Positions 1 to 64,000 of a DNA stretch of 64,000 nt are shown piece by piece. The position numbers and the translations under genes were made by a program. Numbering within the stretch: the stretch's first letter is position 1; the number at the start of each line of letters is the position of its first letter. The stretch spans positions 1-64,000 of the forward strand of contig NZ_JACOFN010000005.1 in assembly GCF_028764065.1 (NCBI RefSeq). Direction: 5' to 3'. This stretch comes from Fructobacillus sp. CRL 2054 (GTDB lineage: Bacteria; Bacillota; Bacilli; Lactobacillales; Lactobacillaceae). A model generated the notes under the pieces. That model saw only the letters and a list, made by a program, of their open reading frames with translations, did no database searches and was not told the origin of the DNA.

Positions 1-117
1 TGTCGTGTCGATGGCAAAGAGGAACCACCTGTTCCCATCTCGAACACAGAAGTTAAGCTCTTTAGCGCCAAAAGTAGTTGCCGGAACGCTGGCTGCGAGG
101 ATAGGACGATGCGATGC
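1..117 (+). rRNA. rrf: 5S ribosomal RNA
   Basis: The first bases match the conserved 5S core, including the CCTGTTCCCAT and CGAACACAGAAGTTAAGC blocks around positions 29-57 and GCGCCAAAAGTAGTTG around 65-80. The 5' end lies at or very near the window edge, so a few bases could be missing. It is the last gene of an rRNA operon whose 16S and 23S genes would lie upstream, and it is followed closely by tRNA genes, as is common in Lactobacillales. The 3' end is approximate. Confidence 0.9.
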
Positions 118-146
118 CTGTACATATAAAAATGAAAAAGAGTTTT

Positions 147-237
147 GGAGAGGTGTCCGAGTCAGGCTTAAGGAGCACGGTTGGAAACCGTGTAAGCGGT
201 TGACGCCGCTTCGAGGGTTCGAATCCCTTCTTCTCCA
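147..237 (+). tRNA. tRNA-Ser (GGA)
   Basis: Cloverleaf with 7-bp acceptor stem GGAGAGG/CTTCTCC, anticodon stem CACGG/CCGTG around loop TTGGAAA (anticodon GGA), a long variable arm typical of tRNA-Ser, and a T arm GAGGG-TTCGAAT. It reads UCC/UCU codons. CCA is not encoded. It is the first tRNA after the 5S gene. Confidence 0.95.
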
Positions 238-244
238 TTCTTTC

Positions 245-317
245 GGACGATTAGCTCAGCTGGGAGAGCACCTGCCTTACAAGCAGGGGGTCACAGGTTC
301 GATCCCTGTATCGTCCA
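245..317 (+). tRNA. tRNA-Val (TAC)
   Basis: Acceptor GGACGAT/ATCGTCC, D arm TTAGCTCAGCTGGGAGAGC, anticodon stem CCTGC/GCAGG with loop CTTACAA (anticodon TAC), and T arm ACAGG-TTCGATC-CCTGT. It reads GUN valine codons. It lies 7 bases after tRNA-Ser in the same rRNA/tRNA transcript. Confidence 0.95.
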
Positions 318-341
318 TTTAAAATCTCTTTTTTTATTTTT

Positions 342-390
342 ACAGCGTGCACAGTAGTGTTTGATAGGGTGCAAGTCCCTAGCATGTTGT
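342..390 (+). pseudogene. decayed tRNA-like hairpin between tRNA-Val and tRNA-Trp
   Basis: The 107-base gap between tRNA-Val and tRNA-Trp holds a 9-bp helix, ACAGCGTGC (342-350) pairing with GCATGTTGT (382-390) with two GU pairs. It encloses a T-arm-like hairpin AGGG-TGCAAGT-CCCT (366-380) whose 7-base loop keeps T54, C56, A57 and A58 of a T loop. Only 15 bases lie between acceptor and T arm, so the D and anticodon arms are missing. I read it as a tRNA gene that lost its middle. A processing hairpin of the tRNA transcript is the alternative. Confidence 0.4.
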
Positions 391-424
391 TCAGTTATCA
401 GACTGATTTTATTATACTAATCTT

Positions 425-495
425 AGGGATATAGTTTAATGGTAGAATAGCGGTCTCCAAAACCGTTGATGGGGGTTCGATTCCCTCTATCCCTG
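425..495 (+). tRNA. tRNA-Trp (CCA)
   Basis: Acceptor AGGGATA/TATCCCT, D arm beginning TAGTTTAATGG, anticodon stem with loop CTCCAAA (anticodon CCA), T arm GGGGG-TTCGATT. Discriminator G495. It reads UGG. Confidence 0.95.
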
Positions 496-499
496 CCAT

Positions 500-573
500 G
501 GCGGTAGTGGTGAAGTGGTTAACACACTGGTTTGTGGATCCAGCATGCGAGGGTTCGATCCCCTTCTACCGCC
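500..573 (+). tRNA. tRNA-His (GTG)
   Basis: Acceptor GCGGTAG/CTACCGC with an extra 5' G at 500 facing C573, the G-1 identity feature of tRNA-His. The anticodon is GTG, in the loop context TTTGTGGAT. T arm GAGGG-TTCGATC-CCCTT. It starts five bases after tRNA-Trp. Confidence 0.95.
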
Positions 574-599
574 CTAATAAAGTATTTATACTTTATATT

Positions 600-683
600 G
601 CCCTTGTGGCGGAATTGGCAGACGCGCTGGACTCAAAATCCAGTGGTGGCAACACCGTGTGGGTTCGACTCCCACCGAGGGCA
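600..683 (+). tRNA. tRNA-Leu (CAA)
   Basis: Acceptor GCCCTTG/CGAGGGC, anticodon stem CTGGA/TCCAG with loop CTCAAAA (anticodon CAA), a long class II variable arm, T arm GTGGG-TTCGACT-CCCAC, discriminator A683. It reads UUG. It is the last tRNA of the array, just before a terminator. Confidence 0.95.
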
Positions 684-691
684 TACATACA

Positions 692-717
692 ACCTGGACT
701 TTTGTCCAGGTTTTTTT
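692..717 (+). terminator. intrinsic terminator of the rRNA/tRNA array
   Basis: Stem ACCTGGAC / GTCCAGGT with loop TTTT followed by a T run. It starts nine bases after tRNA-Leu and ends the stable RNA transcript before rsmG. Confidence 0.85.
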
Positions 718-815
718 GTATATAAAAGGTCTTTAGAACCTTGATTATCAGGGCTTTTTTAGGTATTCTTAATATTAGTAAACTAGGGACAATTGGCCTG
801 GTTTGGAGGAAGATT

Positions 816-1532
816 TTGGACCAAGAAACATTCAAAAAAATGCTGGAAGAAGCTGGTTTAAGCCTTTCAGATAAGCAAATGGAACAGTTCGAGACCTACT
901 TCAACGAACTCGTTTTGGCCAACCAGTCTTTCAACCTGACGGCCATCACGGAGAAAAAGGAAGTTTATTTAAAGCACTTCTATGATTCGTTGACTTTGGC
1001 CTTAGAAATTCCAAAGCTAAAGGTAGGGGAACCAACTTTAATTGATGTTGGTTCTGGAGCAGGATTTCCCGCTTTGCCTTTAAAGATTGCCTTGCCTAAC
1101 CTTCAAGTAACGATGGTTGACTCGTTGAATAAGCGCGTAAACTTCTTGAAGGAAATGGTCACGAAGCTTGATTTGACAGGCGTAACCGTGATTCACGGCC
1201 GTGCCGAAGATTTAGGTAAAGATTTAAACTTACGTGAATCCTTTGATTATGCAACGGCTCGCGCCGTTGCTCGAACTCAGGTATTGGCTGAATATACTTT
1301 GCCATTTGTAAAAATTGGTGGGGAATTCCTTGTGATGAAGGGTTCTGCTGGTAAAGAGGAAATGTCGGCTGGTAAGAAGGCTTTGGCGACTTTGGGCGGA
1401 AAGTTAGTTTCTGAAAAAGCCTTTGAATTGCCAAATGGTGATCCACGTGTGATTCAAGTGGTCGAAAAAGTGTCTAAGACGCCTAAGAAGTATCCTCGGC
1501 AGGCTGGAACACCAACGAAGAAACCTCTCTAA
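816..1532 (+). CDS. rsmG: 16S rRNA (guanine-527-N7)-methyltransferase RsmG
   Basis: Class I SAM-dependent methyltransferase (GidB family) that methylates N7 of G527 in 16S rRNA. The SAM-binding motif DVGSGAGFP is at residues 77-85 and the family motif HFYDSL at 54-59. I place the start at TTG 816 because GGAGGA lies at 805-810 with a 5-base gap, giving 238 aa, the usual family length. The in-frame ATG at 741 would add 25 residues that do not fit the family and has no ribosome binding site. The gene precedes parA-parB, a classic near-origin arrangement in Firmicutes. Confidence 0.95.
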   Translation: MDQETFKKMLEEAGLSLSDKQMEQFETYFNELVLANQSFNLTAITEKKEVYLKHFYDSLTLALEIPKLKVGEPTLIDVGSGAGFPALPLKIALPNLQVTMVDSLNKRVNFLKEMVTKLDLTGVTVIHGRAEDLGKDLNLRESFDYATARAVARTQVLAEYTLPFVKIGGEFLVMKGSAGKEEMSAGKKALATLGGKLVSEKAFELPNGDPRVIQVVEKVSKTPKKYPRQAGTPTKKPL

Positions 1533-1559
1533 GATTTTTTGTAGTAAAGGAGCCTTATT

Positions 1560-2324
1560 GTGGCGAAAATCATTGCATTAGCAAATCAAAAGGGTGGTGT
1601 CGGTAAGACGACAACCAGTATTAACCTTTCGGCAGCTTTAGCAAAGGCTGGTAAGAAGGTTCTTTTGGTGGACGCTGATCCACAGGGGAACGCTTCATCG
1701 GGTGTCGGAGTTGATAAATCTGAATTGGAACATGATATTTACGATGTTTTGGTGAACGATTTTCCTGTTCAAGATGCCATTATGGCTTCTTCGTCAGAAG
1801 GCTTAGACATTATTCCAACAACAATTCAGCTTTCAGAAGCCGAAGTCCAGTTGGTCGATATGGAAGAACGGGAGTACCGTTTGTCAAAGGCGCTTTCTAA
1901 GGTTCAAGGAAATTACGATTACGTTATCATTGATAACCCACCTTCCTTGGGACTGTTAACGATTAATTCCTTTACCGCTGCCGATGCTGTTTTGATTCCA
2001 GTGCAGACTGAGTTCTACGCTTTGGAAGGATTAGGACAGTTGATTAACACAATCGAATTGGTTCGTCAGGGATTGAATCCTGATCTTGAAATGGCCGGTA
2101 TCTTATTAACAATGTATGACGGCCGTACCAATTTGGGTAAGCAAGTATCCGAACAGGTTCGTTCTTACTTTGAAGACCGTGTTTACGATACAGTTATTCC
2201 GCGTTCTGTTCGATTGTCTGAAGCGCCATCATATGGTCAAGCCATCATCGACTTTGATCCAAAATCAACGGGTGCTAAATTGTACACGGAGTTTGCCAAG
2301 GAGGTCATTGCGCAGTATGGCTAA
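1560..2324 (+). CDS. parA: ParA/Soj chromosome partitioning ATPase
   Basis: Deviant Walker ATPase, 254 aa, that acts with ParB on chromosome segregation and, in relatives, on replication initiation. The deviant P-loop KGGVGKTT is at residues 11-18, followed by the LLVDADPQGN switch motif near residue 35 and the DYVIIDNPPSLG motif near 120. The start is GTG 1560 with AAAGGAG at 1546-1552. The gene overlaps parB by eight bases, so the two are translationally coupled. Confidence 0.97.
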   Translation: MAKIIALANQKGGVGKTTTSINLSAALAKAGKKVLLVDADPQGNASSGVGVDKSELEHDIYDVLVNDFPVQDAIMASSSEGLDIIPTTIQLSEAEVQLVDMEEREYRLSKALSKVQGNYDYVIIDNPPSLGLLTINSFTAADAVLIPVQTEFYALEGLGQLINTIELVRQGLNPDLEMAGILLTMYDGRTNLGKQVSEQVRSYFEDRVYDTVIPRSVRLSEAPSYGQAIIDFDPKSTGAKLYTEFAKEVIAQYG

Positions 2325-3219
2325 GCAAAAATCTGGCTTGGGAAAGAACATGGATTCACTTTTTGGGTCGAATGGGATTTCCAAACAAGCATTAGAACAT
2401 TCAAAAACAATTACGCGAACAGTTGAAGCCGGTGAAAAAGTCATTGACTTGCCATTGGCTAAGATTGAAGCCAACCCATTCCAACCACGCCTTCATTTTG
2501 ATGAAGCGTCAATCAAGGAATTAGCCCAGTCAATTCAGGAAAATGGTTTGCTAACGCCAATCATCGTTCGTAAGGCCGGTGCTAAGTATGAAATCATCGC
2601 CGGAGAACGTCGGTTCCGCGCAAGCAAGACTTTGTCAAAGAAGACGATTTCGGCCATTGTTCGTGAGAGCAATGACGAAACGATGGCAACCTTAGCCTTG
2701 ATTGAAAACTTGCAGCGTGATGACTTGGATCCAATCGAAGAGGCCCGTGCATACGCCAACTTGATGGCACAGCTTGATTTGACTCAGTCGAAGCTAGCTA
2801 GCCGTGTTGGGAAAGAGCGTGCAACGGTGGCGAACGCTTTGCGTCTCTTGAAGTTACCAGATAACGTTCAGGAACTCGTTCAGCAGGGGCAGTTGTCCAT
2901 GGGACAGGCTCGCGCATTACTTGGCCTTGAAAAAGAGTCACAGATGAATGCGGTTGTTTCAGCTATCTTGAAGGATGGCTTGAACGTTCGTCAGGTCGAA
3001 TCCCTGGTTAAGCGGGTCAACGCAGGTGACAAGCCTAAGAAGGAAGAAAAGAAGCCATCACCATTTGTCGAAGACTTGGCCCAACGCTTAGAGGATAAGT
3101 TCGGGACAAAGGTGAAGGTGAACGCCGGTAAAAAGGGTTCTGGAAAGATTGAAATTAACTACGTTTCCAACCGCGATTTGGAACGTATTCTAGAAATTTT
3201 AGCCATTGAGGTGGATTAA
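2317..3219 (+). CDS. parB: ParB/Spo0J chromosome partitioning protein
   Basis: CTP-dependent DNA clamp that loads at parS sites, 300 aa. The N-terminal ParB/Srx domain carries GERRFRAS at residues 97-104, the nucleotide-binding arginine patch. The ENLQRDDLDPIEEA segment at 130-143 and an HTH near 154-177 (LTQSKLASRVGKERATVANA) follow, and a C-terminal dimerisation domain ends the protein. The start ATG 2317 lies inside the end of parA with AAGGAGG at 2298-2304. An upstream in-frame start would only read through parA in another frame. I found no parS-like 16-mer in the window. Confidence 0.96.
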   Translation: MAKQKSGLGKNMDSLFGSNGISKQALEHSKTITRTVEAGEKVIDLPLAKIEANPFQPRLHFDEASIKELAQSIQENGLLTPIIVRKAGAKYEIIAGERRFRASKTLSKKTISAIVRESNDETMATLALIENLQRDDLDPIEEARAYANLMAQLDLTQSKLASRVGKERATVANALRLLKLPDNVQELVQQGQLSMGQARALLGLEKESQMNAVVSAILKDGLNVRQVESLVKRVNAGDKPKKEEKKPSPFVEDLAQRLEDKFGTKVKVNAGKKGSGKIEINYVSNRDLERILEILAIEVD

Positions 3220-3221
3220 TC

Positions 3222-3431
3222 ATGGTTGATCAAAAAGATTACGGTCTAGGTGATTTGGTTGAAATGAAAAAGCCACATGCTTGTGGTACTAATGCCTGGA
3301 TTATTAACCGAATGGGGGCTGACATTAAGTTGACCTGCTCAGCTTGTGAGCGGACAATTATGTTGACCCGATTTAACTTCGATAAGCGCCTGAAAAAGGT
3401 CTTAAAGAAGGCAGATGACAAAGAAGATTAG
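3222..3431 (+). CDS. DUF951 family protein (YyzM-like)
   Basis: A 69-aa protein starting two bases after parB stops. It fits the DUF951 family: an N-terminal DLVEMKKPHACGTNAW motif and a later CSAC pair, giving cysteines at about 21, 39 and 42 in a zinc-ribbon-like spacing. The family is found between parB and ychF in many Firmicutes, exactly as here. Its biochemical function is unknown; nucleic acid binding is only a guess from the cysteine/basic pattern. It is probably cotranscribed with parAB and ychF. Confidence 0.9.
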   Translation: MVDQKDYGLGDLVEMKKPHACGTNAWIINRMGADIKLTCSACERTIMLTRFNFDKRLKKVLKKADDKED

Positions 3432-3452
3432 TCAAAGGAAAGGACTGATAAC

Positions 3453-4553
3453 ATGGCTTTAACAGCTGGTATCGTTGGTTTACCTAACGTCGGAAAATCA
3501 ACACTTTTTAACGCAATTACGAAGGCCGGGGCCGAAATGGCCAACTACCCCTTCGCAACGATTGAACCAAACGTGGGAATCGTTGAAGTGCCTGACAAGC
3601 GTTTGGCACGTATTCAAGAATTAATTCCAGCCGATAAGGTTGTGCCTACGACTTTTGAATTCACTGACATTGCTGGAATTGTGAAGGGTGCATCAAAGGG
3701 TGAAGGCCTTGGAAACAAGTTCTTGGAAAACATCCGTCAAGTAAACGCCATTGTGCACGTTGTTCGTGCCTTTGACGACGATGAAATCATTCACGTTAAC
3801 GGTAAGGTTGACCCATTGGATGATATCGCAACCATCAACACTGAATTGGTTTTGGCTGATTTGGAAGCCGTTGAAAAGCGCTATGCCAAAGTCGCCCGTG
3901 CGGCTAAGGGTTCTGACAAGACTGCTAAGGCCGAAGCTGCGGTTCTTGAAAAGATTAAGCCAGTCCTTGAAGAAGGTAAGGCCGTTCGTTCAATTGACTT
4001 CTCAGAAGAGGAGCAAGCTGTTGTGAAGGGATTGTTCTTGTTGACATCAAAGCCAACGCTTTATGTTGCAAACATCGCCGAAGATGACATGGGCGACCCT
4101 GAAAACTCTCCTTACTACAAGCAGATTAAGGAATTCGCGGACAGCGAACACGCCGAAGTGATTGCTTTGTCAGCTGAAGCCGAAGAAGAAATCGCCCAGT
4201 TGGATGACGACGAAAAGGCGGACTTCTTGGAATTGGCAGGTGTTGAAGAACCAGGTTTGGATAAGTTGATTCGTTCAGCATACCACTTGCTTGATTTGCG
4301 CACTTTCTTCACTGCTGGTGAAAAGGAAACGCGTGCTTGGACATTTAAGGCTGGCTACAAGGCACCTCAAGCAGCCGGTGTTATTCACTCCGACTTTGAA
4401 CGTGGTTTCATCCGTGCTGAAACTTTCTCATTCGATGATTTGGATAAGTACGGTTCAGAAAAGGCTGTTAAGGAAGCTGGCCGTTTGCGTTCTGAAGGTA
4501 AGGAATACGTTGTCCAAGATGGTGACATCATGGAATTCCTATTCAACGTTTAA
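3453..4553 (+). CDS. ychF: redox-regulated ATPase YchF
   Basis: Obg-related P-loop protein of 366 aa, the usual YchF length. It has G1 GLPNVGKST at residues 8-16 and G3 DIAGIVKGAS. In place of the NKxD G4 motif it has NIAE (in LYVANIAEDD), the change known to make YchF prefer ATP. A C-terminal TGS domain covers roughly residues 280-365. The family binds ribosomes and affects oxidative stress responses. AAAGGAAAGG upstream gives a good ribosome binding site. It follows the DUF951 gene by 21 bases. Confidence 0.96.
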   Translation: MALTAGIVGLPNVGKSTLFNAITKAGAEMANYPFATIEPNVGIVEVPDKRLARIQELIPADKVVPTTFEFTDIAGIVKGASKGEGLGNKFLENIRQVNAIVHVVRAFDDDEIIHVNGKVDPLDDIATINTELVLADLEAVEKRYAKVARAAKGSDKTAKAEAAVLEKIKPVLEEGKAVRSIDFSEEEQAVVKGLFLLTSKPTLYVANIAEDDMGDPENSPYYKQIKEFADSEHAEVIALSAEAEEEIAQLDDDEKADFLELAGVEEPGLDKLIRSAYHLLDLRTFFTAGEKETRAWTFKAGYKAPQAAGVIHSDFERGFIRAETFSFDDLDKYGSEKAVKEAGRLRSEGKEYVVQDGDIMEFLFNV

Positions 4554-4574
4554 TATTTAGAAAAAGGTGAGACG

Positions 4575-5300
4575 ATGACAGAAGTCGAACATAAATTAAC
4601 AAAGAAGAACCAGGATTTCCTTTTCCACTTGGAAAAGGGCTTGGCTGATAGCGATAAGATTAGCGAAGAAAAGAAGGAAGAAATCCTGGGCGAAGTTGAA
4701 CAACAGTTGGCCGAAGGTCAAAAACTTGGACACACTGCTGCGCAACTCTTTGGGACACCAGCAGAAACTTTGAATCGTTACTTGAACCCCGTTGCCTTGG
4801 CAAAGGGTTTCCATGATTACTCATTTGGATTTTTAGCCGGAGATACAGCCCTTGTGTTGATTATGTTCTTGACTGGTTTCTTCACGGTAACCATGGGATT
4901 CTCAGGGTCTAAGTCAGGTTCTGAAGGTATTGGTGTTTCATCAATCATTTTGCTCTCTCTTTGGGGTGGCGCTATTTATACGATGGCGATGCAACGCTTT
5001 ATTCCAAATCCTAATGAAGACCAAAGTAAGAAAAAGATTCCTAGTTGGTTAATGTTGATTATTGTTGCATTACTTTGGATTGGTGGCTTTACAGCCTTCC
5101 TTTACTTGCCAGCAGCATTAAACCCAGTCTTGCCTGTATGGGGTAACGGTTTGATGTTCTTCATCGCTTGGGCACTATACTTCGTTAACCGTCGTTACGC
5201 CGGATTGAAGCGTGGTGGTGTCTTAGCTATTTCAAAGCTTGCACAACAGGAACGTTTGCGACAGGAAAATGAGAAGCAAGAGAATCAGAAGCGAGGCTAA
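4575..5300 (+). CDS. DUF1129 family membrane protein
   Basis: A 241-aa protein with a charged cytoplasmic N-terminus (about 80 residues with an EEILGEVEQQLAEGQ helix) followed by four hydrophobic segments at about 85-108, 116-138, 153-178 and 184-204, and a basic/glutamine-rich tail. This layout matches the DUF1129 family of lactic acid bacteria, of unknown function. It stops two bases before the response regulator gene, so it is likely read together with the two-component system and could be linked to envelope signalling; that link is inference. Confidence 0.85.
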   Translation: MTEVEHKLTKKNQDFLFHLEKGLADSDKISEEKKEEILGEVEQQLAEGQKLGHTAAQLFGTPAETLNRYLNPVALAKGFHDYSFGFLAGDTALVLIMFLTGFFTVTMGFSGSKSGSEGIGVSSIILLSLWGGAIYTMAMQRFIPNPNEDQSKKKIPSWLMLIIVALLWIGGFTAFLYLPAALNPVLPVWGNGLMFFIAWALYFVNRRYAGLKRGGVLAISKLAQQERLRQENEKQENQKRG

Positions 5301-5302
5301 TC

Positions 5303-5992
5303 ATGAAGATTTTAGTTGTTGATGACGATCAAGAGATCGCTGAATTACTCGAAATTTATCTGAAGAATGAAGGCTACGAAGCCATTATCGCTAAAGACGG
5401 TAAGGAAGCTTTGTCAAAGTTCAATACGAACCCTGATATTGCTTTGATGGTCTTGGATATCATGATGCCAAACATGACAGGATTTGACGTGTTGAAGGAA
5501 GTTCGTAAGGATACCCACATGCCAATTTTGATGTTGTCTGCTAAGTCATCTGATATGGACAAGATTCAAGGCTTGATTTCTGGTGCCGATGATTACGTAA
5601 CGAAGCCTTTTAACCCATTGGAAGTAATGGCTCGTATCCGTTCTTTGATTCGCCGTTCTCAAAACGTCGTTCAAGAACAAAAGCCTGACGTTTTGAACGT
5701 TGCTTCATTGGTAATTAATAAGGATTCTCATGATGTTAAAACTGCGTCTGGTGAATTGGTTAACCTAACAGCCCTTGAATTCGGTATTCTTTACCTTTTG
5801 GCGTCACACCCAAACCGTGTTTTCTCTGCTGACGATATCTTTGAACGTGTTTGGCAGCAAGAGTCCGTTGTTTCAGCTAAGACGGTTATGGTCCATGTCT
5901 CACACCTTCGTGATAAGCTTGAAGAAGCTACGAATGGTGATCAGGTAATCCAAACCGTTTGGGGTGTTGGGTATAAAATTGAAGTGAACTAA
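5303..5992 (+). CDS. OmpR/PhoB-family response regulator (VanR-like)
   Basis: DNA-binding response regulator of 229 aa. The receiver domain has D8/D9, the phospho-acceptor D52 in VLDIMMP, S79 and K101 in TKPF. The C-terminal winged helix (about 130-228) contains LTALEFGILYLL and the VMVHVSHLRDKLEE recognition region. It lies one base before the histidine kinase. The overall sequence resembles the VanR/YycF side of the family. Its targets are unknown, but the carboxypeptidase encoded downstream in the same operon suggests cell-wall control. Confidence 0.93.
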   Translation: MKILVVDDDQEIAELLEIYLKNEGYEAIIAKDGKEALSKFNTNPDIALMVLDIMMPNMTGFDVLKEVRKDTHMPILMLSAKSSDMDKIQGLISGADDYVTKPFNPLEVMARIRSLIRRSQNVVQEQKPDVLNVASLVINKDSHDVKTASGELVNLTALEFGILYLLASHPNRVFSADDIFERVWQQESVVSAKTVMVHVSHLRDKLEEATNGDQVIQTVWGVGYKIEVN

Positions 5993-5993
5993 T

Positions 5994-7082
5994 ATGGTCA
6001 AAAAAGCAAAAATTATCTGCCAATCCATTATTAAAATGATTTTCGGAATTGGTTTTATCCTAGCTGCGGGTTGGGTGCTTTTCTTTGACATCTTAAAAGA
6101 AAGGCCCAGCTGGTCATCATGGACTAGTTGGCCTTCTTTTTGCCTTTTCACGGGTCTTTTAACTTTACTGCTCTTGGTATTTGTTATCCGACAGGCAGTT
6201 AAAGAAAGTCGTTTGACACGATTAATGGTGGAGCTACAATCAGCCATTGAGCAAGAAGAAAGCGTCGACTTACCAGGTAAGTTGAAGGGGCCAATTGACC
6301 GACAGATTAAGGAATTGTTCGAATTAACCCAGTCACAGTTTGAAGCAGAACACCAGGAACAGCTCCAAATGGCTGCTTCTAAGGAAGAGATGATGACGAA
6401 CATCTCCCATGATTTGCGAACGCCTTTGACAGCTATCATTGGGTATTTAGGATTGGTTGTGACGCCTACTACGGCAATGCGTCCTGAAGATGAAAAGAAG
6501 TACCTTGAAACGGCCTACCATAAGGCCAACCAGATGAAAGTCTTGGTTGAGGATCTCTTTGAGTTTGCCAAGTTACAGTCATCGCAGATTACATTGAATG
6601 TATCCGACTTTTCACTGGGCGATCTTTTTGACCAAGTATTGGCGAATTATGCGGTTGAGGCGGAGAAAAAGGGCATTCGTTTGACCACCCAGTTAGCACC
6701 AGAGCTCATTGTAATGGCTGGTGATTCAGAAAAACTTGCCCGTGTGTTGATTAATTTGGTCGAAAACGCCTTGAAGTATGGACAGGGTGCCTCCTTTATT
6801 AAGTTAACGGCACAGGAAAAACCGGGTGATCAGGTTGAGATTCGTGTTGTTAACAATGGACCTGCTATTCCTGAAAATTCTCTCAACCAGCTCTTTAACC
6901 GTTTTTACCGGGTTGAGTCCTCTCGTAATACAAAAACGGGTGGAACAGGGCTTGGCTTATCCATTGTGAAGGGTGTTATTGATAAGCACCATGGGCAAGT
7001 TCATGCTGAATCGACTGAAGATTTAACGGCCTTTATTATTACTTTGCCAAAGCAACAAGAAAAAGAAGAAGTGAATGTTTAA
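5994..7082 (+). CDS. sensor histidine kinase (VanS-like, short sensor loop)
   Basis: A 362-aa HisKA/HATPase kinase. Two membrane segments (about 10-31 and 49-68) are joined by only about 17 extracytoplasmic residues, typical of kinases that sense within or at the membrane. The H box NISHDLRTPLTAII places the phosphorylated histidine at 139. The N box NLVENALKYG and G2 box GGTGLGLSIVKG follow. It is the partner of the adjacent response regulator and overlaps the downstream carboxypeptidase gene by eight bases. Confidence 0.93.
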   Translation: MVKKAKIICQSIIKMIFGIGFILAAGWVLFFDILKERPSWSSWTSWPSFCLFTGLLTLLLLVFVIRQAVKESRLTRLMVELQSAIEQEESVDLPGKLKGPIDRQIKELFELTQSQFEAEHQEQLQMAASKEEMMTNISHDLRTPLTAIIGYLGLVVTPTTAMRPEDEKKYLETAYHKANQMKVLVEDLFEFAKLQSSQITLNVSDFSLGDLFDQVLANYAVEAEKKGIRLTTQLAPELIVMAGDSEKLARVLINLVENALKYGQGASFIKLTAQEKPGDQVEIRVVNNGPAIPENSLNQLFNRFYRVESSRNTKTGGTGLGLSIVKGVIDKHHGQVHAESTEDLTAFIITLPKQQEKEEVNV

Positions 7083-8403
7083 GAAAAAGAAGCAATCTAA
7101 ATTGAATCAGGTGAAGCAAGTGAAGAAGGGAAGCCGCAATAAGTGGTTTGCCCTTGCCTTTTTCCTTTTGTCGCTGACCTTTATTTTGACTGCAATTTTT
7201 TGGCCACATGTTCATAAGACAGTGGTCCAATCAACTGGTAAGACGGAAGAACCCGTGCAGCTTTCAGTTGATGCTAAGTCTGGCTTGGTTGTTGATTTGA
7301 CAACCGGTCAGATTATTGGAGAAAAGGATGCCAATAAGCAGGTGGCAATTGCTTCGCAATCGAAAATGCTAGTCGCATATGGTGTGTTAAAGGCCATTCA
7401 GGAAAAGAAAATTGACTGGACTGACCAGGTAACGATTCCATCGAACGCTGACCTTTCAAGTCAAAGCGATTCGCTATACTCTCACTTGGATATCAAGGCT
7501 GGCGATAAGGTGTCGGTCAAGGATTTGTACACCGCGATGTTTACAAATTCAGCCAACGATGCCGCCTTTGCATTGGTCACATTCCTATCCGGTGATTCAA
7601 GCAAGGATCAGGCCACCCTTGAAGGTTGGGCTAAGGATTTGAATTTGACTGGTTCTGCCTGGTACAACGGTGCTGGTCAAAAGAATGGGGATGCCTTTGA
7701 GAACGAGATTACTTCTTCATCATCATCGGCCTATAACCATGCTTCAGCCACGCAGGTTGCACAGATTGCCATGAAGATTTTGAGTATGGATCCTGATTTG
7801 ATGAAGTTAACGGAATCGGCTAACTTGACCTATACCAAGAATCAGAAGACAAAGGTTTCACAGGCGTCAGACTTTGGAACCTCCTTTGCCAACATGGAAG
7901 CGAACTTGGATAATCCAAATAACTTGCAAATGTTGGGATTGAAAACAGGATCAACACCTGAATCAGGCGCCTCTTATACAGGTGTTGTAAAGGACCAGGA
8001 CGGCCATCTCTTCCTGACAGTTATTAACGGTGCTGCCGATTATACGGACAAGACCGAACGTTTCCAAAAGACTTTGAAAATGGTTGATCAGGTTTTGAAG
8101 GAGCGTCACGCACATGATTATAAGGCCGGTACGACTTTGTCAGGTGCTTCAACGCTTGCTATTAAGGATGAAAAAATCAAAGCTAAGGTGCAGGTTGCAG
8201 CCTTAACGACATTCTGGACTAAATCAAATAAGAGCTTGTCTTTGATGGAAGCACCAACTTTGTCAAAGAAGCCCGATTCGTCAGATACAGATGTACTGTC
8301 ACACATTGCTGTGAACTTGAAGGCTAAGTATTTGCCTGGTACTTCCGAAACGAAGAAGGAAATTCCACTCGAGTTAGCTGGACAACCAGTGCAAAACGAT
8401 TAA
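7075..8403 (+). CDS. D-alanyl-D-alanine carboxypeptidase (peptidase S11)
   Basis: Serine DD-carboxypeptidase of 442 aa anchored by one N-terminal membrane segment (about 24-45). The three active-site motifs are present: SxxK as S94-Q-S-K97, SxN as S159-A-N161, and KTG at 290-292. A C-terminal domain of about 110 residues follows. It trims the terminal D-Ala of peptidoglycan stem peptides. It overlaps the histidine kinase by eight bases (ATG 7075), so the kinase, regulator and enzyme form one operon. In bacteria whose precursors end in D-Ala-D-Lac the enzyme could also limit D-Ala-D-Ala ends; that is inference. Confidence 0.92.
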   Translation: MFKKKKQSKLNQVKQVKKGSRNKWFALAFFLLSLTFILTAIFWPHVHKTVVQSTGKTEEPVQLSVDAKSGLVVDLTTGQIIGEKDANKQVAIASQSKMLVAYGVLKAIQEKKIDWTDQVTIPSNADLSSQSDSLYSHLDIKAGDKVSVKDLYTAMFTNSANDAAFALVTFLSGDSSKDQATLEGWAKDLNLTGSAWYNGAGQKNGDAFENEITSSSSSAYNHASATQVAQIAMKILSMDPDLMKLTESANLTYTKNQKTKVSQASDFGTSFANMEANLDNPNNLQMLGLKTGSTPESGASYTGVVKDQDGHLFLTVINGAADYTDKTERFQKTLKMVDQVLKERHAHDYKAGTTLSGASTLAIKDEKIKAKVQVAALTTFWTKSNKSLSLMEAPTLSKKPDSSDTDVLSHIAVNLKAKYLPGTSETKKEIPLELAGQPVQND

Positions 8404-8465
8404 AAAATTTTTTTAAATGGTTCGAATAAGAATAATAAGCATTGAAAATGCTAAAGGGGTCTTTC

Positions 8466-9812
8466 ATGACTGCAATTCAATTTGATTCACACGGTGTTCA
8501 ATCTTTTATTAAAGAGCATGAATATGAAGAGTTAAAGCCACAGTTGGCCATGGCGCAGCAGCTGCTTTTTGAAAAGAAGGGTGCTGGTTCTGACTATACT
8601 GATTGGGTTAACTGGGCGTCGAACTTTAATCAGCAGGAGCTGCAAAAGATTCAGCGCTTGGCTAAAAAGGTACAGAATCAATCAAAAGTCTTGGTTGTTA
8701 TTGGAATTGGTGGCTCGTACCTTGGCGCTAAGATGGCTCTGGACTTCATGAAGTCACCTTGGTACAACGACCTAGTCGAAGATGGTACTAAGATTTACTT
8801 TGCTGGTAATAATTTGTCAGCCATGGCTTTGCAGCAGTTACTGCAAGTGATTGGCGACCAGGACTTTTCGGTTAATGTCATTTCAAAGTCGGGTCAGACG
8901 ACGGAGGCTGCCTTGGCTTTTCGTTTCTTCAAGCAGGCCTTAGAAGAACGTTATGGCCGTGATGGTGCGGTTGACCGTATTATTGCCACCACTGATAAAG
9001 AAAAGGGAACTTTGCGGGAGGAGGCCGATACGGCTGGCTATGAAACGCTAGTTGTTCCTGATGGCATTGGTGGACGTTTCTCCGTCTTAACAGCGGTAGG
9101 CTTACTGCCAATGGCGGTGGCAGAAATTGATATCGAGGCAGTTCTTGCTGGTGCTGAAAAGGGTGAAGAGAACTATTGTTCGACTGATTTAAGCAAGAAC
9201 GCTGCCCTTCAGTACGCTGCTTCTCGTCGTATTCTTTATGATAAGGGCTATACGACTGAAATTTTAGCTTCTTGGGAGCCATCACTCCAGTATTTCGCTG
9301 AATGGTGGAAGCAGCTGATGGGTGAGTCAGAGGGCAAGAATTTGAAGGGAATATATCCTTCATCAGCCAACTACTCAACTGACCTTCACTCCTTCGGTCA
9401 ATACATTCAAGAAGGGCGTCGTGACCTCTTTGAAACGGTTGTACGTGTTGATCAGGTTGCATCTGATATTGATGTGCCTAAGACGCCTGAGAATGCGGAT
9501 GGCTTGGCATACCTTGAGGGGAAGACCCTCGATCAAGTCAATCAGACTGCTGCCGACGGTGTGGCCATTGCCCACGTTGATGGTGGGGTTCCAAACCTAG
9601 TTGTTCGAATAGCGAAGCAAGATGAAGAGACTTTGGGAGAATTAATCTACTTCTTCGAAATGTCAGTAGCCATTTCAGGTTATCTCTTTGGGATTAACCC
9701 ATTCAATCAACCGGGTGTTGAGGCATATAAGACAGCGATGTTCGCTTTGCTTGAAAAGCCAGGTTACGAAAGTGAAAGTCAGATTTATAAAAATCGACTA
9801 AAAAACATATAA
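8466..9812 (+). CDS. pgi: glucose-6-phosphate isomerase
   Basis: Interconverts glucose-6-phosphate and fructose-6-phosphate, 448 aa. The phosphate-binding [11 protein letters not shown] region is near residue 73, [10 protein letters not shown] near 139, and the family signature with GESEGKN near 284. Start ATG 8466 has AAAGGGG at 8453-8459; an in-frame ATG 24 bases upstream would overlap that site. In a heterofermentative bacterium it links fructose use to the pentose phosphate/phosphoketolase route. It appears monocistronic, ended by a strong terminator shared with busR. Confidence 0.96.
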
Positions 9813-9841
9813 AAAAGCAGACCAGCTGGTCTGCTTTTTTT
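9811..9841. terminator. bidirectional terminator between pgi and busR
   Basis: Perfect 18-base palindrome GCAGACCAGCTGGTCTGC flanked by A6 on the left and T7 on the right, so it can terminate pgi on the plus strand and busR on the minus strand. Confidence 0.9.
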
Positions 9842-9848
9842 GTTTACT

Positions 9849-10478
9849 TTAATTAGCTGATGTGCCTTCAAAGAACTGTTGGATGGCCTCAACCGTTTTT
9901 TCCGTTCCGACAAAGTAGATCGTGTCACCGGGCTGGATATTGGCGTAGGGGCCAGGTGATAAGATTAAATCTTCTTCGTGAAGTACGGCGACGATTGTAG
10001 CCCCAGTGTTTTGCCAGATATTTAAAGAGCCAATTGAACAGTTAAGTTTATCCGATGTTGGCTCGGGGATGTACTCAAAGGGCGACATTGGATTATGTTG
10101 GTTCACACGTTGGGTTTGATCGAGAAGCAGGGAGAAGGATTCGTCTAGGTTTGTTAAATCTTCTTTTTGCTTAGCAATCAATGCCTTAATTTGGCTGTGT
10201 GTTTCCTGCAAGTTGCGGGATTCCTTGGCTTGAGAAAGAAACTCGCGGGCACGCTCGCGAGAGATCACTTCAACGCCAGAACCGTGAACGACTTTGACGA
10301 TATCTAAATCAGCTAAGACGGAAATGGCCTTACGAGCTGTTTCAGCGGACACACCAAAGGTGGCAGCGAGTGTTGAACGAGCGTGTAACTTTTGTCCAAC
10401 TTCATATTTTTTATTAACAATTGCTTCGGCAATTTCCTGGGCAATCTTATGATAACGGGGTTCTTTAATTTTAGGCAT
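9849..10478 (-). CDS. busR: BusR-type c-di-AMP-responsive repressor (GntR wHTH plus RCK_C)
   Basis: A 209-aa protein with a GntR-family winged helix (about 1-70, with ARSTLAATFGVSAETARKAI), a helical linker likely to form a coiled coil (about 80-130), and an RCK_C/TrkA_C domain (about 150-205). This is the domain order of BusR, which in Lactococcus and Streptococcus represses the betaine transporter when bound to c-di-AMP. Start chosen at 10478 with AAGGA upstream; an in-frame ATG nine codons earlier has no such site. It diverges from busAA-busAB, whose promoter carries the matching operator. Confidence 0.9.
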   Translation of the reverse strand: MPKIKEPRYHKIAQEIAEAIVNKKYEVGQKLHARSTLAATFGVSAETARKAISVLADLDIVKVVHGSGVEVISRERAREFLSQAKESRNLQETHSQIKALIAKQKEDLTNLDESFSLLLDQTQRVNQHNPMSPFEYIPEPTSDKLNCSIGSLNIWQNTGATIVAVLHEEDLILSPGPYANIQPGDTIYFVGTEKTVEAIQQFFEGTSAN

Positions 10479-10522
10479 AAAATAACGTCCTTGAATAAAT
10501 GTCACATAAATTTAATATTCAT

Positions 10523-10551
10523 TTGAAAAAAAGTGACAATCTATGTATGAT
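10523..10551 (+). promoter_or_regulatory. promoter of busAA-busAB
   Basis: TTGAAA (10523-10528), 17-base spacer, TATGAT (10546-10551). It lies 95 bases upstream of busAA and overlaps the proposed BusR operator. Confidence 0.75.
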
Positions 10552-10565
10552 AGTAGGTGGTCACT
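10532..10565 (+). promoter_or_regulatory. bipartite BusR operator
   Basis: AGTGAC (10532-10537) and its inverted copy GTCACT (10560-10565) are separated by exactly 22 bases. That matches the reported spacing of BusR bipartite sites as I recall it. One half-site is in the -35/-10 spacer and the other just past the -10, so binding would block the polymerase. A further GTCACT is at 10594-10599, inside a repeated AGGTGGTCACT (10555-10565 and 10589-10599). Confidence 0.75.
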
Positions 10566-10646
10566 ATTGCCCATCTGATTTTTTATGCAGGTGGTCACTT
10601 GTTAGTTTATTTTAAATTAATGAGATAGTCAACTATAGGAGGATTT

Positions 10647-11843
10647 ATGCCAAAAGTGCAACTGAAGCACCTAACCAAGATCTTCGGTAAGAAGCAAAAA
10701 GCTGCTTTGAAGATGGTTAAGGAGAATAAGTCTAAGAACGAAATCTTTGAGAAGACTGGTTCAACGGTTGGTGTTTACGACATCAACCTTGAAGTCAACG
10801 AAGGGGAGATCTTCGTTATCATGGGTCTCTCAGGTTCTGGAAAGTCGACGTTGATTCGATTGTTAAACCGTTTAATCGAACCAACTTCTGGCCAGATTAT
10901 CTTGGATGGAAAAGACATCACCCACTATAACAAGAAAGAAATGTTGGATATTCGTCGTAAGAAGATGTCCATGGTCTTTCAGAATTTCGCCCTCTTTCCC
11001 CACCGTACCATTCTTGAAAACACAGAATACGGTTTGGAAATTCAGGGAGTGCCTGCAGCAGAACGTCGTAAGCGTGCTGAAAAGGCCTTGGAAAATTCAA
11101 AGCTTATTTCTTTCAAGAACCAATACCCATCACAACTTTCAGGTGGTATGCAACAGCGTGTTGGTTTGTCACGTGCTTTGACAAACGACCCAGACATTCT
11201 GTTGATGGATGAGGCTTTCTCAGCCCTTGATCCATTGGTTCGTCACGAAATGCAAGATGAATTGTTGGACTTGCAAGCAAACGTGCAAAAGACAATTATC
11301 TTCATCACCCACGATTTGAACGAAGCCCTTCGTTTGGGTGACCGTATTGCTATTATGAAGGATGGTCAGTTACAACAAGTTGGAACTGGTGAAGAAATCT
11401 TGACTAACCCAGCCAACGACTACGTTGAAAACTTCGTTGAAGACGTTGACCGTTCAAAGGTTTTGAACGCGGAATCAATCATGATTCCTGGTTTGACAGT
11501 GAACATCGATTCAGACGGTCCTAACGTTGCTTTGCACCGTATGTCTGAAGAAGAAGTTTCTGGCTTGGTTGCCGTTGATGGTAAGCGCAAGTTTGCCGGC
11601 TACTTAACATCAGATAACGCTGTGAAGGCTCGTAAGGAAAAGCTGTCATTACGTGATGTAATTGAAGATATGCCAATTGTTAAGCCTGATACGCTTGTGG
11701 CTGACATTATGCCAATCATCTACGATGCCCACTCACCAGTGGCTGTCGTTGATGACGACCAAAAGATGCGCGGAATCATTATTCGTGGTGCCGTCATCGA
11801 AGCCTTAGCACAAACGGAAGGAGACGGACAAACAAATGCCTAG
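10647..11843 (+). CDS. busAA: glycine betaine ABC transporter, ATP-binding protein with CBS domains
   Basis: ATPase of the OpuA/BusA osmoprotectant importer, 398 aa. Walker [10 protein letters not shown] at 60-68, ABC signature LSGGMQQRV, Walker [13 protein letters not shown], and the H-loop FITHD are present. The C-terminal third (about 270-390) is a pair of CBS domains, which gate OpuA by ionic strength or c-di-AMP in relatives. A strong AGGAGG precedes the ATG. It overlaps busAB by eight bases. Confidence 0.95.
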
Positions 11844-13551
11844 TTTATTCTCCATTGATAAATTACCATTGGCCCAATGGGTTTCAGATGGCGTGAACTG
11901 GATGACGAAGAACTGGTCAGGTTTCTTTGATGCCATCCAAAGTGGTGGACAAGCCTTCATGGATGCCATGACGAACTTCTTGACGGCCATCCCACAGCCA
12001 GTTTTCATCATTGCATTGGCTCTCTTGGCCTGGTTTACCACACCAAAGAAGTACGGTTTGCCAACTTTGATTGTTCTTGGATTGGCCTTGATTGCCAACC
12101 AGGGGCTCTGGTCAGATTTGATGCAGACAATGACTTTGGTCATCACTTCATCATTGGTTTCATTGATTATCGGAATTCCTTTGGGAATCTGGACGTCAAA
12201 GTCACCTAAGGCCTACGCTGTTGTAAAGCCAATTCTGGACTTCATGCAGACGATGCCCGCCTTCGTTTACTTGATTCCAGCCGTTGCCTTCTTCGGTATC
12301 GGAATGGTTCCTGGAACTTTCTCATCAGTGATCTTCGCACTGCCACCAGTTGTGAACTTCACTTACTTGGGAATGAAGCAGGTGCCAGAAGCCTTGGTTG
12401 AAGCCGCCGATTCATTTGGTTCAACCACTTGGCAAAAGCTTTTCAAGCTTGAATTGCCTTCTGCAAAGCCTTCAATTGTTGCTGGTTCAAAGCAAACAAT
12501 CATGTTGGCCTTGTCAATGGTTGTGACGGCCTCAATGATTGGTGCACCAGGACTTGGTCGTGGTGTCCTCTCTGCCGTACAACACGCCGATGTTGGTGCC
12601 GGATTCGTTAACGGTATTGCCTTGGTTATCTTGGCCATCATCATCGACCGTTTCGTTTCAAAGATGAACACGGACCCTGTTACCACACCAAAGTTGCCAA
12701 AGTGGCGCAAGTGGGGTGCATGGGCCATGGTTGCCATCATTGCCATCTCTGGTATTGCTGGTTCAATCACCGCTGCACAACAGTCTGGTAAGAAGGTTAA
12801 CCTTGGCTACGTTGAATGGGATTCCGAAGTTGCCTCAACAAATGTCTTGGCCGAAGCAATGCGTCAACACGGTTACGATGTAACGACAACGCCATTGGAT
12901 AACGCAGTTAACTGGCAATCAGTTGCTAACAAGCAAATTGATGGTACGGTTTCTGCTTGGTTGCCAAACACACACAAGGCCATGTACAAGAAGTACAAGG
13001 ACCAAGTGGATGTCTTGGGTACGAACTTGAAGGGCGTTAAGCTTGGACTAGTTGTTCCTGACTACATGGACGTTAACTCAATCTCTGATTTGACGAACCA
13101 GGCTGATAAGCAAATTATTGGTATTGAAGCCGGTGCTGGTGTTATGACTGCCGCACAGAAGACAATCGATACTTATTCAAACTTGTCTGGTTGGAAGTTG
13201 ACGGCCTCATCATCAGGTGCCATGACGGCTGCCTTGGATAAGGCTTACAAGAATAAGCAACCAATCGTTGTGACTGGTTGGACGCCACACTGGATGTTCA
13301 ACAAGTACAAGTTGAAGTTCTTGCAAGATCCTAAGGGAACGATGGGTGGTGACGAAACCATCAAGACTGTGGTTCGTAAGAACTTGAAGTCAACGAACCC
13401 AGATGTTTACAAGGTAATGAAGAACTTCCACTGGAACCAAGAAGACATGCAATCTGTTATGTTGGATATCCAAAACGGTAAGTCTGCTAAGCAAGCTGCC
13501 GATGACTGGATTAAGACACACAAGAGTCAAGTCAACGCTTGGTTTAAGTAA
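11836..13551 (+). CDS. busAB: glycine betaine ABC transporter, permease fused to substrate-binding protein
   Basis: A 571-aa fusion. Residues about 1-300 form the membrane permease with several hydrophobic helices and the EAA loop ([20 protein letters not shown]). From about residue 318 the protein becomes an OpuAC-type binding domain that starts [17 protein letters not shown] and runs to the C-terminus. This permease-receptor fusion is characteristic of OpuABC/BusAB of lactic acid bacteria. The receptor faces outside and feeds betaine to the translocator for osmotic protection. The genes end at a strong terminator. Confidence 0.95.
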
Positions 13552-13571
13552 GCACTGAATAAAGTCAAAAG

Positions 13572-13603
13572 AAAAGCGTAATCCGAAAGGATTACGCTTT
13601 TTT
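13572..13603 (+). terminator. terminator of the bus operon
   Basis: Stem AAGCGTAATCC / GGATTACGCTT with a GAAA loop and T run; the A run on the left may also serve the convergent ABC exporter operon. Confidence 0.88.
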
Positions 13604-13625
13604 GTTTGCCATTGATTGTTTGTTC

Positions 13626-14873
13626 TTACTTCTTTCTCTTTAACCATTTTTCCGGTAAGAATGAAGCGAGCAACTGCTTTGAAATGTTTTCTTCTGAATA
13701 GGAGAGAACGTTCTTTTTATAAAGTTTCAAACCAAAGTGGAGCAAGAAGGCGAAGAAGAGAACGGCGAGAACCAATGAAAGGCTGGCTTGCCACCAAGTT
13801 GCGTAGTGGTTAGCTAGCTGACTTGGCATAATCGATTGTCCCATGAGGGGGATGTAGGAAAGCACCTGAATAAAGGCGTTGTTTCCTGCACCCGCTGAGG
13901 AACTGGAGATAGCCACGATGTAGGGAACCATAGCAATCAATGTCACTGGCGTCATGGCCTGTGAAATCTGACTTTGATCGTTAACCAATGATGCGGCGAT
14001 GGCTGCCAGAATGAGGTAGGAGGCCGTTGAGATGATTACAAATGCCAGCGTGAAGAACCAGAAGCCGGGCGTTAAGGCCGTTAAGTAGGAGAAGACCATC
14101 TTGGTTATGGCCATCTTCTGCCCAACCACGGCGATGATGCCCCCGGCAATGCCGTAAAGGACAAGCTGTGTGAGTAGTAAGTAAGAGACACCAAGAATCT
14201 TACCGAAGTACTGGGCCTTGGCCGATGAAGCCGCTAGCAAAGTTTCCATGATTCGTGAGGACTTCTCGTTAGCAATCTCATTTCCAATGATGGACGAGTA
14301 GGTTGAAACGATAATGAAGACAAGAATACCAATGGCCATCGTTAAGATTTGTTTAACGGCATCGGCAGCCTCTGAATCCTTCTTTTCGTTCTTATCAACA
14401 ACTTTTGATGATAGGCTAAATGGATTCTTTAAATCGGCGATTTGCTGGGATGTTAAATTGTACTTTGCCGCTTTATCGGCTAGGATTTGCTTGCTTAAGA
14501 AGGACTTCAGCTTGTCGGTATCAATGCTGTTTGACTTGGGCTGTGTTAGTATGGTTCCTTTATCATTGTTAATGATGAGGACACCGTCGAGTTCGCCCTT
14601 GTTAAGGGATTTTTTAGCGGAAGACTCCGTTTTCTCGCTCTTGACCTGAATGTTCAAGTGCTTTTGGTTTTCCTTAATGGCCGTTCGAACTTCGGCTGGT
14701 GCCACCACCGCCACATCCGCTGTTTTATTGGAAGAGAAGACGGAAACTCCCCAACCGATGGCAGCAGAGAAGACAATGAGGGCAACTGGGCCAAACAGTA
14801 CCCACCAGAAGGACTTTTTCTTTAGACGTGTGAAGAAGGTGTGTTTGGCAACTAATTTGATTTGCTTATCCAT
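13626..14873 (-). CDS. ABC-2 type exporter permease (NatB-like)
   Basis: A 415-aa membrane protein with an N-terminal membrane helix (about 22-45), a large extracytoplasmic domain (about 50-175) and a cluster of five or six C-terminal membrane segments. This is the topology of NatB-type ABC-2 permeases (PF12698-like). The region around residue 200 (EIANEKSSRIMETLLAA) is the conserved cytoplasmic coupling motif. It overlaps the ATPase gene by eight bases. The substrate is unknown; sodium or an antimicrobial compound are typical for relatives. Confidence 0.85.
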   Translation of the reverse strand: MDKQIKLVAKHTFFTRLKKKSFWWVLFGPVALIVFSAAIGWGVSVFSSNKTADVAVVAPAEVRTAIKENQKHLNIQVKSEKTESSAKKSLNKGELDGVLIINNDKGTILTQPKSNSIDTDKLKSFLSKQILADKAAKYNLTSQQIADLKNPFSLSSKVVDKNEKKDSEAADAVKQILTMAIGILVFIIVSTYSSIIGNEIANEKSSRIMETLLAASSAKAQYFGKILGVSYLLLTQLVLYGIAGGIIAVVGQKMAITKMVFSYLTALTPGFWFFTLAFVIISTASYLILAAIAASLVNDQSQISQAMTPVTLIAMVPYIVAISSSSAGAGNNAFIQVLSYIPLMGQSIMPSQLANHYATWWQASLSLVLAVLFFAFLLHFGLKLYKKNVLSYSEENISKQLLASFLPEKWLKRKK

Positions 14874-15762
14874 GGCTGGCCACCTCCGTCTTGAAAATTT
14901 CTGCCAGAGTTGGTGGCTGCTGTGAAAAGGCGGGGATGTAGCCCTTGGCGGTTACCTTATCGAAGATTGCCTTTCCTGCCTCTTCCTTGTCCAGGTAGAG
15001 CAGGTAGCCGGCCCCTTGCTTCTCTACGCGATTCACGCCGGCCATGGCGCTATAGTCGGCTGTTGAAAAGTCAGGTGCTTCCACATAGAGTCGAATTCGT
15101 CCGAAGGACTCACGAATCTCTTGAACTGGTCCTTGCAGAACCGTTCGTCCCTGCTTTAGCATGACCAACTGGTCGGAGATTTCCGTCACGTTATCCATGT
15201 TGTGGGAGGAGAAGATAATCATGGCACCCTGTTCTTTGAGTTCTTTAATGGTATCCATGAAGAGTCCGGCGTTAACGAGATCTAATCCAGAAAAGGGTTC
15301 GTCCAAAATAATGAAGTCTGGCTTAAAAATTAAAGCCAAAATCATTTGAATCTTTTGAGCGTTTCCCTTAGATAAGGTTTGTACCAAATCGGATGCCTTG
15401 CCGACTACCTGGAGTTTGTTCATCCAGTCTGTCAGGGCCTCTTTGGCTTCGGCCTTGTTCATACCGTGCAATTCGGCCAGGTAGAGGACCTGGTCTTCAA
15501 TGCTTTCTTTTTGGTAGAGCCCACGTTCTTCTGGCAAAAAGCCAATCTTATGGCGCTCTTTTTCAGTTAGGGGCTGACCGTTCCAAGTAATGGAGCCAGA
15601 GTCTGCTTCAATAAAGTTCAAAATCATACGGAAAGTCGTTGTCTTTCCCGCACCATTTTGTCCAATCAAACCCAGTACTTCGCCGGGTTTAATGGAAACA
15701 GACAAATCTGAAACCGCTTGGTGGTCACCGAAAGCTTTATTAAGCTTGGAAATGGTGATCAT
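14866..15762 (-). CDS. ABC exporter ATP-binding protein
   Basis: A 298-aa ATPase. Walker A GQNGAGKTT is at 34-42, the signature LSKGNAQKIQM is a variant of LSGGQ, Walker B FIILDEPFSGLD is followed by the H-loop SSHNMD, and a C-terminal accessory domain (about 215-298) is present, as in NatA/EcsA-type proteins. AAAGGAG precedes the ATG. It forms a two-gene operon with the permease encoded downstream. The promoter region has an 8-bp inverted repeat that could be an operator. Confidence 0.9.
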   Translation of the reverse strand: MITISKLNKAFGDHQAVSDLSVSIKPGEVLGLIGQNGAGKTTTFRMILNFIEADSGSITWNGQPLTEKERHKIGFLPEERGLYQKESIEDQVLYLAELHGMNKAEAKEALTDWMNKLQVVGKASDLVQTLSKGNAQKIQMILALIFKPDFIILDEPFSGLDLVNAGLFMDTIKELKEQGAMIIFSSHNMDNVTEISDQLVMLKQGRTVLQGPVQEIRESFGRIRLYVEAPDFSTADYSAMAGVNRVEKQGAGYLLYLDKEEAGKAIFDKVTAKGYIPAFSQQPPTLAEIFKTEVASHG

Positions 15763-15784
15763 ATTGTGCTCCTTTTGTATCTAT

Positions 15785-15811
15785 TAGCGATTAGATAGTA
15801 TAAAATCGCTA
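15785..15811 (-). promoter_or_regulatory. inverted repeat in the ABC exporter promoter region
   Basis: TAGCGATT (15785-15792) and AATCGCTA (15804-15811) form a perfect 8-bp inverted repeat with an 11-base spacer. Between and beside the arms, minus-strand TATACT and TATAAT (15820-15825) could act as -10 boxes. No regulator gene adjoins it. Confidence 0.45.
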
Positions 15812-15883
15812 TTATCACTATTATACTGGAATAGGCGGTTTCGATTAAGCCGTTTCAGGAATTTTGCGGATATCCAGGGAGTT

Positions 15884-15908
15884 CGAGGGTTCGACTCCCG
15901 CTGGGTCT
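15884..15908 (+). pseudogene. 3' fragment of a tRNA-Glu-like gene
   Basis: The 25 bases match the 3' end of the intact tRNA-Glu at 16028-16052 with only two or three differences: the same CGAGGGTTCGACTCCC T arm, then CTGGGTCT instead of CTGGGGCT. Nothing upstream folds into D or anticodon arms, so it is a relic or a partial duplication. Confidence 0.65.
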
Positions 15909-15981
15909 ACGCCTAAAAAAGTCGCTCTCCTTATTGACCGAATCACATTTCTTTAGTAAACTAATTAAGTGCTAAATTTAT

Positions 15982-16053
15982 GGCCCCATGGTCAAGTGGT
16001 TAAGACGTCGCGTTCTCAGCGCGGAATCGAGGGTTCGACTCCCTCTGGGGCTA
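15982..16053 (+). tRNA. tRNA-Glu (CTC)
   Basis: Acceptor GGCCCCA/TGGGGCT, D arm GTCAAGTGGTTAAGAC, anticodon stem TCGCG/CGCGG with loop TTCTCAG (anticodon CTC), T arm GAGGG-TTCGACT-CCCTC, discriminator A. It reads GAG. A CTC isoacceptor adds to the usual TTC tRNA-Glu, which would lie elsewhere. It is a single gene with its own terminator. Confidence 0.9.
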
Positions 16054-16061
16054 TCAATATT

Positions 16062-16110
16062 AAAAAAGGTTCAACTTGCTGTCTGAAGAGATGGTGGTTG
16101 AGCCTTTTTT
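16062..16110 (+). terminator. terminator after tRNA-Glu
   Basis: AAAAAAGGTTCAAC pairs with GTTGAGCCTTTTTT across a loop of about 20 bases, ending in a T run. Confidence 0.7.
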
Positions 16111-16204
16111 GTTTTTTAGTTTGTTATTGATAGGTAGAATTTTGAAGTGAAATAGCAGAAAAATGACAGATGAATTTCTTAGTTAATGAATGGCTGTGTA
16201 ATCA

Positions 16205-16240
16205 TAAAAAAACCTTATCCGTCTAGATAAGGTCTTTTTT
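16205..16240. terminator. terminator downstream of the small membrane protein gene
   Basis: Stem ACCTTATC / GATAAGGT with A7 and T6 flanks, usable from both sides. It most likely serves the minus-strand gene at 16269-16508. Confidence 0.8.
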
Positions 16241-16268
16241 ATGTGTGTAAGATATCGCTGTTGACATC

Positions 16269-16508
16269 TTATTTACTATTGTTTTGTTTCTGCTGAACGT
16301 AGTAGCCGAGTGGAATACCAACAAAGATAGCAATGGCTAAAATTACTAGACCAGCTGGGCTAAATAGGATTGCTAAAAAGTCACCGAATAGTGAAAGAAT
16401 AAATAGGATGACATAGATAACCAATAGCCATGGCAAGAACCAAGTGAAGAACTCCCAGACGAGCCATAAAAGGATGATGAGTATTGCAATAATTCCGAGT
16501 AAGAACAT
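16269..16508 (-). CDS. small hydrophobic membrane protein, unknown function
   Basis: A 79-aa protein made almost entirely of membrane segments (about 2-20, 22-45 and 50-70) with a short polar tail containing QQKQNNSK. No family is recognised. TTGGAGG lies about 15 bases upstream of the ATG, a long spacing, so the start is not certain. It stands alone on the minus strand beside tRNA-Glu with its own terminator. Confidence 0.6.
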   Translation of the reverse strand: MFLLGIIAILIILLWLVWEFFTWFLPWLLVIYVILFILSLFGDFLAILFSPAGLVILAIAIFVGIPLGYYVQQKQNNSK

Positions 16509-16788
16509 GACTAAGCTTCAACGCCTCCAATTACTTTTGACTGATTCTATTTTACACCTAATGGTTTCGACTTTCATGATGGGCGTAATATGAATAATTA
16601 GTACTTATAATCAGTTTTTATTCTTACGACTTTTTTGAATAAGTGATTGATTATCAATTTACTTTTTAATTAGTTTTATTTCAAAGCTAACAGTTCAATT
16701 TTTAATGCACATATCTGCTTTAAAATCCTGTACACTGTCTAGGTATTGCATTTATACAAAACGAGAGAGAAAGTATAGGAATAACAAA

Positions 16789-17991
16789 ATGAGTAGTCTA
16801 TTTGGATTATTATTTTTTGTAGGAATCATTTGGTTCTTTTTTGAGTGGCGGAAGAACCGTAAAAATGGTTTGAAACTGCAAAAGAAGGGAAAGTGGCTAT
16901 TAGTTCTTAGTTTGCTTTTCGTTATTGGCGCTACTACGACCGCAGATGCTGATGATAAATCATCTGATACTAGTCAAAAACAGTCAAAGGCTAGTCGTTC
17001 TTCTAAGAAGTCATCAAGTAGTAAGAAGAGCGATAGCAAAAAGTCTTCCGATAATAGTTCTTCAAACAGTTCTGATAAGAAGAGTGTTCAAGAAGCTGAT
17101 GGCATTCTGACTTTTACAGGTAAGAAACAGCACGCCATGGGAGATTTGGATTCTTTGAAGCGTGCGACATACTCCCATATTCAATTGCAGGATAAGGATG
17201 AACCTAAGAAGAAGCGTTCGGCCCGGTTGACCTATAATCCTGTTGGTTGGCATAACTTTAAGTTCTATTACGGGGATGGATCGAAGCAAGCTTGGCTAAT
17301 GAACCGTGGCCACTTGGTTGGCTATCAATTCTCAGGATTGAATGATGAGCCAAAGAATTTGGTTCCTGAAACGGCCTGGATGAATGCTGGTAATTATAAG
17401 GGCATGAACGATGGTAACAAGGATTCCATGCTTTATTATGAAAACCGCTTGGATTATTGGTTAGCTAACCACCCACATTACTGGTTGGATTATCAGGTCA
17501 AGCCAATTTATCAAGAGGATGAGTTGGTACCTCGTCAAGTTGCTCTGTCCTATGTTGGCCTTGATTCGGATGGAAAAGTCTTAGAAATTAAGTTGGGATC
17601 TGATAAGGAGAGTGTTGACGCTGCCGGAATCACGCACGTGACTTTGGATAACGTATCACCAAATGCACAGATTGACTATTTGACTGGACGTGCAACCAAT
17701 ATGGTTGATAAGGAAAGTCATACAGTTAGCTCCTCAAAGTCTAAAAAGAAGAGTAGTAAGAAGTCTTCTGAGAAGAAATCGGAACCTGCTCAGCAAGCCG
17801 CTGCTGTTGAACAACCAGCTCAAAACGAAAATGCTGGTTCCAGTCGAACGGTCTATGTAACGGGTGGTGGTAAGTCTAACGTTTACTGGTATGACACTAG
17901 TAACATGCCTGCTCGAACGAATAAGGCAAACATTATCACGATGACGGAAGCAGATGCCATTGCGCAGGGAAAGCGATTGTCGAATCGATAA
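16789..17991 (+). CDS. membrane-anchored DNA/RNA non-specific endonuclease (EndA-like)
   Basis: A 400-aa protein with two hydrophobic segments at the N-terminus (about 3-20 and 36-55), a Ser/Lys-rich low-complexity linker (about 60-105), and a DNA/RNA non-specific nuclease domain (about 105-285). The catalytic region reads NRGHLVGYQ where many relatives have DRGH; the histidine is kept and N(A)GNYKGMN supplies the usual metal-binding asparagines. A second Ser/Lys linker and a short C-terminal module (VYVTGGGKSNVYWY) follow. Start ATG 16789 has an AGGA eight bases upstream. EndA of streptococci degrades one strand of DNA at the membrane during transformation. A similar role is possible here because the window also carries comG genes. 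Confidence 0.85.
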   Translation: MSSLFGLLFFVGIIWFFFEWRKNRKNGLKLQKKGKWLLVLSLLFVIGATTTADADDKSSDTSQKQSKASRSSKKSSSSKKSDSKKSSDNSSSNSSDKKSVQEADGILTFTGKKQHAMGDLDSLKRATYSHIQLQDKDEPKKKRSARLTYNPVGWHNFKFYYGDGSKQAWLMNRGHLVGYQFSGLNDEPKNLVPETAWMNAGNYKGMNDGNKDSMLYYENRLDYWLANHPHYWLDYQVKPIYQEDELVPRQVALSYVGLDSDGKVLEIKLGSDKESVDAAGITHVTLDNVSPNAQIDYLTGRATNMVDKESHTVSSSKSKKKSSKKSSEKKSEPAQQAAAVEQPAQNENAGSSRTVYVTGGGKSNVYWYDTSNMPARTNKANIITMTEADAIAQGKRLSNR

Positions 17992-18067
17992 GACACGATA
18001 GTAGTTGAATAAATTTAAGCTTTAAAAGAACTGATTTTCACCAATTAAAAGAAGAAATGAGAAAATT

Positions 18068-18532
18068 ATGTTCGTTAGAAAGAGTTTGTTATCATTTGTA
18101 TTGTTGACTTTGTTAATAACAAGTGGAATTGTGCATCTTGGAGTGAATGTTTCAGCTAGTAGTACGACGAAGAGCAAGAAGGCTACTATTAAAAACTTAA
18201 ATAAGTGGTTCGAATTAGAAGAAAAACCTCGTTTTGAAAAAGATAAGCAAAATAATCCTGGTGAATTTTACACTGCTCAAACAGCTGACCAAGCTAGTCA
18301 TGTTAAAAAATATGAATTGAAAAAAGGAAACTTAGTTATTGTTTTGTCTAAAGCTGATAAAAAGAATCTTTCTTCAAAAGAGGTGTTAAAAATTGCGCAA
18401 CAAGCTATTTATGCATGGACTAGTGATTATCCAAAATACGATAAATTAGCATCAATGGTGAAAAATATTGAGGTAGATGGTTATTCTACAAAGTATGTTA
18501 AAAAGGCTAATAAGTATGTGATTTATAAGTAG
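18068..18532 (+). CDS. secreted protein of unknown function
   Basis: A 154-aa protein with a signal peptide (basic start MFVRKS, hydrophobic core about 7-26, likely cleavage after VSAS-type residues near 31). The mature part is lysine-rich, with no cysteine, no anchor motif and no domain I recognise. It follows the nuclease gene by 76 bases in the same direction and could be cotranscribed. Base composition is more AT-rich than its neighbours, which hints at a recent acquisition or weak selection. Confidence 0.65.
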   Translation: MFVRKSLLSFVLLTLLITSGIVHLGVNVSASSTTKSKKATIKNLNKWFELEEKPRFEKDKQNNPGEFYTAQTADQASHVKKYELKKGNLVIVLSKADKKNLSSKEVLKIAQQAIYAWTSDYPKYDKLASMVKNIEVDGYSTKYVKKANKYVIYK

Positions 18533-18580
18533 TCAGTACTTTATTGATGACATGAATTTTTTATTTACTGATATATATGA

Positions 18581-18621
18581 TAAAAAAGCAGCTACCTAAT
18601 CGATTCGGTAGTTGTTTTTTT
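18581..18621 (+). terminator. terminator after the secreted protein gene
   Basis: GCTACC / GGTAGT stem with a loop around ATCGATTC, flanked by A6 and T8. Confidence 0.8.
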
Positions 18622-18702
18622 TATGACAATCATTCATGAAAATGATGGTTTTTCAATGTTATGATTCTTTTGGAATAAGCTTAAAGCTTTACTGTTGATT
18701 TT

Positions 18703-18730
18703 AAAGTATCTGTTAAACGATACTTTTTTA
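18703..18730 (+). terminator. orphan terminator hairpin
   Basis: AAAGTATC (18703-18710) pairs with GATACTTT (18719-18726), followed by TTTT. No gene is recognised immediately upstream. Confidence 0.55.
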
Positions 18731-18874
18731 AGCGTACGAATAGTCTGGGGAGCCGAGGCGTATGTGATTAATTATCTCTTCTGAAACTTTAACCACTTAT
18801 TCAACTGAGCTAATAGTAACTAAGTAGTAAATTTTTTTCTAATTTATTTACAGAAAATTTTTGCTTAGTTTCTT

Positions 18875-18915
18875 AAAAAAGTCAGCATTCCATCACGGTT
18901 TGCTGGCTCTTTTTT
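18875..18915 (+). terminator. orphan terminator hairpin
   Basis: AGTCAGCA (18880-18887) pairs with TGCTGGCT (18901-18908, one GU pair), flanked by an A run and T6. No gene is recognised between this and the previous hairpin. Confidence 0.6.
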
Positions 18916-19052
18916 ATGTATTTAGAAGGATATCACGATTTCTGTTGTTTAGAGGATTTCTGAGACATTGTATTTATAAATCATAATGCTAGAATGAAGG
19001 TGTATTCAGATGAACGACTTTTTTAGCCGCACGCGTAAAAAGGAGATTGATG

Positions 19053-20825
19053 ATGCATTACAGTTCAGGAAATTATGAAGCTTTCGCACATCCCCGCAAG
19101 CCCGAGGGTGTTGATCAAAAGAGCGCCTACATTGTTGGTGGGGGACTAGCTGGATTATCAGCTGCCGTCTTCTTAATTCGTGATGGTCAGATGGCCGGAA
19201 ACAGGATTCATATCTTGGAAGAATTAAAAGTCAACGGTGGTTCTTTGGATGGAACGGAACGTCCTGACGTGGGTTATGTTACCCGTGGTGGCCGTGAGAT
19301 GGAGAACCATTTCGAGTGCCTTTGGGATATGTACCGGTCAATTCCATCTTTGGAAGTTCCCGGGGCATCTTACTTGGATGAGTACTACTGGTTGGATAAG
19401 GATGATCCAAACACTTCAAATTGCCGTATGATTGAGAAACGCGGAAACGAAGTGCCAACTGATGGTCAATACACCCTTGGTAAGGCCTCGAAGGAATTGA
19501 TGAAGTTAATCATGATTCCTGAAGAGAAGTTGGGTAATCAAACGATTGAAGACTTCTTCTCCGATGACTTCTTCAAGTCTAATTTCTGGACTTACTGGGC
19601 AACGATGTTTGCCTTTGAAAAGTGGCACTCACTAGCTGAGATGCGCCGTTACATGATGCGTTTCATTCACCACATTGATGGCTTGCCTGACTTTTCAGCC
19701 CTTAAATTTAATAAGTATAACCAGTACACCTCAATGGTCATGCCACTGTTGAAGTACTTGGAGGACCACGGTGTGGACTTCCAGTTGGGTACGAAAGTAC
19801 AAAACGTTGAAGTCGATACGTTCAATGGTCAAAAAGTCGCCAAGAAGATTGATATGACGGTTGATGGTGAAGCAAAGTCCATTGAGTTGACCAAGGATGA
19901 CTTAGTCTTCGTTACGAACGGTTCTATCACTGAAAGTTCAACTTACGGTGATCAAAACACGCCTGCTGAAAAGACGGACGCGCCTGGTGGTTCTTGGAAG
20001 CTTTGGGAAAACTTGGCCGCCCAGTCGGATGACTTTGGCCACCCAGGTGTCTTCTATAAGAACTTGCCTAAGAAGTCCTGGTTTATCTCTGCTACGGCGA
20101 CAATCAAAAACACCGAGTTGGACCCATACATTGAGCGTTTGACGAAGCGTTCCTTGCATGACCACAAGGTTAACACCGGTGGAATCATCACAATTACCGA
20201 TTCGAACTGGATGATGAGTTTCGCCGTTCACCGTCAACCTCACTTTAAGAGCCAAAAGGAAAACGAGACCATCGTTTGGATTTATGGTTTGTACTCTGAC
20301 GTTGAAGGAAATTACATTCATAAGAAGATTGAAGATTGCTCTGGTCAAGAAATTGCCAAAGAATTGCTCTACCACTTAGGTGTGCCTGAGAGCGAAATCG
20401 ACCGCTTGTCATCAGAAGATTCGATGAACACGGTGCCTGTTTACATGCCATTCATCACCTCTTACTTCATGCCACGTGTAAAGGGTGATCGTCCTGATGT
20501 TATCCCTGAAGGTTCACAGAATTTGGCCTTCATTGGTAACTTCGCGGAGTCACCAACCCGTGACACGGTCTTTACGACTGAGTATTCAGTCCGTACGTCA
20601 ATGGAAGCGGTCTACAGCCTCTTGAACGTTGAGCGTGCTGTACCTGAGGTCTTCAACTCAACCTACGATATCCGCTACTTGCTCCGTGCCATGTACTACA
20701 TGAACGACAAGAAAGGTGTCTTGGAAGCCGATTTGCCAATTCCGAAGTTGGTGGCCAAAGTTGGTTTGAACAAAATCAAGGGTACCTGGATTGAACAATT
20801 AATGAAGGAGCAGCATTTGATGTAA
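19053..20825 (+). CDS. ohyA: oleate hydratase
   Basis: FAD-dependent fatty acid double-bond hydratase (MCRA family), 590 aa, the usual length. The dinucleotide-binding motif [11 protein letters not shown] is near residues 28-38, followed by the family block with [15 protein letters not shown]. It converts oleic acid to 10-hydroxystearic acid, which detoxifies unsaturated fatty acids at the membrane. AAGGAG at 19040-19045 favours ATG 19053 (7-base spacing) over the adjacent ATG 19050 and TTG 19047. It stands alone in its transcription unit, upstream of a CsbD-like gene. Confidence 0.95.
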
Positions 20826-20913
20826 AAGTCGGAGACGACTTTTCCTAGATTTAATACTGAGCTGTTTTGAAACTACAATAGATTTAGATAAAAGAAGAAA
20901 GGGGCACGTAGAT

Positions 20914-21063
20914 ATGTCATTTGAAGATAAAATGGATGCGGCAAAGGATAAGTTTGAAGGCGACGCCAAGAAGGCGGAAGGCAAGTCAAAGGAATTTGCT
21001 GCCGATGCTAAAGATGGCGCTAAAAAGTTTGCTGATAAAGCAAAGGGTGCCTTTAAAAAGTAA
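20914..21063 (+). CDS. CsbD-like small stress protein
   Basis: A 49-aa, very hydrophilic protein of Lys/Ala/Asp/Glu-rich helix: MSFEDKMDAAKDKFEGDAKK and similar, with repeated A-K-D/G-K steps typical of the CsbD/YjbJ family. These proteins are abundant in general stress responses; their molecular role is unclear. GAAAGGGG lies a short distance upstream of ATG 20914. It follows ohyA by 88 bases with a terminator behind it. Confidence 0.8.
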   Translation: MSFEDKMDAAKDKFEGDAKKAEGKSKEFAADAKDGAKKFADKAKGAFKK

Positions 21064-21099
21064 TGTTGATTAAACGAGAGTTTAAATGACGACAATATA

Positions 21100-21138
21100 A
21101 AAAAAGGAAACGACTCGGGTTGAGTGGCTTCCTTTTTG
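21100..21138 (+). terminator. terminator after the CsbD-like gene
   Basis: AAAAGGAA...GACTC / GAGT...TTCCTTTT hairpin with a GGGTT loop and T run. It may also act for the convergent minus-strand gene. Confidence 0.7.
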
Positions 21139-21163
21139 TTTTGTAATGACAGTTTATACGTTG

Positions 21164-22246
21164 TTAAACTTCTTGTATTCTTCTTTCATTCTTTCGATAA
21201 GCCCAAAACAATACTAGCTGTCCTATCAATAAGAACGCCAACAGAACAGCAACATCTGAACTAACGTTTAAATTATTCAGTGAGATTAATTTTTTAAAGC
21301 CGTTGATACTATAAGTCATTGGCAAATAGCTGTTAATGGTTTGGAAGAAAGATCCTGATAGTTGAATGGCGTAGGTTCCACCTGATGAAGAGGTTTGAAG
21401 CATGGTGATTAGTAATACAAGAAGTGACCCAATGCCCGGAATCAACTTGTTTAGACCAACGATAATGCTAGTAAAACTTGCCGAAACTAAGACGAAGAAG
21501 GGGATGACCGCTAGCGGTTGGTCCATGTGAATTTTCAATAGAGAGGAACCAATAACGAAGAGCAGGATTGCTTGAATCATACCGATTAGCAGTGGAATAC
21601 CAAACTCAATCAGCCAGTACTTTTTTAACGAAAGGTTTTTACGACTGAAAACGCGCATGACAAATTGCGAAACGAAGATGCCACCGACAAAGAGCGTTAG
21701 TGAAAAGATGTAGGGGGCCATGGCTGTTCCATTATTGGGAACGGCATGAGTTTCGATATTTTTGAGCTGGAGAACCTCTGGGTCAAGTGGTTGGATACTG
21801 TTTATTTTTGACGACTGAAGGTACTGTTGGTAGATGCTTTGATTCATTTTAGTAATGAATGCGAACATGGTATTCTTTAAAATTTTTGTTGTCGTATAAC
21901 CCAGGCCTTCGGAGGTGATTAGTTTAACTTCTGGGTGCTTTTTTGTGAGAGGGTAATGGGTCAAATCTTGGTTGAAGTCCTTGTCGAATTCAATGATGGC
22001 GTAGACTTTACCATTCTTTAAAGCGTTCTGTGCTTGCTGAGGCGTTTCGACTTTGCTATCAAAGAGTGATTGCGAATGGATTGCTGATTGTACGGGATTG
22101 TTAGTGGTCGAAACTACGGCTACGGGTAATTTAGAGACTTTTCCGTAGGGATCCATCAGGGCGCCTAAAAAGAGGCTGGAGTAGATCACGGGGATGAGTG
22201 CCATACAAAGGATGACAAATAAAAATGTGATTTTACGTTTTTTCAT
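21164..22246 (-). CDS. YhgE/Pip-like ABC-2 membrane protein
   Basis: A 360-aa protein with an N-terminal membrane helix (about 6-28), an extracytoplasmic domain of about 150 residues (with PVAVVSTTNNPVQSA and the AQNALKNGKVYAIIEFDKDF motif), then about six C-terminal membrane segments. This is the layout of YhgE/Pip and DUF3533-type proteins related to ABC-2 permeases. No ATPase gene is next to it. It diverges from an Rrf2 regulator across a region with two palindromes, so it is probably that regulator's target. Substrate unknown; relatives act in toxic-compound efflux or type VII-associated export. Confidence 0.8.
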   Translation of the reverse strand: MKKRKITFLFVILCMALIPVIYSSLFLGALMDPYGKVSKLPVAVVSTTNNPVQSAIHSQSLFDSKVETPQQAQNALKNGKVYAIIEFDKDFNQDLTHYPLTKKHPEVKLITSEGLGYTTTKILKNTMFAFITKMNQSIYQQYLQSSKINSIQPLDPEVLQLKNIETHAVPNNGTAMAPYIFSLTLFVGGIFVSQFVMRVFSRKNLSLKKYWLIEFGIPLLIGMIQAILLFVIGSSLLKIHMDQPLAVIPFFVLVSASFTSIIVGLNKLIPGIGSLLVLLITMLQTSSSGGTYAIQLSGSFFQTINSYLPMTYSINGFKKLISLNNLNVSSDVAVLLAFLLIGQLVLFWAYRKNERRIQEV

Positions 22247-22301
22247 TTTGTTCTTCCTGATTTTCTATGAATTTTTGGTGTTTTCTAGAAAAGAAGATAT
22301 A

Positions 22302-22317
22302 ATTATCTGTGGATAAT
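22302..22317. promoter_or_regulatory. candidate Rrf2 operator 1
   Basis: ATTATC-TGTG-GATAAT, perfect 6-bp arms, between the divergent YhgE-like and Rrf2 genes. It shares the TATC...GATA core with the second palindrome. Confidence 0.6.
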
Positions 22318-22346
22318 TAATATCTACGGTAACCATATACATAGTA

Positions 22347-22358
22347 TATCCATGGATA
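22347..22358. promoter_or_regulatory. candidate Rrf2 operator 2
   Basis: TATCCATGGATA, a perfect 12-base palindrome 29 bases upstream of the Rrf2 start codon, with the same TATC/GATA half-sites as operator 1. Confidence 0.6.
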
Positions 22359-22386
22359 AATAAAGTCAACAGAAAAAAGGTCGGAA

Positions 22387-22863
22387 ATGAAATACAGTAA
22401 AGCTTATTTTGAATCAATCGCCGTCGTTGTGATGCTGGCCGAACTACCAGCCGGACGTTCTTTAAAATCAAAAGAAATTAGCGAATCAATGGAAGTTTCA
22501 CATTCCTATTTGCAAAAGATTGCCAATAAGTTGAATAAGGCTGGAATTATTGAGTCGACGGCATCGAAAAACGGGGGCTTTGCGATGAAGGCAAACATTC
22601 ACAGCTTGACCCTGTATGATTTATTTGTAGCGATTGAAGGGGATGAACCCTTCGGGACTGGCTATAACCGGGAAGAAATCGAAAAGATGTTCATCACGTC
22701 AAAGAACATCGAGTCGTCAATTTCAAAAACTAGTCAGATGTTAATTACTGCGGAAGAGGCTATGAAGAATTCGCTTAAAGAGCAGCGGGTAGCAGAAATC
22801 ATTCCCCGCGATGAAGAGGGGAACCTGTTAGAAATTGATTGGCAGACCCTGATTGGTAAATAA
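22387..22863 (+). CDS. Rrf2 family transcriptional regulator
   Basis: A 158-aa Rrf2 protein: N-terminal winged helix (about 1-65) with SKEISESMEVSHSYLQKIANKLNKAG, then a wing and the family dimer helix. It contains no cysteine, so unlike IscR or NsrR it cannot hold a Fe-S cluster through Cys ligands. It probably senses something else. It diverges from the YhgE/Pip-like gene with two TATC/GATA palindromes in between, so autoregulation and control of that gene are likely (inference). Confidence 0.9.
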   Translation: MKYSKAYFESIAVVVMLAELPAGRSLKSKEISESMEVSHSYLQKIANKLNKAGIIESTASKNGGFAMKANIHSLTLYDLFVAIEGDEPFGTGYNREEIEKMFITSKNIESSISKTSQMLITAEEAMKNSLKEQRVAEIIPRDEEGNLLEIDWQTLIGK

Positions 22864-22892
22864 AAAAGCTACTCAACCGAGTAGCCTTTTTG
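22862..22892. terminator. terminator between the Rrf2 gene and a small minus-strand gene
   Basis: GCTACT / GAGTAGC-type stem with a CAACC loop, A6 and T5 flanks. Confidence 0.8.
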
Positions 22893-22900
22893 ATTGAATT

Positions 22901-23023
22901 TTAAGCTAGCAACCAGGTGTAGCCCACCATGCATAGTACTGCAAGAATGCAGACCAGGATAAACCAAGGTTTCTTATACAAATAAAAGGTTGGCTGGCTG
23001 TTTTCTTTTTGATCGTTTTTCAT
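22901..23023 (-). CDS. 40-aa single-pass membrane protein
   Basis: A short frame encoding MKNDQKENSQPTFYLYKKPW and then a hydrophobic helix ending MVGYTWLLA. It has a strong AAAAAGGAG ribosome binding site nine bases before ATG and ends at TAA 22901-22903, just before a bidirectional terminator. The polar head plus one membrane helix resembles the DUF4044-type or similar tiny membrane proteins of lactic acid bacteria. That likeness is weak and the function is unknown. Confidence 0.6.
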   Translation of the reverse strand: MKNDQKENSQPTFYLYKKPWFILVCILAVLCMVGYTWLLA

Positions 23024-23128
23024 TGCAGCTACTCCTTTTTACTTTCTCTCTGCATCGAATATAGACCGCTTGGTCATAAAATGCAAAGAGCGCTATAATA
23101 GAATTATTCTTAATAACTGGAGGGTTCT

Positions 23129-23329
23129 ATGAAATTCGGAATGCGAACACCATCGTTGAAAAAGTCGTTTAGTGCACGAACGAAGGGACGCGCAACACGT
23201 GCCTGGAAGTCAGCTGTGATTCCTGGCTATGGAAAGAAGGGCATGGGGATGATTAAGAACCCTCGTAAGTCACTACACAATCGGATTTACCACCGTACGA
23301 CTTTTTCACTGACAGATTTGTTGAAATAG
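23129..23329 (+). CDS. small basic conserved protein, unknown function
   Basis: A 66-aa protein rich in Lys, Arg and Gly, with RTPSLKKSFSARTKGRAT and GYGKKGMGMIKNPRK. It has GGAGGGTT eight bases upstream of the ATG. Similar short basic proteins are widespread in lactobacilli and sometimes labelled phage proteins, but no phage gene is near. The pattern suggests nucleic acid binding, without proof. It is monocistronic, followed by a terminator shared with thyA. Confidence 0.75.
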   Translation: MKFGMRTPSLKKSFSARTKGRATRAWKSAVIPGYGKKGMGMIKNPRKSLHNRIYHRTTFSLTDLLK

Positions 23330-23337
23330 GATAAAAG

Positions 23338-23367
23338 AAAAGCAGGCCATAACGGTCTGCTTTTTTT
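23338..23367. terminator. bidirectional terminator between the small basic gene and thyA
   Basis: AAAGCAGGCC / GGTCTGCTTT stem with an ATAAC loop, A run on one side and T7 on the other. Confidence 0.85.
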
Positions 23368-23376
23368 GTGCTTAAA

Positions 23377-24339
23377 TTAAACGGCAACGGGTGCCTTGAT
23401 GGCTGGTTCTGATTCATAGTCAACTAACTTGATATCGTCCATCGTGTAGTCAAAGATGGACTTCACTTCTGGGTTTAACCAGATTTTTGGTAACTTGTGC
23501 ATTGGACGGGAAAGTTGTTCCTTCACTTGATCCACGTGGTTCTTGTAGATGTGGGTATCGCCGATGGTGTGGACAAAGTCACCAACTTCCAAGCCAGTTT
23601 GTGCCGCAATCATGTGAATGAGCAGTGAGTAGGAGGCAATGTTAAATGGTACGCCGAGGAAGAAGTCACCGGAGCGCTGGTACAGTTGCGCAGATAATTT
23701 ACCGTCTGCTACGTAGAATTGAGAAAGCACGTGGCAGGAAGGAAGTGGTGCTTGTGGGGTTGTTTCAGGGTTCCAGGCAGTAAGAATGAGGCGACGTGAA
23801 TTTGGATTTGTCTTAATCTGTTCGATTAGGTTTGAAATTTGGTCGGTCTCTTGGCCACCAGGAAGAACGGAAGCCCATGAACGCCAAAGCTTACCGTATA
23901 CTTCACCAATGTAGCCAAACTTTTCCATGAAGTCATCGTCTTCTAGAATGAGTTGAACGAAGCGGTTCTTCTGCTTCAAGTATTCTTCCTTGAATTCTGG
24001 GTCTTGTTCAGAACGGAGACCAAAGTCGGTCATGTCAGGCCCATCGTAGTCTTCTGATTCCACCCATTGCTGGAATGCCCATTCGTCCCAAATGTGGTTA
24101 TTGTGTTGGAGCAAGAAACGGATGTTGTTATCACCGCGCAAGAACCAGAGTAGTTCGGACTTGATGAGCTTGAAGAAGACTTTTTTAGTCGTTAGCAATG
24201 GGAAGCCTTCGGAAAGGTCGAAACGCATTTGCGTCCCAAAGATGGAGTAGGTTCCGGTACCAGTACGGTCGCCCTTCTCGTGTCCTTCGTCCAAAATCTT
24301 TTGGGCTAAGTTCAAATATTGTTCTTCATTCTTGCTCAT
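23377..24339 (-). CDS. thyA: thymidylate synthase
   Basis: Converts dUMP to dTMP with methylenetetrahydrofolate, 320 aa. The catalytic cysteine sits in [13 protein letters not shown], the dUMP-binding [13 protein letters not shown] block follows, and the N-terminal [11 protein letters not shown] loop is present. The length fits the longer lactobacillar ThyA. GAGGA precedes the ATG. It lies downstream of comEB on the same strand. dCMP deaminase supplies dUMP, so the neighbours form a short thymidylate supply route. Confidence 0.97.
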
Positions 24340-24430
24340 CTGACATCCTCGATTTCTTGAAAATTCTTCTATTAAGTATGAGCAATTCGGCGCTTATTTG
24401 CAAGACTTTTAATTTAGCTTGAGTCTAAAT

Positions 24431-24460
24431 AAAAAGTCCAGCCTTAGGCTGGACGGGTTT
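24431..24460 (-). terminator. terminator after comEB
   Basis: On the minus strand, GTCCAGCC / GGCTGGAC stem followed by T5. It lies between comEB and thyA, so thyA likely has its own promoter. Confidence 0.8.
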
Positions 24461-24466
24461 CGTATC

Positions 24467-24943
24467 TTATTTAATAAATTGTCCCAAATCAATTTGTTCT
24501 GCCGTTTCCTTTTCGAAAGGCACTTGAACGAGTGGCACATGCTTTTGCTTGAGCAATTCTTCCGCAAAGGGGTCGTTGCGGTAGTCACGCATAAACTTAA
24601 TGTTTTTGATGCCGGCTTGTAAGAGCAACTTGGTACAGAAAACGCAGGGAGCATCGGTCACGTAAAGCGTTGAGTCTTCAACGGGAATTCCCATTGAAGC
24701 GGCTTGCATGAGGGCGTTCTGCTCAGCGTGAACGGCACGGATGCAGTGGCCGTCAACGATGTAATCACCAACTTCGGTACAGTGGGGTGTGCCTGAAACG
24801 GCGCCATTATAGCCAGAGGCGATGATTCGGTGATCCTTTACAAGGATGGCCCCAACGTGTCGTCGTGTACAAGTCGAACGAGTCGATAGGATTGCAGATT
24901 GCGCGATGAAATACTGGTCCCATGAAATGCGTTGATCGGCCAT
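24467..24943 (-). CDS. comEB: dCMP deaminase (ComEB family)
   Basis: Zinc-dependent deoxycytidylate deaminase, 158 aa. The zinc site is HAE (in VHAEQNALMQA) with PCVFC supplying the two cysteines. It makes dUMP from dCMP for thymidylate synthesis. Start at 24943 is supported by AAAGGAG a few bases upstream; a longer frame would add residues with no homology. It diverges from folD, whose product uses folate cofactors in the same pathway. Confidence 0.94.
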   Translation of the reverse strand: MADQRISWDQYFIAQSAILSTRSTCTRRHVGAILVKDHRIIASGYNGAVSGTPHCTEVGDYIVDGHCIRAVHAEQNALMQAASMGIPVEDSTLYVTDAPCVFCTKLLLQAGIKNIKFMRDYRNDPFAEELLKQKHVPLVQVPFEKETAEQIDLGQFIK

Positions 24944-25032
24944 TTTGTCTCCTTTAGTTGCAAACATTTGTTAAAATAACAGTAATATTATTTTACAACA
25001 GTTCCGCCGAATGGGCGAGTAAAGAGGCAATG

Positions 25033-25878
25033 ATGGCTCAAATTTTAGATGGTAAAGCAGTAGCGAAAGAATTACGGGAAAAGCTAGCAATTGAAATTGG
25101 TGAATCTGGTTTGCACCCAACACTAGCAGTTGTTTATGATCCAAATGACGGCGGTTCCAAGCTCTACGTTGGGATGAAGCAACGCGCTGCCGCCAAGGTG
25201 GGCATCAAGACGCAGGACATTGCGGTCCCAGCGGGCTCAACGACGGAAGCAGTTCAGCAAATTGTTCGCGAACTGAACCTTGACCCTGATGTGACGGGGA
25301 TTTTGATTCAAGCCCCATTGCCAGCCGGCGTTGATGATGCAAAGGTTTTTGCAACGGTTGCTCCTGAAAAGGACGTGGACGGTTTGGGTGTAACCAACCA
25401 GGGTCGACTTTTTGCAAAGGAAGAAGGTCAGTATCCCGTGGCAGCAACGCCAAAGGGTGTGATGACCTTGCTTGCCCATTACGGCATTGATCCAGTTGGA
25501 AAGCGTGCTGTCGTTGTTGGCCGTTCACAATTGTTTGGCCGTCCAATGGCTGCTTTACTTTTGAACGCTGATGCCACGGTAACGATTGCACACCGTTATA
25601 CGGACGAGGCGACTTTGACAGCCGCTTTGCAGCAGGCGGATATTGTGGCTGTTGGGGTCGGGATTCCCGGCTTTATCACAGTGGACCAAATTAAAGAAGG
25701 TGCTGTGGTAGTTGATGTGGGGATGAACGTTGTTGATGGTAAGGCCGTTGGTGATGTGGACCCACTGGTGGAAGAGAAGGCTGGCTGGTTGACGCCGGTT
25801 CCTGGTGGGGTTGGTCCAATGACCATTGCGACTTTGCTAGAATCAACTTTTGAAGCGGCTAAAGAACAGGCCAAGTAA
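25033..25878 (+). CDS. folD: bifunctional methylenetetrahydrofolate dehydrogenase/cyclohydrolase FolD
   Basis: Interconverts 5,10-methylene-THF, 5,10-methenyl-THF and 10-formyl-THF, 281 aa. The catalytic YVGMKQRAAAKVGI motif near residue 42, DVDG near 117 and the NADP-binding VVGRSQLFGRP motif near 161 are present. AGAGG at 25023-25027 selects the second of two adjacent ATGs. It supports purine and thymidylate synthesis. Confidence 0.96.
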   Translation: MAQILDGKAVAKELREKLAIEIGESGLHPTLAVVYDPNDGGSKLYVGMKQRAAAKVGIKTQDIAVPAGSTTEAVQQIVRELNLDPDVTGILIQAPLPAGVDDAKVFATVAPEKDVDGLGVTNQGRLFAKEEGQYPVAATPKGVMTLLAHYGIDPVGKRAVVVGRSQLFGRPMAALLLNADATVTIAHRYTDEATLTAALQQADIVAVGVGIPGFITVDQIKEGAVVVDVGMNVVDGKAVGDVDPLVEEKAGWLTPVPGGVGPMTIATLLESTFEAAKEQAK

Positions 25879-25895
25879 GTAAATATTTTGAAGTA

Positions 25896-25927
25896 AAAAG
25901 TCTAATCCGAGTGATTGGGCTTTTTTT
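25896..25927 (+). terminator. terminator after folD
   Basis: AGTCTAATC / GATTGGGCT stem (with GU pairs) around CGAGT, T7 tail; it isolates folD from comGA. Confidence 0.75.
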
Positions 25928-25978
25928 CTATGTCTTTTTCAAACCTCCTTCGTGTAATGGTGGTGAAAGGGGAAAGAA

Positions 25979-26929
25979 ATGAATAAAGAAAGAGCATGGC
26001 CTCAGGAAGGGGCGGAATCGGTCAGAAACTATTTGGAAAAATTACTGAAAGTTGCTTTTGAACTTGATTTTTCCGATCTGTATTTTCTACCAAAGGGAGG
26101 TGAATATTTAATATCGGGTCAACGATTAGACCGTTTAAAACAGGTATCGATTGTTTCGACTGACTTTGCCAGGTCATTGCTGTCGTTGATGAAGTATTGG
26201 GCTAATTTGAATTTGGCAGAGGAACGAAGACCACAGTTAGGCAGGTTCGACTTTGCAAAGGGTTTTGTCCGCCTATCGTCGGTTGGAGATTTCTTGGACC
26301 GGGAAACGGTTGTTTTGCGGTTAATTGCTGGCTTGAGTAAAGAGCTACGTTTCCAATCCTGGTCGGACTGGCAACAGTTGCTGTCTGATCAGCCGGTAAG
26401 TGGACTCTATTTACTCGCGGGGCCGACGGGTTCCGGTAAGACGACCATGATGTACGAACTGTTAAAGCACTGGTCTAAGGGCCGAGTTGTACTGACGGTC
26501 GAAGACCCAGTTGAAGCCGAGCAAAAGGATTTTTTGCAGTTGCAGGTGAATGAGCAGGCCGGGGTTAGCTATCAGGAGCTTATTAAAGTGGCGCTTCGTC
26601 ACCGACCGGATATTCTCGTTATTGGCGAAATCCGTGATACAAAGACGGCCGAGGCTGCTTTACAAGCGGCTTTATCTGGTCATTTAGTGGTAGCGACTAT
26701 TCATGCAAACTCTGCCGAATTGGTTTTAGAACGTTTAGTTGATTTGGGCTTGGATGAGAGCTTATTGCGGGAAGCCTTAGTGCAGTCATTGTACTTGCGT
26801 TTAACTCCAAATGAAGCAGGCGAGTTAGTAGCTTCTTTTAGCAAAGTCGACTGGCGGGTAAAAAAACGGTTGCGACAACGTTTGAAACATCCATTAGATA
26901 TAGGAGGTGAGGAAGTTGAAAATATTTAA
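25979..26929 (+). CDS. comGA: competence pilus assembly ATPase ComGA
   Basis: GspE/PilB-like secretion ATPase, 316 aa, that powers assembly of the transformation pilus. Walker A GPTGSGKTT is near residues 149-157, the Asp box region VLTVEDPVE follows, Walker B ILVIGEIRD is present, and the His box ATIHANSAE follows. Length matches Gram-positive ComGA, which lacks the long N-terminal domain. First gene of a seven-gene operon. No clear sigma-A promoter is visible upstream, which would fit use of a competence sigma factor (inference). Confidence 0.95.
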   Translation: MNKERAWPQEGAESVRNYLEKLLKVAFELDFSDLYFLPKGGEYLISGQRLDRLKQVSIVSTDFARSLLSLMKYWANLNLAEERRPQLGRFDFAKGFVRLSSVGDFLDRETVVLRLIAGLSKELRFQSWSDWQQLLSDQPVSGLYLLAGPTGSGKTTMMYELLKHWSKGRVVLTVEDPVEAEQKDFLQLQVNEQAGVSYQELIKVALRHRPDILVIGEIRDTKTAEAALQAALSGHLVVATIHANSAELVLERLVDLGLDESLLREALVQSLYLRLTPNEAGELVASFSKVDWRVKKRLRQRLKHPLDIGGEEVENI

Positions 26930-27953
26930 GAAGCGTTCAACTTCTCGACTTAAGGGTTCCAATCAGGCGGCTTTCTTGTCTGAACTTGCAGAACTGAGTC
27001 AAGCGGGCTATCCGCTCAGCCTTTCTTTGGATGTATTGAAGACTGGACATCCAGCTTGGGAAACGAGCTTATCTGACGTTCAGAAGAATTTAGCAAGCGG
27101 TGTGAATCTGAGTCGGGCCTTACAGCGGGTGCTGAGCCCGACGTTGGCGACCTATTTAGACCTAGCCCAGCAGCATGGACAGTTTGATGAGACTTTGGCC
27201 TTGCTGGCAGAAAAAGTGCGGCAGTTACTGAGTTACCAGCGGCAGTTGAAGCAGGCGCTTACCTACCCAGCCTTACTAATTTTTGTTTTAATCGGTCTTG
27301 TTTTTACGCTGGAAAACACGCTTTATCCTGTTTTTGCTGAGTTGGCAGGGAACATGGGGGATGGAGGCGGTAGTACTTGGCCCCTGGTATTTTTACACGG
27401 CCTATTGGCTGTAGTACTTGGGTCAGCCGCCTTACTCTTTGCTTTTTATGTCTACCTTTTGAAACGGCGGCCCTTGAAAAGACTCTTAATTTTAGGAAGG
27501 GTACCAATTTTGTCTGCGATGACAAAGGATTTAGTCACTGCTCTTTTGGCCGAACACCTGGGCATCTTTTTAGGTGCGGGTTTGACTTTGCCAGCCATTA
27601 TTGAACATTTTAATCAAGAAGAGGGCCAGTCGGCCTCACTCAGCCAGGAAATGGCAAGGAAGGCAAAGGGTGCCCTTACTCAAGGCAAGGAGCTTAGCGA
27701 ATGGTTACGACTGCAAAGTTATTTGCGCCCAGGATTATCGGCTTATTTGACGCGGGGATATAATTCGAAAACACTCTCGGCCTACTTATCATATTATGCT
27801 AAGCGTGAGTACGAACGTTTTGACCAACAGATGAAGGCCTTCTTTAACCTATTGCAGCCGATATTATTTTCGATTATCGGCGGAACGATTGTTTTACTTT
27901 ATTTAGCAATGTTACTACCACTTTATCAAAACCTAGGAGGTTATCAGTTATGA
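26916..27953 (+). CDS. comGB: competence pilus platform protein ComGB
   Basis: GspF/PilC-family inner membrane platform protein, about 345 aa, with the repeated T2SSF domains and three membrane helices (one near 105, one near 150-170, one near the C-terminus). The TAGGAGG at 26901-26907 favours TTG 26916 as start with 8-base spacing; GTG 26907 overlaps that site. It overlaps the end of comGA by 14 bases. It likely anchors pilus assembly at the membrane. Confidence 0.92.
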   Translation: MKIFKKRSTSRLKGSNQAAFLSELAELSQAGYPLSLSLDVLKTGHPAWETSLSDVQKNLASGVNLSRALQRVLSPTLATYLDLAQQHGQFDETLALLAEKVRQLLSYQRQLKQALTYPALLIFVLIGLVFTLENTLYPVFAELAGNMGDGGGSTWPLVFLHGLLAVVLGSAALLFAFYVYLLKRRPLKRLLILGRVPILSAMTKDLVTALLAEHLGIFLGAGLTLPAIIEHFNQEEGQSASLSQEMARKAKGALTQGKELSEWLRLQSYLRPGLSAYLTRGYNSKTLSAYLSYYAKREYERFDQQMKAFFNLLQPILFSIIGGTIVLLYLAMLLPLYQNLGGYQL

Positions 27954-28294
27954 GAAGAGAAGTCATGAAAAGCCATTCAAGGAACGTAGTCAGAAAAAAA
28001 GGAAGGTCTGCTTTTACATTGATTGAAGCAACGGTTGTTTTATTTATTATCGCCTTGCTGCTATTGCTGATTCTGCCAAACTTGAATCGGCAGCGTGAAC
28101 GAGCGGAAGCGACTCACCGAGAGGCGATGGTGGGGAGAGTACAGACACAGGTGGATTTGTATTTAAATGACCATCCAGACCAAAAGTCAGTTAGTTATGA
28201 AGATTTAAGAAGAGGGGATTACTTGACAAAGCAACAGTTAGAGAAGGCCCAGAAACTAAAGATTGTGATTAATGGTCACGATGTTAAAGGTTAG
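27950..28294 (+). CDS. comGC: major competence pseudopilin ComGC
   Basis: A 114-aa type IV-like prepilin. The leader KKGRSA is followed by FTLIEATVV, with the conserved +5 glutamate, then a long hydrophobic helix. Processing would occur between A and F. It is the main subunit of the transformation pilus. AGGAGG lies nine bases before ATG 27950, and the gene overlaps the stop of comGB. Confidence 0.93.
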   Translation: MRREVMKSHSRNVVRKKGRSAFTLIEATVVLFIIALLLLLILPNLNRQRERAEATHREAMVGRVQTQVDLYLNDHPDQKSVSYEDLRRGDYLTKQQLEKAQKLKIVINGHDVKG

Positions 28295-28682
28295 AAAAAA
28301 GCAGGCTTTTACATTAGTCGAGACCTTGGTAGTTATGTCGACTACAGCCTTAATTGTGATGCTCGCAATTACTTATCGGCCCCGTGACGGTGGGGTGAAA
28401 CCCCAACAATTTGAGGAGGCCTTCGCCAGTGTTTATGCCAGTGCTAAAACGAGGGCGCAATCAAAGGAGCAGGAACAGGTCATTAACTTTAATCAGGATG
28501 GCATGGTCGACCAGGGCCAAATCTTGCCTTATCCTAATGGCTACCAAATTATAAAAACTAAAAAAATACGAATCAGTCCTTCTGGTTTTGTTTCGCCGCA
28601 GACAATTAGCTGGCAAACGGGCAAAGTAATCTGGAAGTTGATTATACAGTTTGGAGGTGGTTCCTATCGTTTTACAAAATAG
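28272..28682 (+). CDS. comGD: minor competence pseudopilin ComGD
   Basis: A 136-aa prepilin with leader ending KKQA and FTLVETLVV (E5 kept), then a hydrophobic helix and a GspH-like beta-rich C-terminal region. It overlaps comGC by 23 bases. ATG 28281 is an alternative start; neither has a strong ribosome binding site, so coupling to comGC translation is likely. Confidence 0.88.
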   Translation: MVTMLKVRKKQAFTLVETLVVMSTTALIVMLAITYRPRDGGVKPQQFEEAFASVYASAKTRAQSKEQEQVINFNQDGMVDQGQILPYPNGYQIIKTKKIRISPSGFVSPQTISWQTGKVIWKLIIQFGGGSYRFTK

Positions 28683-28905
28683 TGGTCGCTCGGCCTTTGT
28701 GGTTGTTGAAAGCTTGCTGGCGCTTGCTATTATCGTGTTGGCAGTCATTGTGGAAAGTGATGCCATCCATCAGCATTACATCAGGATGGAGGAAGTGCGA
28801 AGAGTTTTAATCCAAAGGATGCTTGAAAAAGAATCAGCTTTATCGGAATGGCAGCAGGTAGTCAATGAGAAGAAACAAGAAGAGCATCATGATGAAAGAA
28901 ATTAG
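28651..28905 (+). CDS. comGE: minor competence pseudopilin ComGE-like
   Basis: A short prepilin (up to 84 aa) with the leader SGRSA followed by FVVVESLLAL, E5 kept, and one hydrophobic helix, then a charged tail. The frame opens at TTG 28651, but GGAGG lies at 28653-28657, on top of TTG and GTG 28657. The properly spaced codon after that site is ATC 28666, so the true start may be non-canonical. It overlaps comGD and comGF. Confidence 0.8.
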   Translation: MEVVPIVLQNSGRSAFVVVESLLALAIIVLAVIVESDAIHQHYIRMEEVRRVLIQRMLEKESALSEWQQVVNEKKQEEHHDERN

Positions 28906-29329
28906 TCGTCCAGCTTTTACCCTTTTAGAGAGCCTATTAGCTCTTATGGTGATGGGGATGGTGTTCATGGGCTTATCTTACTTAATTAAAAGCAGAGTAT
29001 TTGCACAGCCGACCGTTAGTAATGAAAAGTTGATAGTTGTTTGTCAGCAGTTACAGCGACAAGGATACGTACTGGAAAAAGCTGAAGATCGGCAATTAAC
29101 CCTAACAAAGGAAGGAGAAGAGGAAGTAAAAAAAGTAAGAGTGGTTAAAAATCAACTGATTTTACAGGGAGACAGACGTGGACGAATGGTATTGCTCGAC
29201 CGAGTAAAGGAGGTTCGTATTCAGAATTTTGGCCTTTATCAAAAAGTAAAGGTGAAAGGAGATAAACAGGCTGAAGCTGAAGCAACGCTTTTCTTGAATA
29301 GAAAAAAGGAGGCCCATGATGAAAAGTAG
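28889..29329 (+). CDS. comGF: minor competence pseudopilin ComGF
   Basis: A prepilin of 146 aa (154 if ATG 28865 is used). The leader MMKEISRPA is followed by FTLLESLLAL with E5, a hydrophobic helix and a ComGF-type C-terminal part with repeated beta strands (VVKNQLILQGDRRGRMVLL). I prefer the inner ATG because the leader is then the normal length. It overlaps comGE by 17 bases and comGG by 14. Confidence 0.85.
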   Translation: MMKEISRPAFTLLESLLALMVMGMVFMGLSYLIKSRVFAQPTVSNEKLIVVCQQLQRQGYVLEKAEDRQLTLTKEGEEEVKKVRVVKNQLILQGDRRGRMVLLDRVKEVRIQNFGLYQKVKVKGDKQAEAEATLFLNRKKEAHDEK

Positions 29330-29624
29330 TGGTCGACCAGGCTACGTATTAGTACCTACGCTTTTAATTTTATCGGCCCTTTCAATTGGCTATATTCTTC
29401 AAAGTCGCACCCTTAGCCAACAGCTTCAGACTAGCAAGGCGGTAAGCAAGCAGGAACTGATTGACACTATCCAGGTAGAAGGTGCGACCGCCTACCATCG
29501 TAACGGACAGAGAGCGGGGGCCAACAAAAAAGAAGGAGCCTCCTATCGAGTGTTGCCAGAAAAGGATTGCATTCAAATTACAATTGAAGGTGATCAAATT
29601 GAGCGCCCGCTTCTTCAGCCGTAA
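29316..29624 (+). CDS. comGG: minor competence pseudopilin ComGG-like
   Basis: A 102-aa protein with a short leader SSGRPG, then YVLVPTLLILSALSIGYIL. It looks like a prepilin, but position +5 is proline, not glutamate, the change seen in the tip-capping GspK/ComGG type. AAGGAGG precedes the tandem ATG. It is the last comG gene, 37 bases before ytxK. Confidence 0.8.
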   Translation: MMKSSGRPGYVLVPTLLILSALSIGYILQSRTLSQQLQTSKAVSKQELIDTIQVEGATAYHRNGQRAGANKKEGASYRVLPEKDCIQITIEGDQIERPLLQP

Positions 29625-29661
29625 CCTTGCCGGGCCCTGCAAAAAAGGCTAAAATAAAGGC

Positions 29662-30690
29662 ATGACAAAAGTAAATATTCCAGAACAATTTCAAACGATT
29701 GATTCCGTTGTACAACGGGTCAAAGCAAGTGAACAAGTTAGTTCACGACAAGCTTTAGTACAAACTTTAGCAACCTTACATGAGCAAGAGTTATCGGCTG
29801 AAGACAAGGAAATTTTCTCAGCTGATAGTCAACTTGCTTTAAAAGAGCTATTTTCTATTAATTGGGCATCTTTTTCATTTCAAGAACGGCGCCATATTTT
29901 GCAGTTGTTAATTTTGAAGGCGGATAAAGAAGATAAGGTTCCAGCAAATGAGCAATTGACACCAGACGGTATCGGTTACTTACTTGGTGACCTTGTTGCG
30001 AAGACTGCAAACCTTGAGAAGCCAGAACACGAAGCGGCAACCGTTACTGATATGGCCGTCGGTTCTGCTAACCTTCTTTGGACAGTGCAAGAAGTGTTAC
30101 AGGCTAAGAACGATTCAGTTAAGACGGTTGGAATTGACACCGTTGATTCTCAATTGGCACTGGCCTCGGTGACAGCGGATTTACTAAATGATAATCAGGC
30201 GGACTTCTTCTTAGGCGATGTTGTTGATTTACCTAAAGATGAATTGATTCCAGCCGACGTTGTTATTGGCGACCTGCCAATTGGTTATTATCCAAAGGAA
30301 GCGCCTGCAGGCTTTGTCACAGCGTTTAAAGAAGACAAGTCCTATGCGCACTTCTTAATGATTGAAAAAGCTTTGGATTTAATTAAACAAGACGGTTGGG
30401 CATATCTCGTTGTACCAGCTGATATCCTATCAGGTGCCCATCACGAAAGTATCTTGAAATTATTTGCTCAGAAGGCCCAGTTAAAGGCGTTCTTGACTTT
30501 GCCACAGGCTTACTTCCAAAAGAAGGAGCAACAAAAGGCAATCTTGGTTATCCGTCATTCGGATGCCAAGCCAAAGAGTGAAGTAATGCTTGGTCAATAC
30601 CCCTCTGTAAAGGAAAGTAAGGCGCTTGAAGAATTTTTGCAAGATTTAGGCGACTGGGGTAAACTGAATAAAGAAAAAGAGCTAGATTAG
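29662..30690 (+). CDS. ytxK: class I SAM-dependent methyltransferase YtxK
   Basis: A 342-aa protein of the YtxK family, related to the N6-adenine methyltransferase (HsdM-like) fold. A SAM-binding region with MAVGSANLLWTV is near residue 130 and the catalytic-loop position reads DLPIGYYP in place of NPPY. The family is regularly found between comG and ackA, as here. Its substrate is not established. It likely belongs to the same transcript as comG or ackA. Confidence 0.88.
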   Translation: MTKVNIPEQFQTIDSVVQRVKASEQVSSRQALVQTLATLHEQELSAEDKEIFSADSQLALKELFSINWASFSFQERRHILQLLILKADKEDKVPANEQLTPDGIGYLLGDLVAKTANLEKPEHEAATVTDMAVGSANLLWTVQEVLQAKNDSVKTVGIDTVDSQLALASVTADLLNDNQADFFLGDVVDLPKDELIPADVVIGDLPIGYYPKEAPAGFVTAFKEDKSYAHFLMIEKALDLIKQDGWAYLVVPADILSGAHHESILKLFAQKAQLKAFLTLPQAYFQKKEQQKAILVIRHSDAKPKSEVMLGQYPSVKESKALEEFLQDLGDWGKLNKEKELD

Positions 30691-30714
30691 ATTAAGGATA
30701 AGGTGGAAAATTTC

Positions 30715-31947
30715 ATGGCAAAGATTATGGCCGTTAACGCTGGATCATCTTCATTAAAGTTCCAATTGTTGGAGATGCCGGCTGAAGAAGTAATTGCCCA
30801 AGGATTGGTTGAACGAATTGGGATGGAAGATGCCATCTTTACAATTAAGTTTGCTGCCAATGCAAAGGCAGAAGCGAATGACCAAGTAGAAGTAAAGGGT
30901 CAAAAGGCCAAGTTTAAGACAGTAACTCCTATTAAGGACCACTCTGTTGCCATCAACATGATGCTGGAAGAATTGTCAAACTTGGATATTATCTCAGACT
31001 TCAACGAAATCGTTGGTGTTGGACACCGTGTTGTTGCCGGTGGGGAATACTTCGACAAGTCCGTTTTGATTAACGATGATGTTTTGGCAAAGATCGATGA
31101 ACTGGCTGATTACGCACCATTGCACAACCCAGCCAATGCCATGGGAATCCGCGTATTCCAAAAGCTTTTGCCAGAAGCAACGGAAGTGGCAGTTTTTGAT
31201 ACTTCCTTCCACCAAACAATGCCTAAGGTAAACTATCTCTACTCACTACCATACAAGTACTATGAAAAGTACGGTGCACGTAAGTATGGTGCCCACGGAA
31301 CTTCACACCGTTACGTTGCGTCAAAGGCTGCTGAACTTTTGGGTAAGCCACTTGAAGAATTGAAGTTGATTACTCTTCATTTGGGTGCTGGTGCTTCAAT
31401 TACCGCCGTTAAGAATGGTAAGTCCTTTGATACATCAATGGGATTCACTCCATTGGCTGGTGTAACGATGGCTACTCGTTCTGGGGATGTTGATGCTTCA
31501 TTAGTTTCCTTTATCCAAGGTAAGGAAAACTTGTCAAATGATGAAATGTTGACAGTTTTGAATAAGCAATCTGGTTTGCAAGGAATTTCAGAATTGTCAT
31601 CTGACATGCGTGATCTCCGTGCTGCTCGTAAGGATAATGAAAAGGCTGAATTGGCCATCAACATCTTCGTTGACCGTGTTGTTTCTTACATTGGACAATA
31701 TGTTGCCAAGATGGATGGTGCTGACGCCATTGTCTTCACTGCTGGAATTGGTGAAAATGCTGATTGGGTACGTGAAGAAGTTGTGGAACGCCTCGGTTAC
31801 TTTGGCATTAAGATTGATGCTAAGAAGAACGAAGGCTGCACTGATGAAGCTGATATTTCAGCTGCAGATGCTAAGATTAAGACCTTGGTTATCCCAACTG
31901 ATGAAGAATTGATGATTGCTCGTGACGTTCAGTCATTGATGAAGTAA
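30715..31947 (+). CDS. ackA: acetate kinase
   Basis: Converts acetyl phosphate and ADP to acetate and ATP, 410 aa. The N-terminal signature VNAGSSSLKFQ and the second signature HGTSHRYV near residue 200 are clear, along with the later GVGHRVVAGG motif. Start ATG 30715 has AAGGTGG a few bases upstream. In heterofermenters it gains ATP from the phosphoketolase product when an electron acceptor such as NADH oxidase is available. Confidence 0.97.
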   Translation: MAKIMAVNAGSSSLKFQLLEMPAEEVIAQGLVERIGMEDAIFTIKFAANAKAEANDQVEVKGQKAKFKTVTPIKDHSVAINMMLEELSNLDIISDFNEIVGVGHRVVAGGEYFDKSVLINDDVLAKIDELADYAPLHNPANAMGIRVFQKLLPEATEVAVFDTSFHQTMPKVNYLYSLPYKYYEKYGARKYGAHGTSHRYVASKAAELLGKPLEELKLITLHLGAGASITAVKNGKSFDTSMGFTPLAGVTMATRSGDVDASLVSFIQGKENLSNDEMLTVLNKQSGLQGISELSSDMRDLRAARKDNEKAELAINIFVDRVVSYIGQYVAKMDGADAIVFTAGIGENADWVREEVVERLGYFGIKIDAKKNEGCTDEADISAADAKIKTLVIPTDEELMIARDVQSLMK

Positions 31948-31979
31948 TAAATACATTTAATAAATAAATTTATAATTAA

Positions 31980-32012
31980 GAGACACCGCCCGTGAGTATG
32001 GTGGTGTCTTTT
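31980..32012 (+). terminator. terminator after ackA
   Basis: AGACACC / GGTGTCT stem with a loop of about 15 bases and a short T run. Confidence 0.7.
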
Positions 32013-32040
32013 CATGATTATAGATAGAAAGCAATCCGAT

Positions 32041-33255
32041 ATGGAACTTGAATTTAAGAAACGTCTCAAAAAAAATAAGAAGAAGCATCCCGTCCGCAAT
32101 CTTATTCTAATTATTTTAGCTTTGTTAATTGTGGGAGGGGCCTCCGCCCTTTATATTAACCATCGTGGATATTCTGCCAAAAACCCTAATGACATGTCTT
32201 TGACAGAAGTTAAGGTTTCTTCATCAGATTCAATCTCACAGGTTGGTAAGAAACTGCAGAAAAAGGGCTTGATTCGTAATGAACGCTATTTAACTCGTTA
32301 TGCAAAGCGTTACGGTGCTAAGTCAATTAAATCTGGTACTTATCTCTTTTCTCCAGTTCAAAGCATTGACAATGTTTATGAAGAATTAGCTCAAGGGCCT
32401 GCGGAAACGCCGGTCTTAGATTCTGGCTACACTTACATTGATGGGAACAAAACCGCGGCACAGACAGCTGGTACGATGGCTGATGCTGCGAATGTTTCGA
32501 AGACGGATCTGTTAAAGGCTTACTCTGACAAAGACCTCATCAAAGAGATGAAAGAAAAGTATCCAAAGCTCTTCTTAAATGCTAAGTCTGATTTGACTTT
32601 GTATGACCTGGTTATGCCTGGTATTTATAAGTTAAAGGATGAAAAGTCCGCTGATGCTCTTGTTCGTGATTTGATTAAGCGGACTGATAAGGAAATGAAG
32701 GCTTACTATCCAGAATTAAAGAGTAACGGTATTCCTGTTTCAACTGCTGTACTTTTGGCCGAAAATGGGGGTAAGACGGAGTTCGACCGTCGCTTAGCCT
32801 TTATTAAGAAGATTGCTTCTTATGCTCAACAATTGAAGAAAGACTACGGTATTCTTCCTTCCATCTCGATTGCGCAAGCTATCCATGAGTCGAACTGGGA
32901 TGATTCCGACCTTTCTTCTAAGTACAATAATTTCTATGGTGTTAAAACTGACGACACGACCTCTGGTAAGTCCGTTGTTTTGGAGACACAGGAAGTTGAG
33001 AACGGCGTCACTGTGACGAAGAAAGCACGCTTTGCGGTTTATGCTTCATATAAGGATTCCATGAAGGCCCATGCTAAGACTTTGGTCAACGGTAATACTT
33101 GGAATGCCAACCAGTTTAAGGATGTCATTGCAGCAACGAATTATAAGGATGCTGCTCAGGCCTTGTATGATGATTCTTATGCGACGGATCCAAATTATCC
33201 GGCAGCCATTATTCGAATTATTCAAAATTGGAATTTAGCTCAATATGATAAGTAA
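32041..33255 (+). CDS. MltG-like N-terminal region fused to a GH73 glucosaminidase
   Basis: A 404-aa membrane-anchored cell-wall protein. After a basic cytoplasmic start and one membrane helix (about 23-42) comes a YceG/MltG LysM-like module (DSISQVGKKLQKKGLIRN and SGTYLFSP), then an MltG-like region with MPGIYKL. The C-terminal half is a glucosaminidase (GH73) domain with the catalytic Glu in AQAIHESNW and NNFYGVK. I chose ATG 32041 because ATG 32014 lies within the ackA terminator and lacks a ribosome binding site. It likely cleaves glycan strands. The fusion order is unusual. Confidence 0.8.
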   Translation: MELEFKKRLKKNKKKHPVRNLILIILALLIVGGASALYINHRGYSAKNPNDMSLTEVKVSSSDSISQVGKKLQKKGLIRNERYLTRYAKRYGAKSIKSGTYLFSPVQSIDNVYEELAQGPAETPVLDSGYTYIDGNKTAAQTAGTMADAANVSKTDLLKAYSDKDLIKEMKEKYPKLFLNAKSDLTLYDLVMPGIYKLKDEKSADALVRDLIKRTDKEMKAYYPELKSNGIPVSTAVLLAENGGKTEFDRRLAFIKKIASYAQQLKKDYGILPSISIAQAIHESNWDDSDLSSKYNNFYGVKTDDTTSGKSVVLETQEVENGVTVTKKARFAVYASYKDSMKAHAKTLVNGNTWNANQFKDVIAATNYKDAAQALYDDSYATDPNYPAAIIRIIQNWNLAQYDK

Positions 33256-33287
33256 TAAAAAAGCCTAGTTATCTAGGCTTTTTTTAT
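33256..33287 (+). terminator. terminator after the glucosaminidase fusion gene
   Basis: AAGCCTAG / CTAGGCTT stem around TTAT, with A6 and T7 flanks. Confidence 0.88.
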
Positions 33288-33336
33288 ATTTGTAAGTAAT
33301 TCGATAATTTTTTGTTATAAAAATGTAAAAAAAGTA

Positions 33337-33365
33337 TTGTGTAAGCGGTTACATTACTATATAAT
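33337..33365 (+). promoter_or_regulatory. promoter of GRP sugar transporter 1
   Basis: TTGTGT (33337-33342), 17-base spacer, TATAAT (33360-33365), about 35 bases before the start codon. The cre site lies inside it. Confidence 0.75.
33340..33353 (+). promoter_or_regulatory. cre site (CcpA) in promoter 1
   Basis: TGTAAGCGGTTACA matches the catabolite-responsive element consensus TGWAARCGNTWNCA and is nearly palindromic. It overlaps the -35 end and spacer of the promoter, so CcpA binding would repress. Confidence 0.75.
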
Positions 33366-33399
33366 AATATTTGTAATCAAGTGAAAGGAGTCCACTAAG

Positions 33400-34344
33400 A
33401 TGGATTTTGCAATTATTATGGCCTTGCTCCCTGCCTTGTTCTGGGGGTCTGTTGGTATCGTTACCACAAAGATGGGTGGTACCGCCGCTCAACAAACAAT
33501 GGGAATTTCATTTGGAAGTTTGATCTTCGGATTACTTCTGATGTTCGCCTACGTTATTCCAAATGGTTTCTACTTGGGACCTGAAATCTGGGTGACTGGA
33601 TTACTTTCAGGGTTGGTTTGGGCGATGGGGATCGCTTTCCAATTCATGTTGTTCAAGCAGATGGGGGTTTCACTTGGTGTGCCACTTTCAACTGCTGGTC
33701 AAATCATCATGAACGCCTTGCTTGCCGCTACAATCTTGGGTGAGTGGACAACGGTTGCCATGTGGGTTGTTGGTATTATTTCAATTGCGCTAGTTGTAAC
33801 TGGTGCGGTCTTTATTTCAAAGCCTGATAAGAAGGCGGCTGTTACATCAAAGATTGATTCTAAATCAATTTTGTACCTTATCTTGTCAACTGCTGGCTTC
33901 ATGATGTACTTTGTTTTGCCTAACTTCTTGGCAAAAATTGGTTATGTTTCCGAAGAAGTACGTTCAGCTGGAAATGGTTTGCAGTACATGACTGCCATCA
34001 TCGGCCCACAGTCAGTTGGTCAAGCTTTGGGTGCTGTCTTGATTGTTATCTTTATTTTCCACGAACAAAAGCAAATGTTTGCTAAGCCATCATGGAAGAA
34101 CCTCTTGACTGGACTTGTTCAGGCCTTGGGTAACTTGTTCATGTTCTTGGCTGCCGCAAACCCACACGTTGGTCAGACAATTGCTACGACTTTGTCACAG
34201 TTGAACATCGTTGTTGGAACGTTTGGTGGTATTTACATTTTGCACGAAAAGAAGACGCCAACCCAAATGAAGACGATTATCATTGGAACTGTCCTGGTTT
34301 TGATTGGTGCAATGATTATCGGAAATATTCACTCATTTAGCTAA
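33400..34344 (+). CDS. GRP-family sugar transporter, copy 1
   Basis: A 314-aa protein with about ten hydrophobic helices, a member of the glucose/ribose transporter family (GlcU/RbsU). It takes up hexose or pentose by proton symport. The motif ALLPALFWGSVGIV at the N-terminus and AQQTMGISFGSL are typical. AAAGGAG precedes the ATG. First of three tandem copies. Non-PTS glucose uptake by GRP proteins is common in bacteria lacking glucose PTS. Confidence 0.88.
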   Translation: MDFAIIMALLPALFWGSVGIVTTKMGGTAAQQTMGISFGSLIFGLLLMFAYVIPNGFYLGPEIWVTGLLSGLVWAMGIAFQFMLFKQMGVSLGVPLSTAGQIIMNALLAATILGEWTTVAMWVVGIISIALVVTGAVFISKPDKKAAVTSKIDSKSILYLILSTAGFMMYFVLPNFLAKIGYVSEEVRSAGNGLQYMTAIIGPQSVGQALGAVLIVIFIFHEQKQMFAKPSWKNLLTGLVQALGNLFMFLAAANPHVGQTIATTLSQLNIVVGTFGGIYILHEKKTPTQMKTIIIGTVLVLIGAMIIGNIHSFS

Positions 34345-34373
34345 AATTTAAAATAAATTCTAAATAAAGTATT

Positions 34374-34401
34374 AAGAAAGTGCTCGTCACTTTCTTTTTT
34401 T
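34374..34401 (+). terminator. terminator between transporter copies 1 and 2
   Basis: AAGAAAGTG / CACTTTCTT stem with loop CTCGT and T6. Confidence 0.8.
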
Positions 34402-34411
34402 ATAAAAAAAC

Positions 34412-34440
34412 TTGTGTAAGCGTTTACATTGAGTTACAAT
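34412..34440 (+). promoter_or_regulatory. promoter of GRP sugar transporter 2
   Basis: TTGTGT (34412-34417), 17-base spacer, TACAAT (34435-34440). Same arrangement as copy 1. Confidence 0.75.
34415..34428 (+). promoter_or_regulatory. cre site (CcpA) in promoter 2
   Basis: TGTAAGCGTTTACA, a full match to the cre consensus, located between the -35 and -10 boxes as in copy 1. Confidence 0.8.
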
Positions 34441-34474
34441 AATATATGTAATCAAGTGAAAGGAGTCCACTAAG

Positions 34475-35419
34475 ATGGATTTTGCAATTATTATGGCTTT
34501 GCTCCCTGCCTTGTTCTGGGGGTCAGTTGGTCTTGTATCAACTAAGATGGGCGGTTCAGCCGCTCAACAAACACTAGGTATGTCATCAGGTGCTTTGATC
34601 TTTGGATTGATCACAATGTTTGGCTACGTTATTCCAAATGGTTTCTACATGGGAACTGAAGTTTGGGTAGTTGGTCTTTTGTCTGGTTTGGTTTGGGCAA
34701 TGGGAATGGCCTTCCAGTTCTTGCTCTTCAAGCAAATGGGTGTCTCACTTGGTGTGCCACTTTCAACTGCTGGTCAGATTATTATGAACGCCTTGTTGGC
34801 TGCTACATTGCTTGGTGAATGGACTTCAGTGGCAATGTGGGTAGTTGGTATCATCTCAATCGGATTGGTTGTAACGGGTGCTATCTTCATTTCAAAGCCT
34901 GACAAGTCTGCAGCAGAACCATCAAAGATTGATTCTAAGTCAATCTTCTACTTGATCATGTCAACTGTTGGTTTCATGTTGTACTTCGTCTTCCCTAACT
35001 TCTTGGCTAAGGTAGGATACGTATCAGAAGAAGTACGCTCAGCTGGAAACGGTTTGAACTACATGACTGCCATCGTTGGGCCACAGGCTATCGGTCAGGT
35101 TATCGGTGCTTTGATCATCGCCGTCTTCGTTCTTGGAGAGGGTAAGACAATGTTTGCAAAGCCAACTGCAAAGAACTTGGTAACTGGTTTGGTTTGGGCT
35201 TTGGGTAACATTTTCATGTTTGCCTCAGCTGCTAACCCACATGTTGGTCAGACAATTGCCACGACGCTTTCACAATTGTGTATCGTTGTCGGAACGTTCG
35301 GTGGAATTTACATCTTGGGTGAGAAGAAGTCTTCTACTCAGATGAAGGCCATTATCCTTGGTACGATTCTTGTTGTAGTTGGTGCCATGATTATTGGTAA
35401 CATTCACTCATTCGCTTGA
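34475..35419 (+). CDS. GRP-family sugar transporter, copy 2
   Basis: A 314-aa paralogue of copy 1, collinear throughout. The block around the start is identical from GTAATCAAG (33373 and 34448) through the first codons, which indicates recent duplication. Differences cluster in the membrane helices near the middle (SIFYLIMSTVGFML against SILYLILSTAGFMM). Function as copy 1; different sugar preference or expression is possible. It has its own promoter, cre and terminator. Confidence 0.88.
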   Translation: MDFAIIMALLPALFWGSVGLVSTKMGGSAAQQTLGMSSGALIFGLITMFGYVIPNGFYMGTEVWVVGLLSGLVWAMGMAFQFLLFKQMGVSLGVPLSTAGQIIMNALLAATLLGEWTSVAMWVVGIISIGLVVTGAIFISKPDKSAAEPSKIDSKSIFYLIMSTVGFMLYFVFPNFLAKVGYVSEEVRSAGNGLNYMTAIVGPQAIGQVIGALIIAVFVLGEGKTMFAKPTAKNLVTGLVWALGNIFMFASAANPHVGQTIATTLSQLCIVVGTFGGIYILGEKKSSTQMKAIILGTILVVVGAMIIGNIHSFA

Positions 35420-35450
35420 TATTGATAATTTGTTAACAATATAAATAAAC

Positions 35451-35481
35451 AAAAAGGAAGTGCTTAGCACTTCCTTTTTTT
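35451..35481 (+). terminator. terminator after transporter copy 2
   Basis: AAGGAAGTGCT / AGCACTTCCTT near-perfect palindrome with A5 and T7 flanks. Confidence 0.88.
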
Positions 35482-35576
35482 ATCTGGATTCGATTCTAAA
35501 AGCACTGATTTTAAGGCGCTTATAGCTGATTCATTTATTTCTCTTATGCTGTTTGTGAATATTTAACAAATAAAAC

Positions 35577-35604
35577 TTGTGTATTATTTCACAGTATGTA
35601 TAAT
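35577..35604 (+). promoter_or_regulatory. promoter of GRP copy 3, without a cre core
   Basis: TTGTGT (35577-35582), 16-base spacer, TATAAT (35599-35604). The bases that align with cre in copies 1 and 2 read TGTATTATTTCACA (35580-35593): the ends match but the central AGCG is replaced, so CcpA control was probably lost. Confidence 0.6.
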
Positions 35605-35636
35605 TGGTCTTGTACGAAAGTAAAAGGGGAAAGAAA

Positions 35637-36567
35637 ATGGACATTGCCATTGTACTTGCTTTACTGCCAGCCTTATTTTGGGGTTCGGTAGGAATCGTCG
35701 CCACTAAGATTGGTGGATCTGCTTCGCAACAAACTTTAGGTATCTCAGCAGGGGCTCTTTTGTTTGGCCTTGTTGTTATGTTCGGTTATGTTATTCCGAA
35801 TGGCTTTTATTTAGGGGCGGAAGTTTGGGTTGTTGGAATTTTATCTGGTCTTGTTTGGGCCGTCGGGACAGCCTACCAGTTGTTAACTTATAAGCGCCTG
35901 GGCGTCGCTTTAGGGCTCGCACTTTCGACTGCTGGTCAAATCATCATGAATGCCTTATTAGCCGCTACAATCCTTGGAGAATGGTCGTCATTAGCAATGT
36001 GGGCTGTTGGGATTATTTCGATTGCCCTCGTCGTTACTGGAGCATTCTTCATTTCAACGCCAGATAAGTCTGATGCTAGCAAACCAAAGGTTGATTTTAA
36101 GTCAATGCTTTATTTGACCATTTCAACGGCCGGCTTCATGATTTACTTTGTTCTACCTAACTTCTTAGCCAAAGTCGGTTACATCTCATCATCAGTTCGA
36201 ACGGCTGGAAACGGCTTGAACTACATGACCGCCTTACTTGGGCTAGGTAGTTGGAGCGATTTCAATTGTTATCTTTGTTTTCCATGAAAAGGATTCCATG
36301 TTGAAAGCACCCTCCTGGAAGAACATGTTGACGGGGGTTGTTTGGGCTTAGGGTAACATCTTCATGTTTATCTCCGCTGCTAACCCAGCAGTTGGGCAAA
36401 CGATTGCAACAACACTTTCTCAGTTGAACTTAGTTGTAGGAACTTTCTCTGGAATTTATATTCTTCATGAGAAGAAATCGTCACATCAAATGAAGGCGAT
36501 TATTCTTGGTACCATTCTAATTGTTGTCGGTGCGATGATTATTGGTAATATTCATTCTTTCGCATAA
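35637..36567 (+). pseudogene. GRP-family sugar transporter, copy 3 (broken)
   Basis: Collinear with copies 1 and 2 but disrupted twice. Near 36240-36265 about 14 bases are missing relative to copy 1, so the frame shifts and stops at 36287 after GLGSWSDFNCYLCFP. In the restored frame, the Leu codon TTG that follows TGGGCT in copy 2 is TAG at 36349-36351. The tail from about 36364 is intact (VGQTIATTLSQLNLVVGTFS). The protein would lose about the last third and is presumably non-functional. It has its own promoter. Confidence 0.9.
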
Positions 36568-36574
36568 AAAAATA

Positions 36575-36611
36575 AAAAAGCAGGGGAGCTTTTAGTTTCT
36601 CTGCTTTTTTT
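36575..36611 (+). terminator. terminator after transporter copy 3
   Basis: AGCAGGGGA / TTCTCTGCT stem (GU pairs) with A6 and T7 flanks. Confidence 0.75.
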
Positions 36612-36622
36612 ATTCGGACAAT

Positions 36623-36649
36623 AAAAAAAGACCGCTTAGCGGTCTTTTT
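36623..36649. terminator. terminator of greA (bidirectional)
   Basis: AAAGACCGCT / AGCGGTCTTT palindrome, A7 on the left and T5 on the right. It lies just downstream of greA on the minus strand. Confidence 0.85.
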
Positions 36650-36651
36650 GA

Positions 36652-37140
36652 TTACTTAGCACTTTCAACTTTAAGAATCTTAACTTCAATCATTACATCG
36701 TTTGGAAGTGGCACACGTACTGTGTCGCCTTGGTGCTTTTCAAGCAAGGCGGCAGCCATTGGTGATTCGTTTGAAATCTTACCAGCCAATGGATCAGCTT
36801 CAACGGAACCAACGATTGTGTATGTTTCAGGTTCTTCGTCAGGTAATTCTTGGAAGGTAACCGTCTTACCCATTGCTACTTGGTCAGCATCTGAATCGTC
36901 AGCTGAAATGATTTCAGCGTTTTCAATCATCTTACGAAGAGTAACGATACGTCCTTCGACGAAGGCTTGTTCATCCTTGGCTGATTGGTATTCAGAGTTT
37001 TCTGAAAGGTCACCATATGAACGAGCGATTTGGATTCGCTTCGTAATTTCTGGACGCTGACGTGTAATTAAGTCCTCCACCTCAGCTTGTAATTTATCGC
37101 GGCCTTCGGCCGTCATTGGAAATGTTTTTTCTTCCGCCAT
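36652..37140 (-). CDS. greA: transcription elongation factor GreA
   Basis: A 162-aa factor that inserts a coiled coil into the polymerase channel to trigger cleavage of backtracked RNA. The N-terminal coiled coil (residues 10-75) has the acidic tip in [11 protein letters not shown], and the C-terminal FKBP-like domain ends in ILKVESAK. Length matches the family (about 158). AAAGGATG lies before the ATG. It is a single gene with its own terminator. Confidence 0.97.
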
Positions 37141-37194
37141 GGAACTTCATCCTTTCAATGCTTTAGGCATAAAAAATACAGCAAACTGACTATA

Positions 37195-39825
37195 TCACGG
37201 GCGCCTGCTCCGTGCAAGTGAGAAGAAACGTTTGTATCCGTAAATTAATAGAACTAGGAAAGCAAAGGTGGAGCTAATTGCGATACCCGCTAATAAATAA
37301 GGTGGTGTATATGTGAGAATGACATGGTGCTTACCAGGTGTGGTTGGTACTGCTAAAAGTCCACCTGCAACGGTTTTAGTTGCAACGGATTTACCATCGA
37401 CTTTTGCCGACCAGCCAGGTGCTGATAGGGTAGAAGTCATAATCAGTGGTTGTTCCTTCGTTGTCGAGATGCTTCCTTCAATTGTTCTTGAATTTGATTT
37501 CGTAATTTTTAATGGGTGAGTGCGCAATTTTGCTAAGTCGCTCTGAACCTTTTTCTTATCGAAGGCATAAAGAGCAAAATCGTCGAGGTAGCGCTGGCTC
37601 GTGCCCTTTTGAAGAACGATGGCTAGGGTCTGTTCTTTGCCCTTGGCATCGTTTGCTAAGTTTAATGCGACGGTATGGTTATAGCCACTTTCTTGCTTAA
37701 TCTGGTGGCCGTTCAAGGTCAAGATAACCCCTGACAGATCGAATGCACCGCCTAGGTTTAAGTAGTAGGCGCCATCGGTCGTTGGCGTAAAGGTTAAGAG
37801 TAGGCTAGCGGGTTCGCGCTTATTGACTGCTTGAATAACCCCGCCGGTAATGTTTTGAGACTTAGCCAGGTTGTAAGAACCTGAAATAGTTAGTGGTTGT
37901 TGTGTAAGAAGAATTTCATCTTTTTTACCCGCTAGGTAAGTGAGCAAGCGTTCCTGGTTGGCTAGAGGATAGCGAATGTTAATTGGTGTGTTCAACGCTT
38001 GATTGGAGGCAGCATAGGCGACTGGAAGGACGGTTTGATTTTCCTTCAGTGCCCAGCCGTTACCGGAGGCGACAACCGGTGCCTTTTGATAATCCGGCCG
38101 GTTGGATTTTCTTAGAGCCGTTGTACTTTTAGCTGAGCTATCGTTGCTTTGGTCCAGGTAGTATTTGAAAGACAGCAGCGAATCTAAAACGGTTGTACCG
38201 TTATTATAAGAAACCTTTGAATCACCTGAAATTTGTCCCATATTGCGATAAAAAGTGGCTGAATTAGCAGGCAATAGGGATGAAAAGTGTGATCCTGCTT
38301 TGAAATTACCTAAAAAGCCATCATTATAGGTCCGACCCAGTCCTTCAGCCACACGATACCAGGAGTGGTCCTGCTTTAATGATTGATCCACCAGGCTGAC
38401 TTGCTTAGCTCCTGACTGGTATTCTTTGTTTGTTAGGTAGGAGATATGGTTCAGGGTCATGGCCAAGTTGGCAATCAAGAAGAAAGAGGTCAAAATGCCA
38501 AGCGCCCAAAGGCGTGGAAGGTGCTGGTTTAAGAAAAGAAGGGTCAGAATGGTTAATAGGTAAACAAAAAGAAAAGCAAGTAACTCTGGTTTATCAAGAT
38601 AGGAGAGCTTATTTAGCTGTAGAGAACCAAAAATCGTGACGGCTAGGGTACCAGTTAGGAAGAAGATACGGGCGGGGATGCTGGGTAGCCAGCCGGTTTT
38701 GTAGCCACGTGCTGCTAAGATGATAATTAATAGGGAAATGAAGAATGAAAAACGGGCTGGATACCAGACAGGGTACTGACCACCGTGGAAGAGCAAAATA
38801 AGGGGTGTCCAACAGGTTGCCAGAATGAGGATTGATAATGCTAGAAGTGAGAAGAGTTTTTCAAGCCAACTAATCGACTTTTTAGAAAAGAAGGGCCAAA
38901 TGAAAAATAAGATGATTGGTGCAACTAAGAAATTGGCCTGTCCACTTTGCATTTGGTTGAAATCAAAGGAACCAGGAATTAATTTAAAGAAGAGGAAGGC
39001 TGGGTTATTTTCGAAGCCGAGTGTCCATTTTGCTGAATGGGTGGTTTTTCCTAATCGAAGCTGTGCCAGCGTTGGTAACCAAAGCCAAGCGGTTACTAGG
39101 ACGGCTGACAGGCTAGCAAGGGTTGTCTTGAACAGAAGAATTAAGGAATGTTTGGGCTGTTCGTTGGCCCAGGCAATTGGAAGATACAGCACTAAGAAAA
39201 GGGCTAACATCCAGGCCATGTAGTAGTTGGATAGGATGGCGAGAGCCAGTGAAAGTGTGAAGGGCCAAACTTTTCCATTGCGGAGGGCTTTGTGTAAGGT
39301 GAGAAGGACGATTGGCACAAGAATTGCCGTATCAAGCCAGAGTAAGTTTAAGTCATTGGCGATAAACCAGGCGGATAAGGGGTAATTGATGGCAAAAATC
39401 GTAATGATGTAGCCCTTTAAGTGCATGGCCTTGTTTAAGAAAAGCGCCATGGTTAATCCAGCAAAGGCGACTTTTAAGAGTGTAACCAGTAAAATCCAGT
39501 CAGGTAAAGTTGTGGGATTAGCCAGTAAAAAAATAAAATTGAAGGGGGACATCAAATAGTAAGACCATTCAGCCACCATGTCGCCGCCTAGACCGGATGA
39601 AAAAGAATAGAAAAAGGCGGATGGGTCATGGAGAACTGTATGCTTGAACTGGGCAAAGTAGTCCAGGTATTGTTGTCCTAAATCGACAGTCAGAATGGTT
39701 GATGAGCCGAAGGGGGCCATGTGTCGATAAATAAAATAAATTAATAGGAAAAAGAATGGCAACCAAAAGGAGAGTGCCACTGGACTATAAATTGAATTTG
39801 GTATTATTTTTTTCATTCTTGCCAT
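37195..39825 (-). CDS. YfhO-family membrane glycosyltransferase-like protein
   Basis: An 876-aa protein: about 12-13 membrane helices in the first 500 residues, an extracellular domain of about 330 residues, then a final helix and a basic tail (YKRFFSLARSRRP). The N-terminal LTVDLGQQYLDYFAQF loop with acidic residues and SSGLGGDM are the YfhO/GT-C signature. YfhO proteins glycosylate teichoic acids in Gram-positives. Substrate here is unknown. It diverges from the class B PBP gene, both cell-envelope functions. An inner Met at 39816 is an alternative start. Confidence 0.88.
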   Translation of the reverse strand: MARMKKIIPNSIYSPVALSFWLPFFFLLIYFIYRHMAPFGSSTILTVDLGQQYLDYFAQFKHTVLHDPSAFFYSFSSGLGGDMVAEWSYYLMSPFNFIFLLANPTTLPDWILLVTLLKVAFAGLTMALFLNKAMHLKGYIITIFAINYPLSAWFIANDLNLLWLDTAILVPIVLLTLHKALRNGKVWPFTLSLALAILSNYYMAWMLALFLVLYLPIAWANEQPKHSLILLFKTTLASLSAVLVTAWLWLPTLAQLRLGKTTHSAKWTLGFENNPAFLFFKLIPGSFDFNQMQSGQANFLVAPIILFFIWPFFSKKSISWLEKLFSLLALSILILATCWTPLILLFHGGQYPVWYPARFSFFISLLIIILAARGYKTGWLPSIPARIFFLTGTLAVTIFGSLQLNKLSYLDKPELLAFLFVYLLTILTLLFLNQHLPRLWALGILTSFFLIANLAMTLNHISYLTNKEYQSGAKQVSLVDQSLKQDHSWYRVAEGLGRTYNDGFLGNFKAGSHFSSLLPANSATFYRNMGQISGDSKVSYNNGTTVLDSLLSFKYYLDQSNDSSAKSTTALRKSNRPDYQKAPVVASGNGWALKENQTVLPVAYAASNQALNTPINIRYPLANQERLLTYLAGKKDEILLTQQPLTISGSYNLAKSQNITGGVIQAVNKREPASLLLTFTPTTDGAYYLNLGGAFDLSGVILTLNGHQIKQESGYNHTVALNLANDAKGKEQTLAIVLQKGTSQRYLDDFALYAFDKKKVQSDLAKLRTHPLKITKSNSRTIEGSISTTKEQPLIMTSTLSAPGWSAKVDGKSVATKTVAGGLLAVPTTPGKHHVILTYTPPYLLAGIAISSTFAFLVLLIYGYKRFFSLARSRRP

Positions 39826-39946
39826 GTTTTAAGAATACCAAAAAATAGCGGAATTTTAGCGGAAATTTCGGTCGATATGGTAAAGTAGAAGAGATTGAAA
39901 ATGAGTGGATTCACTCGAACTTTTCTTGGAAAGATGAATTGTAATT

Positions 39947-41989
39947 ATGAATCGTAATCGTTACTTAGAAGATGGTAATAAAAACGACGCTCAGGCAAAT
40001 TTGCCGGGGCGCCTAAAGTTGTTATTGGGCCTTGTTGTGGCTTTAATTGCGGCTCTATTAATTCAACTAGCCTTTCTAACCCTAAAACAGGGTACGGGCT
40101 ATTTGGCGGAAGTGAATAAGTCCGATCAGACAATTGAAAAGGGAAACGCTCCCCGTGGTTTAATCTATGATTCTACCGGTAAAGTGATTACGGGAAATCA
40201 GTCTTCACTGGCTATTACTTATACCCGTGGTTCGACAACAACGACCAACCAAATCGCAGCGGTTGCAAAGAAGTTGTCCAAGTACATTACCATTGATTCA
40301 TCTCGACTAACGCCACGTTCAACGGCCGATTATTACTTGGTGACGGATTCAAAAGCTGCAACCAAGGTTCAGGCAGCTGTGAAAAAGGAAAATCCAAAGA
40401 CGGCTTCTTCCTGGTCAACAACCCAGTTGAACACTGCAATGGCGAACTACGTGATGAATCATAATTTGGATAAGAACGTCGATAAGAACGTGGCCATGAT
40501 TTTCCAAAAGATGTCTGGTGCTTCTGCTTTATCAACTACCTATATTAAGGAAAGTGATATTTCAGATGATGCACAGGCTAAGATTGCGGAACGTTTGTCT
40601 GAGATGCCTGGTGTCAAAATTGGTGAGGCTTGGTCACGTAACTATCCAGAAGGAACGGACTTTCAATCATTGACAGGAACGGTTAGTGATGAATCGGCTG
40701 GATTACCCGCTGATCGTCTGCACCGCTTGTTGGCACAGGGATATTCACAAAACGAACCCGTTGGAACTTCGGCTTTGGAAAAGCAGTATGAATCACTGTT
40801 AAAGGGTTCACCATCGCAAACCTTAGTTTCAACGTTGGGCAATTTGAAGACTTCTTCGATTAAGTATGAAGGTCAATCTGGGGATTCACTAAAGTTGACG
40901 ATTAACGCTGAGTACCAGAAGAAGGTTCAGAAAATTTTGGAAGATAACATTCCTGGTGGAAATGTTCAGGGTGCCTATTCAACAGTCATTAATCCATACA
41001 CTGGTGGTATTTATGCCATGGCTGGGGTTAGCCGTGATTCTTCAACTGGGAAGAAGACAGCCAACCAGCTAGGTAATATTAACCAGGCCATTGTCATGGG
41101 GTCTGTTGTTAAGCCAGCAATTCTGGCCACAGGCTTCCAAAAGGGTGTTGTGACAGCTTCATCAAACACGATGAACGATCAGGCGATTAAGATTGCGGGA
41201 ACGCCAGAAATCACCTCTTACTGGAATAAGACGGGAACGCCAACGCCAATTGATGCCCGAACGGCCTTGGAAACTTCTTCTAACACTTACTTTGTTCAGT
41301 TGGGAATGAAGATTGGTGGACAAACTTATTCATCTGGTTCTTCACTTCACTTGAATTCTAACGCCTTCCAGACGCTTCGGAATGGTTTGGCACAGTTTGG
41401 ACTGGGAACGAAGACTGGAATTGATGTGGAAGGTGAGACAGCCGGATACAAGGGACTGACAACAGGGGCTAACCTTGGTAAGTACTTGTACGAGTCCTTT
41501 GGCCAGTATGATTCATACACAACAATACAGTTGGCGCGCTATGTTTCAGCTATTGCTAACGGTGGCTATCTGGTTCAACCACACTTGGTTGGATCTGTTC
41601 TTCAAACTGACAAGGATGCCAAGTATCAGAAAACTGTCTGGACATCCGAGCCAACGCTTCAATCTCAGGTTTCTTTGAAGGACGACGAATGGAAAGTCAT
41701 AAAGGACGGTATGTACCAAGTTGCCAACGGATCATCATCCCATAACACGGGTACAGCTCTGCACAACATGAATCCAAAGGTCTATGCTAAGACTGGTACT
41801 GCGGAAACGACAACGAATGGTCATACAACCTTTACGGAATCAATGGTTGTCTACGTTCCAGGTACTCCATTTGCCATGTCACTGGCTATTCCAGGAATGG
41901 ATTCTTACTTGGATGGAACGAACGGTCGTATTGCTAAGCAGATTATCCAGGCCTTCTGGGAAACTGTTGTTGCTAATACAAATAAATAA
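39947..41989 (+). CDS. class B penicillin-binding protein (PBP2B-like transpeptidase)
   Basis: A 680-aa peptidoglycan transpeptidase with one N-terminal membrane helix (about 24-47), a dimerisation/pedestal domain (about 60-290) beginning with the APRGLIYD motif, and the transpeptidase domain (about 320-675). Active-site motifs are SVVK (in MGSVVKPAI), SSN (in ETSSNTYF) and KTG (in YAKTGTAE). It crosslinks peptidoglycan in elongation or division. PBP2B is the closest functional label; the exact subtype is uncertain. A terminator follows. Confidence 0.92.
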   Translation: MNRNRYLEDGNKNDAQANLPGRLKLLLGLVVALIAALLIQLAFLTLKQGTGYLAEVNKSDQTIEKGNAPRGLIYDSTGKVITGNQSSLAITYTRGSTTTTNQIAAVAKKLSKYITIDSSRLTPRSTADYYLVTDSKAATKVQAAVKKENPKTASSWSTTQLNTAMANYVMNHNLDKNVDKNVAMIFQKMSGASALSTTYIKESDISDDAQAKIAERLSEMPGVKIGEAWSRNYPEGTDFQSLTGTVSDESAGLPADRLHRLLAQGYSQNEPVGTSALEKQYESLLKGSPSQTLVSTLGNLKTSSIKYEGQSGDSLKLTINAEYQKKVQKILEDNIPGGNVQGAYSTVINPYTGGIYAMAGVSRDSSTGKKTANQLGNINQAIVMGSVVKPAILATGFQKGVVTASSNTMNDQAIKIAGTPEITSYWNKTGTPTPIDARTALETSSNTYFVQLGMKIGGQTYSSGSSLHLNSNAFQTLRNGLAQFGLGTKTGIDVEGETAGYKGLTTGANLGKYLYESFGQYDSYTTIQLARYVSAIANGGYLVQPHLVGSVLQTDKDAKYQKTVWTSEPTLQSQVSLKDDEWKVIKDGMYQVANGSSSHNTGTALHNMNPKVYAKTGTAETTTNGHTTFTESMVVYVPGTPFAMSLAIPGMDSYLDGTNGRIAKQIIQAFWETVVANTNK

Positions 41990-42010
41990 AATGCTTTAAA
42001 TGAGCATAAT

Positions 42011-42044
42011 AAAAAGCCCCTTGATTTTATATCAAGGGGCTTTT
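42011..42044. terminator. terminator between the PBP gene and the Fur-family gene
   Basis: AAAAAGCCCCTTGAT / ATCAAGGGGCTTTT stem with a short ATT loop; usable from both sides. Confidence 0.88.
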
Positions 42045-42051
42045 ATTTGTT

Positions 42052-42465
42052 TTAAGAATGTACTTCGTTAGTGTTTGGCTCAACACCGTAAAGATCAATA
42101 CGGTATTCAGTAATCTTCAATCCTGTAGCAGCCTGTGCCGCTTTGATTAATGGAGCGGGATCAAAGTTAGCCGCATCAATAATTTCGTTTGTTTTCGTAT
42201 TAATAACGTGGTAATGAGGGTGGTCAGCGGCATCGTAGTGTCGTTTTCCATCTGAAATGCCATCGATAATCACGACCAACTTTTTCTCAACAAACTTTTC
42301 AAGTGTGTTGTAAACGGTGGCCAGCGAGATGTCCGGTAACTCATTGTGAATCATCTCTGCTGTTGGGTGATTGTCGTGCGTCATCATATATTCAAGCAGG
42401 GTCAAGCGCTGTGTTGTCGCTTTTAAACCATGTTCTTGTAAAACGTTCTTTAATGGATTCAGCAT
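42052..42465 (-). CDS. Fur-family regulator (PerR-like), lacking CxxC zinc motifs
   Basis: A 137-aa Fur-family protein with an N-terminal winged helix (about 10-80, with SLATVYNTLEKFVEKK) and a C-terminal dimer domain with DHPHYHVI, keeping histidines for the regulatory metal. The position that normally holds CxxC reads NTKTN and the C-terminal CxxC is also absent, so the structural zinc site of typical PerR/Fur is missing. AGGAGG precedes the ATG. It diverges from two VIT transporter genes, with inverted repeats TTAGAA...TTCTAA in between. Regulation of those genes is inferred. Confidence 0.88.
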   Translation of the reverse strand: MLNPLKNVLQEHGLKATTQRLTLLEYMMTHDNHPTAEMIHNELPDISLATVYNTLEKFVEKKLVVIIDGISDGKRHYDAADHPHYHVINTKTNEIIDAANFDPAPLIKAAQAATGLKITEYRIDLYGVEPNTNEVHS

Positions 42466-42499
42466 GTTAACCTCCTAGTTACTATTACGTTCATGTCAA

Positions 42500-42514
42500 T
42501 TATAACATTAGAAT
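42500..42514. promoter_or_regulatory. candidate Fur/PerR box near the regulator gene
   Basis: TTATAACATTAGAAT resembles the PerR box (two 7-base arms around a central base, TTATAAT-N-ATTATAA) with some mismatches, 35 bases upstream of the minus-strand Fur-family start. Confidence 0.5.
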
Positions 42515-42530
42515 GATACAAAACAAATAG

Positions 42531-42559
42531 TTGACATAAGCTTTCGTTCTTAGTATAAT
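42531..42559 (+). promoter_or_regulatory. consensus promoter of the VIT operon
   Basis: TTGACA (42531-42536), 17-base spacer, TATAAT (42554-42559): a perfect sigma-A consensus. Such a strong promoter usually needs a repressor. Confidence 0.9.
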
Positions 42560-42562
42560 AGT

Positions 42563-42577
42563 TTAGAACCATTCTAA
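42563..42577 (+). promoter_or_regulatory. candidate Fur/PerR operator of the VIT operon
   Basis: TTAGAA-CCA-TTCTAA, perfect 6-bp arms, starting four bases after the -10 box. It covers the expected transcription start, so a bound repressor would block initiation. Confidence 0.65.
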
Positions 42578-42595
42578 TATTATAGGAGAATTCTT

Positions 42596-43270
42596 ATGGA
42601 AAAGCAATCACTTATGGCCCACAATAACCTGGTCCGGGCTGGGGTCATGGGCGGTAACGACGGAATCCTGTCAGTTGCCGGAATTATTGTCGGTGTGGCT
42701 GGAGCCGGGCAAAGCCTTGGAGCAATTATGTTGTCAGGTTTTGCCGGGACGCTAGCCGGTATGGTATCGATGGCGATGGGCGAGTTTGTTTCAGTTCGAT
42801 CATCTCACGATGCCCAAGAAAAGGCTCGTATTGGCCAAGAAAAGGCACTGAAAGAAAACTACGATGGTGAATTTAACTTCGTTAAAGAGAAGTATCAAGC
42901 AGATGGTATTTCAGAAGAACTTGCGACACAAGCCACTGAAGAAATGATGAAGAAGGATCCGCTGGAAACAACGGTCCGTGAACGTCATGGTTTTTCTTTG
43001 AAGTCTCAAGTTTCAGCTGGTGGGGCTGCATTGGTGTCCTTTGTGACTTTTCCAACCGGTGCGGCCTTGCCAATGGCCTTCATGGCCTTTGCTCCAAAGG
43101 ACTTGCGTATTGCCGCAACTTTCCTAGCCGTCTTAATCGCCTTGCTCTTTACAGGGTACATGGCTGCCGTTGTTAACGGTGCTAACCGTACAAAGGGTGC
43201 CATCCGAAACCTTTTGGCTGGTATTTTAACAATGATTGTGACCTACTCAATTGGGTTGCTCTTTAAGTAA
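42596..43270 (+). CDS. VIT1/CCC1 family transporter, gene 1
   Basis: A 224-aa member of the VIT1/CCC1 family with about five membrane helices and a charged cytoplasmic region (about 60-135). The N-terminal RAGVMGGNDGILSVAGIIVG and the AMGEFVSVRSS motif are family hallmarks. Family members move Fe2+ or Mn2+ out of the cytosol. TAGGAG precedes the ATG. It is followed by a second VIT gene and is divergent from the Fur-like regulator. Confidence 0.9.
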   Translation: MEKQSLMAHNNLVRAGVMGGNDGILSVAGIIVGVAGAGQSLGAIMLSGFAGTLAGMVSMAMGEFVSVRSSHDAQEKARIGQEKALKENYDGEFNFVKEKYQADGISEELATQATEEMMKKDPLETTVRERHGFSLKSQVSAGGAALVSFVTFPTGAALPMAFMAFAPKDLRIAATFLAVLIALLFTGYMAAVVNGANRTKGAIRNLLAGILTMIVTYSIGLLFK

Positions 43271-43286
43271 GGGAAAGGTGTGAAAA

Positions 43287-44003
43287 ATGACTGCGCTATT
43301 TAAAAATTGGCACTCAAAGCGTGCCGAAAAGAAGTCCGGCCAAACGATGGAAGAACGTTTGAACACCATCCGTGCTGGAATTTTGGGTTCTAATGATGGA
43401 ATCTTGACGGTTGTCGGGGTTGTTTTCTCCGTGGCTGCCGCTACGTCAAATCGTTTGGTGATTGTCCTTGCCGGTTTGTCTGATTTGTTTGCCTGTGCCC
43501 TTTCAATGGGTTCTGGTGAATTTGCTGCCGTGTCTTCACAGGCCGATTCCGAAAAAGTCGCTGTGGCGCTTGAAAAGGCCCGCTTGAAGACGGAATTTGA
43601 TCAGCAAATGGAAGAAGTTGCTGCTTTCTATACTGACCGTGGGGTTAGTCCTGAAACGGCCAAGGCCATTGCTGCTGAATTGTTAGCAGAAAAGCCTTTG
43701 GAAACCGTTTTGTCAGTTAAGTACGATATGACTTTGGGACACTACGTGTCCCCAATTTCTGCTGCGGTTTCATCAACTTTTTCAGCTGCCTTGGGTGGGG
43801 TATTCCCATTGGTCGCCTTGTTGATTTTCCCAGTTCACTACCAGTATCTAGCTGCTATTTTGGCAACGGTTGTGGCTTCTGCCTTGACTGGTTTGTTGTC
43901 AGCCCTATTCTCTCAGGGAATGGTTGGCCGTGCCGTTTGGCGTAACATCTGGGTTGGATTGGTTACGATTGCCATTCACTACGGTATTGGTTTGTTGTTC
44001 TAA
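43287..44003 (+). CDS. VIT1/CCC1 family transporter, gene 2
   Basis: A 238-aa relative of the preceding gene with the same motif set (RAGILGSNDGILTVVGVVFS, SMGSGEFAAVSSQ). The two proteins are clearly diverged, not recent copies. It begins 17 bases after gene 1, so the pair is one operon and could form a heteromer; that is inference. The likely role is iron or manganese efflux or storage control in response to metal or peroxide stress. Confidence 0.9.
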   Translation: MTALFKNWHSKRAEKKSGQTMEERLNTIRAGILGSNDGILTVVGVVFSVAAATSNRLVIVLAGLSDLFACALSMGSGEFAAVSSQADSEKVAVALEKARLKTEFDQQMEEVAAFYTDRGVSPETAKAIAAELLAEKPLETVLSVKYDMTLGHYVSPISAAVSSTFSAALGGVFPLVALLIFPVHYQYLAAILATVVASALTGLLSALFSQGMVGRAVWRNIWVGLVTIAIHYGIGLLF

Positions 44004-44010
44004 TTACGTT

Positions 44011-44042
44011 AAAAAGTCTGGATATTATTTCAGACTTTTTTT
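44011..44042 (+). terminator. terminator of the VIT operon
   Basis: AAAAAGTCTG / CAGACTTTTT stem with a GATATTATTT loop and T7. Confidence 0.85.
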
Positions 44043-44107
44043 AGTCCAATTAAGGACTATAATTAGTTTGTTAAGAAGTAAGCAAAGAATATTTTTGGAG
44101 GTTACTT

Positions 44108-45469
44108 ATGAAAGTTGTCATTATTGGTGCATCACACGGTGGACATGAATCAGCACATGAATTGTTGACTCGCTACGATGATATGGATGTCACGGTTTAT
44201 GAAGCCGGTGATTTCATTTCCTTTATGTCATGTGGAATGGAACTCTTCTTGCAGGGAAAGGTGACGAACCGCGACGATGTTCGAAACTTTAAGCCATCAG
44301 ATATTGAACAATATGGTGGGGAAGTCTTAGCCAACCACTTGGTTGAATCGGTTGATACTGACAAGCAAGAAGTGACAGTCTTGAACAAAGAGTCTGGTAA
44401 GACTTTTACGGATTCATACGACAAGTTGATTATTTCTTCAGGTGTGACGCCTGGTACCATTCCAGTACCTGGAATGGACTTGGATAACGTCTTCTTGATG
44501 CGTGGTCGTGACTGGGCGATGAAGCTTGATGAAAAGTTGCATGACGATGCGGTTCAAAACGTGGTCGTTGTTGGTTCTGGTTACATTGGCATTGAAGCAG
44601 CGCAGGTCTTTTCTGAAGCTGGCAAAAAAGTCACGGTAGTTGATATGATTGACCGTCCTTTGGGTAATTACCTTGACCCAGAATTGGCCGATGTAATGGC
44701 TGATGAATTGAAAGAAAAGGGCGTTACCCTTCATTTGAGCCACGGGGTTTCGGCCTTTGAGGGTCAGGGAAAGGTGACCGCCGTGAAGGATGATGCTGGG
44801 CAGGCCTTACCTGCTGATTTAGTTGTTGTCGCAGCCGGTGTGAAGCCCGCTACAGAATACCTAAAGGGTGCCGTGGAATTAGATGACCGTGGCTTCATCA
44901 AGACGGATGAATACTTGCATACATCGGCTAAGAACGTCTTCGCGATTGGGGATGCGATCAAACCACTCTTTGCTCCAGCAGGACAGTCAGCCCCAATTGC
45001 TTTGGCGACGACTGCTCGCAAGGAAGCGCGTTATGTTGTTGAAAACATTGCCATTGAAAAGCCAGCTCGAGCCTTTGCTGGGGTGAACGGTTCATCTGCC
45101 CTAACTGTCTTTGACTATAAGTTAGCGACAACGGGTATGAACGCTAATAATGCAGCAAAGATGCATTTGAACGTGGCAAGTGCACTTTACAAGGGAAAGG
45201 TTCGTCCTGACTTTGTTACGGATGGCAATGCCGATGCCTTTGTAAAGCTTACCTACAACCCTGATAGCCATGCCATTCTCGGTGGTCAGTTACTATCAAA
45301 GGCTGATTTAACAGCCCACGCTAATACGATTGCCTTAGCGATTAAGGGAAGGATGACCCTGGAAGACTTAGCGGAAGCGGACTTCTTCTTCCAGCCAGGT
45401 TTTGATAAGCAGTGGTCACTTTTGAACGTCGCTGCCCAGGTTGCACTTGGTCAAACACCATCTGTTTAA
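44108..45469 (+). CDS. nox: NADH oxidase (FAD-dependent, NOX family)
   Basis: A 453-aa flavoprotein of the NADH oxidase/CoA disulfide reductase type. The FAD-binding motif IIGASHGGHESA is at the N-terminus. The redox-active cysteine is in SFMSCGM near residue 42. The NAD-binding motif VVVGSGYIGIEAA is near residue 155, and the FAD-binding FAIGDA near 280. It reduces O2 with NADH, likely to water, and regenerates NAD+ for growth with sugars in heterofermentation. TTTGGAGG precedes the ATG. A single gene with its own terminator. Confidence 0.93.
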   Translation: MKVVIIGASHGGHESAHELLTRYDDMDVTVYEAGDFISFMSCGMELFLQGKVTNRDDVRNFKPSDIEQYGGEVLANHLVESVDTDKQEVTVLNKESGKTFTDSYDKLIISSGVTPGTIPVPGMDLDNVFLMRGRDWAMKLDEKLHDDAVQNVVVVGSGYIGIEAAQVFSEAGKKVTVVDMIDRPLGNYLDPELADVMADELKEKGVTLHLSHGVSAFEGQGKVTAVKDDAGQALPADLVVVAAGVKPATEYLKGAVELDDRGFIKTDEYLHTSAKNVFAIGDAIKPLFAPAGQSAPIALATTARKEARYVVENIAIEKPARAFAGVNGSSALTVFDYKLATTGMNANNAAKMHLNVASALYKGKVRPDFVTDGNADAFVKLTYNPDSHAILGGQLLSKADLTAHANTIALAIKGRMTLEDLAEADFFFQPGFDKQWSLLNVAAQVALGQTPSV

Positions 45470-45479
45470 AGTCTTTAAT

Positions 45480-45511
45480 AAAAAAGGACGTCGTGAAGAC
45501 GTCTTTTTTTA
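45480..45511 (+). terminator. terminator after nox
   Basis: AAAGGACGTC / GACGTC stem around GTGAA, with A5 and T8 flanks. Confidence 0.85.
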
Positions 45512-45526
45512 TATAATAGGATTACT

Positions 45527-46384
45527 ATGACGAAATCATTCAAAAACACATGGGATTTTCTGGATCGGAAATTCCATATCAACGACCTAGTCACTTATTT
45601 TTCTAGGTCGCAAATCACAATGGTGGGGCCGACCTTTGCATATTATGTTTTATTAACGCTTTTTCCACTGTTAATCACCTTGGTCTTGCTTATTTCGGCA
45701 ATGGACATTTCGGCGATGCGACTAAACCACATGATGGCTGATTTCTTACCAGCTTCCATTCATGACTTCTTATCGCCAGTGCTGACATCCGTTGCCCATT
45801 CGAATACCCAATCCTATTGGTCATTATCCATTCTCTTTATCTTTTGGTCACTATCACGTGTAACCTCGGTTTTGCGTGACTGCTTTAACCGAATCACAGA
45901 TACGGAAGAGACTGGATTACCAATTTTGACTCGCTTTTGGTCCTTCCTTTGGCTCTTGTTGATGGTGATGGCTTTTACTGCCATGGCCTTTGCGGGAAAC
46001 ATCCTAGCGGTTTATTTGCATAAGATTCCGGGCTTGGCTGTTTGGGTGGCACCAACACGCATTTTGTTATTGCTAGGAATGTGGTTAGTGCTCCTTTGGA
46101 TGAACTATCAATTGCCAGCTAAGGCCGCCCGCCCACCGTTTTTAGCCTCTTTGGCTGGTTCATTGTTGGACTTGCTCTTGCTAAACGGTTTGAATAAAGT
46201 TTTTGCGCTATTAGCTTCTTTTCAGGTGGGAAAGTATAGTTTTTATCAGTCGCTGACATCAATCACGATTTTCTTACTGTGGTTGAATTTGGTCGCTGAT
46301 ATTTTGGTGATTGGGTTTGTCGTGATGACCTGGCTCGCTGGTTTCCGAGGAATACGAGGAGAAAAGAATGTTTCAGAAGAGTGA
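45527..46384 (+). CDS. YihY/BrkB family membrane protein
   Basis: A 285-aa integral membrane protein with about six helices. The N-terminal part (LVTYFSRSQITMVGPTFAYYVLLTLFPLLI) and the inner SLSRVTSVLRDCFNRITDTEE region fit the YihY/BrkB family (PF03631). The family was wrongly called RNase BN in the past; its real role is unknown. It overlaps the next gene by 17 bases, so the two are cotranslated. Confidence 0.9.
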   Translation: MTKSFKNTWDFLDRKFHINDLVTYFSRSQITMVGPTFAYYVLLTLFPLLITLVLLISAMDISAMRLNHMMADFLPASIHDFLSPVLTSVAHSNTQSYWSLSILFIFWSLSRVTSVLRDCFNRITDTEETGLPILTRFWSFLWLLLMVMAFTAMAFAGNILAVYLHKIPGLAVWVAPTRILLLLGMWLVLLWMNYQLPAKAARPPFLASLAGSLLDLLLLNGLNKVFALLASFQVGKYSFYQSLTSITIFLLWLNLVADILVIGFVVMTWLAGFRGIRGEKNVSEE

Positions 46385-46976
46385 TTTTGATATTTTTAAC
46401 GACCAGACTTTAGATGGCCGAATGGATAAAGTCCGGAAGGTAATTGATCCAAAGTTTGAGGCCTTTGCGGCTGCGGCCATGCCAATTTTAATGGCGGATG
46501 GGCGCCCCTGGGTAGCCCATGTGGCCAAGCATAAGATGCGTAAGGTTAATCCGCCTGAGAACACCTGGGTGGCCTTTGCACCGAACAAGCGTGGTTATAA
46601 AATGGAAGCCCACTTTGAATTAGGACTCTGGGATGACCACTTGTACTTCTACTTGGCCATCGAAGAAAATATGAAGAAGACGAAGGCAGATGGGCCGGTT
46701 TTGGCTGAAAAGTTACGTGGCATTGCTAACATGGTGGCGGACCTTCCTGATGACTATGTCTTGTCGCAAGATCACATGGCCAATAACCGTCATGCATTGG
46801 ATGAATATGACGCCATCGTTGACCGTTATGGCAAAGTCAAGGCTTCTGAAGTGTTGATTGGACGTCAGATTCCAAAGGATTCGCCCTTGTTAAATGATGA
46901 TACAGATCAGCTGGAGAACTTCTTACTCGAAACACTGAAAGAGTTGTTGCCACTGTACGAAAAGTTGGCAGACTAA
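46368..46976 (+). CDS. DUF1054 family protein (YktB-like)
   Basis: A 202-aa soluble protein of the DUF1054 (YktB) family, recognised from its KSDFDIFNDQTLDGRMDKVR start and the HFELGLWDDHLYFYLAIEEN motif. The family has a structure but no assigned function. GAGGAG at 46356-46361 supports ATG 46368. It overlaps the end of the BrkB-like gene. Confidence 0.9.
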   Translation: MFQKSDFDIFNDQTLDGRMDKVRKVIDPKFEAFAAAAMPILMADGRPWVAHVAKHKMRKVNPPENTWVAFAPNKRGYKMEAHFELGLWDDHLYFYLAIEENMKKTKADGPVLAEKLRGIANMVADLPDDYVLSQDHMANNRHALDEYDAIVDRYGKVKASEVLIGRQIPKDSPLLNDDTDQLENFLLETLKELLPLYEKLAD

Positions 46977-46992
46977 TGATTATTTCAGATAT

Positions 46993-47026
46993 AAAAAAAG
47001 GCAGACGTTTTAATGTCTGCCTTTTC
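46993..47026. terminator. terminator between the DUF1054 gene and the antiporter gene
   Basis: AAGGCAGAC / GTCTGCCTT stem with loop GTTTTAAT-type bases, A7 and TTTT flanks; convergent genes can share it. Confidence 0.85.
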
Positions 47027-47039
47027 TATTGGAATGATG

Positions 47040-49112
47040 TTATTCTTCTTCACCAGTGCCTTGTTCCATTAGAAGTAAGGTTTGGGCCTGGTTGATTTCG
47101 GTGTACAATTCGTCTGCTACAGCAGCCTTCACGTGACCTGCAGCCAATTCGGCTGACAGGTGGCTGTATTCATCTGCGAAGGCTTGAATGTATTCAGCCG
47201 TTGGTACCGAAATGGCTTCCTTACGGTAGTCGTGGGCAACGATTCGGAAGAAACGGTCGAGAAGCTGACGAACTGCGTCGACGTTTTCCGTATCCTTGTG
47301 CTCGTCTAGTTCCTTTTGAAGGGCCTCTGTCAGGAGACGGTCGGCTTCTTTTTGAAGGTCTTCGTTCAAAGAAAGCATGGCTTGACGGCCGTCTTTCCAC
47401 TGGGCGACTTTGGCAGCAACCTTTGGATTGCGTTCCATCAGTTCCTGCTGATAACGGAGACGCTGCCCCTTTGTAAACGTCTTTGTCTTCCAGTGCCAGG
47501 CAATCTCGTGTTTGTAGTGATGAATCTTCTGACTAAAACGGGCCATTGGGTGGCGGGAGTTCGCAGGTGACAGCAAGCCACGTTGTAGGAAACGGCTGTA
47601 GCGTTCCACGCTGTCTTGGTCGTATCCCTGCGTGATAAGGTCATCTAGATAAAGTTGAAGGTTATCTGAAATTTGATTTAACAAAGCCAAAGAGGCTTGT
47701 TCGTTGTGGCTCTTGGGGTGACCGGTCGTTAGCTTCTGTGTTTGCAATACCTGAGCAATCGCTGCCTTCGTGTCGTGATTAGTCAGACGTTGCTCCATTT
47801 TAATAATGGCGGCGTCAATCATGTCGGCCCGGGCCTGGTTTAATTCCTTTTCACTATAGGCCTGTTCTTCCTTCTCTAGGATTCGTGGCAAAATGATAGC
47901 TGCCACAATTAGTGAAATTAAAATCACCATGGTTGAAACCAGGAGAATTTCATTTAGGAAGGGAAGTGGCTGACCATGAACGGTTGTTGGTAAGGACATG
48001 GCCAAGGCTAGTGTCACGGCCCCGTGGACGCCGGCAACGCCGAAGATTTGTGCACGGTGCAAGCGGTCCTTTGTTTGGTGTTTTCCGAAGAATCCGACTA
48101 AGCGGTCCTGCTTTTGGAAGGAAACCCAGAGAAAACGGGCAGCAAACATGGCGAGGTAGATGAGCAAAGCTAGCCAGAAGAGCCCGAGGGACTTTTCAAA
48201 GCCAAAGGTACCAATTAGATTCAAAATCTTTGGTAGGGATAGTCCTAAAATAACGAAGACGATTCCATTTAACAGCGTTGTGATTGTTTCCCAGATGGTT
48301 CCGGAGACAACTCGTGATTCAGTGGCAATCAGCTGCATGCGGGATTGCTCGTAATTGTGGAGGATTCCAGCGGCGACAACGGCTAAAATACCAGAAACGC
48401 CCAGGTGTTCTGCTAAAAGATAAATGACAAAAGGTGTCAAAATGTTCAGTGGAATAGTTGTTGCTTGCGCTGATGAAGCGTGGAAGGAGAGGTAGAGGCG
48501 TAGGGCAATAATTAGACTGGATGCAATGGCGCCGACGATTAAGCCGCCAAGTGCTACAAGTAGGAACTGGCCAATACCATCGACTAGGTTAAAGGAACCC
48601 TTGGTATAGACGGAAAGAGCCAAATCCAGCAAGACGATACCGGTTGCGTCGTTAAAGAGTGATTCCAGTTCAAGGGATTGGTTGAGGCCCTTTGGCATTT
48701 TTAGTCCGGTCGTCATCGACTTGACGGCAACGGCATCGGTTGGCACGACGATGGCGGCCAGCGCAATGGCCAGCGTTAGTGGCCAGGCCGATTGGATTTG
48801 GTCGGTGATAACAGCGACCACTGCCACAATAAAGAGCGCCAAAATAACCGAAAGTTGAAAAATAGCATTAGCGTGTTTCTTAATCGTAGCAAACGAGACT
48901 CCCTGTCCCTCTTGGAACATCAGGGGCGCGATGATTAAGAATAGAAAAAATTCTGGATCCAAGGCGAAGTTCTTAAAGATGGGGATGTAGGTGAATAATC
49001 CTCCAACCACAATTAGAACCAAGGCCTCAGGGACCCGGGGAATAAAGGGTTTTACGATGTTAGCGGCGATGACCGCAATTAATAATAGGGCGATGAGATA
49101 GAGTATTTGCAT
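47040..49112 (-). CDS. Na+/H+ antiporter (CPA1, NhaP-like)
   Basis: A 690-aa CPA1-family antiporter: about 12 membrane helices in the first 410 residues, with the ion-binding region ESLFNDATGIVLLDL near residue 150, then a long cytoplasmic domain of about 280 residues rich in helices. It exchanges Na+ or K+ for protons in pH and salt homeostasis. I place the start at 49112 because AAAGGAAAG lies just upstream; an earlier in-frame start adds 23 residues without support. Single gene. Confidence 0.9.
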   Translation of the reverse strand: MQILYLIALLLIAVIAANIVKPFIPRVPEALVLIVVGGLFTYIPIFKNFALDPEFFLFLIIAPLMFQEGQGVSFATIKKHANAIFQLSVILALFIVAVVAVITDQIQSAWPLTLAIALAAIVVPTDAVAVKSMTTGLKMPKGLNQSLELESLFNDATGIVLLDLALSVYTKGSFNLVDGIGQFLLVALGGLIVGAIASSLIIALRLYLSFHASSAQATTIPLNILTPFVIYLLAEHLGVSGILAVVAAGILHNYEQSRMQLIATESRVVSGTIWETITTLLNGIVFVILGLSLPKILNLIGTFGFEKSLGLFWLALLIYLAMFAARFLWVSFQKQDRLVGFFGKHQTKDRLHRAQIFGVAGVHGAVTLALAMSLPTTVHGQPLPFLNEILLVSTMVILISLIVAAIILPRILEKEEQAYSEKELNQARADMIDAAIIKMEQRLTNHDTKAAIAQVLQTQKLTTGHPKSHNEQASLALLNQISDNLQLYLDDLITQGYDQDSVERYSRFLQRGLLSPANSRHPMARFSQKIHHYKHEIAWHWKTKTFTKGQRLRYQQELMERNPKVAAKVAQWKDGRQAMLSLNEDLQKEADRLLTEALQKELDEHKDTENVDAVRQLLDRFFRIVAHDYRKEAISVPTAEYIQAFADEYSHLSAELAAGHVKAAVADELYTEINQAQTLLLMEQGTGEEE

Positions 49113-49286
49113 AGTCTTTCCTTTATAAGTAGGCGAATGTCTGCTTGCTTCTATTATAAATGTGACAAAGATTTCATACAAGAGTGGTAGGAATTCTACC
49201 AGAATTCTTTCATTTTGTATGGCCTTTCGCTATAATAAATTTAAGATTCATATTTTCATATTTTTTTAATAAAGGAAGGTATTTTG

Positions 49287-51821
49287 ATGGCATCCATTCA
49301 ACGTCTTTACGACATTTTTCAACCAGAACACTACGATTTGTTCATTGAGGTTTCTCGAGAGAAAAAGCTCATTTCCGGAAAAACAGTCGTAACCGGAGTT
49401 GCCAAGCAGACCAAGATGGCCTTGCACCAGCACGATTTAAAGGTCGAATCCGTAAAAGTCAACGGCCAAGCCGTTGATTTCAAAACGGTTGATGCAGAAG
49501 ACCAAATTCAATTTGAGCTTTCTGAAGCTGGGGAGCAAACAATTGAAGTTGTTTATGAGGCACCTTTGACTGATAACATGAATGGTATCTATCCTTCATA
49601 TTACCAAGTTGATGGCGAGGATAAGCAAGTGGTTTCAACACAGTTCGAAACGTACTTTGCTCGTCAGGCCTTCCCAGGAATTGACGAACCAGAAGCCAAG
49701 GCGACTTTCTCACTTGCTTTGAAGTTTGATGAACAGCCTGGTGAAGTGGCCATCGCTAACATGCCTGAAGCACGCGTTGAAGACGGCGTGCACTACTTCG
49801 AAAAGACGGTGAAGATGTCAACCTATTTGGTTGCCTTCGCCTTCGGAGACTTCCAATCAGTTGAGACTAAGACAAAGTCCGGTATCAAGATTGGTGTTTA
49901 TGCCACAAAGGCACACCCAGCCAAGGATTTGGATTTTGCCTTGGATATTTCAAAGCGTTCAATTGAATTCTACGAAGACTTCTACCAAACGCCATACCCA
50001 TTGGCACAATCTTTGCAAGTTGCCTTGCCTGACTTCTCAGCCGGAGCCATGGAAAACTGGGGAATGGTAACCTACCGTGAAGCCTACTTGCTAGTTGATC
50101 CTGACAACACGGAATTGGCCATGAAGCAAACGGTTGCCACAGTGATTGCCCACGAATTGGCTCACCAATGGTTCGGTGACCTCGTTACAATGAAGTGGTG
50201 GGATGAATTGTGGTTGAACGAATCCTTTGCCAACATGATGGAATTCGTGGCTATTGATGCCATCGAACCTGACTGGCATATTTGGGAAACCTTCAACGCC
50301 AACGATGCACAAGCGGCCTTCCGTCGTGATGCCGTGCCAGGTGTTCAACCTGTCCACGTTGAAGTGCACCACCCAGAAGAAATCGATGCGCTCTTCGATC
50401 CAGCCATCGTTTATGCCAAGGGTGCCCACTTGCTCGTAATGGTTCGCTCATTAATTGGTGATGACGCCTTGCGTAAGGGCTTGAAGGCTTACTTCGAAAA
50501 GAAGTCCTATGGAAACGCAACTGGGGATGACCTTTGGGATGCCTTGGGTGCAGCCTCAGGTCAAGACATTGGTGCCGTTATGAAGACTTGGTTGGACCAA
50601 CCAGGATACCCATTGTTGACGGTGTCAATCGAAGACGGTCGCGTTAAGGTGCGTCAGGCACCATTCGTCTTGGGTGAAAAGCCAGAAAACGACAAGCGAC
50701 TTTGGCAAGTGCCTTTGAAGGCTTCTGCTGAAGGATTGCCAGCCTTGTTGACGGAAGAAGAAGCCGACTTGGGTGACTGGGCTGAAATTAAGGCCGCTTC
50801 AAAGGGACCATTCCGTTTGAACGTTGGTAACGCCGGTCACTACATCGTGCAATATGATGATGAAATTTTGGCAGAACAAGTGGAAGGTTTGAAGGCAATG
50901 TCAGCCATCGACCAAGCCCAGTTCATCCAAAATGCCCTCTTGTTGGCTCAGGCCAACAAGGTTGGCTATGCCGACATCTTGCCAGTCTTGCCAGCACTTG
51001 CTGACTCTGAATCAGCCCTCGTTCAAGACTTTGTCTACCAAGCCATTGCTGCCGTGAAGGTCTTTGCAAAGGCTGGATCAGACCTTGAAAAGAACTTGAA
51101 GTCCTTCACTGAAGAATTATCAGAAAAGAGCTACGCCCGTCTTGGCTTGGCTAAGAAGGCTAGCGACTCCGTTTCTGATGAATTGGCTCGTCCACAAGTT
51201 GTGGCAGCCGCTCTTTACGGGCAGAATAAGGCAATGTTGGAAGAAGCACACGCTGTCTTTGAAAAGGCCGGTAGCGCTCAAGCATTGCCAGCTGATGGTC
51301 GTACACAAATCTTGAAGAACGAATTGGTCAACTACAACAGCCAAGAGACTTTTGCCGCTTTGTTGTCAGCCTACCAAGAAACTTCAAACGCTTCCTTGAA
51401 GCGTGATTTGTCAGCCGCTTTGGCTGCAACGCCAAATGATTTGCAGGTCAAGGAATTGATTGCTTCATTCCAAGACCCAGCTATCATTAAGCCACAGGAC
51501 TTGCGTAACTGGTTTGCCGGTGTATTGGCTAACCCAGTTGGTCAAGACCAGGCCTGGGATTGGGTGCAAGCTAACTGGGGATGGTTGGAAGACCGCCTCG
51601 GTGGCGACATGTCATTCTCTTCATACATCACCGTTATCTCACGTATCTTTAAGACTCGCGAGAAGTTGGATTCATTTAAGAACTTCTTCGATGGTAAGAA
51701 GGACCAACCAGGTATCGCACGTGAAATCGTGATTGATACGGAAGTCATTGAAAACCGCGTCAACCTTGTTGAAAAGCAAGAAGCTGCAGTTGAAAAGGCT
51801 TTGGCCGGTTTGGTTAAGTAA
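49287..51821 (+). CDS. pepN: aminopeptidase N (lysyl aminopeptidase)
   Basis: M1 family zinc aminopeptidase, 844 aa, the standard length of PepN in lactic acid bacteria. GAMENWG near residue 253 is the substrate N-terminus motif. The zinc site is H289-E-x-x-H293 with E312 as third ligand. Cytosolic; it releases amino acids from casein-type or intracellular peptides. AAAGGAAGG at 49271-49279 precedes ATG 49287. A single gene with a terminator. Confidence 0.97.
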   Translation: MASIQRLYDIFQPEHYDLFIEVSREKKLISGKTVVTGVAKQTKMALHQHDLKVESVKVNGQAVDFKTVDAEDQIQFELSEAGEQTIEVVYEAPLTDNMNGIYPSYYQVDGEDKQVVSTQFETYFARQAFPGIDEPEAKATFSLALKFDEQPGEVAIANMPEARVEDGVHYFEKTVKMSTYLVAFAFGDFQSVETKTKSGIKIGVYATKAHPAKDLDFALDISKRSIEFYEDFYQTPYPLAQSLQVALPDFSAGAMENWGMVTYREAYLLVDPDNTELAMKQTVATVIAHELAHQWFGDLVTMKWWDELWLNESFANMMEFVAIDAIEPDWHIWETFNANDAQAAFRRDAVPGVQPVHVEVHHPEEIDALFDPAIVYAKGAHLLVMVRSLIGDDALRKGLKAYFEKKSYGNATGDDLWDALGAASGQDIGAVMKTWLDQPGYPLLTVSIEDGRVKVRQAPFVLGEKPENDKRLWQVPLKASAEGLPALLTEEEADLGDWAEIKAASKGPFRLNVGNAGHYIVQYDDEILAEQVEGLKAMSAIDQAQFIQNALLLAQANKVGYADILPVLPALADSESALVQDFVYQAIAAVKVFAKAGSDLEKNLKSFTEELSEKSYARLGLAKKASDSVSDELARPQVVAAALYGQNKAMLEEAHAVFEKAGSAQALPADGRTQILKNELVNYNSQETFAALLSAYQETSNASLKRDLSAALAATPNDLQVKELIASFQDPAIIKPQDLRNWFAGVLANPVGQDQAWDWVQANWGWLEDRLGGDMSFSSYITVISRIFKTREKLDSFKNFFDGKKDQPGIAREIVIDTEVIENRVNLVEKQEAAVEKALAGLVK

Positions 51822-51833
51822 ACGAATTGATTG

Positions 51834-51866
51834 AAAAAGGACGTCCGTGTTCGGGCGTCCTTTTCT
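51834..51866 (+). terminator. terminator after pepN
   Basis: AAAGGACGTCC / GGGCGTCCTTT stem around GTGTTC, A5 and TTTT flanks. Confidence 0.85.
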
Positions 51867-51924
51867 ATTGTTATGTTAAACTATCCAATGGCATTAGTGA
51901 GACAGTATGTAGGGAGAGTGGACC

Positions 51925-52100
51925 ATGAAGAAATTTGTTGAAAAAATCTTTTTTGGTTATTGATTATTATTATCATTCTTAATGGTATTAATATGTTTAT
52001 GCCAGGTAACAAAGGGACTTTGACTGGATTAGCGGTTGATATCGCACTATTGATTTGCTCGGCTTTATTGTTCTTTGTAGCCTATACTAAAAAGGATTAA
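51925..52100 (+). pseudogene. small membrane protein gene with a one-base frameshift
   Basis: ATG 51925 with AGGGAGAG upstream opens MKKFVEKIFFGY and stops at once at TGA. One additional base in the T run at about 51949-51954 would join it to a hydrophobic frame WLLIIIIILNG...AYTKKD ending at 52100, giving a 58-aa two-helix membrane protein. Deletion in a T homopolymer, a slippage-corrected gene, or a sequencing error are all possible. No family recognised. Confidence 0.55.
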
Positions 52101-52137
52101 GAAGATGGCTAAGGAATTGAAAGAGTGATTATTCAAT

Positions 52138-52168
52138 AAAAAAGACTTCCAATTGGAAGTCTTTTTTT
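52138..52168. terminator. terminator of the HD-domain gene
   Basis: AAGACTTCC / GGAAGTCTT palindrome around AATT, A6 and T7 flanks. Confidence 0.88.
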
Positions 52169-52171
52169 GTT

Positions 52172-53524
52172 TTACTGTCCGTCAGGTGTAAAACTGTCGT
52201 TTTTAATAAAGGATTTAAAGTCTGCATGAACCTCAGTAAAGAGGTCATCTGGACCGTTATAAAGCATTTCGCGTGGGAAGAAGAAGCGCTGGTCGAGCGA
52301 TGCGCGTCCCTTGATAGCTGCGACCAATGTTGAGAGTTCGGAGAGCTCACGTTGGCTGCCATCTGGGAGAACGATTTCAATTTGTGTCCGTGGCTTTTTA
52401 GCCGTTGGCTTGTAATCGTCGTAAGGGAGGTCGTAAGCATCATTTCGGGCCGTGTAATAACGAGGATCGAAGCCGGCTTCCTTGACAATCTTTTCCAAGC
52501 GGTCCAAGTGTGGAGCGCTTTGTTCGTTAATCTGGATGGACTTCAATGGCTTGCGTCCCAAGAAACGGCGGGAAAGGTCAGACAAAATCGTATCGTCTGA
52601 ATCCTGCCAGCCGTTGATAGCGGCCAAGAAGACGTTGTCATCCAAACGAAGGTATTCAGAAACGGTGAGGTCGTGGTCAGGCTGGAAGGCTGGCGCTAAG
52701 AGTGGGCCGACTAAGCTTTTGTCTTCCTTACCACTTGCCAGCAGTTCCTTCACGCGGTACAAGATGTGCTCCAAGAGAATTTCCATCCCACGAGAAACAG
52801 GGTGGAAGTATACCTGAAGATACATTTGATAGCGAGCAACTAGGTAAGATTCCACGGCATGCATACCGCCAATGTTGACGGCAATCCCGTTCTTGTATGG
52901 ACGGAGCATGCGGACAATACGGGAAAGATCGAATTCGCCGTATGAAGCGCCGGTGTAGTAGGCGTCGCGGAGCAAGTAATCCATCCGGTCCACGTCGAGC
53001 TGTGACGAGATGAGCTGGACAACTTGTGGGTTGGGATAGGTTTTGGCGATGACGGATGCGACTTTGTTAGGAAAGTCAGGACCTTCCTGAAGCAAAACTT
53101 CGTGAACTTCAGTGTCGCCCATGATGATTTGCTGGGTCATGGCCTCGTGATCCGTATCAAAGAGGTGTTCGAAGGTGTGGGAGAAAGCACCGTGGCCAAC
53201 ATCGTGAAGAAGAGCGGCTGCAAGAGGTACCATTCGTTCTTCAGGGTTCCAAAGGCCGTCGCCTTCTTCCTTGGTGGCGTAGTACTCGTCGAAGTAGTCA
53301 GTTACACGACGAGCTAGTTCGTAGGCACCAGCACAGTGGCCAAAACGGTCGTGTGTGGCACCGTGGAAAATGGAGTTGGAGACGCCAAGTTGCTGCACAC
53401 GGCGCAAACGTTGGAATTCCTTTGTGTTAATCAAATCCAAAATTAGTTTATCTTGAATGTGGATGAAGTCGTGAATAGGGTCTCGTAGGACTTTTTCTTG
53501 TGCTAATTTTTCCAAAACTTTCAC
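52172..53524 (-). CDS. HD-domain phosphohydrolase (YwfO-like)
   Basis: A protein of about 450 aa with an HD domain at the N-terminal third: RDPIHDFIHI, FGHCAGAYELARRV and HDVGHGAFSHT supply the metal-binding histidines and aspartate. The fold matches the dGTP triphosphohydrolase/YwfO family, which in relatives breaks down dNTPs. Start GTG 53524 and TTG 53515 both fit; AAAGGTG before the TTG favours the shorter one. It diverges from the DUF1934 gene, with a 70-base gap. Confidence 0.88.
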   Translation of the reverse strand: MKVLEKLAQEKVLRDPIHDFIHIQDKLILDLINTKEFQRLRRVQQLGVSNSIFHGATHDRFGHCAGAYELARRVTDYFDEYYATKEEGDGLWNPEERMVPLAAALLHDVGHGAFSHTFEHLFDTDHEAMTQQIIMGDTEVHEVLLQEGPDFPNKVASVIAKTYPNPQVVQLISSQLDVDRMDYLLRDAYYTGASYGEFDLSRIVRMLRPYKNGIAVNIGGMHAVESYLVARYQMYLQVYFHPVSRGMEILLEHILYRVKELLASGKEDKSLVGPLLAPAFQPDHDLTVSEYLRLDDNVFLAAINGWQDSDDTILSDLSRRFLGRKPLKSIQINEQSAPHLDRLEKIVKEAGFDPRYYTARNDAYDLPYDDYKPTAKKPRTQIEIVLPDGSQRELSELSTLVAAIKGRASLDQRFFFPREMLYNGPDDLFTEVHADFKSFIKNDSFTPDGQ

Positions 53525-53594
53525 CTTTCCCTTCGTCAATATACCTATTATAATAGAAAGAAGCAAAACTTGCGAAAAATGAGGGTAAATCAAC

Positions 53595-54017
53595 ATGGCT
53601 GGACAAGCTGTCAAGGTGACTTTTGAATCAAAAATTGTACAAGAAGAGGGCGACGAGTCCTATACAATTGAGGCTGACGGCCGTTTAGTGCAAAAGGGTG
53701 CGGCCTGGTATTTAACCTATGAGGAACTGTTGGAAGGGCAGCCTGCCACTAAGGTTTTGGTGAAGATTGAGCCAGACCATGTGGCCATTACCCGAACGAA
53801 CGTGACGAAAACGCGCCTGGTCTTTGAACGAGGGGTGGTTGACCATCAGCCTTACCAAACCGCAGCCGGAGTCATGATGCTTGGTACCAATACCAGCGAG
53901 TTGCTAATTGATATTGATGAGGAAGAACTGCTTGGTAAAGTCGCGCTGGCTTACAGCCTTTCTGCGAATGGCGAAGTCGTCGGCCGATACCAGGTTTCCT
54001 TGCAATTTGCTCAATAA
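53595..54017 (+). CDS. DUF1934 family protein (YwiB-like)
   Basis: A 140-aa protein predicted to form a calycin-like beta barrel, family DUF1934. Repeated short strands with VLVKIEPDHVAITRTN and LLIDIDEEELLGKVALAY are seen. The family is usually beside rpoE in Firmicutes, as here. Function unknown. GAGGG is 10 bases before the ATG. Confidence 0.85.
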   Translation: MAGQAVKVTFESKIVQEEGDESYTIEADGRLVQKGAAWYLTYEELLEGQPATKVLVKIEPDHVAITRTNVTKTRLVFERGVVDHQPYQTAAGVMMLGTNTSELLIDIDEEELLGKVALAYSLSANGEVVGRYQVSLQFAQ

Positions 54018-54060
54018 TTCAGTATTATTAACTAGTTAGAAGTGCGAAAGGATATAAGCC

Positions 54061-54612
54061 ATGTCACAAATTGAAAACGGTCAACTAAAAGAAGAAATGG
54101 CCCTGGTGGAAATCGCCACGGCAATCCTATCCGAGCAAAAGCAGGCCATGGCCTTTGCTGATTTAGTACAAGCCATTGAGAACTTCCTGGGAGTTGATGA
54201 TGAAAGCTTCAAGTCCCGTTTGTCACAGTTCTACACGGACTTGAACACGGATGGTTCATTTATTTCCCTTGGAAACAACGAATGGGCTTTGCGTGCATGG
54301 TACCCAGTCGATGCCATCGATGAATCAATTCACGAAATTGATGACGAAGAAGAAAAGCCAAAGAAGAAAAAGAAGGCTTCAAAGAAGGTCAACGTCTTTG
54401 CGGATAACGCAAACGATGACGATGTTATCGATTACAACGATGATGATCCTGAAGACGACGACTTTGACGATGTTCCTGATGATGAAAAGACGGACGACGA
54501 TGATGACGCCGACGAACAAGACCAAAAGGACGAATCAATCGACGAACATTTGACAGAATTGGCCGGTTCTGATGACTTGGACGACCTTTCTGACGGTGAT
54601 ACGGAGAACTAA
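54061..54612 (+). CDS. rpoE: DNA-directed RNA polymerase delta subunit
   Basis: Firmicute-specific RNA polymerase subunit, 183 aa. The N-terminal HARE-HTH domain (about 1-90) has FKSRLSQFYTDLNTDG, and the C-terminal half is a disordered tail of Asp/Glu (DDDPEDDDFDDVPDDEK), preceded by a basic patch KKKKKASKK. Delta improves recycling of polymerase and promoter selectivity. GAAAGG precedes the ATG. The length agrees with the family. Confidence 0.96.
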   Translation: MSQIENGQLKEEMALVEIATAILSEQKQAMAFADLVQAIENFLGVDDESFKSRLSQFYTDLNTDGSFISLGNNEWALRAWYPVDAIDESIHEIDDEEEKPKKKKKASKKVNVFADNANDDDVIDYNDDDPEDDDFDDVPDDEKTDDDDDADEQDQKDESIDEHLTELAGSDDLDDLSDGDTEN

Positions 54613-54694
54613 TTTTTTGTAAAAAAATTGCTTGTAGAGGCTTGCTTTTTTTAGGGCCCTTCTGTAATATATATTAATGTGCTAAGCACTGATT

Positions 54695-54768
54695 GCTTCC
54701 GTAACTCAGTTGGTTAGAGTAGGGGATTTTTAATCCCAAGGTCCTCGGTTCGAATCCGAGCGGAAGCA
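54695..54768 (+). tRNA. tRNA-Lys (TTT)
   Basis: Acceptor GCTTCCG/CGGAAGC, D arm AACTCAGTTGGTTAGAG, anticodon loop TTTTTAA (anticodon TTT) closed by GGGGA/TCCCA with a G-A mismatch at the base, T arm CTCGG-TTCGAAT-CCGAG, discriminator A. It reads AAA/AAG. The stem mismatch makes the isotype assignment a little less certain. It lies alone between rpoE and a T-box leader. Confidence 0.8.
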
Positions 54769-54784
54769 CTGATATTCATATCAG
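54769..54784 (+). other. hairpin immediately after tRNA-Lys
   Basis: CTGATAT-TC-ATATCAG, a perfect 7-bp stem starting at the base after the discriminator, perhaps used in 3' end processing. A few bases later, GACCTTGGGA (54787-54796) is an exact complement of TCCCAAGGTC (54734-54743) inside the tRNA. Confidence 0.5.
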
Positions 54785-54805
54785 GAGACCTTGGGAGATT
54801 TCCAG

Positions 54806-54838
54806 AAAAACGTTCGGCAGAAATGTCGAACGTTTTTT
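54806..54838 (+). terminator. terminator of tRNA-Lys
   Basis: AAAACGTTCG / CGAACGTTTT stem with a GCAGAAATGT loop and T6. Confidence 0.85.
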
Positions 54839-54979
54839 GTTTTATTTTGCTAATCATTGTTCTGTAAGTTAGTAAATATAGTTGTATTTCAGTTCAAAAT
54901 TATTATTTTATTGAACTAGTCATGACGGGGATGTAAGCGCTTGTTTTTCATTTTTCTTTCATAATTCTTGAAAAAAGTC

Positions 54980-55008
54980 TTGCATTTGCTAGATGCATCC
55001 TTTATGAT
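54980..55008 (+). promoter_or_regulatory. promoter of the T-box-controlled permease gene
   Basis: TTGCAT (54980-54985), 17-base spacer, TATGAT (55003-55008), 13 bases before the T-box stem I. Confidence 0.75.
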
Positions 55009-55020
55009 AGATTCAACGTA

Positions 55021-55252
55021 AAGAGGACGAGTAAGTTCGATACAGCATACAGCGACGTCATGGTTGGTGAGAATGGCGGGTGTACGGATTGAAGACTACC
55101 TCTTATAAACGACATACGAGTAGCGCGTGAAAGTATGCCCGGTTTGACCAACCGTTACATCGGTCAGATTAAGGTTACGTGTGTTAACGTAGCAAATTTG
55201 GGTGGTACCACGCGACGGCGTCCCTAGCTTTAAGCTAGGGACGCCTTTTTTT
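55021..55252 (+). promoter_or_regulatory. T-box leader, apparent specifier ACT (threonine)
   Basis: A T-box riboswitch. Stem I base AAGAGG (55021-55026) pairs with CCTCTT (55099-55104). The upper helix AGTTCG (55034-55039) pairs with CGGATT (55085-55090). The 3' side of the specifier loop is GAAGACTA (55091-55098), so by comparison with glyQS-type loops the specifier is ACT at 55095-55097, a threonine codon. The T-box sequence GGGTGGTACCACGCG is at about 55200-55214, followed by the terminator GGCGTCCCTAGC / GCTAGGGACGCC with T7. Uncharged tRNA-Thr would allow read-through into the permease gene. Confidence 0.85.
55217..55252 (+). terminator. T-box terminator
   Basis: GGCGTCCCTAGCTT / AAGCTAGGGACGCC strong stem followed by T7. 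It competes with the T-box antiterminator. Confidence 0.9.
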
Positions 55253-55283
55253 GTTAACACAAACCCGATTAGGAGTGTCTATC

Positions 55284-56660
55284 ATGGCAGAAAAAAATAA
55301 TGAATTAAATCGATCCCTTTCATCATTCCAAATGGAAATGATTGCATTGGGCGGCACCATTGGTGTCGGCCTCTTCATGGGGGCGGCCTCGACCATCCAA
55401 TGGACCGGGCCATCTGTTATCTTGGCCTACCTATTGTCAGGTTTGGTCTTGTACATTGTGATGCGTGCTTTGGGTGAGATGTTGTACATCGACCCTGAAG
55501 TTGGATCCTTTGCAAATTACGCTAAACACTACATTCATCCAGCTGCTGGTTACTTAACGGTATGGGCCAACGTAATTCAGTGGTTGATGGTTGGTATTTC
55601 TGAAACGATTGCCGTTGGAATGTATCTTGACTACTGGTGGCCAGGTATCCCAACTTGGGTAACGGGGGTTGTTGTTTTGGCAACGTTGACGGCCGCCAAC
55701 CTGGTAACGGTTAAGGCCTACGGTTCCATGGAAGCCTGGTTCTCATTGATCAAGGTGTTGACGATTGTCTTCATGATTATCCTTGGTTTCATGGTGATCT
55801 TGCTTGGTGTTGGTAACCACGGTCACCCACTTGGTTTCTCAAACCTTTGGACACACGGTGCATTCTTCGCCGGTGGCTTCAAGGGCTTCATGTTCGCCTT
55901 GTCAATCGTTATGACGTCATACCAAGCCATTGAATTGATTGGAATCACGGCTGGTGAAGCCAAGGATCCACAAACGGCCATCGTGAAATCAATCAAGTCC
56001 ATTGTGGCTCGTATCTTGATTTTCTACGTTGGTTCAATCTTCGTAATTATCACGATTTACCCTTGGAACCAGTTGGACCAAGTTGGTTCACCATTCGTTG
56101 AGACTTTCTCACGTGTTGGAATTACGGCAGCCGCTGGTATCATTAACTTCGTTATGATGACGGCCGCTATCTCAGCATTGAACTCAGGTTTGTTCTCATC
56201 ATCTCGTATGCTTTACACGCTTGCTATGAACAAGGAAATTTCTCCTAAGTTCTTGAAGTTGTCAAAGCGCCGCGTTCCAGAAGTTGCCGTTTTGGCCATG
56301 TCAGCCGGTATCTTTCTTGGTATTGTTTTGAACGCCTTGTTGCCACTCATCTGGCACGACTCATCAAAGGTCTTCGTCATGGTTTATTCCGCTTCAACTT
56401 TGCCAGGAATGGTGCCATGGTTTGTTATTCTTTGGAGTCAAATCAAGTTCCGTAAGGAACACCCAGAGTACTTGGAAGGACATCCATTTAAGTTGGCCAT
56501 GTCACCAATTTCAAACTACTTTGCAATGTTCATGCTCTTGATTACTTTGGTCTTCATGACAATCAACCCTGATACGCAGATTCCATTGTTGATTGGATTC
56601 TCACTGTTGGCCTTGGTTTTGGTGGTTTACTTTGTTCGTCACCGCAACGATGCTAAATAA
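55284..56660 (+). CDS. amino acid permease (APC/AAT family), probably for threonine
   Basis: A 458-aa APC-superfamily permease with about 12 helices. The family signature IALGGTIGVGLFMGAAS is at residues about 22-38. The sequence fits the AAT (amino acid transporter) subfamily of proton symporters for amino acids, which includes Lys, Ala/Gly/Ser and Thr carriers. The T-box with an ACT specifier points to threonine; the sequence alone does not decide. TAGGAG supports ATG 55284. Confidence 0.88.
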   Translation: MAEKNNELNRSLSSFQMEMIALGGTIGVGLFMGAASTIQWTGPSVILAYLLSGLVLYIVMRALGEMLYIDPEVGSFANYAKHYIHPAAGYLTVWANVIQWLMVGISETIAVGMYLDYWWPGIPTWVTGVVVLATLTAANLVTVKAYGSMEAWFSLIKVLTIVFMIILGFMVILLGVGNHGHPLGFSNLWTHGAFFAGGFKGFMFALSIVMTSYQAIELIGITAGEAKDPQTAIVKSIKSIVARILIFYVGSIFVIITIYPWNQLDQVGSPFVETFSRVGITAAAGIINFVMMTAAISALNSGLFSSSRMLYTLAMNKEISPKFLKLSKRRVPEVAVLAMSAGIFLGIVLNALLPLIWHDSSKVFVMVYSASTLPGMVPWFVILWSQIKFRKEHPEYLEGHPFKLAMSPISNYFAMFMLLITLVFMTINPDTQIPLLIGFSLLALVLVVYFVRHRNDAK

Positions 56661-56669
56661 GATTTCTTA

Positions 56670-56696
56670 AAAGAAGCCTTCGGGCTTCTTTTTTTG
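56670..56696 (+). terminator. terminator after the permease gene
   Basis: AAGAAGCC-TTCG-GGCTTCTT with T7, a tight stem and UUCG loop. Confidence 0.88.
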
Positions 56697-56757
56697 ATGG
56701 CTAAAGTCGGGCAGTTCACGTTATAATGAACAGAGAAAATCATTTATGGAGGTCGAA

Positions 56758-57525
56758 ATGACTAGAAAAGAAGTACGCCAACAATTAAAGGCGGACGCAC
56801 GGGAGAAGATGTCTGGGAACTGGTTATACTTAGTCCTTGTGACCTTGCCAGCGGTGATGTTTTCTTGGATTGGCGACCGAGCCTTTAACCGATTCGACGC
56901 ACTTTCAGCTGTTAACAACGTATCATCAATGGATGTTCATGAATTCTCAAATACTTTTGGGGATGGGAGCTTGTTTAACCTAACGACGCCATCCATGATG
57001 TCCTTTGGTGATGGAACAGCAATGGGCATTTTGGCATTCTTTGCGGCTACTGCAGCTACTTACTCTTTGTTGGATTACAGTCGTGCTGAGAAGAAGTTGC
57101 CACATCCATTCTTGCAAGCGATTGAAGCTTACAAGACAAAGGGGCTCTTTGTTGGAACCATTGCCGTTGCTGTTTTGCAATTGATTAGGACGGTTCTATG
57201 GACCTTTGTCTTTATTATTCCAGGAATTATCAAGTCTTTCTCATACTCACAGGCCTTTTATGTTTTGAAAGATGCCAAGGCAAACGGGGAAGATATCCGC
57301 TACCGTGATGCCATTACTCGCTCCCGTGAGTTGATGGACGGTCACAAGTGGGAATACTTCGTTTTGCAGTTGTCCTTCCTTGGTTGGTCTATCTTGGCCT
57401 ACCTCGTTTTGGGACTTGGAATGATTATCTTGCTACCATACATGTATCTCACTTATGCTGGTTACTATGACTACTTGAAGAAGGATTTGGCAGAAAAGAA
57501 TGCTGCTGAAAGCGTAACTGAATAA
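56758..57525 (+). CDS. DUF975 family membrane protein
   Basis: A 255-aa protein with about five or six helices. The family signature lies in the N-terminal REVRQQLKADAREKMSGNW-like start, helix AFFAATAATYSLLDYSR, and the VLWTFVFIIPGIIKSFSYSQAFYVLKD block. DUF975 proteins of unknown function occur widely in Firmicutes. Start ATG 56758 has GGAGG nine bases upstream; an earlier in-frame start overlaps that site. Single gene with a terminator. Confidence 0.88.
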   Translation: MTRKEVRQQLKADAREKMSGNWLYLVLVTLPAVMFSWIGDRAFNRFDALSAVNNVSSMDVHEFSNTFGDGSLFNLTTPSMMSFGDGTAMGILAFFAATAATYSLLDYSRAEKKLPHPFLQAIEAYKTKGLFVGTIAVAVLQLIRTVLWTFVFIIPGIIKSFSYSQAFYVLKDAKANGEDIRYRDAITRSRELMDGHKWEYFVLQLSFLGWSILAYLVLGLGMIILLPYMYLTYAGYYDYLKKDLAEKNAAESVTE

Positions 57526-57529
57526 GAAT

Positions 57530-57559
57530 TAAAAGTTCTAGTTTTCTAGAATTTTTTTT
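57530..57559 (+). terminator. terminator after the DUF975 gene
   Basis: AAAGTTCTAG / CTAGAATTTT stem around TTTT, followed by a T run; AT-rich, moderate strength. Confidence 0.7.
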
Positions 57560-57673
57560 GTATTCTTATTTTAAAATTATCGAATGTTTTGATTTTGTAT
57601 AAATTAAACGGTTGTTTTGATTAAAGCTCGGTAAATTCCGAATGCTTTTTAACAAGCTCTTTCTAATCTTTGC

Positions 57674-57702
57674 TTGTGTAAATAAAATGGAAGTGATATG
57701 CT
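57674..57702 (+). promoter_or_regulatory. promoter of the pyr/car operon
   Basis: TTGTGT (57674-57679), 17-base spacer, TATGCT (57697-57702). Transcription would start near 57710, just ahead of the PyrR hairpin. Confidence 0.65.
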
Positions 57703-57719
57703 AGAAAAAATCGAATCAC

Positions 57720-57751
57720 ACCTTTAAAGTTGATCAGAGAATCACCAAGGT
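57720..57751 (+). promoter_or_regulatory. PyrR-binding anti-antiterminator hairpin
   Basis: Lower stem ACCTT (57720-57724) / AAGGT (57747-57751), an internal loop, upper stem TGAT (57731-57734) / ATCA (57741-57744), and the hexaloop CAGAGA (57735-57740), which fits the CNGNGA hexaloop recognised by PyrR with UMP in Bacillus. The hairpin uses the same bases as the antiterminator arm TTGATCAGAG. Confidence 0.75.
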
Positions 57752-57912
57752 ATGCGATTGCGGTTGTTTGCCCTCCCTGTAAAGGGACGAGTGCCACCTT
57801 CGGTGGAAACAAGTGAAGCTTTTTTAGCAAAACAAAAAAACTCGGTTCGGCGAAGAATCCAATACTATATCTGAAATGACAAAGCTCTGATCAATTGATC
57901 AGGGCTTTTTTT
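57730..57912 (+). promoter_or_regulatory. pyr attenuator: antiterminator, structured insert and terminator
   Basis: TTGATCAGAG (57730-57739) is an exact complement of CTCTGATCAA (57885-57894), the left arm of the terminator GCTCTGATCAATTGATCAGGGC with T7 (57884-57912). With the hairpin above this gives the three-way switch of PyrR control. Between the arms lies an extra domain: TTGTTT (57764-57769) / AAACAA (57807-57812) enclosing TCCCT-GTAA-AGGGA and CCACC-TTC-GGTGG hairpins. Confidence 0.7.
57881..57912 (+). terminator. attenuator terminator of pyrB
   Basis: AGCTCTGATCAATTGATCAGGGCT followed by T7. Its left arm is also the target of the antiterminator. Confidence 0.88.
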
Positions 57913-57933
57913 GTCGGGTATTTGGAGGAAATG

Positions 57934-58866
57934 ATGAACCAGAATGTGCATAACTTAGTGGACTTGGAAGATTTATCCAAGGAAGAACTAAAGCAACTTT
58001 TAGATACCGCCATTGCTTATCAAGAGGGGGCGGCGGTTCCAAAGTTAAAGCGGGATGTTAAGGTAGCTAATCTTTTCTTTGAAAATTCAACACGAACGGT
58101 GACCTCCTTTCAGACGGCGGAGCACCGCTTGGGCTTGAGCCGATTTGATGTCAACATTAACGGCTCTTCGGTGAAGAAGGGCGAAAGCCTAGCCGACACG
58201 GTTAAAACGGTGCAGGCCATCGGCATGGACCTGACGGTCATCCGCCATAGCGAAACTGGTTGGTATAAGGCGCTGGAAGGTGATTCAAACATTCATCTGT
58301 CTTTGGTGAATGCGGGCGACGGCGCAGGCGTGCATCCCTCACAAACACTGTTGGATTTGATGACAATCCAAAAGGAGTTCGGCGACTTTTCCGGTTTGAA
58401 AATTGCCATTGTTGGTGACCTTTCCCACTCACGGGTGGCAAAGTCCGATGCCAAGATTTTTAAAGAGTTGGGGATGCAGGTCTACTTTGCTGGGCCAAAA
58501 GAATGGTGGAGTGAAGAGCTAGCAGAGTATGGCCAGTTCGAAGAAATCGACAATTTGCTTGATCAAGTTGACGTGCTGATGTGCTTGCGAGTCCAGCTAG
58601 AGCGACTAGAGGAAAGTGGTCGGGATAACTTCACGGCGGACGCTTACCACGAGGACTATGGACTGACAAAGGCCCGGGCGAAGCGGATGAAGGATACGGC
58701 CATTATCATGCATCCGGCTCCGGTGAACCGGGGTGTTGAAATTGACTCAGAATTGGTGGACGGTGCACAGTCGCGCATCTTTAATCAGATGGCAAACGGG
58801 GTCTACGCCCGAATGGCCATTCTGACGCGTGTATTACAAGAGCAAGGGTTGATGGAGGAAAAGTAA
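57934..58866 (+). CDS. pyrB: aspartate carbamoyltransferase catalytic subunit
   Basis: Joins carbamoyl phosphate and aspartate, the first committed step of UMP synthesis, 310 aa. The carbamoyl phosphate site FFENSTRTVTSFQTAEHRLG is near residue 50, and the aspartate-side MHPAPVNRG motif near 262. GGAGG at 57924-57928 selects ATG 57934 over ATG 57931. No regulatory subunit gene follows, as in other Gram-positives. First gene of the operon; it ends on TAATG shared with pyrC. Confidence 0.95.
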   Translation: MNQNVHNLVDLEDLSKEELKQLLDTAIAYQEGAAVPKLKRDVKVANLFFENSTRTVTSFQTAEHRLGLSRFDVNINGSSVKKGESLADTVKTVQAIGMDLTVIRHSETGWYKALEGDSNIHLSLVNAGDGAGVHPSQTLLDLMTIQKEFGDFSGLKIAIVGDLSHSRVAKSDAKIFKELGMQVYFAGPKEWWSEELAEYGQFEEIDNLLDQVDVLMCLRVQLERLEESGRDNFTADAYHEDYGLTKARAKRMKDTAIIMHPAPVNRGVEIDSELVDGAQSRIFNQMANGVYARMAILTRVLQEQGLMEEK

Positions 58867-60128
58867 TGGACAAAATCATTAAGAACGTAGTTATTGACGG
58901 TCAGAAGTCAGCCATTGTCATTTCCGATGGCAAGATTGCTGGTCTTGGTCGGGCTTTTGCAGCCAAGCCGGGTTCTGAAATTATCGATGGAAAGGGGATG
59001 ACTGCCATCCCCGGCCTCGTCGACGTACACGTTCACTTCCGCGACCCTGGTTTAACCGAGAAGGAAACGATTCGAACGGGTTCTGAGGCAGCAGCGGCCG
59101 GCGGTTTCACAACGGTCTTGACTATGCCAAACGTATTGCCCGTCGTTGACCAGGTGGACACCTTGAAAAAGCAAATCGCTCTGAATAAAGAAAAGGGCCT
59201 GGTGAAAGTCGGACAGATTGCGGCCATTACGGACGAACTAACAACGAACCGGGTGACGGATATCGGGAACTTAAAGCAAGTCGGTGCCAAGGCTTTCTCA
59301 AACGATGGGCACGGTGTGCAAGAAGCTAAAACGATGTTGGAAGCGATGAAGGCCATGGCGAAAGCCGGCGGCATCATGACGGTTCACCTGGAAGACAACG
59401 GACTGGCTGATGGAGGAGTCGTTGACCCAGCGGCCAGCGAACGCCTTGGACTACCTGGCTTAACCGCACTGTCGGAAAACACGCAGCTAGCTCGAGACAT
59501 CGAACTGGTTCGAGCAACGGGTTGCCGCTACCATGTGGCCCACGTTTCAAGTAAGCAGTCAGTGGAATTGATTCGCCAAGCCAAGAAAGAGGGCTTGCCC
59601 ATCACGGCCGAAGTCAGTCCTCACCACTTGTTCTTAGATGAAAGCATGATTGAAGGTGACAATACGAATTTCAAGATGAACCCACCGTTGCGAACAAAGG
59701 AAGACCGTTACGCTTTGATTGCCGGTTTGCTTGACGGCACCATCGACATGATTGCTTCCGACCATGCACCGCATACGGAAAAAGATAAGGCCGGTTCGAT
59801 TGCCGATTGCGCCTTCGGCATTGTCGGCTTGGAAACGACTTTGCCATTGGTTTACGAACACTTTGTGGCCTCGGGATTAGTCGATTTGAAGACGGCGGTT
59901 TCCTGGTTGAATAAGAAACCGATTGAAGGGTTTGAGTTGGACGAAGCCGGTCAGTTGCGAGCGGGGGATGCCGCTGACATCGTCTTGTTGGACGTTGACC
60001 AGGCATTTTGGATTAATCCGGCAAGCTTCCACTCCAAGGGTAAGAACACGCCCTTTGCAGGAGAAGAAGTACACGGATTAGTGATGAAAACCTTTGTGGA
60101 CGGCCAACTGGTCTTTTCAAAAGAATAA
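58866..60128 (+). CDS. pyrC: dihydroorotase
   Basis: Zinc amidohydrolase that closes carbamoyl aspartate to dihydroorotate, 420 aa. The metal-binding HVHFRDPG motif is near residue 57 and DMIASDHAPHTEKDKAG near 300, both typical of the type I dihydroorotases. It begins on the last base of the pyrB stop codon. Cotranscribed with carA and carB. Confidence 0.96.
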   Translation: MDKIIKNVVIDGQKSAIVISDGKIAGLGRAFAAKPGSEIIDGKGMTAIPGLVDVHVHFRDPGLTEKETIRTGSEAAAAGGFTTVLTMPNVLPVVDQVDTLKKQIALNKEKGLVKVGQIAAITDELTTNRVTDIGNLKQVGAKAFSNDGHGVQEAKTMLEAMKAMAKAGGIMTVHLEDNGLADGGVVDPAASERLGLPGLTALSENTQLARDIELVRATGCRYHVAHVSSKQSVELIRQAKKEGLPITAEVSPHHLFLDESMIEGDNTNFKMNPPLRTKEDRYALIAGLLDGTIDMIASDHAPHTEKDKAGSIADCAFGIVGLETTLPLVYEHFVASGLVDLKTAVSWLNKKPIEGFELDEAGQLRAGDAADIVLLDVDQAFWINPASFHSKGKNTPFAGEEVHGLVMKTFVDGQLVFSKE

Positions 60129-60138
60129 GGAGAATGGG

Positions 60139-61227
60139 ATGGAACGCTATTTAGTTTTAGAGAACGGTTCGATTTATCAGGGACAGGCCTTCGGGGCTGA
60201 AGGAGAGTTGTTGACGGAGGCGGTTTTCTCGACGGGGATGACCGGCTACCAGGAAACCATGACGGATCCATCTTATTACGGCCAGAGCATGGTCTTTACT
60301 TACCCATTGATTGGGAACTACGGCATTAACCTCGATGATAACGAAGCGGATGCACCAGCGGTGGATGCGATTATCGTGAAAGAGTTAGCGCGCCGACCCT
60401 CGAACTTTCGCTCAGTGATGTCAGTCGGTGACTACGCCAAGGAAAACGGCGTGGTTGGGATTCAGGGAGTCGACACCCGTAAGTTGGCAAAAGAAATTCG
60501 CCAGCAGGGTTCTATGAAAGCGGTTATCGTCAACTCCTTGGATCAAAGTCGCATCGATGCGCTCTTTGCTCAGGATTACGACCAATTGTTGCAAGAGAAG
60601 CGAGCACAACAGGTTGTAGCGTTACCACGGTTGAGCAAGGAAGAGGCGGAACTACATGTGGCCTTGATTGACTTTGGAATGAAGGATTCGATTTTAAAGG
60701 CGCTGGAAAAGCGGGGGATTGCGGTAACGGTCTTCCCGGCGAACAGCGACTTTGATACAGTAGCGGCCAGTCATCCGAACGGGGTGCTCTTGTCGAATGG
60801 ACCGGGGAACCCAACGGATTGTGACTTCGCTTATCCGTTGATTCGCCAGTTGCAGGAACATTATCCATTGCTCGGTATCTGCCTGGGCCACCAGCTCTTC
60901 GCTTTGGCCAATGGTGCGGAAACCTACAAGATGAAGTTTGGCTACCGCGGCTTTAACCACGCGGTTTGGGATGTGAATCAGCAGGCCAAGCACTTTACCT
61001 CGCAGAACCATGGCTACGCGGTTGATGCCCAGTCGTTGGTCGATACGGACCTCGAGGTGACTCACGAGGAAATTAATTCCCGTTCGGTTGAGGGTGTGCG
61101 CCTGAAGAACCGGCCGGCCTTCTCCGTTCAGTTTCACCCGGATGCCTGCCCTGGCCCCCACGATTCAGAGTATATTTTCGACCAATTTGTCTCATTAATG
61201 ACAACAAAGGAGCTCGTCAATGCCTAA
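60139..61227 (+). CDS. carA: carbamoyl phosphate synthase small subunit
   Basis: Glutaminase subunit of 362 aa. The N-terminal domain has the family [10 protein letters not shown] block, and the class I amidotransferase domain has the nucleophile in [12 protein letters not shown] and the [10 protein letters not shown] segment with the catalytic histidine. AAGGAG at 60127-60132 precedes ATG 60139; longer in-frame readings lie inside pyrC. It feeds ammonia to CarB and overlaps it by eight bases. Confidence 0.96.
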
Positions 61228-64000
61228 ACGAAATGATCTTCATAAAATTTTGGTAATCGGTTCTGGTCCAATTGTGATTGGACAGGCCGCGGAGTTTGAT
61301 TATTCAGGTTCACAGGCCTGCTTAGCCCTGAAGGAAGAGGGCTATGAAGTGGTTTTGGTAAATTCTAACCCAGCCACCATCATGACCGATGAAGAGGTCG
61401 CGGACAAAGTTTACATGGAACCACTGACCAAGGAATTTTTAAAGAAGATTATTTTGGAGGAAGAACCCGATGCGATTCTACCAACTTTAGGTGGGCAGAC
61501 CGGGCTGAACTTGGCCAAAGAACTGGCCGACTCTTCGCTCTTAAAGGAAAAAGGAATTGAGTTACTCGGAACCAAGTTAAAAGCCATTGAACAGGCCGAA
61601 GACCGACAGCTTTTTAAGGACCTCATGTACGAATTGGAAGAACCCGTTCCAGCATCGGCTATCGCAACAACGGTGGAAGAGGCTCAGGCTATCGCAGCAA
61701 AGATTGGTTTCCCATTAGTTGTTCGACCAGCCTATACGCTGGGTGGTTCCGGTGGGGGATTTGTCGACAACGAGGAAGAGTTACAGAGCATTGCAACCCA
61801 TGGCTTGGATCTTTCTCCGGTGAACCAAGTGTTGATTGAACAGTCGATTGCCGGTTTTAAGGAAATCGAGTTCGAAGTGATGCGAGATTCTTCCGACAAC
61901 GCCTTGATTGTTGCCAGCATGGAAAATGTGGATCCTGTCGGAATTCACACTGGGGACTCAATTGTTGTATCGCCAACCCAAACCCTAGCGGATCGAGAGT
62001 ACCAGATGATGCGGGATGCGGCCTTGAAGATTATCCGTGCCCTAAAAATTGAGGGTGGCGTGAATATCCAAATGGCGCTGGACCCCAACTCCTTTAACTA
62101 CTACATCATCGAAGTGAACCCCCGGGTTTCCCGGTCATCGGCTTTGGCTTCCAAGGCAACTGGGTATCCGATTGCCAAGATGGCGGCAAAGATTGCGACC
62201 GGTTTGACTTTGGATGAGATTAAAAATCCGATTACACAGACGACTTGGGCGGTTTTCGAACCAGCCTTGGATTACGTGGTAACTAAAATTCCGCGTTTCC
62301 CATTCGATAAATTTAAGGAAGCGAACCGAGACCTGGGTACTCAGATGAAGGCGACTGGAGAAGTCATGGCCATTGGTCGAACCTTTGAGGAATCCCTGCA
62401 AAAGGCCGTCCGTTCGCTGGAAGTTGACCAAAAGGATTTGACTGGGGAAGGCTATCATGACCGTTCGGTTGAAGAGATGTTAGCCGACTTGATGCCAGGA
62501 AAAGAAGACCGAATTTTTGTCCTAGCGGAGTTAATCCGACGGGGTGTCACGCTAGAAGAAATCCATGATATTACTAAAATCGATTTCTTCTATCTGGATA
62601 AGATTCAGCACATTGTTGAAATCGAGCAGGCCTTTCAAAAGAATCCAGCCGATGCCAAAGTCTTGAAGAAGGCGAAGGTGTACGGCTTCTCAGATGCAAC
62701 GCTGGCAGCCTTATCCGGAACAAATGAAATGGCAGTCCGGTCCGAACGCTTGGCCGACGATATTCGTCCGGTTTATAAGATGGTGGATACAGCTGCCGGG
62801 GAGTTTGAGTCCAAGACGCCTTACTACTACGGAACCTATGAGGACGAAAACGAGTCAATCCGAACGAAGCGACCATCGGTTTTGGTTCTAGGATCAGGAC
62901 CAATTCGAATCGGCCAGGGAGTCGAGTTCGACTACGCCACGGTGCACGCAGTGAAGGCTTTACAGGCCGCCGGCTACGAAGCGATTATCCAGAACTCTAA
63001 TCCGGAAACGGTCTCAACCGACTTTGCCATCTCGGACAAGCTCTACTTTGAGCCATTGACGCTTGAAGACGTGTTAAACGTGGTGGACCTGGAACAACCT
63101 CTGGGTGTTTTGGTCCAGTTCGGTGGCCAAACCGCCATTAACTTGGCAGAAGGCTTGGTTAAGGCCGGGGTTCGATTGCTTGGTACCAATCTTGAAACCA
63201 TTGATGAAGCCGAAGACCGGGACAAGTTTAATAAAGTTATGGACGAGTTAAATTTGATTCAGGCCGATGGGGCGTCGGCGACAACGGAAGAAGAGGCGGA
63301 AGAAACTGCCAAACAAATTGGTTATCCACTCTTAATTCGACCATCCTATGTGATCGGTGGGCGAGGGATGGAAGTCCTCGACAATTCGATGGAATTAAAA
63401 CGTTATATGAAAGAGGCCGTGAAAGTCTCCCGGGACCATCCCGTTCTGCTTGATTCCTACCTGACAGGGCAAGAAGCAGAGCTGGACCTTATTTCGGATG
63501 GAAAAGACGTGGTGATCCCCGGCATCATGGAGCACGTCGAGCGGGCCGGCATTCACTCCGGTGATTCCATGTCGGTCTATCCACCACAGCGCCTCTCATT
63601 GGATGTTCAGGAGCAAATGATTCTAGCTGCTACAAAGTTGGCCCGTCGTTTGAAAGTCGTCGGTTTGATGAACGTACAGTTCGTCATTCACAACAAGAAG
63701 GCCTATGTGATTGAGGTGAACCCACGAGCTTCACGAACTGTGCCTTTCTTATCGAAGGTAACGAAGGTGCCGATGGCCCAGTTAGCAACTTTGGTTTCAT
63801 TGGGGCACTCACTGAAGGACTTGGGCTATAGTTCTGGTTTGGCCGAGCAGTCCAAGCGGGTGCACGTCAAAGCACCAGTCTTCTCCTTCGAGAAGTTGCC
63901 AGACGTTAACCAAACGCTGGGCCCTGAAATGAAGTCGACAGGGGAGGCGATTGGTTCGGCCGCTACCTACCCAGAAGCCTTGAAGAAGGCCTTTCTATCA
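61220..64000 (+). CDS. carB: carbamoyl phosphate synthase large subunit (partial, 3' end cut by the window)
   Basis: Reads open for 927 codons to the window edge; full CarB is about 1,060 aa. The first ATP-grasp half has [19 protein letters not shown] at about residues 12-30 and the [13 protein letters not shown] loop. The second half repeats the pattern with [16 protein letters not shown] near residue 558 and [15 protein letters not shown]. Missing is the C-terminal allosteric (MGS-like) domain. It begins inside the end of carA. Makes carbamoyl phosphate for pyrimidines and arginine. Confidence 0.97.

Follow-up and report, generated by a model that had tools for sequence, protein, structure and literature searches.

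An MltG-like membrane stem joined to a GH73 glucosaminidase domain in Fructobacillus and related genera

The window, a 64,000-nucleotide stretch of Fructobacillus sp. CRL 2054 (contig NZ_JACOFN010000005.1, positions 1 to 64,000), encodes a 404-residue protein in which the N-terminal half of MltG is fused to a GH73 domain (32041..33255, plus strand, stop codon included). The reading we favor, at a probability of roughly 0.6, is that the gene is an mltG ortholog with GH73 in place of the catalytic half, whose stem positions the glucosaminidase on nascent glycan and leaves GlcNAc reducing ends. The novelty is a new combination of known domains, found lineage-wide at an otherwise conserved locus. 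No description of an MltG–GH73 fusion was found in the literature on MltG/YceG, glucosaminidases, or Leuconostoc, Fructobacillus and Lactobacillus hydrolases, as judged by titles and abstract openings, and public domain databases may already display the architecture.

Domain architecture and active sites

The open reading frame offers two candidate starts, an ATG at 32014 (413 residues) and one at 32041 (404 residues). Because a 97%-identical congener (L035) carries an in-frame TAG between the equivalent positions, 32041 is taken as correct, upholding the start originally read; it also shows the M-E-[L/F] beginning common to relatives with an aligned N terminus (4 of 10 rows, the window's included). 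From there a Lys-rich start, predicted to be cytoplasmic, precedes a predicted transmembrane helix (residues 18–43, 32092..32169, from model secondary structure and sequence). The LysM-like module of MltG follows (residues ∼50–125, 32188..32415), its approximate boundaries drawn from the start of the YceG profile match and the alignment to 4iiw. A middle MltG-derived segment (residues ∼126–240, 32416..32760) stops where the MltG catalytic helix begins, as placed by the profile match up to position 156 and the same structural alignment, and the GH73 domain occupies residues 246–404 (32776..33252, from Pfam and the 3fi7 alignment), all on the plus strand.

In Pfam, YceG (PF02618) matched residues 57–237 (E 1.3e-14; 54.8 bits against a cut-off of 32.4) over profile positions 1–156 of 275, and GH73 (PF01832) matched residues 260–399 (E 6.4e-32; 111.3 bits against a cut-off of 30.2) over positions 2–123 of 123. 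Positions 157–275 of the YceG profile, its C-terminal, catalytic part, were unmatched in the window protein and also absent from the other fusion proteins aligned; the NCBI model for endolytic transglycosylase MltG (TIGR00247) scored 47.4 bits, below its cut-off of 103.4. No LysM model was found in the window protein among Pfam matches up to E 10, and the label “LysM-like” is used because of homology to MltG rather than a LysM profile match. The original prediction had described an MltG-like N-terminal half with a membrane helix and LysM-like module and a complete C-terminal GH73 domain, with a YceG fold to be expected within residues 60–260, and each of these agrees with the matches obtained.

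A PDB profile search with a query built from ten fusion proteins divided the protein in the same way: Listeria MltG (Lmo1499, 4iiw) matched profile positions 32–245 (E 4e-25), and the GH73 domain of Auto (3fi7) matched positions 246–397 (E 6e-30), so that the two alignments place the junction of the halves at the point where the MltG catalytic part begins. The predicted structure had a mean pLDDT of 82.2 and a pTM of 0.71, with weak regions at residues 1–15 and 285–300, the latter a low-confidence lobe of the predicted GH73 active site. It superposed on 3fi7 with Z 18.0 (152 residues, rmsd 3.1) and on 4iiw_B with Z 11.4 (178 residues, rmsd 10.7); given the latter rmsd, the MltG part is not superposable as a single rigid body. 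Structure prediction, proposed originally as a check, thus matches each half to a structure of its expected family.

The catalytic glutamate of MltG is reported to be E218 for the E. coli enzyme and E242 for that of B. subtilis (PMC8135044). The apparent remnant of this region in the window protein is LLAEN, containing E241 (32752..32766, plus strand, from alignments); an HMM alignment places “LAE” in the catalytic register, and a MAFFT alignment displaces it. Residue conservation was scored over 75 loci, several of which can come from one genome; merging identical sequences left 37 distinct fusion proteins. Position 241 is E in 13 proteins (all Fructobacillus, g1), A in 20 (Leuconostoc) and S in 4 (Convivina and g39). 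E283, E318, Y380, D383 and N296 are invariant in 37/37; from the alignment to Auto, in which the corresponding glutamates are catalytic, E283 and E318 are presumably the catalytic pair. Because position 241 varies and these five residues do not, the YceG active site is, on alignment evidence, gone, and the GH73 active-site signature is kept across the fusion proteins. The degenerate MltG glutamate originally suspected in LLAENGGKTEF stands as a lost active site with E, A or S at the position, but the glutamate itself is still there in g1.

Locus, distribution and origin

In mltG loci of relatives (L072, L073), the gene order is pheT-mltG-udk-greA-yfhO-pbp, and in a genus with full-length MltG (g18, L194) it is pheT-mltG-yfhO-greA-pbp. 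Six fusion loci from four genera (L064–L068, L076) read ackA-fusion-sugar transporter-greA-yfhO-pbp, in which greA and yfhO run antiparallel to the fusion; pbp was not found within L067. The corresponding window genes are ackA (acetate kinase, 30703..31947, plus strand, from locus reading), greA, the usual downstream neighbor of mltG (36652..37140, minus strand, from locus comparison), a yfhO-like membrane protein gene (PF09586; 37195..39825, minus strand) and a class B penicillin-binding protein gene with PBP dimer and transpeptidase domains (39947..41989, plus strand), the last two identified by Pfam and locus comparison and lying near mltG in relatives too. The greA-yfhO-pbp block is common to the fusion loci and to L072, L073 and L194, with greA flipped relative to L072 and L073. 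This shared downstream block, together with the YceG match, makes the fusion a likely mltG ortholog, judged from sequence and gene order, with its catalytic half replaced. Neither pheT nor udk stood beside the fusion in the loci read, pheT being sited elsewhere; since ackA takes the place of pheT and udk is missing, the upstream side has been rearranged rather than simply edited in place.

Between the fusion loci and g18, where MltG is full length, the greA-yfhO pair has opposite orientation (window 36652–39825; L194; L069), as if by one inversion. Between the fusion and greA, the window holds three tandem sugar-transporter genes (33400–36567), the first matching PF06800 and the other two assigned on sequence similarity. 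The third is split into two ORFs (35604–36287 and 36364–36567) and so appears to be broken here. A promoter scan gave 4 matches against 4.1 expected, no excess over chance.

A YceG match was present in 364 of 397 sampled family genomes. The window's own genome, close to F. durionis (98%, L085), is 1.33 Mb and 91.8% complete; its single YceG match is the fusion, and one further GH73 lies separately in a 252-residue frame. The lineage was covered by 37 genomes: 13 Fructobacillus (g1, including Leuconostocaceae bacterium ESL0958), 2 Convivina (g6), 1 L. fallax (g7), 19 Leuconostoc (g16) and 2 of g39 (Lactobacillaceae bacterium L1_55_11 and kin). Direct search detected the fusion in all 37 (22/22 and 15/15); that of G347, an assembly of ∼890 contigs, is a fragment covering residues 69–404 with one stop. 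Among the 37 distinct fusion proteins there is one with an internal stop (L102, identical to L139). The fusion was also read in 28 named loci, a set that overlaps the 37 genomes and in which many records are identical. YceG E-values in the 37 lineage genomes run from 1e-11 to 1e-19, compared with ∼1e-45 to 1e-85 where a genus has the full MltG, and are likewise weak in g5, g29 and g34.

The searches turned up no second YceG match, either in the window's genome (∼92% complete) or in the 36 further lineage genomes listed; 13 genomes lacking a match stand outside this listing. On this ground a hidden second MltG was rejected for these genomes, and the GH73 domain is read as a replacement of the MltG catalytic half and not an addition. 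The original prediction had allowed for a glucosaminidase either replacing or added to MltG, and had raised the possibility of a separate, active mltG elsewhere; the search decides for replacement and rules against such a gene in this genome at that completeness. MreC was found in 15/15 genomes tested, and at least that part of the elongation machinery therefore exists.

Outside the lineage, one genome from each of 31 strong-YceG genera gave no fusion-like match across both halves; in 20 of these genera the MltG match (E limit 1e-15) was sited apart from the GH73 matches, and the remaining 11 had an MltG gene that missed that limit with the fusion query. Among the matches listed for 295 genomes from the order (up to six candidates scored per genome), only G000, G016 and G054, each a lineage member, matched over the whole profile; among those for 398 genomes from the phylum (up to four candidates scored), only G000 did (E 1e-58). 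Hence, in these control genera and among the matches listed for both samples, no further full-length fusion was found beyond the lineage.

Neighboring genera show related forms. A short fusion of ∼290 residues in g29 consists of the helix, the LysM-like module (YceG positions 1–68 of 275) and GH73, without the middle segment; five frames read (G029, G065, G095, G121 and G145; 290–293 residues) all have this make-up. Of the other two g29 genomes, both <70% complete, G168 has its GH73 match in a 329-residue frame, and for G189 the sole match lies in a frame of 210 residues. Short-fusion loci are L056/L069, L057/L070, L146, L153 and L154; L069 reads ackA-adhE-like-short fusion-one gene-greA-yfhO-pbp, and L070 has the same known genes. 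A stub of helix and LysM-like module with no catalytic domain occurs in 13 of 19 g5 genomes searched, in open frames of 118–145 residues, and in the sole g34 genome searched (stub loci of both, L209–L222). In three loci read it sits between pheT and udk-greA (L071:8121-8534, L074:6494-6895 and L075:6724-7101). Stub dN/dS was 0.055–0.146 in four pairs, three of them sharing rows, with two pairs saturated and one identical. No YceG match stands beside pheT in L165, L167 (g26), L173 (g5), L179 and L184 (g37), and three of these loci (L165, L167 and L173) have udk no more than ∼150 bases after pheT, as though mltG were wholly deleted.

Selection was estimated by comparing seven congeners with the window for each of three parts of the protein, 21 comparisons in all. 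In the MltG-derived parts, dS was computable in 6/14 comparisons, with dN/dS of 0.005–0.10 in five and 0.275 in one (the LysM part of L041) and five of the six dS values >1; for the GH73 part it was computable in 6/7, with dN/dS of 0.013–0.069. Since dS is close to 1 or higher in nearly every case, these ratios are rough. The GH73 part had the lowest dN in 6/7 congeners, and in the seventh, L035, all three parts were at ∼0.01. Low dN/dS in both halves implies that both appear to be maintained, GH73 evolving slowest, and the estimates, rough as they are, point to purifying selection in each.

A tree of 62 GH73 domains groups the 19 from fusions in a single clade (100/100) among the family's solo GH73 enzymes and the five from short fusions in a separate clade (100/100), the bootstrap being unsettled at a correlation of 0.983. 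A sister relationship of long and short fusions was unrejected (AU p 0.279) and appeared in 333 of 1000 bootstrap trees. In a PheT tree, g18, represented by one row, falls between the long- and short-fusion groups (93/93, not starred), a placement that would favor two origins; the ackA side shared by long- and short-fusion loci favors one. The short version of g29 is possibly trimmed or independently captured, and we lean toward GH73 having been captured once, with the middle segment lost afterwards in that genus.

Proposed function and competing explanations

MltG is described as cutting nascent strands near the membrane to ∼7 disaccharides, for a purpose presented as unsettled among strand termination, freeing from the membrane and the making of short strands (PMC8135044). 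In pneumococcal MpgA, the cut at the seventh unit is reported to be set by the LysM domain (PMC8563077), and in Streptococcus suis truncation or mutation of the MltG catalytic domain is reported to give rounded cells (PMC10269899). By analogy with MltG and MpgA, the membrane helix and LysM-like module of the fusion would still hold and measure nascent glycan near the membrane, where the GH73 head would cut it, putatively between GlcNAc and MurNAc. Released strands would then carry GlcNAc reducing ends, as opposed to the 1,6-anhydroMurNAc ends left by MltG or the MurNAc ends left by pneumococcal MpgA. The fusion may in this way do the strand-release job of Staphylococcus aureus SagB, a membrane-bound glucosaminidase reported to free nascent glycan strands with SpdC (PMC12272431). 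A seven-unit ruler need not carry over, since the swapped catalytic domain may change the distance from LysM to active site, and the g29 short fusion without its middle segment and the bladeless stubs argue against a strictly preserved one. Conservation of stubs without a catalytic domain in g5 suggests that the N-terminal part may also have a non-cutting role.

It is unlikely, though worth serious weighing, that the protein is instead a membrane-tethered general autolysin, in which the MltG part is only anchor and spacer and GH73 acts on mature wall, as in cell separation, and plays no part in processing nascent strands. In its favor, dN is higher in the N-terminal half than in the GH73 domain, and GH73 is a domain type of ordinary autolysins, with a separate GH73 protein in the window's genome (the 252-residue frame) and solo forms of ∼210–250 residues commonly in relatives. 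However, the LysM and middle parts look constrained, the mltG neighbors adjoin and no other YceG match remains; moreover, an argument made for B. subtilis MltG is that a membrane-held domain reaches only the membrane-proximal wall (PMC10653849).

Quite improbable is a main function of the MltG half as a protein-protein scaffold, by PBP recruitment or in a SweC-like non-catalytic role, with GH73 activity secondary. The conserved stubs, found in 13/19 g5 genomes and one of g34 and with low dN/dS in the four pairs above, are reminiscent of such a role, as are the report that inactive MltG still reduced PBP transpeptidation (PMC8135044) and the tabulation of SweC as a B. subtilis YceG protein with activity not determined (PMC10653849). 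Against it, the GH73 catalytic residues are unchanged in 37/37 proteins and GH73 has the lowest dN in nearly all congeners. An artefact of assembly or annotation, whether a chimeric contig or a frameshift merging two genes, was rejected as next to impossible, the same fusion recurring across the overlapping sets of 28 named loci and 37 genomes with no sign of such an error in this one.

Beyond the favored reading of a stem-positioned glucosaminidase, we consider it possible, if tentative, that the protein exemplifies a modular strand-measuring machine, whose MltG anchor and ruler are kept and whose cutter was exchanged for a glucosaminidase, possibly twice if the g29 short version is counted. 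Were this true, what the cell selects would be position on the nascent strand and not lytic-transglycosylase chemistry, and the bladeless stubs would show that anchor and LysM module function by themselves. The whole lineage, Leuconostoc included, appears to keep the MltG stem and to have lost the enzyme in favor of a different bond specificity. Such a swap would separate position from chemistry, predict a distinct strand-end signature and offer a natural test of the parts of MltG. For genomes of this lineage, “endolytic transglycosylase MltG” would be an erroneous annotation, and some relatives have catalytically empty MltG stubs.

Comparison with known systems

The GH73 domains of the Auto/AtlA/FlgJ type (3fi7, 7qfu, 3vwo) share the domain fold and catalytic glutamates of the fusion; they occur in secreted or flagellar proteins and are not known to sit on an MltG stem. 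B. subtilis SweC, likened here by description rather than sequence, is YceG-related and membrane bound as the fusion is predicted to be, and is possibly like the stubs of g5 and g34. It is a CwlO cofactor and, to our knowledge, has no GH73 domain. SagB is a membrane-held glucosaminidase, as the fusion appears to be with its predicted helix (residues 18–43) and GH73 domain, and nascent-strand release is proposed for the fusion as well. SagB works with SpdC, a partner of the CAAX-protease family that sets product length, and we know of no MltG-derived part in it. MltG/YceG itself (PF02618; E. coli MltG, B. subtilis YrrL, Listeria Lmo1499, 4IIW) has the same helix, LysM-like module, middle segment and downstream neighbors; the fusion differs in having GH73 in place of the catalytic part (profile positions 157–275) and a catalytic glutamate that is not conserved across the lineage. 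Pneumococcal MpgA, a muramidase with a LysM ruler, is likewise an MltG scaffold with changed chemistry; it retains the YceG catalytic fold, whereas in the fusion the fold itself has been exchanged.
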